A stretch of DNA of 13,122 bases from contig JARJMV020000011.1 of NCBI GenBank assembly GCA_029335935.2, positions 1 to 13,122 on the forward strand, given 5' to 3'. The notes beneath the pieces are model-generated. The model saw only the letters and a program-made list of their open reading frames with translations. It was not told where the DNA came from and did no database searches. This document shows, piece after piece, positions 1-13,122 of this stretch (positions are counted from its first letter, which is position 1; every line of letters starts with the position of its first letter). Source of the stretch: a bacterium. Its GTDB lineage: Bacteria; Armatimonadota; Fimbriimonadia; Fimbriimonadales; GBS-DC. A program made the translations under genes and the position numbers.

Positions 1-799
1 CCACCACCGCGTAGGTCGCCGCCACCCACCGCGCATACACCGCGCTCCACCCCCCCCGCCGCCCCCACTGACCGCGCGACAGCACACAAAAAAAACCCAG
101 CGATATCGGAATTAGCGGCAACACCCCCGGCGTGAGGGACAACGCCAAGCCGCCCACGACTAAACACAGCGTGAACCATACCCACCGCCCCGTGCGGAAC
201 GACTCTTCCAATTGCCCCAGAAGCCCCCCCGCGCCAGCGCGATACTCAACCAAGCCGCCTGAGTCGCTCGGCTCGGCGTCTGCCGCTGCGCCGCCCTTTA
301 TGACCTCCCCGTATTTGGGGTTCACCGCGCCGTCCTTATCGGCTATCGGGATTCTCAGGTTCACAGCAACCGTGCGTGGGGGGTAGCAGGCGTTGTCGTC
401 GCACGCTTGGTAGCGCAGCGTCGCTTTGACGCTCAGTGTGCCTTTCGGCGCCGCTCGGTCCAGCGTGAGGCGGAACCGTATCGGCACACGCCCCTCGTAA
501 ATCTTAATCGCTTTGCCCTCCGTAAAAGCGAACGCCTTCTCCTTCGGCTCAGGATACACAATCTTGTCTACCTTATAGCCCTTGCCTGCCTCGATTTTGA
601 GCTCGGTGGAAGCGGGGTTCGCGTTTACATGGTACGGCGGGTCTACCTGCGCTACCACAACGCCGTTCACTGTCGAGCCGCGCGCGTAGGCTGTGCGCTC
701 CAGAATCACCTCCGTCTTAAATTCCACCTGCCGCAGCTGCGCCGACGCGACGCCGCCGATTACAATCCCTAACAGTCCCATCAAGCGTAGGCGACTCAT
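1..799 (-). CDS. dsbD: DsbD-like thiol:disulfide interchange protein, N-terminal part (cut by window edge)
   Basis: The minus-strand frame is open from ATG 799-797 to the window edge (266 residues seen). Residues 1-20 form a signal peptide ending in VASA. Residues 21 to about 185 resemble the periplasmic DsbD alpha domain, with the cysteine pair in QACDDNACYPP (C133, C138) that passes electrons to periplasmic partners in this family. From about residue 205 the membrane domain begins, with ALSLTPGVLPLIPISLGFF. In the family this motif is LTPCVLP; here the redox cysteine is Gly225 (codon GGG, 127-125). A cysteine instead appears at 238, where a glycine is common. The rest of the membrane domain and any C-terminal thioredoxin domain lie outside the window. 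The start is fixed by the signal peptide and by a -10 element 7 nt upstream; no Shine-Dalgarno sequence is seen. Divergent from the M50 peptidase. The family call is good; redox function is uncertain because of the missing cysteine. Confidence 0.85.
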   Translation of the reverse strand, partial: MSRLRLMGLLGIVIGGVASAQLRQVEFKTEVILERTAYARGSTVNGVVVAQVDPPYHVNANPASTELKIEAGKGYKVDKIVYPEPKEKAFAFTEGKAIKIYEGRVPIRFRLTLDRAAPKGTLSVKATLRYQACDDNACYPPRTVAVNLRIPIADKDGAVNPKYGEVIKGGAAADAEPSDSGGLVEYRAGAGGLLGQLEESFRTGRWVWFTLCLVVGGLALSLTPGVLPLIPISLGFFCVLSRGQWGRRGGWSAVYARWVAATYAVV

Positions 800-806
800 A
801 AATAGT

Positions 807-814
807 AGGATACC
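807..814 (-). promoter_or_regulatory. Leaderless-type -10 element for the dsbD-like gene
   Basis: Read on the minus strand this is GG-TATCCT, and the hexamer ends 7 nt before the ATG at 799. Transcription would start at or almost at the start codon. No clear -35 hexamer is visible. The assignment rests on the repeated occurrence of the same arrangement at other gene starts in the window. Confidence 0.5.
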
Positions 815-829
815 TCAGAACCGTCGGCA

Positions 830-837
830 GGTATACT
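830..837 (+). promoter_or_regulatory. Leaderless-type -10 element for the M50 peptidase
   Basis: GG-TATACT, with the hexamer at 832-837 ending 8 nt before ATG 846. It lies back to back with the dsbD promoter in a 46-bp divergent gap. No -35 or Shine-Dalgarno sequence is evident. Confidence 0.6.
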
Positions 838-845
838 CTTGCACG

Positions 846-1502
846 ATGCTCGACATAGACGCGCTGATACAAACAATCCTGTTGATACTTGCCATTTTGC
901 TCAGCTTAGCGGTACACGAGTACGCGCATGCGCAGTACGCCGATTGGGCGGGCGACCCGACGCCGCGTCGTCAAGGGCGCGTGACGCTCAATCCCCTCGC
1001 CCACTTAGACCCGCTGGGCACGATACTGATTATCTTCATGGCGTTCGCAAACTATGGCATCGGCTGGGGCAAGCCCGTGCCTGTGAATCCCGGCTACTTC
1101 CGTAGCCCCCGACGCGACTGGGTGCTGTGCGCCTTCGTCGGACCGCTATCGAACATCGTCTTGGCGACCCTCTTCGCGATTCCACTGCGCTTGCTCCTAA
1201 CGCCCGATCAGCGACTACCCGACACCGTGTATGTTGACTTCTTAATGGCGCTGGTGGTTGTCAATGTCGGCTTGGCAGTGTTCAACATGATTCCGCTGCA
1301 CCCGCTGGACGGCTCCAAAGTGCTGTCGGGTTTCCTGCCCGATGTGTTTGACCGTCGCTACTGGGACTTCCAGACAGTGTATGGACCGATTATACTGTTC
1401 GGCTCTATCCTGATTTTGCCGTTGATTGGGCTGGAGAACCCGTTGCGGTTTATTTTGCTGCCGGCGCGCGAATTCTTGGTGAAGCTTCTGCTGGGCGTGT
1501 AG
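846..1502 (+). CDS. Site-2-protease-like M50 family zinc metalloprotease
   Basis: This 218-residue integral membrane protein has the two hallmarks of the M50 family. The zinc-binding HEYAH motif (H24, E25, H28) sits in the first membrane segment, and NMIPLHPLDG (N147 to G156), which supplies the third metal ligand Asp155, lies in a later segment. About five or six hydrophobic segments are visible and there is no PDZ domain. It resembles the short SpoIVFB/YwhC-type (COG1994) branch, whose members cleave substrates within the membrane; the substrate here is unknown. The frame is open further upstream (ATG 693), but that extension has no family-like sequence and overlaps the divergent dsbD gene, so ATG 846, just after a -10 element, is chosen. 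The stop codon abuts the apgM promoter. Confidence 0.9.
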   Translation: MLDIDALIQTILLILAILLSLAVHEYAHAQYADWAGDPTPRRQGRVTLNPLAHLDPLGTILIIFMAFANYGIGWGKPVPVNPGYFRSPRRDWVLCAFVGPLSNIVLATLFAIPLRLLLTPDQRLPDTVYVDFLMALVVVNVGLAVFNMIPLHPLDGSKVLSGFLPDVFDRRYWDFQTVYGPIILFGSILILPLIGLENPLRFILLPAREFLVKLLLGV

Positions 1503-1509
1503 GTATACT
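1502..1509 (+). promoter_or_regulatory. Leaderless-type -10 element for apgM
   Basis: GG-TATACT, hexamer at 1504-1509, ending 9 nt before ATG 1519. Its first G is the last base of the TAG stop codon of the M50 gene. No Shine-Dalgarno sequence lies in the short gap. This suggests apgM has its own start site in addition to any read-through. Confidence 0.6.
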
Positions 1510-1518
1510 CGATGCGTT

Positions 1519-2763
1519 ATGGCGCGCGCGTTGTATAAAGGGCTGCTGTTGATTGCGGACGGTCTGGGCGACCGTCCTGTGCCTGCGATAGGCCGCAAGA
1601 CGCCGTTGGAATATGCTGCCACGCCGACTTTGGATCGGCTGGCGCGTGAGGGCGAATGCGGGCTGATGGACCCGATTGCGCCGGGCATCCGTGCAGGTTC
1701 CGACACGGCGCACCTCGCCATTTTGGGCTACGACCCCTACGCGGTCTATCAGGGGCGCGGTCCGTTCGAGGCGTTGGGCATCGGCATGGAGGTGCGTGGG
1801 GGCGATGTTGCGCTGCGATGCAACTTCAGCACGGTCGACGCCGAGATGCGCGTGATAGACCGCCGTGCAGGACGCATTAGCGAGGGCACAGCCGAGTTGG
1901 CGCAGGCGGTAAACGGCGTCGATATCGAGGGCGTGCAGTGTTTTTTCAAAGAGTCGGTGGCGCATCGAGGCGCGTTGGTGCTGCGCGGCGAGGGGCTTAG
2001 CCCCCACATCACCGACGCCGACCCCCACGCCGACGGCGAGCGCGTGCAGAGGGCGCAACCCCTCAACCCCGATGACGCAGCGGCTGCCCGAACCGCGCGA
2101 ATTGTAAACGCATTCGTGCAGCTCGCATACGAACGCCTGAACGACCATCCTGTGAACCGCGCGCGTATCGAGCAGGGGCTACCCCCAGCGAACATCATTC
2201 TGCCGCGCGGAGCAGGCGTTGCGCCCCACTTGGAGCCGTTCCCCCATAAGCACGGCATAACCGCCGTCGCCGTCGTCGAGACAGGGCTAATCCGTGGCAT
2301 CGCCCGCTTCGTGGGGATGGACACGCTGGACGCGCCTGGGGCAACAGGCGGCGTCGACACCGACTATCTCAGCATCGCCGACACGCTCGCCCAAGCCCTA
2401 CGCCAGTACGACTTCGTGCTGTGCAATGTGAAAGCGCCCGACCTGTGCGGGCACGACCGCGACCCGCAACTCAAAGCGCAAGTAATCGAGCAAATCGACG
2501 CGCTCGTGGCGCGCCTGCTTAGCCAATACACCGAACCGTTCTATCTCATCTTCACAGGCGACCACTCCACGCCTTGCTCGGTGGGCGACCACTCAGGCGA
2601 CCCCGTGCCCGTGCTGCTGCACGGACCCGACCTGCGCGGCGACGAGGTGTTGCGCTTCCACGAGTACGCCTGCGCTAAAGGCGCGCTCGGACGACTGCGC
2701 GGCGGCGACTTGGTGAACATCCTTACCCAACTGATGGGCGTGCAAGAGAAGTTCGGGGCGTAG
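1519..2763 (+). CDS. apgM: Cofactor-independent phosphoglycerate mutase, archaeal type (ApgM)
   Basis: The 414-residue product interconverts 3- and 2-phosphoglycerate in glycolysis and gluconeogenesis, in the cytoplasm. It belongs to the archaeal-type (COG3635) branch of the alkaline phosphatase superfamily. Residues 9-20 carry the metal-binding LLIADGLGDRP segment (D14). SDTAHLAILGYDP supplies the phosphorylated serine (S61). PDLCGHDRD and TGDHSTPCSVGDHSGDP near the C-terminus hold the remaining metal ligands. Length is normal for the family and no key residue is missing. This branch is typical of archaea but is also found in several bacterial lineages, so it is not by itself proof of recent transfer. 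ATG 1519 follows a -10 element directly; an ATG at 1512 is out of frame. Confidence 0.95.
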   Translation: MARALYKGLLLIADGLGDRPVPAIGRKTPLEYAATPTLDRLAREGECGLMDPIAPGIRAGSDTAHLAILGYDPYAVYQGRGPFEALGIGMEVRGGDVALRCNFSTVDAEMRVIDRRAGRISEGTAELAQAVNGVDIEGVQCFFKESVAHRGALVLRGEGLSPHITDADPHADGERVQRAQPLNPDDAAAARTARIVNAFVQLAYERLNDHPVNRARIEQGLPPANIILPRGAGVAPHLEPFPHKHGITAVAVVETGLIRGIARFVGMDTLDAPGATGGVDTDYLSIADTLAQALRQYDFVLCNVKAPDLCGHDRDPQLKAQVIEQIDALVARLLSQYTEPFYLIFTGDHSTPCSVGDHSGDPVPVLLHGPDLRGDEVLRFHEYACAKGALGRLRGGDLVNILTQLMGVQEKFGA

Positions 2764-2850
2764 CCCCCCATAAAAACGCCGCGCCTCGTAGACGCACGCT
2801 CGCCTCTCCCAGAGGAGAAGGGGTGGGATGAGAGGGGCGTCATCTGCTGA

Positions 2851-2882
2851 TTTTTCAAGCGCCCTCCCGCTCGATTGAAAAA
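2851..2882. terminator. Possible hairpin in the apgM-secE gap
   Basis: TTTTTCA (2851-2857) can pair with TGAAAAA (2876-2882), and AGCG (2858-2861) with CGCT (2868-2871), leaving a 4-nt bulge and a CCCTCC loop. It is AT-rich at the base and is followed by a run of A rather than T, so as a plus-strand terminator for apgM it is weak. The rest of the 2764-2900 gap shows no gene, tRNA or clear repeat. Confidence 0.25.
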
Positions 2883-2900
2883 AAACCGCAATGCAGATAG

Positions 2901-2908
2901 GGTATACT
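2901..2908 (+). promoter_or_regulatory. -10 element of the secE-nusG-rplK-rplA operon
   Basis: GG-TATACT (hexamer 2903-2908), the same core as the other promoters in the window, but 42 nt upstream of the secE ATG. A transcription start near 2915 would give a leader of roughly 35 nt that contains the GGAGAGG Shine-Dalgarno sequence (2934-2940). This is the one start of a transcription unit with a clear conventional leader. Confidence 0.55.
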
Positions 2909-2950
2909 ACTCGGTCGACGCTCAGACCTTTATGGAGAGGCATGTAGACG

Positions 2951-3184
2951 ATGGCATCGCTCAAGACAACGGAACGACCTGGACTAATCAGTCGGGTGCG
3001 CCAGTGGTTCGGCGACATCGCGGCGGAGCTGCGCCGCGTGGTCAAGCCCACACCTGAAGAGACGACCCAGATGATGCTGGTGGTCGTCGGCTTCGTGATT
3101 GTGGTGGCAATCTGGTTCGCCTTCTGGGATGTGGCGCTGACCCGACTCACCCAGTGGATTGAACAACAGATTATCGGACGGTAA
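2951..3184 (+). CDS. secE: Preprotein translocase subunit SecE
   Basis: This 77-residue single-span protein is the short bacterial form of SecE, the subunit that clamps SecY in the Sec translocon of the inner membrane. It has an N-terminal amphipathic stretch (WFGDIAAELRRVVKPTPEET), where the VxxPTxEE pattern matches the conserved hinge before the membrane helix, and one membrane segment at about 41-64 (MMLVVVGFVIVVAIWFAFW). ATG 2951 is preceded by GGAGAGG (2934-2940). Its position directly before nusG is the classic bacterial arrangement and supports the call. The rpmG or tRNA-Trp gene often found just upstream is absent. Confidence 0.92.
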   Translation: MASLKTTERPGLISRVRQWFGDIAAELRRVVKPTPEETTQMMLVVVGFVIVVAIWFAFWDVALTRLTQWIEQQIIGR

Positions 3185-3194
3185 GGAGCATCCC

Positions 3195-3734
3195 ATGATA
3201 GGCATCGGAAGAACCGCGTGGTATGTGGTGCGCACCCTCGTCGGGCACGAAAACAAGGTGAAGATGGCAATTGAGAAACGCGCAAAAGCGCAGGGCTACG
3301 ACAATCGTATCTTTCAGGTGCTTATCCCGACCGAGCAGGAGGTGCGCACCAAGGGCGGCAAGAAGCAGACCGTAACGCGCCGCGTATTCCCCGGCTATGT
3401 GCTGGTGGAGATGCTGCTGGACGACGAGACTTGGACGCTCGTGCGCACTACGCCTGGCGTCACAGGCTTCGTGGAATCGGGCGGTAAGCCAGTGCCCCTC
3501 TCGCCTGAAGAGGTGGAGGAGATCAAACGCTCCATCCTCGACAGCAAAGAGCGTCCGCGCATCGCGTTCTCACCAGGCGACACTGTGCGCGTGATTGAAG
3601 GCGCGTTCGCCGACTTCAACGGTAAAGTCGAGAGCGTCGACGCCGAACGCAGTAAGGTGAAGATTCTCATCAATATCTTCGGGCGCGAGACGCCCGTGGA
3701 ACTGGAAGTCGACCAAGTCGAGAAAATCACTTAG
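3195..3734 (+). CDS. nusG: Transcription termination/antitermination factor NusG
   Basis: The 179-residue product binds the RNA polymerase clamp and couples it to Rho or the ribosome. The N-terminal NGN domain covers about residues 6-110, with WYVVRTLVGHENKV and RRVFPGYVLVEM as typical signatures. The C-terminal KOW domain starts near PGDTVRVIEGAFADFNGKV. Length is standard, with no inserted domain II. The frame is open upstream into secE, but ATG 3195 is favoured: it has AAGGAG (3183-3188) six nt before it and begins just ahead of the NGN fold. It lies 10 nt after secE. Confidence 0.96.
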   Translation: MIGIGRTAWYVVRTLVGHENKVKMAIEKRAKAQGYDNRIFQVLIPTEQEVRTKGGKKQTVTRRVFPGYVLVEMLLDDETWTLVRTTPGVTGFVESGGKPVPLSPEEVEEIKRSILDSKERPRIAFSPGDTVRVIEGAFADFNGKVESVDAERSKVKILINIFGRETPVELEVDQVEKIT

Positions 3735-3746
3735 GAGGCGCATCGT

Positions 3747-4172
3747 ATGGCGAAAGAAGTGATTAATGTGGTGAAGCTCAACTTGCCTGCAGGCGCAGCG
3801 ACGCCCGCGCCCCCCGTGGGCCCCGCTCTCGGTCAGGCAGGCGTGAACATTATGGAGTTCGTAAAGGCGTTCAACGAACGCACCGCCAGTCAGAAAGGCT
3901 CCACGCTGCCTGTGGAGATTACAGTATACAAAGACCGCACCTTCACCTTCGTGGTGAAACAACCGCTCGCTTCGGACTTGATTCGGCAGGCGGCAGGCAT
4001 CCAGTCCGGCTCGGCGAACCCCCTGCGCAACAAGGTGGGCAAAATCACCAAGCAGCAGCTGCGCGAGATTGCCGAACGCAAAATGCCCGACCTGAACGCC
4101 AACGATGTCGAAGCGGCGATGAAAATCATCGCCGGCACCGCCCGCTCAATGGGCGTGGAAATCGTCGACTAA
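3747..4172 (+). CDS. rplK: 50S ribosomal protein L11
   Basis: The 141-residue product matches L11 throughout: the N-terminal [19 protein letters not shown] block, which in the family binds factors and thiostrepton-type antibiotics at the GTPase centre, and a C-terminal rRNA-binding domain ending [13 protein letters not shown]. The Shine-Dalgarno AGGAGG (3733-3738) overlaps the nusG stop codon (3732-3734), so translation of the two genes is tightly linked. Confidence 0.97.
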
Positions 4173-4181
4173 TCACAGCAG

Positions 4182-4204
4182 TGGCAGGGGCATATGCTCC
4201 GCTA
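4182..4204 (+). promoter_or_regulatory. Intercistronic hairpin upstream of rplA
   Basis: In the 50-nt rplK-rplA spacer, TGGC-A-GGGGCA can pair with TGCTCC-GCTA, giving about ten pairs including two G-U pairs, a single bulged A and a small apical loop around CATATG. It ends 7 nt before the AGGAGG (4212-4217) of rplA. It may shape rplA translation or serve as a control element. L1 is known to repress its own operon in other bacteria, but I cannot show an L1 site here. Confidence 0.35.
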
Positions 4205-4222
4205 TGACCACAGGAGGCAACG

Positions 4223-4972
4223 ATGAGAGGACGCAAAACCACCAAGAAGCAACGACATAGCAACCGCTACTTGGAAGCGGTGAAGACGCTGGCGAACGGG
4301 CAACAAGCCTACGCGCCGATTGAAGCCATCCGCAAGGTGAAACAGACCGCCACCGCCAAGTTCGACGAGGCGGTCGACATCGCCGTGAATCTGGGCGTCG
4401 ACCCACGCAAGAGCGACCAGATGGTGCGCGGTGTGGTGAACCTGCCACACGGCACAGGCAAGAAGCAACGGGTGCTGGTGTTCGCCAAAGGCGAGCAAGC
4501 CGACGCCGCACGCGCCGCAGGCGCGGATATGGTCGGCGCAGAAGATATCGTGGAGCAAGTGCAAAAAGGCTGGAAGGGCTGGAAAAACTTCGACCTCATC
4601 GTGGCAGGACAAGACATGATGCCCATCATCAGTCGTATCGGCAGCGTGCTGAAAGCGCGAATGCCCAACCCAAAATCAGGCACAGTCTCGCCGAACCCCG
4701 CCAAAGTCGTCGAAGAAATCAAGCAAGCCTCGCGCGTGGAATATCGCGTCGATAAAGCAGGCATCGTGCATGCGCCTATCGGACGCGCCTCTTTTAGCGA
4801 GGAGCAGCTGCTGGAGAATATGATGGTGATTCTCAACGCGCTGCTCAAGGCGAAACCCGCCACTTCTAAGGGACGCTACCTGCAGAAAATCACGCTCTCC
4901 AGCACGATGGGTCCCAGCGTACTGGTTGATGTGCAAGAGGCGCAGCGCCAAGCCGAGCAGGTGAAAGGCTAA
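4223..4972 (+). CDS. rplA: 50S ribosomal protein L1
   Basis: The 249-residue product is ribosomal protein L1, which forms the mobile L1 stalk and helps move E-site tRNA; in several bacteria it also represses its operon. Signature segments include KFDEAVDIAVNLGVDPRKSD, VRGVVNLPHGTGK and RMPNPKSGTVSPNPA. It is a little longer than common L1 proteins, with a basic N-terminal tail (MRGRKTTKKQRHSNRY) and a short C-terminal extension. AGGAGG lies at 4212-4217, 5 nt before ATG. It is the last gene of the cluster; no rplJ or rplL follows. Confidence 0.96.
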   Translation: MRGRKTTKKQRHSNRYLEAVKTLANGQQAYAPIEAIRKVKQTATAKFDEAVDIAVNLGVDPRKSDQMVRGVVNLPHGTGKKQRVLVFAKGEQADAARAAGADMVGAEDIVEQVQKGWKGWKNFDLIVAGQDMMPIISRIGSVLKARMPNPKSGTVSPNPAKVVEEIKQASRVEYRVDKAGIVHAPIGRASFSEEQLLENMMVILNALLKAKPATSKGRYLQKITLSSTMGPSVLVDVQEAQRQAEQVKG

Positions 4973-4980
4973 CCCCCGCG

Positions 4981-5298
4981 TGGCTTGGACAGTCCTGTCC
5001 AAGCATTTTCGTCGGCGGGGGCGCCGACGCTACCGTGGCTTGGACATTCTTGTCCAAGCGTGGCTGGTCGGCGGGGGCGTTGGCGCGACGCAGGGTGTTC
5101 AGCACGGACAGGACTGTCCGTGCTACCGTGGCTTGGACATTCCTGTCCAAGCATTTTCGTCGTCGAGGGCGTTGGCGCGACGCAGGGTGTTCAGCACGGA
5201 CAGGAATGTCCGTGCTACCGTGGCTTGGACAGTCTTGTCCAAGCATTTTCGTCGTCGAGGGCGTTGGCTCTACGACGCCAAGAAAGGCGTCGCATCTG
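4981..5298. repeat. Tandem array of palindromic repeats, unit about 92 bp
   Basis: This fills the 363-bp gap between the convergent rplA and glycerate kinase genes. Palindrome A (arms GCTTGGACA/TGTCCAAGC, loop of 4) occurs at 4983-5004, 5038-5059, 5131-5152 and 5223-5244. Palindrome B (arms AGCACGGACA/TGTCCGTGCT) occurs at 5101-5124 and 5193-5216. Spacings A2-A3, A3-A4 and B1-B2 are 92-93 bp; the first unit is shorter (55 bp). Between them is a third palindrome, CGTCGGCG-GGGG-CGCCGACG (5010-5029), with decayed versions near 5067, 5158 and 5250. The array ends in another stem, CGACGCC/GGCGTCG (5273-5292). The long open frames over it on both strands arise because the unit lacks stop codons, and I do not regard them as genes. 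No transposase is present in the window. Confidence 0.9.
4983..5009 (+). terminator. Palindrome plus short T-run after rplA, possible terminator
   Basis: The first copy of the repeat palindrome (9-bp arms GCTTGGACA/TGTCCAAGC, 4-nt loop GTCC) starts 10 nt after the rplA stop and is followed by ATTTT. It could act as an intrinsic terminator for the ribosomal operon, though the T-run is short and identical palindromes follow further along. Confidence 0.4.
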
Positions 5299-5335
5299 GG
5301 GCATTCGTATCTTGAAGGAAGTCCCACATTTGCAC

Positions 5336-6550
5336 TCAGTGAATGGCAATCGCCGCCGCTCTCTGCAGCGCCTCGGCTGGGGGCAGGTCAGGCGCAATTG
5401 CAGCGCAGGCAACCACATGCACGCTCGGCAGTTTAGCAGTCGCTTCCCAGCCTGCGCCCTTGCGCCCCGTTAGCACAATCACAGGTTTGCCCAGAGCAAC
5501 CGCCTGTTGTATCAGCACGCCGACCCCTTTGCCCATCAGCGTCTGCGCGTCCACTTGTCCCTCACCTGTAATCAGGCAATCGGCTCGGGCGAGGCGTGTG
5601 TCCCAGCCGATGTGTTTCAGGAGCCATGCGATGCCCGACACAATCGGCGCGTGCAGGTAGGCGTGCAGTCCCCCAGCCAAGCCGCCTGCTGCGCCCGCGC
5701 CCAGCTCTGTGCGCAAATCTATTTCTCTGTCGCGCAGAGCAACCGTCGCCAGCTGCTCCAGCCCCTGAGCGAGCGTTTCCACTTGGCTGGGCGTTGCGCC
5801 TTTTTGTGGGGCGTAGACGCGCGCGGCGTCGAGCAGCGTGTTTTGCACATCGGCGCAGAGCATAAGCGGCTTACCCAGCAGAGGGTCGGCGTCGGGTGGA
5901 TGCACGGACTGTAGGTTCAGCAAGCCCTGACCGCCTTGGGGGATGGGGTTCCCTTGCGCGTCGTGCAGTTGGAAACCGAGCGCAGCCAGTGCGCCCGCGC
6001 CGCCGTCAGTGGTCGCCACACCGCCCAGCCCCAGCCAAAGCGCGCGCGTGTCGGGGTGTTGCGCGGCGGCGCGGAGCAGCTCGCCCACCCCGTACGAGGT
6101 CGCCTCCATCGGCGTGAGATCGTCGGAGCGCAGAAGGTGGATGCCTATCGCCTGCGCCGATTCCAACACGGCAACGCCGTCGGGCAGGAGTAGCCATTCC
6201 GCCGTGCGCAGGCGTCCGAGCGCGTCGTGAACTTGTGTCGGGATGCGTTGAGCGTCGGGGAAGTGGTACTGCCAGACATCGAGCCAGCCTGTGCCGCCGT
6301 CGGCAATCGGGCAGAGGTCGAGTTCGTCGGCGGGGACGGCGACGCTACGGGTTGGCGTCTCGTCGGTGGAAGTGGGGCGTTGCGACGCCAAGAATGGCGT
6401 CGCACCTGTGCTTTCGTCGGCGGGGACGCCGACGCTGCGGGGTTGGGGGCGTTCGGCGGAGCGGAGGTTGAGGCTACGCGCGATAATCTCGGTCGCTTCG
6501 ATGGGGGAGAGTGTGCCCTTGTAGGCGGTCGGGGCAACCAGCAGGCGCAT
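5336..6550 (-). CDS. glxK: Glycerate kinase (GlxK/GarK family) with in-frame repeat insertion
   Basis: The 404-residue product phosphorylates glycerate in the cytoplasm, feeding it into lower glycolysis; whether 2- or 3-phosphoglycerate is formed cannot be told from sequence. Family signatures are APTAYKGTLSPIEA at the N-terminus, LDLCPIADGGTG, GLGGVATTDGGAGALAALGF and ADCLITGEGQVDAQTLMGKG. The protein is longer than the usual roughly 370-380 residues because about 44 residues (33-76) are inserted between the first helix and LDLCPIADGG. That insert is Pro/Ser/Thr-rich, contains RSVGVPADE and RSVAVPADE, and is encoded by the repeat family seen at 4981-5298. Otherwise the reading frame is intact. 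ATG 6550 lies 3 nt after the RDD gene stop, with a GGAG Shine-Dalgarno sequence. Last gene of the minus-strand set. Confidence 0.92.
   Translation of the reverse strand: MRLLVAPTAYKGTLSPIEATEIIARSLNLRSAERPQPRSVGVPADESTGATPFLASQRPTSTDETPTRSVAVPADELDLCPIADGGTGWLDVWQYHFPDAQRIPTQVHDALGRLRTAEWLLLPDGVAVLESAQAIGIHLLRSDDLTPMEATSYGVGELLRAAAQHPDTRALWLGLGGVATTDGGAGALAALGFQLHDAQGNPIPQGGQGLLNLQSVHPPDADPLLGKPLMLCADVQNTLLDAARVYAPQKGATPSQVETLAQGLEQLATVALRDREIDLRTELGAGAAGGLAGGLHAYLHAPIVSGIAWLLKHIGWDTRLARADCLITGEGQVDAQTLMGKGVGVLIQQAVALGKPVIVLTGRKGAGWEATAKLPSVHVVACAAIAPDLPPAEALQRAAAIAIH
6323..6454. repeat. Palindromic repeat element inserted in the glycerate kinase coding sequence
   Basis: The element contains CGTCGGCG-GGGA-CGCCGACG at 6415-6434, an imperfect copy (CGTCGGCG-GGGA-CGGCGACG) at 6325-6344, and the stem GCGACGCC-AAGAAT-GGCGTCGC at 6382-6403. 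All have counterparts in the intergenic array (5010-5029 and 5273-5292). The two outer copies are 90 bp apart, close to the array period. On the minus strand it reads SVGVPADE, equivalent to the SVGAPADE read from the array in the same frame. Boundaries are approximate, set where glycerate kinase similarity resumes. Confidence 0.8.
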
Positions 6551-6553
6551 AGG

Positions 6554-7348
6554 CTACTCCAGCCTGCCGCGCTCGCGAGCGTAGCGCGTCGCAATCGCTT
6601 CCAGAATGCCCTCCGTTGCGGCAGGCGGCTGTTCGGGCATGCCCAACGGCTCGCGCAGGCGTTGGTAGAGTTCCCACGCCAGCCGCTCGCGCGCGTCGGT
6701 GTTCAACTGCTCGCGCCGATCCAGAAACGCACGCAGCGCGCGGTACTCGCTGGGGCTAATCGGCAACAGCGGCGGCAGGTGGAACTCCAGCGGATGGGGC
6801 GTACTGCTCACCTGCGTCAGCGCTTCCAACTGCGGCGGCGGCGTGCGACGCTCCTTAATCACAAATGTACCCGCCAGCATATCGCCCAACCGCTGCCCAT
6901 AGGGGTTGAAAAACGCCAGCACGCCCGCCACATTGTAGCCCATAATACACAGCGGAAAGGCGTCTACTAAGCGTACCAACTCGCGTATCAGCACGGCGGT
7001 CGGCGTCACTGGCGCGCCGTTCAGCATCATCACACGCAAACCGAACGCCCGCTTCGCAGGGGTCTGACCGTTCCAGAAAATCTCGAACACGATGTAATAA
7101 GCGAACCATAGAATGTACGCGAAGAAAATCAGCCCTGCAATCAGCCAGCCCTCGCCAATCACGCTGTAGAGGCGGGAGATGGCTTGCGTTGTCTCCTCCA
7201 GGAGCGCGAGCAGCGCGCCCACCACGCCCACAAGCGTCAGCACCAGTAGGTCGTCCAGCACCGCCGCCAGCGCACGCGAGCCTAACCCCGCAATCTCGTA
7301 GCGGATTTCGACCTTCTCAGGGCTTTGCAACACGAACTCGTAAGGCAT
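6554..7348 (-). CDS. RDD family membrane protein
   Basis: This 264-residue protein has an RDD domain at about residues 15-168. It shows the conserved Arg (R25) and Asp pair (D32, D33) in GSRALAAVLDDLLVL, the GQTPAKRAFGLRVM motif, and Arg/Asp in RELVRLVDAFPL (D129). Three or four hydrophobic segments are visible (about 29-50, 67-91 and 128-147). The cytoplasmic-looking C-terminal tail (about 170-264) is rich in Arg, Glu and Pro and has no recognised motif. Some RDD proteins have been linked to ion exchange, but function here is unknown. ATG 7348 directly abuts the Uma2 TAA stop (TAAATG) with GGAGGA upstream inside the Uma2 gene, so the two are translationally coupled. Confidence 0.85.
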   Translation of the reverse strand: MPYEFVLQSPEKVEIRYEIAGLGSRALAAVLDDLLVLTLVGVVGALLALLEETTQAISRLYSVIGEGWLIAGLIFFAYILWFAYYIVFEIFWNGQTPAKRAFGLRVMMLNGAPVTPTAVLIRELVRLVDAFPLCIMGYNVAGVLAFFNPYGQRLGDMLAGTFVIKERRTPPPQLEALTQVSSTPHPLEFHLPPLLPISPSEYRALRAFLDRREQLNTDARERLAWELYQRLREPLGMPEQPPAATEGILEAIATRYARERGRLE

Positions 7349-7957
7349 TTAGGATTCCTCCACTGCTTGGCTGCCCTCAATCGCAAGACGCAACCCACCA
7401 AAAAGAACAGACGCGGGTAGCGCAAAGCCAGGCAACAACGCCTCACAACTGAGCGTATCCCCCTCGTGAAGAACCTGAATCGGCTCAGCGGGTTGGTACA
7501 TCTCTACCCTGCGCCCTTGGGGGTCAATCACCCACACCACCGCCGTGCCCGCCTGTAGCAGCTCATCGACCTTGTCGCGTACTTCGGTGTAGGAGTCGTT
7601 CGGCGAGACAATCTCGATGGCTAAATCGGGTGCTATCTCCAGAAAGGTGTTGGGATACGGCTCTGGCAGACGCTCTTTGCGGATGAAAGCGACATTGGGC
7701 GCACGCACTGATGCGCGTCCGTCTGGGTAGCGTATCACGAACGCTGTCTCTGTGACGACCTCGCCCAGATAGCGTTTCATGTGCGCTTGATAGTTCATTA
7801 GCTGCGCGCCCATCCAGAGCGCCAATCGCCCGTGGTCTAAGTTCACAGGCATCTTCTCCCTCACCTCGCCGCGCACGAGTTCGCGCGGCTTGCCCTCTGC
7901 GCAGAGCCGCCAGAACTCCTCCGCAGTCACGGGCTTCGCAGGCGCGACGCCGGTCAT
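7349..7957 (-). CDS. Uma2 family (DUF820) putative endonuclease fold protein
   Basis: This 202-residue protein matches the Uma2/DUF820 family, which has a PD-(D/E)XK nuclease fold but mostly unknown cellular roles. It begins with the usual TAEEFWRL lead-in and REL-VRGEV strand, then the core APNVAFI, DLAIEIVSPNDSYTEVRDKVDELLQAG and VWVIDPQGRRVEMY. The Glu (E115) and Lys (K129) of the putative site are present, but the Asp of the usual PDVAF motif is Asn88 (codon AAT). ATG 7957 is chosen because the family similarity begins there; the longer upstream frame lies inside the C11 gene. Such genes are often scattered and mobile, but here it sits inside an operon, coupled to the RDD gene. Confidence 0.85.
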   Translation of the reverse strand: MTGVAPAKPVTAEEFWRLCAEGKPRELVRGEVREKMPVNLDHGRLALWMGAQLMNYQAHMKRYLGEVVTETAFVIRYPDGRASVRAPNVAFIRKERLPEPYPNTFLEIAPDLAIEIVSPNDSYTEVRDKVDELLQAGTAVVWVIDPQGRRVEMYQPAEPIQVLHEGDTLSCEALLPGFALPASVLFGGLRLAIEGSQAVEES

Positions 7958-7972
7958 ACGCTCACCGTGAGT

Positions 7973-7980
7973 ATCATACC
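7973..7980 (-). promoter_or_regulatory. Candidate -10 element for the Uma2-RDD-glycerate kinase genes
   Basis: On the minus strand the C11 stop TAG is followed at once by GG-TATGAT (7980-7973), 15 nt before ATG 7957; an overlapping GATACT (7975-7970) is an alternative. A leader of several nt would include GGTGAG just before the ATG. A small inverted repeat, CTCAC-C-GTGAG, lies at 7961-7971. Confidence 0.4.
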
Positions 7981-9255
7981 CTACGGCGCGACTTGGAGCC
8001 ACTCGCCCCAGCGCGTCGCACGCGCAAGCGCGGTGTTGCTGTAGCGACCCAAGTAGCCCCCTGAATCGGGGTAGTAGATCGATAACCCGTAGGAGTGGAA
8101 CACGCGCGAGTCGCGGCGCACATCGCGATTGTTGGCAATCACCGCTTGCTGAAGCGCGGCGTGGAGCGCGTCCACCCGTTGCGTCAGTTCCGAATCGCCT
8201 GTATACTGCTTGATGAGCGACGCCGCGTGCCACAGATCGCGATATTCGGGGTAGGTGGAGTAGTTCTGCGCGTCTTGGCGGGCGCGCCCCAGCGAGGTCG
8301 GGTACAAGCTACGCTTCTGGATCAGGCTCGCCGCGAGGTTGTCCAGCGCGGTGGCGACACCCTCCAGCCGAGAAGCGTCTACCGCCGACTGCGTAATGTT
8401 GCGGTAGAACGGGTAGTTCGCGTGATACCAGTTCACGAAGATGTTCGGGATTGCGCTCGCCCACTGCGCAGGCGCAGTATCGGAGTTGTCCATAATCGGC
8501 TTGAGAATCTCGTGGTAGGGGTAGCCTTCGCCGGGCGGGCTTTCCTCAGAGCCGACGATGTGGCGCGCGATGTTGCGACACTCATACGCCACCTCCAGCA
8601 TCTGCATCAGCGAGGCGTCGAACAGCAGCACATCCATCACGGGGTCGGCGGAGGTGGGTCGGATGGCGGTCGGCAGCTCCCAGATTTTGATGCTCGTGCC
8701 CAGTTCGTCGTCGAACGAGACGGCGCGTCCCCGTAGCGCCGCGCGCGAGCGCCAGCCTGAGCCGTGATTCCAAATCACCAGTGCATAGCGGTCGGCAGGA
8801 TAGCTCGCCCGCGCCCACCGAACGAACTCGCGCAGAGTCTCTGCACTGCCCATATCGACGCCTTGCCCCAAATCTTCCAGTAGGCGCGAGTTAATCCGCC
8901 CCGCGTCCGTATCGTACTGCACCAGATAGCGGCGCGTGCCTGTCCAGCTGCCTTCGGGCGCGAAGCGCGCCGCGCGTTTCCACTGCACCACCACGCGCAC
9001 ATTCGGGTTCGCCTGTGCCTGCTCCATCTGGTTCAGGTTCAGCTCGCTGTAGTCGTCGAGGTCGTTGGCGGCGTTCATGAAGACCATCACAGTCCAAGTG
9101 AGCGTGCCGCGCCCGCTGGGGGGCGGGTTATCCGAGTCGCGTGGGGTGGATGCCGACCAAGAGCCGCCGCAACTCGCCAAGAACGGAGCGAGCAAAATCA
9201 GCGCAAGCACGCTCTGCACGACTCTAAAAGCCTGTTTTCGCATCATCCAGCGCAT
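7981..9255 (-). CDS. Clostripain-like (peptidase C11 family) lipoprotein with Ser in place of catalytic Cys
   Basis: This 424-residue protein begins with a lipoprotein signal, with lipobox LASC (C29), so it should be anchored to a membrane outside the cytoplasm. A Ser/Pro-rich linker (to about 50) follows. The C11 caspase-like fold starts at TLTWTVMVFMNAANDLDDY, and the family His is in ALVIWNHGSGW (H164). The family's catalytic block is usually FDACLM; here it reads LLFDASLMQMLEVAYE, with Ser215 (codon TCG, 8613-8611). VGSEESPPGEGYPY, also typical of the family, follows. It is either an inactive relative or an unusual serine version. ATG 9255 is used for numbering; 9246 and 9243 are in-frame alternatives giving a more standard signal peptide. 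It starts 14 nt after the LptF/LptG-type gene. Confidence 0.85.
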   Translation of the reverse strand: MRWMMRKQAFRVVQSVLALILLAPFLASCGGSWSASTPRDSDNPPPSGRGTLTWTVMVFMNAANDLDDYSELNLNQMEQAQANPNVRVVVQWKRAARFAPEGSWTGTRRYLVQYDTDAGRINSRLLEDLGQGVDMGSAETLREFVRWARASYPADRYALVIWNHGSGWRSRAALRGRAVSFDDELGTSIKIWELPTAIRPTSADPVMDVLLFDASLMQMLEVAYECRNIARHIVGSEESPPGEGYPYHEILKPIMDNSDTAPAQWASAIPNIFVNWYHANYPFYRNITQSAVDASRLEGVATALDNLAASLIQKRSLYPTSLGRARQDAQNYSTYPEYRDLWHAASLIKQYTGDSELTQRVDALHAALQQAVIANNRDVRRDSRVFHSYGLSIYYPDSGGYLGRYSNTALARATRWGEWLQVAP

Positions 9256-9256
9256 G

Positions 9257-9264
9257 AGTGTACC
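9257..9264 (-). promoter_or_regulatory. Possible -10 element at the C11 gene start
   Basis: GG-TACACT on the minus strand resembles the other -10 elements of the window with one change. It ends 1 nt before ATG 9255 and 10 nt before ATG 9246. If used, the leaderless start would be 9246 or 9243 rather than 9255. The AAGG partly within it could instead be a weak Shine-Dalgarno sequence for 9255. Confidence 0.25.
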
Positions 9265-9269
9265 TTGAG

Positions 9270-10382
9270 TTAGACGGCTCGCTCCTTCTGGCGTATCAGC
9301 CACAGGGCGAGCGCGGCGCCCAGCAGGTTGGGCAGGCTACTGGCGAGCAGCGGGTCCAGCGCGCCGCGCCCCAGAATCACCAAGTAGCGCGCCATCACCC
9401 AGTAGACGAAAATAATGGCTATGCTGAGCGCGAAGCCACTGGCAGGGCTGGAACGCTGCGCCCGCACCCCCAGCGGCGCACCCAACAACGCGAAAATCAG
9501 GCTCGCCAGCGGCACATTAATCTTGTTATACAGCTCCACCGTAAGCTGGCGTATCTGCGCTTCGTCTGCGCCCTCGCGCTTGAAAAACTCGATCTGCTCG
9601 CGCAGCTGTCGGAAGGAGCGTTCGTCCACATTCGTCAGCAGCGCCTCGATCTGGACGGGAGTGCGTCGGATGGCGATGGTGTCGGTCGGTTCGGCGCGGA
9701 ACACCACGAACGAGGCATACTGCCCCTGCGCGGTGCGGAGCCAGCCGTCGTAGAGCGTCCACTGCGCCTCGCCGTCCCAGCGCGCCCGCGCGGCGTACAG
9801 CACCACCTCTGGCTCGCGTTGCGACCCTGTGCTGTATTTGATTAGCGTTAGCTGATACAGCTCCTGCGTTTGCGCGTCGCGCCCGCCCGCGACAATCACA
9901 TACGAGTCGAGCCTGCCCTCGCGAAACTGGGGGAAGCCGAACGCCTGCTGCTCGGTGAGGTTCAGCTGCTCCAAGATAGCCGCTCGGATCTGCGCCGCGC
10001 GCTCGGTTGCCCAGGGCACCAGCGTCTCGTTGAACGCGATCGCGAAAAGGCTTACCACAAGGCTCAGCCAGAACACGGGCGCAAGCACCCGACGCAAACT
10101 CACCCCCGCCGCGCGAATCGCTGTAATCTCCCAGTCCGACGAGAGCCGTCCAAACCCCAGCAGCGTCGCCAAGAGCATCCCCATCGGCAGCGTGCGCACC
10201 GCGATTTGAGGCAGATAGAGCAGCGCAAGCTCAACCACCCAGCCTAAGGGCGCACCCTTGGTCGCATACTCCGTAATCATAAACACATAGCCCCCCGCAA
10301 ACACCAGCGCAGTGAACAACCCTACGCCGAACAGCAACGGGGGCAGCAGCTCGCGCAATATCAGCCGGTCCAGCAGGCGCAT
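9270..10382 (-). CDS. LptF/LptG (YjgP/YjgQ) family permease
   Basis: This 370-residue protein has the architecture of LptF and LptG, the membrane subunits of the ABC machine that extracts lipopolysaccharide from the inner membrane. The N-terminal MRLLDRLILRELLPPLLFG helix is typical. Two more membrane segments follow (about 55-80 and 100-122), including RTLPMGMLLATLLGFGRLSSDWEITAIRAAG. A periplasmic domain spans about 125-270, and three C-terminal membrane segments end near LWLIRQKE. Which of LptF or LptG it is cannot be decided, and no second copy or LptB is in the window. Its presence suggests an outer membrane. ATG 10382 is preceded 7 nt upstream by a -10 element; the longer frame to 10451 overlaps the divergent argH. 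Confidence 0.88.
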   Translation of the reverse strand: MRLLDRLILRELLPPLLFGVGLFTALVFAGGYVFMITEYATKGAPLGWVVELALLYLPQIAVRTLPMGMLLATLLGFGRLSSDWEITAIRAAGVSLRRVLAPVFWLSLVVSLFAIAFNETLVPWATERAAQIRAAILEQLNLTEQQAFGFPQFREGRLDSYVIVAGGRDAQTQELYQLTLIKYSTGSQREPEVVLYAARARWDGEAQWTLYDGWLRTAQGQYASFVVFRAEPTDTIAIRRTPVQIEALLTNVDERSFRQLREQIEFFKREGADEAQIRQLTVELYNKINVPLASLIFALLGAPLGVRAQRSSPASGFALSIAIIFVYWVMARYLVILGRGALDPLLASSLPNLLGAALALWLIRQKERAV

Positions 10383-10389
10383 CGCAATA

Positions 10390-10397
10390 AGGATACC
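10390..10397 (-). promoter_or_regulatory. Leaderless-type -10 element for the LptF/LptG-family gene
   Basis: GG-TATCCT on the minus strand, ending 7 nt before ATG 10382. It has the same sequence and spacing as the dsbD promoter (807-814). It shares a 46-bp divergent gap with the argH promoter. Confidence 0.55.
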
Positions 10398-10412
10398 TGC
10401 CCCCTGTCCGTA

Positions 10413-10420
10413 GGTATAAT
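10413..10420 (+). promoter_or_regulatory. Leaderless-type -10 element for argH
   Basis: GG-TATAAT, a perfect consensus hexamer (10415-10420), ending 8 nt before ATG 10429. There is no Shine-Dalgarno sequence and no recognisable -35. Confidence 0.65.
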
Positions 10421-10428
10421 TCGGTGCG

Positions 10429-11856
10429 ATGCTAATCCCAGAGACGCCCAAAATGTGGGGCGGGCGGTTTGAAGGCGACCTCTCGCCCGAAGCGCAAGCC
10501 TATTCCTTCTCGCTGCAACACGATGTGCGCCTGTGGAAGCAGGAGCTGCACGCCAGCGCCGCACACGCCCGAATGATGGGCATCACGGGCATGCTCAGCC
10601 CCCACGAGGCGAACCGAATCGTGGACGCCCTGCTCGAAATCCACGCCGAAATCGAGACAGGCGAATGGCTACCCTTCGACGAGTATGAAGACATCCACAC
10701 CGCGATAGAGGCGCGCCTGTACGAGAAAATCGGCGCACTGGCGGGCAAACTGCACACGGGGCGCAGTCGCAACGACTTGGTGGCGACCGAAGTGCGAATG
10801 TGGCTGCGCGAGCGCACCACCGACCTCGCCCGCGCCCTGCTCGCCCTGTGCCACCAACTCATGCAACTCGCCGAGCAGCACCCCCACACGCTCCTGCCCG
10901 GACTGACCCACCAGCAGCACGCGCAGCCCGTAACGCTGGGACATCATCTGATGGCACATTGCTGGGCGTTCATCCGCGACCTGTCGCGTCTGGCGCACGC
11001 AGGCGACCGCATGAACCTTTGCCCGCTCGGCGCAGGCGCGCTGTCGGGCACCACTTTCCCCATCGACCGCGAGCTGCTCGCTGCCGAACTCGGATTCGCC
11101 ATGCCCGCGCCCAACAGCATGGACGCCGTGTCCGACCGTGACTTCATCGCCGAATACCTGTTCGTGTCCGCGCTCCTGATGGTGCATCTCAGCCGCCTCT
11201 CGCAAGAGCTGATACTCTGGAGCACCCCCGAATACGGATTTGTGGAGCTCTCGGACGAACACACTACAGGCAGCAGCATGATGCCCCAGAAGAAGAACCC
11301 CGACATCGCCGAGCTGATTCGCGGGCGCAGCGCACTCACGATCGGCAACCTAACGGGCATGCTCGCGCTACTGAAGGCGCTGCCCCTAACCTATAACCGC
11401 GACCTGCAGGACGATAAGCCGCTGCTGTTCGCCACGCTGGACACAGTTATCCCCTCCGTGCGTTTGATGACCGACATGTTGGCTAAGGCACATTGGGATA
11501 CGGAGCGTATGCGCCGCGCTCTGCAGGGCGACTACTCCACCGCGACAGAACTGGCAGACTATCTGGTGCGCAAGGGTGTCCCGTTCCGCGAGGCGCACCA
11601 GATTGTGGGGCAGATTGTACGCGAGTGCCTACAGCAGGGCGTCGGACTGGAAGGGCTAACGCTGGAGACGCTGCAGCGACATCACCCACGCTTCGAGGCG
11701 GACGCGCTGGAAACGATGGACCCCGAACGCGCCGTGCGTGCCCGCACCATCTTGGGGGGAACCGCGCCCGAATCGGTGGCGCGCCAAATCGAGCAAGCCA
11801 AGAACTGGATTGCCGCGATAGAACACCAGCTCAACGAGTTGCTGAACCCGAACTGA
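10429..11856 (+). CDS. argH: Argininosuccinate lyase
   Basis: The 475-residue product splits argininosuccinate into arginine and fumarate, the last step of arginine synthesis, as a cytoplasmic tetramer. It belongs to the fumarase/aspartase superfamily. MWGGRF near the N-terminus is the usual beginning of ArgH. KLHTGRSRNDLVATEVRMWL (from 107), GLTHQQHAQPVT (with H161) and the signature GSSMMPQKKNPD (281-292, carrying the catalytic serine loop) are all intact. About eight residues precede the normal MWGGRF start, but ATG 10429 is positioned 8 nt after a perfect -10 hexamer. No other arginine gene is nearby. Its stop overlaps the next start (TGATG). Confidence 0.97.
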   Translation: MLIPETPKMWGGRFEGDLSPEAQAYSFSLQHDVRLWKQELHASAAHARMMGITGMLSPHEANRIVDALLEIHAEIETGEWLPFDEYEDIHTAIEARLYEKIGALAGKLHTGRSRNDLVATEVRMWLRERTTDLARALLALCHQLMQLAEQHPHTLLPGLTHQQHAQPVTLGHHLMAHCWAFIRDLSRLAHAGDRMNLCPLGAGALSGTTFPIDRELLAAELGFAMPAPNSMDAVSDRDFIAEYLFVSALLMVHLSRLSQELILWSTPEYGFVELSDEHTTGSSMMPQKKNPDIAELIRGRSALTIGNLTGMLALLKALPLTYNRDLQDDKPLLFATLDTVIPSVRLMTDMLAKAHWDTERMRRALQGDYSTATELADYLVRKGVPFREAHQIVGQIVRECLQQGVGLEGLTLETLQRHHPRFEADALETMDPERAVRARTILGGTAPESVARQIEQAKNWIAAIEHQLNELLNPN

Positions 11857-12383
11857 TGGCGGTGTGGTTTCGCAGCGAGGCGTGGCGACTGCGCTGGTTG
11901 CCGCTGCTGACCGCAGCGGCAGGCGTGGCGGCGGTCTACCTGCTTCAGGAAGTCGCGTTTCTGCGTCGGCACGCGCTGCTACTGGCGCTGCTGATGGGGC
12001 TGGGCTTTTTCCTCCCGACGGTGCGCCACCGCTTGCTCATCCTGTTCGCTTATGGACTGGGACTCTATTTCATCACCAAGTCGGTTGCCACCTGGCTTGG
12101 GCTGCCGATAGGGGGGCTGGGTGCGATTGAGCAAGTGCTGTGGCTGCCGTTGGGCGCACTATGCGTGGTAAGCGCGTTGGGCATGGGACGTCGTCGTCCG
12201 CCAGAGTGGTCCGTCGCGCTGTTGATGGTCGCGCTGGGGCTATATTTCGCGAACTTCACCTATGTCCACTATCAGCTCAATAACTGGCTACAGGCGTTAG
12301 CAGGCGTGGGGCTGATGGGCGCGGCGTTGTGGCATGCAGCGGTCGTGTGGGCAGAAGGTGAAAAAACGCGCGAATCGGTATAA
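11856..12383 (+). CDS. Small multi-span membrane protein of unknown function
   Basis: I do not recognise this 175-residue protein. It has about six hydrophobic segments (roughly 14-31, 39-55, 59-78, 90-108, 118-135 and 143-166), separated by short basic loops such as FLRRH, VRHR and GMGRRRPPEW, and a short charged C-terminus. No signal lipobox or catalytic motif is visible. ATG 11856 shares its A with the argH stop TGA, so it is translationally coupled to argH; a longer upstream frame lies in argH and is ignored. Its TAA stop falls inside the -10 hexamer of the next gene. Confidence 0.75.
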   Translation: MAVWFRSEAWRLRWLPLLTAAAGVAAVYLLQEVAFLRRHALLLALLMGLGFFLPTVRHRLLILFAYGLGLYFITKSVATWLGLPIGGLGAIEQVLWLPLGALCVVSALGMGRRRPPEWSVALLMVALGLYFANFTYVHYQLNNWLQALAGVGLMGAALWHAAVVWAEGEKTRESV

Positions 12384-12384
12384 T
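12377..12384 (+). promoter_or_regulatory. Leaderless-type -10 element for the HIT gene
   Basis: GG-TATAAT, hexamer 12379-12384, ending 6 nt before ATG 12391. The TAA stop of the upstream membrane protein (12381-12383) is part of the hexamer. No Shine-Dalgarno sequence is present. Confidence 0.6.
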
Positions 12385-12390
12385 AGCCTT

Positions 12391-12900
12391 ATGCAGGAAC
12401 GCCTGTGGGCGCCTTGGCGGATGCAGTATGTCAGCACGGCGAGTCAGCCCAGCGCAGAGTGCATCTTCTGCGCCAAGGCTGCCGCCCAAGCCGACGCTGA
12501 ACATCTCATCCTATGGCGCTCTACTGAGTGTTTCGTCATCTTGAACCTGTTCCCCTACACCAGCGGGCACTTGATGATTGTTCCCTATCGCCACACGCAC
12601 GACCTGGCAAGCCTCACCGAGTCCGAATGGCACGATATTGGGCGGATGGCTCGCCGATGCGTGCGCGCCTTAGAACGCGAGTATCGTCCCGACGGCTTGA
12701 ATATCGGATTCAACTTGGGACGAGCGGCAGGCGCGGGCATCGAGCAGCACCTCCATATGCACATCGTGCCCCGCTGGCACGGCGACACGAACTTCATGGC
12801 GACGATTGGCGAGACGCGCGTGCTACCCGAAAGCTTGGAGCAGACCTACGCGCGCCTGCAGCGCGCGATGCAGGAGGTGATCACCACAGATGAGTCCTGA
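12391..12900 (+). CDS. HIT family nucleotide-binding hydrolase/transferase
   Basis: This 169-residue protein is a histidine-triad protein of the AP4A phosphorylase/FHIT-like branch. It starts with the characteristic ERLWAPWRMQYV, has a zinc-type CIFC pair (C24, C27), the nucleotide-binding stretch ECFVILNLFPYTSGHLMIVPYRH, and the catalytic HLHMHIVPRW triad (H120, H122, H124). Members hydrolyse or phosphorolyse dinucleotide polyphosphates or related nucleotides; the exact substrate is not predictable. ATG 12391 is preferred over the upstream in-frame ATG 12334, because family similarity begins there and a -10 element lies 6 nt ahead. It overlaps the next gene by 11 nt. Confidence 0.93.
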   Translation: MQERLWAPWRMQYVSTASQPSAECIFCAKAAAQADAEHLILWRSTECFVILNLFPYTSGHLMIVPYRHTHDLASLTESEWHDIGRMARRCVRALEREYRPDGLNIGFNLGRAAGAGIEQHLHMHIVPRWHGDTNFMATIGETRVLPESLEQTYARLQRAMQEVITTDES

Positions 12901-13122
12901 AGAGCGCCCTGTGGAGGAGCTGCTGGCGGAGGTGGAGGCGCGTGCGAAGGTCTGCGTCGCTTGCCCCCTCTCACAAACGCGCACGCAGGTCGTGTTTGGC
13001 GAGGGCAACCCGCGCTCGCCACGGGTAATTGTCGGCGAAGGTCCCGGCGAGCAAGAAGACGCCACCGGACGCCCGTTCGTCGGCAGGGCAGGCGCACTGC
13101 TGGACAAAGCGCTCCGCGAAGC
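12890..13122 (+). CDS. Family 4 uracil-DNA glycosylase, N-terminal part (cut by window edge)
   Basis: The first 77 residues are visible. CVACPLSQTRTQVVFGEG carries the first two cysteines (C22, C25) of the iron-sulfur cluster found in family 4 glycosylases, and VGEGPGEQEDATGRPFVGRAG is the uracil-binding and catalytic motif block. The enzyme removes uracil from DNA to begin base excision repair. The second Ala of the usual GEAPG is Gly here, a mild change. ATG 12890 lies inside the HIT gene, with AGGAGG at 12872-12877 (12 nt upstream, rather far), so the two genes are co-transcribed. The rest of the enzyme is beyond the window. Confidence 0.9.
   Translation, partial: MSPEERPVEELLAEVEARAKVCVACPLSQTRTQVVFGEGNPRSPRVIVGEGPGEQEDATGRPFVGRAGALLDKALRE

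Follow-up and report, generated by a model that had tools for sequence, protein, structure and literature searches.

How does a block of palindromic sequence come to lie, in frame and free of stop codons, inside a glycerate kinase (GK) gene, and how is it kept there? The window analysed, 13,122 nucleotides long, is the complete contig C96 of a draft genome (2.03 Mb, 335 contigs, 85.5% complete; hereafter the focal genome), which we compared with genomes of the same genus, one of which (G011) is a single contig, all others being drafts of 20 to 440 contigs. Our preferred answer, to which we assign a probability of roughly 85%, is that the insert consists of arrayed GTAG-tagged repetitive extragenic palindromes (REPs) plus one unit of another family, B, and that it entered in frame, grew by unit addition and is close to neutral in a loop of the protein.

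Around the insert the gene is intact, as originally predicted. Membership in the glycerate kinase family PF02595 is indicated by profile scores above cut-off, conserved motifs and fold: the protein matches PF02595 over residues 71-393 (293 bits, Pfam) and TIGR00045 with 264 bits against a cut-off of 168 (NCBIfam), and matches PDB entries 3cwc and 1to6 both by sequence and by fold (TM-scores of the AlphaFold2 model, by target, 0.74-0.82). Only one GK gene copy was found in the focal genome. The N-terminal strand and helix, including the invariant K11, are conserved and precede the insert; because residues 1-24 are conserved, we ruled out that the insert lies upstream of the true GK start. The features concerned are as follows.

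5336..6550, minus strand: glycerate kinase gene (PF02595/TIGR00045), 404 aa, host of the insert
6323..6477 (about), minus strand: in-frame palindrome array, residues about 25-76, with three A units (one degenerate) and one B unit
6325..6348 (core 6325-6344), minus strand: A unit 1, GTAG plus CGTCGCCG-TCCC-CGCCGACG with one mismatch, coding for SVAVPADE
6382..6403, minus strand: B unit, GCGACGCC-ATTCTT-GGCGTCGC, within TGATPFLASQ
6415..6438 (core 6415-6434), minus strand: A unit 2, GCAG plus a perfect 8-bp stem with a 4-nt loop, coding for SVGVPADE
6450..6477, minus strand: degenerate third A unit, identified by alignment to the A consensus, starting with GTAG and coding for SLNLRSAER
4980..5298, unstranded: intergenic array of four C units (GTGG-CTTGGACA..TGTCCAAG), two C2 units (GTAG-CACGGACA..TGTCCGTG, minus strand), one A unit (minus strand) and one B-like unit

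The GK insert is a mosaic of three A units and one B unit, not a single element. It is built of the same kinds of palindrome as the intergenic array, where an A unit and a B-like unit are located, and the agreement in translated frame between SVGVPADE in GK and SVGAPADE in the intergenic A copy (5010-5033) noted in the original prediction is correct. The extent first proposed, 6323..6454 or about 44 residues, stands at its start and falls short at its end: the array reaches about 6477, because 6450-6477 can be aligned to A as a third, degenerate unit, with a score equalled in 2 of 2000 shuffles. For TSTDETPTR, which separates B from A unit 1, the alignment to A was no better than expected by chance (312 of 2000 shuffles scored as high). 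Against the focal genome, the insert gave 76 BLASTN matches at E ≤ 10, itself included, the best non-self match having an E-value of 2e-18.

Unit A is a repeated family, whose distribution across the genus is broad yet very uneven. Searching with a 24-base A pattern at up to three mismatches returned 92 matches in the focal genome and between 0 and 189 across 13 genus genomes, 12 of which were positive (G009 189, G012 135, G003 103, G007 59, G010 58, G002 51, G001 25, G005 10, G006 2, G004 2, G011 1, G008 0), while the reversed pattern, used as a control, returned none in any of the 13. Tags were counted in 137,739 bases of focal-genome DNA (with overlaps) chosen for matching the insert. There, an exact GTAG directly preceded the better arm at 36 of 46 perfect-arm A sites, and GTAG or GTGG was found at 34 of 36 C sites and 8 of 8 C2 sites. 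Typical A and C copies have a stem of 8 and a loop of 4, within the GTAG-REP ranges of 5-13 bp and 2-20. B lacks the GTAG-REP tag at most sites (GTNG at only 2 of 11, GGTG at 6 of 11), and may therefore belong to another class than A and C. Neighbouring A units within 100 bp were direct in 25 of 25 cases, spaced 34-38 nt from start to start in 16 of the 25 and most commonly 36; C-C neighbours were direct in 15 of 17, and mixed A/C/C2 pairs occurred as HH, TT and HT. A further family, D, consists of a long dyad (about 92 bp) with no relation to A. At E ≤ 0.001, with at most 40 candidates scored per genome and the two strands of one dyad possibly counted separately, D matches among those scored were found in 12 of 13 genomes (G012 78, G010 75, G011 75, G007 72, G008 60, G002 34, G004 28, G006 14, G009 10, G001 5, G003 2, focal genome 1, G005 0).

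These properties bear on the closest known parallel, for which the original prediction had named the palindromic elements of Rickettsia; A and C are a better fit to the GTAG-REP class. Like GTAG-REPs as described by Di Nocera et al. 2013 (PMC3733652), A and C units combine an unpaired GTAG or GTGG at one end, an 8-bp stem, a short loop, high copy number and clustering. According to the same paper, intragenic GTAG-REPs are known, including in DNA-repair and tRNA-synthetase genes, two Xanthomonas recB genes carry REPs that differ although their positions nearly coincide, and one suggested reason why intragenic copies may be neutral is a location in flexible linkers or loops. In contrast to the tendency reported there, with HH and TT dimers common and head-tail pairs under-represented, the A-A pairs here are all direct, and the account given there also differs from our data in that several families share loops, arrays grow in tandem within coding sequence and a transposase-like ORF lies in frame with a host gene, CarB. 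Rickettsia palindromic elements (RPEs; Ogata 2000, 2002, as cited in PMC10969869) are likewise palindromic repeats lying in frame within unrelated genes and apparently tolerated. On size and frame description, the terms in which we compared the two, RPEs are about 150 bp long with a conserved peptide, whereas the units here measure 20-30 bp and are read in several frames. R. conorii RPEs are described as CGTC-tagged in PMC3733652, but the CGTC within A belongs to the stem and is not an unpaired tag.

Comparison with relatives showed that the segment is absent from part of the genus. A search of 41 genomes yielded 16 with a protein match, namely 14 GK genes or pieces and two matches to modules only (G003, G012), and the GK N-terminus was readable in 8 of the 13 genus genomes. 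The insertion point (site 1) is empty in three of these eight, G011, G001 and G008 (e.g. IIADNLVGEADLCPIADGG), and holds a forward A/B array in the focal genome, a forward A/C array in G009, two A units in opposite orientation in G007 (where the contig ends soon after) and family D in G010. In G004, a 72-nt piece aligns to D with a score equalled in 1 of 2000 shuffles, and is probably a decayed D. Genome-wide abundance of D is no guide to occupation, G011 and G008 being empty at site 1 despite their many D matches. Among database proteins, P0001 and P0002 carry longer A arrays at this site, P0003 carries D, P0004, 462 aa long, contains other repeats, P0011 has a forward module alongside a reversed A, and one module lies inside a linker of native length in P0006, P0009 and P0010. 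More generally, the linker before PIADGG in P0005-P0010 has native length and reads SVGVPADE or near, reflecting either one old A unit or a chance likeness. In the metagenome GKs P0031, P0034-P0038, P0062 and P0068, yet another family occupies a second loop, which follows residue 156 in P0025 numbering; the peptide of this family had 74 matches in G008, 44 in G001 and 1 in the focal genome at E ≤ 0.01.

The occurrence of A arrays at the same site in the close relatives G009, P0001 and P0002 suggests that the array entered GK before these and the focal gene split, and has changed since. This sits poorly, as does its mosaic structure, with the originally proposed single and recent insertion; that the insert is in frame and stop-free and derives from genome-wide palindromic repeats holds, given its copies, the empty sites, predicted disorder and a host gene under selection. 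D and reversed A at site 1 are, judged by their sequences, separate entries. A GK tree was built from 60 of 73 aligned proteins (the focal protein plus P0001-P0072, keeping those of at least 340 aa, up to P0060) after removing the columns of the insert, linker and site-2 loop, with labels assigned by eye and single-module rows scored as unoccupied. It requires at least seven changes between occupied and unoccupied and at least nine between family labels, gain and loss being indistinguishable, and 9 of its 57 inner branches are open. A single insertion in an ancestor of the genus, lost or replaced afterwards, could be argued from this blindness to gain versus loss, from the partly unresolved clade of the focal gene, and from P0006, P0009, P0010 and perhaps P0005 and P0007, whose native-length linkers hold one module or something like it. 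However, forward A, reversed A and D, being either unrelated or inverted relative to each other, are hard to trace back to one insertion through decay, which makes this history rather unlikely compared with repeated independent insertion at one loop.

Structure prediction places the insert in a disordered loop of an otherwise confident fold. The AlphaFold2 model, based on an alignment of 70 of 121 available proteins, has a mean pLDDT of 90.8 and a pTM of 0.86, while most of the insert lies below a pLDDT of 50 (residues 31-37 and 41-65). Outside the insert, dN/dS was estimated for nine of ten extracted genes (G007 being excluded as a fragment), giving 0.34 for the focal gene against G009 (83 codons), 0.22 against G010 (353) and 0.18 against G004 (353), compared with 0.26 (351 codons) for the empty pair G011-G008, all to be read with synonymous differences close to saturation in many pairs. 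These ratios indicate that GK outside the insert is under purifying selection, which speaks to selection on the gene and not to activity; that the enzyme is active despite the array is something we infer.

An insert maintained under these conditions might also be useful, with palindromes kept as linkers or RNA hairpins that adjust enzyme or mRNA and with the loops acting as selected landing sites. The repeated use of the same loops by unrelated families would be expected under this scenario, as would the stability of the predicted RNA fold of 6317-6470, which exceeds that of shuffled sequences (z = -3.35; none of 200 shuffles equally stable). Nevertheless, length, family, orientation and frame all vary between species, intact genes exist with empty sites, dN/dS is alike in inserted and empty genes, and a permissive loop accounts for the recurrence without benefit, so that we regard a selected function as improbable. 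Near-neutrality, our preferred reading, can be related to the coding properties of A: the array would persist because five of its six frames are stop-free and four are found in identified genes as linker (SVGVPADE, VASASPPT, VGGDADAT and SSAGTPTLR). These frames would yield a short, probably disordered linker whose insertion into a surface loop or between domains would be close to neutral. Neither the forward A frame in which the tag's TAG is a stop nor the arginine-rich reverse frame was seen in the identified genes examined.

Such units are also found in other coding genes, in IspE and MutL within the focal genome and in more genes among its relatives. A codon-usage screen for intragenic copies listed five cases in four distinct genes, and was overly strict, missing the G003 MutL and a DUF2201 protein. 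We take the host genes of the inserts to be essential. One case in the focal genome is the following.

G000:C270 129-1082, minus strand: IspE with in-frame A units (L015; TIGR00154, 146 bits against a cut-off of 138.7)

In this protein the A units sit between GADVAFF and CALATGKGE, and the frame terminates early, diverging from relatives about 129 bases from the contig end. In the IspE alignment, which includes sequence from 7 of 11 loci, two ispE contigs of G009 (L217, L218) hold one clear unit versus six at the same position, a difference that points to variation among strains or to a bin holding two closely related species. In the G010 protein, two other positions hold D-type inserts. The MutL linker carries A, C or D units recognisable by eye in 5 of the 11 genomes in which it is partly visible (G012, G003, focal genome, G007, G010); in G012 they lie between the DNA_mis_repair (10-126) and MutL_C (309-450) domains. 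The G008 MutL linker holds a repeat, AGETPAHP. In G007, MetG reads A as VASASPPT and VASASSPT between Anticodon_3 (398-525) and tRNA_bind (577-668), in a linker comparison that covered 11 of 12 loci, the pattern having missed G008, and a DUF2201 protein has four VGGDADAT-type units within the stretch matched by DUF2201_N. A focal-genome ORF with five SVGVPPT modules (L122) resembles FtsQ by eye only, matching no Pfam or NCBIfam profile, and was not accepted as such; a 1062-aa ORF of G003 was likewise left unnamed.

At some insertions the gene may be broken or the assembly faulty, since the halves of a zinc alcohol dehydrogenase in G009 (L123, contig C7) lie in different frames on the two sides of a module array. 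A zinc alcohol dehydrogenase contig of the focal genome (L094, G000:C79) ends in a module array. MutL of G004 (L147, contig C9) is in two frames with the break within the linker, which may be a real frameshift or an assembly error. These split genes, along with draft contigs ending in such repeats (for example focal C79, G010 C26 and G007 C234), are what one would expect if the GK insert itself were an artefact of misjoined repeats, or if the GK gene were dead. The insert lies mid-contig, though, other assemblies contain arrays like it (P0001, P0002, G009), and the gene is open for 404 codons and under purifying selection, leaving either possibility very remote. Neither conservation of the segment in distant glycerate kinases nor a lack of other copies in the genome, the two results that would have spoken against a repeat-derived insert, turned up.

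As to what could have moved the units, Y1_Tnp matches were found in each of the 13 genomes, one or two per genome, and three loci are relevant here.

G000:C261 2020-2952, plus strand: Y1/IS200-like ORF with a C-terminal sigma-70-like part (L073; NCBIfam)
G007:C166 1697-3136, plus strand: TetR regulator and RAYT-like ORF in one open frame of 479 aa, with GTAG/GTGG palindromes on both sides (L092)
G010:C26 428-3391, minus strand: C-terminal part of CarB and RAYT-like ORF in one open frame of 988 aa, with palindromes on both sides (L212)

The first, the sole Y1 match found in the focal genome, has no member of the tested palindrome families and no tagged palindrome nearby, so that no palindrome-adjoining RAYT was located in that genome; the cognate, repeat-flanked RAYT expected of a GTAG-REP was not found there for A, and it is other families that flank the RAYT-like ORFs of G007 and G010. 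Among 14 Y1 loci checked for tagged palindromes, only the G007 locus was positive (six palindromes); one (L070) had a single weak A match with three errors. Four further loci comprised two with unrelated tagged palindromes (L213, L215), one with none (L214) and the CarB case of G010. At the latter, four B-type units lie 3' of the RAYT-like ORF and other palindromes 5', CarB contains two further D-type inserts, and the contig ends at the 5' palindromes, leaving the N-terminal junction out of view; the rest of G010 yielded no more of CarB than an N-terminal piece on a different contig. Both RAYT-like ORFs resemble the REPtron/RAYT arrangement in being flanked by palindromes, GTAG/GTGG-tagged in G007 and B-type on the 3' side in G010, and differ from it in sharing an open frame with a host gene, the G007 locus being in effect a REPtron joined to the end of a gene; they score 73 and 70 bits, respectively, under the NCBIfam cut-off of 80. 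In the apparently complete CarB ORF of G012, A units occupy the point matching the G010 RAYT-like ORF, and a stretch of 21 residues there shares 57% identity with the end of the RAYT (two-sequence comparison, E = 5e-6). Because palindrome-flanked RAYT-like ORFs exist in G007 and G010, together with this RAYT-resembling stretch, REP transposition is plausible in the genus; for A, we infer it.

The array in GK could then have arisen in four steps. A unit enters the loop that connects helix 1 to the strand preceding the PIADGG motif, or a linker in other hosts, as the coexistence of empty and filled sites shows, the agent presumably being a RAYT-type transposase. Stop-free frames then allow translation to continue, which is likewise shown. 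Direct copies would then multiply, possibly by slippage or recombination between them, a growth visible by comparison of one module in P0006 with five in P0001, and of one unit with six in ispE. Finally, units would decay into ordinary linker, as the shuffle comparisons suggest for the first unit of the focal gene and for G004.

We found no paper on palindromic repeats of Fimbriimonadales or repetitive extragenic palindromes of Armatimonadetes in the open-licence PMC literature, and "Armatimonad-" is absent from the main text of PMC3733652. Within the scope of these searches, the new points are the host group, which is poorly known and uncultured, the occupation of the same loops by families that bear no relation to one another, the lengthening of arrays by tandem units inside coding sequence, and the open frame shared by a RAYT-like ORF and CarB. 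More tentatively, and with the odds against it, loops and linkers of housekeeping proteins in this genus might serve palindromic elements as long-term landing pads, and the element could even be carried along with the gene for its transposase as an in-frame part of a host protein; if true, this would amount to an intein-like lifestyle without splicing. At single places in central enzymes, this genus offers a graded series of empty sites, single modules, long arrays, decayed remnants and unrelated families, which makes the conversion of selfish DNA into protein sequence directly testable. It also carries a warning: mobile DNA, and not adaptation, may be the source of linker length and disorder in proteins of this kind.
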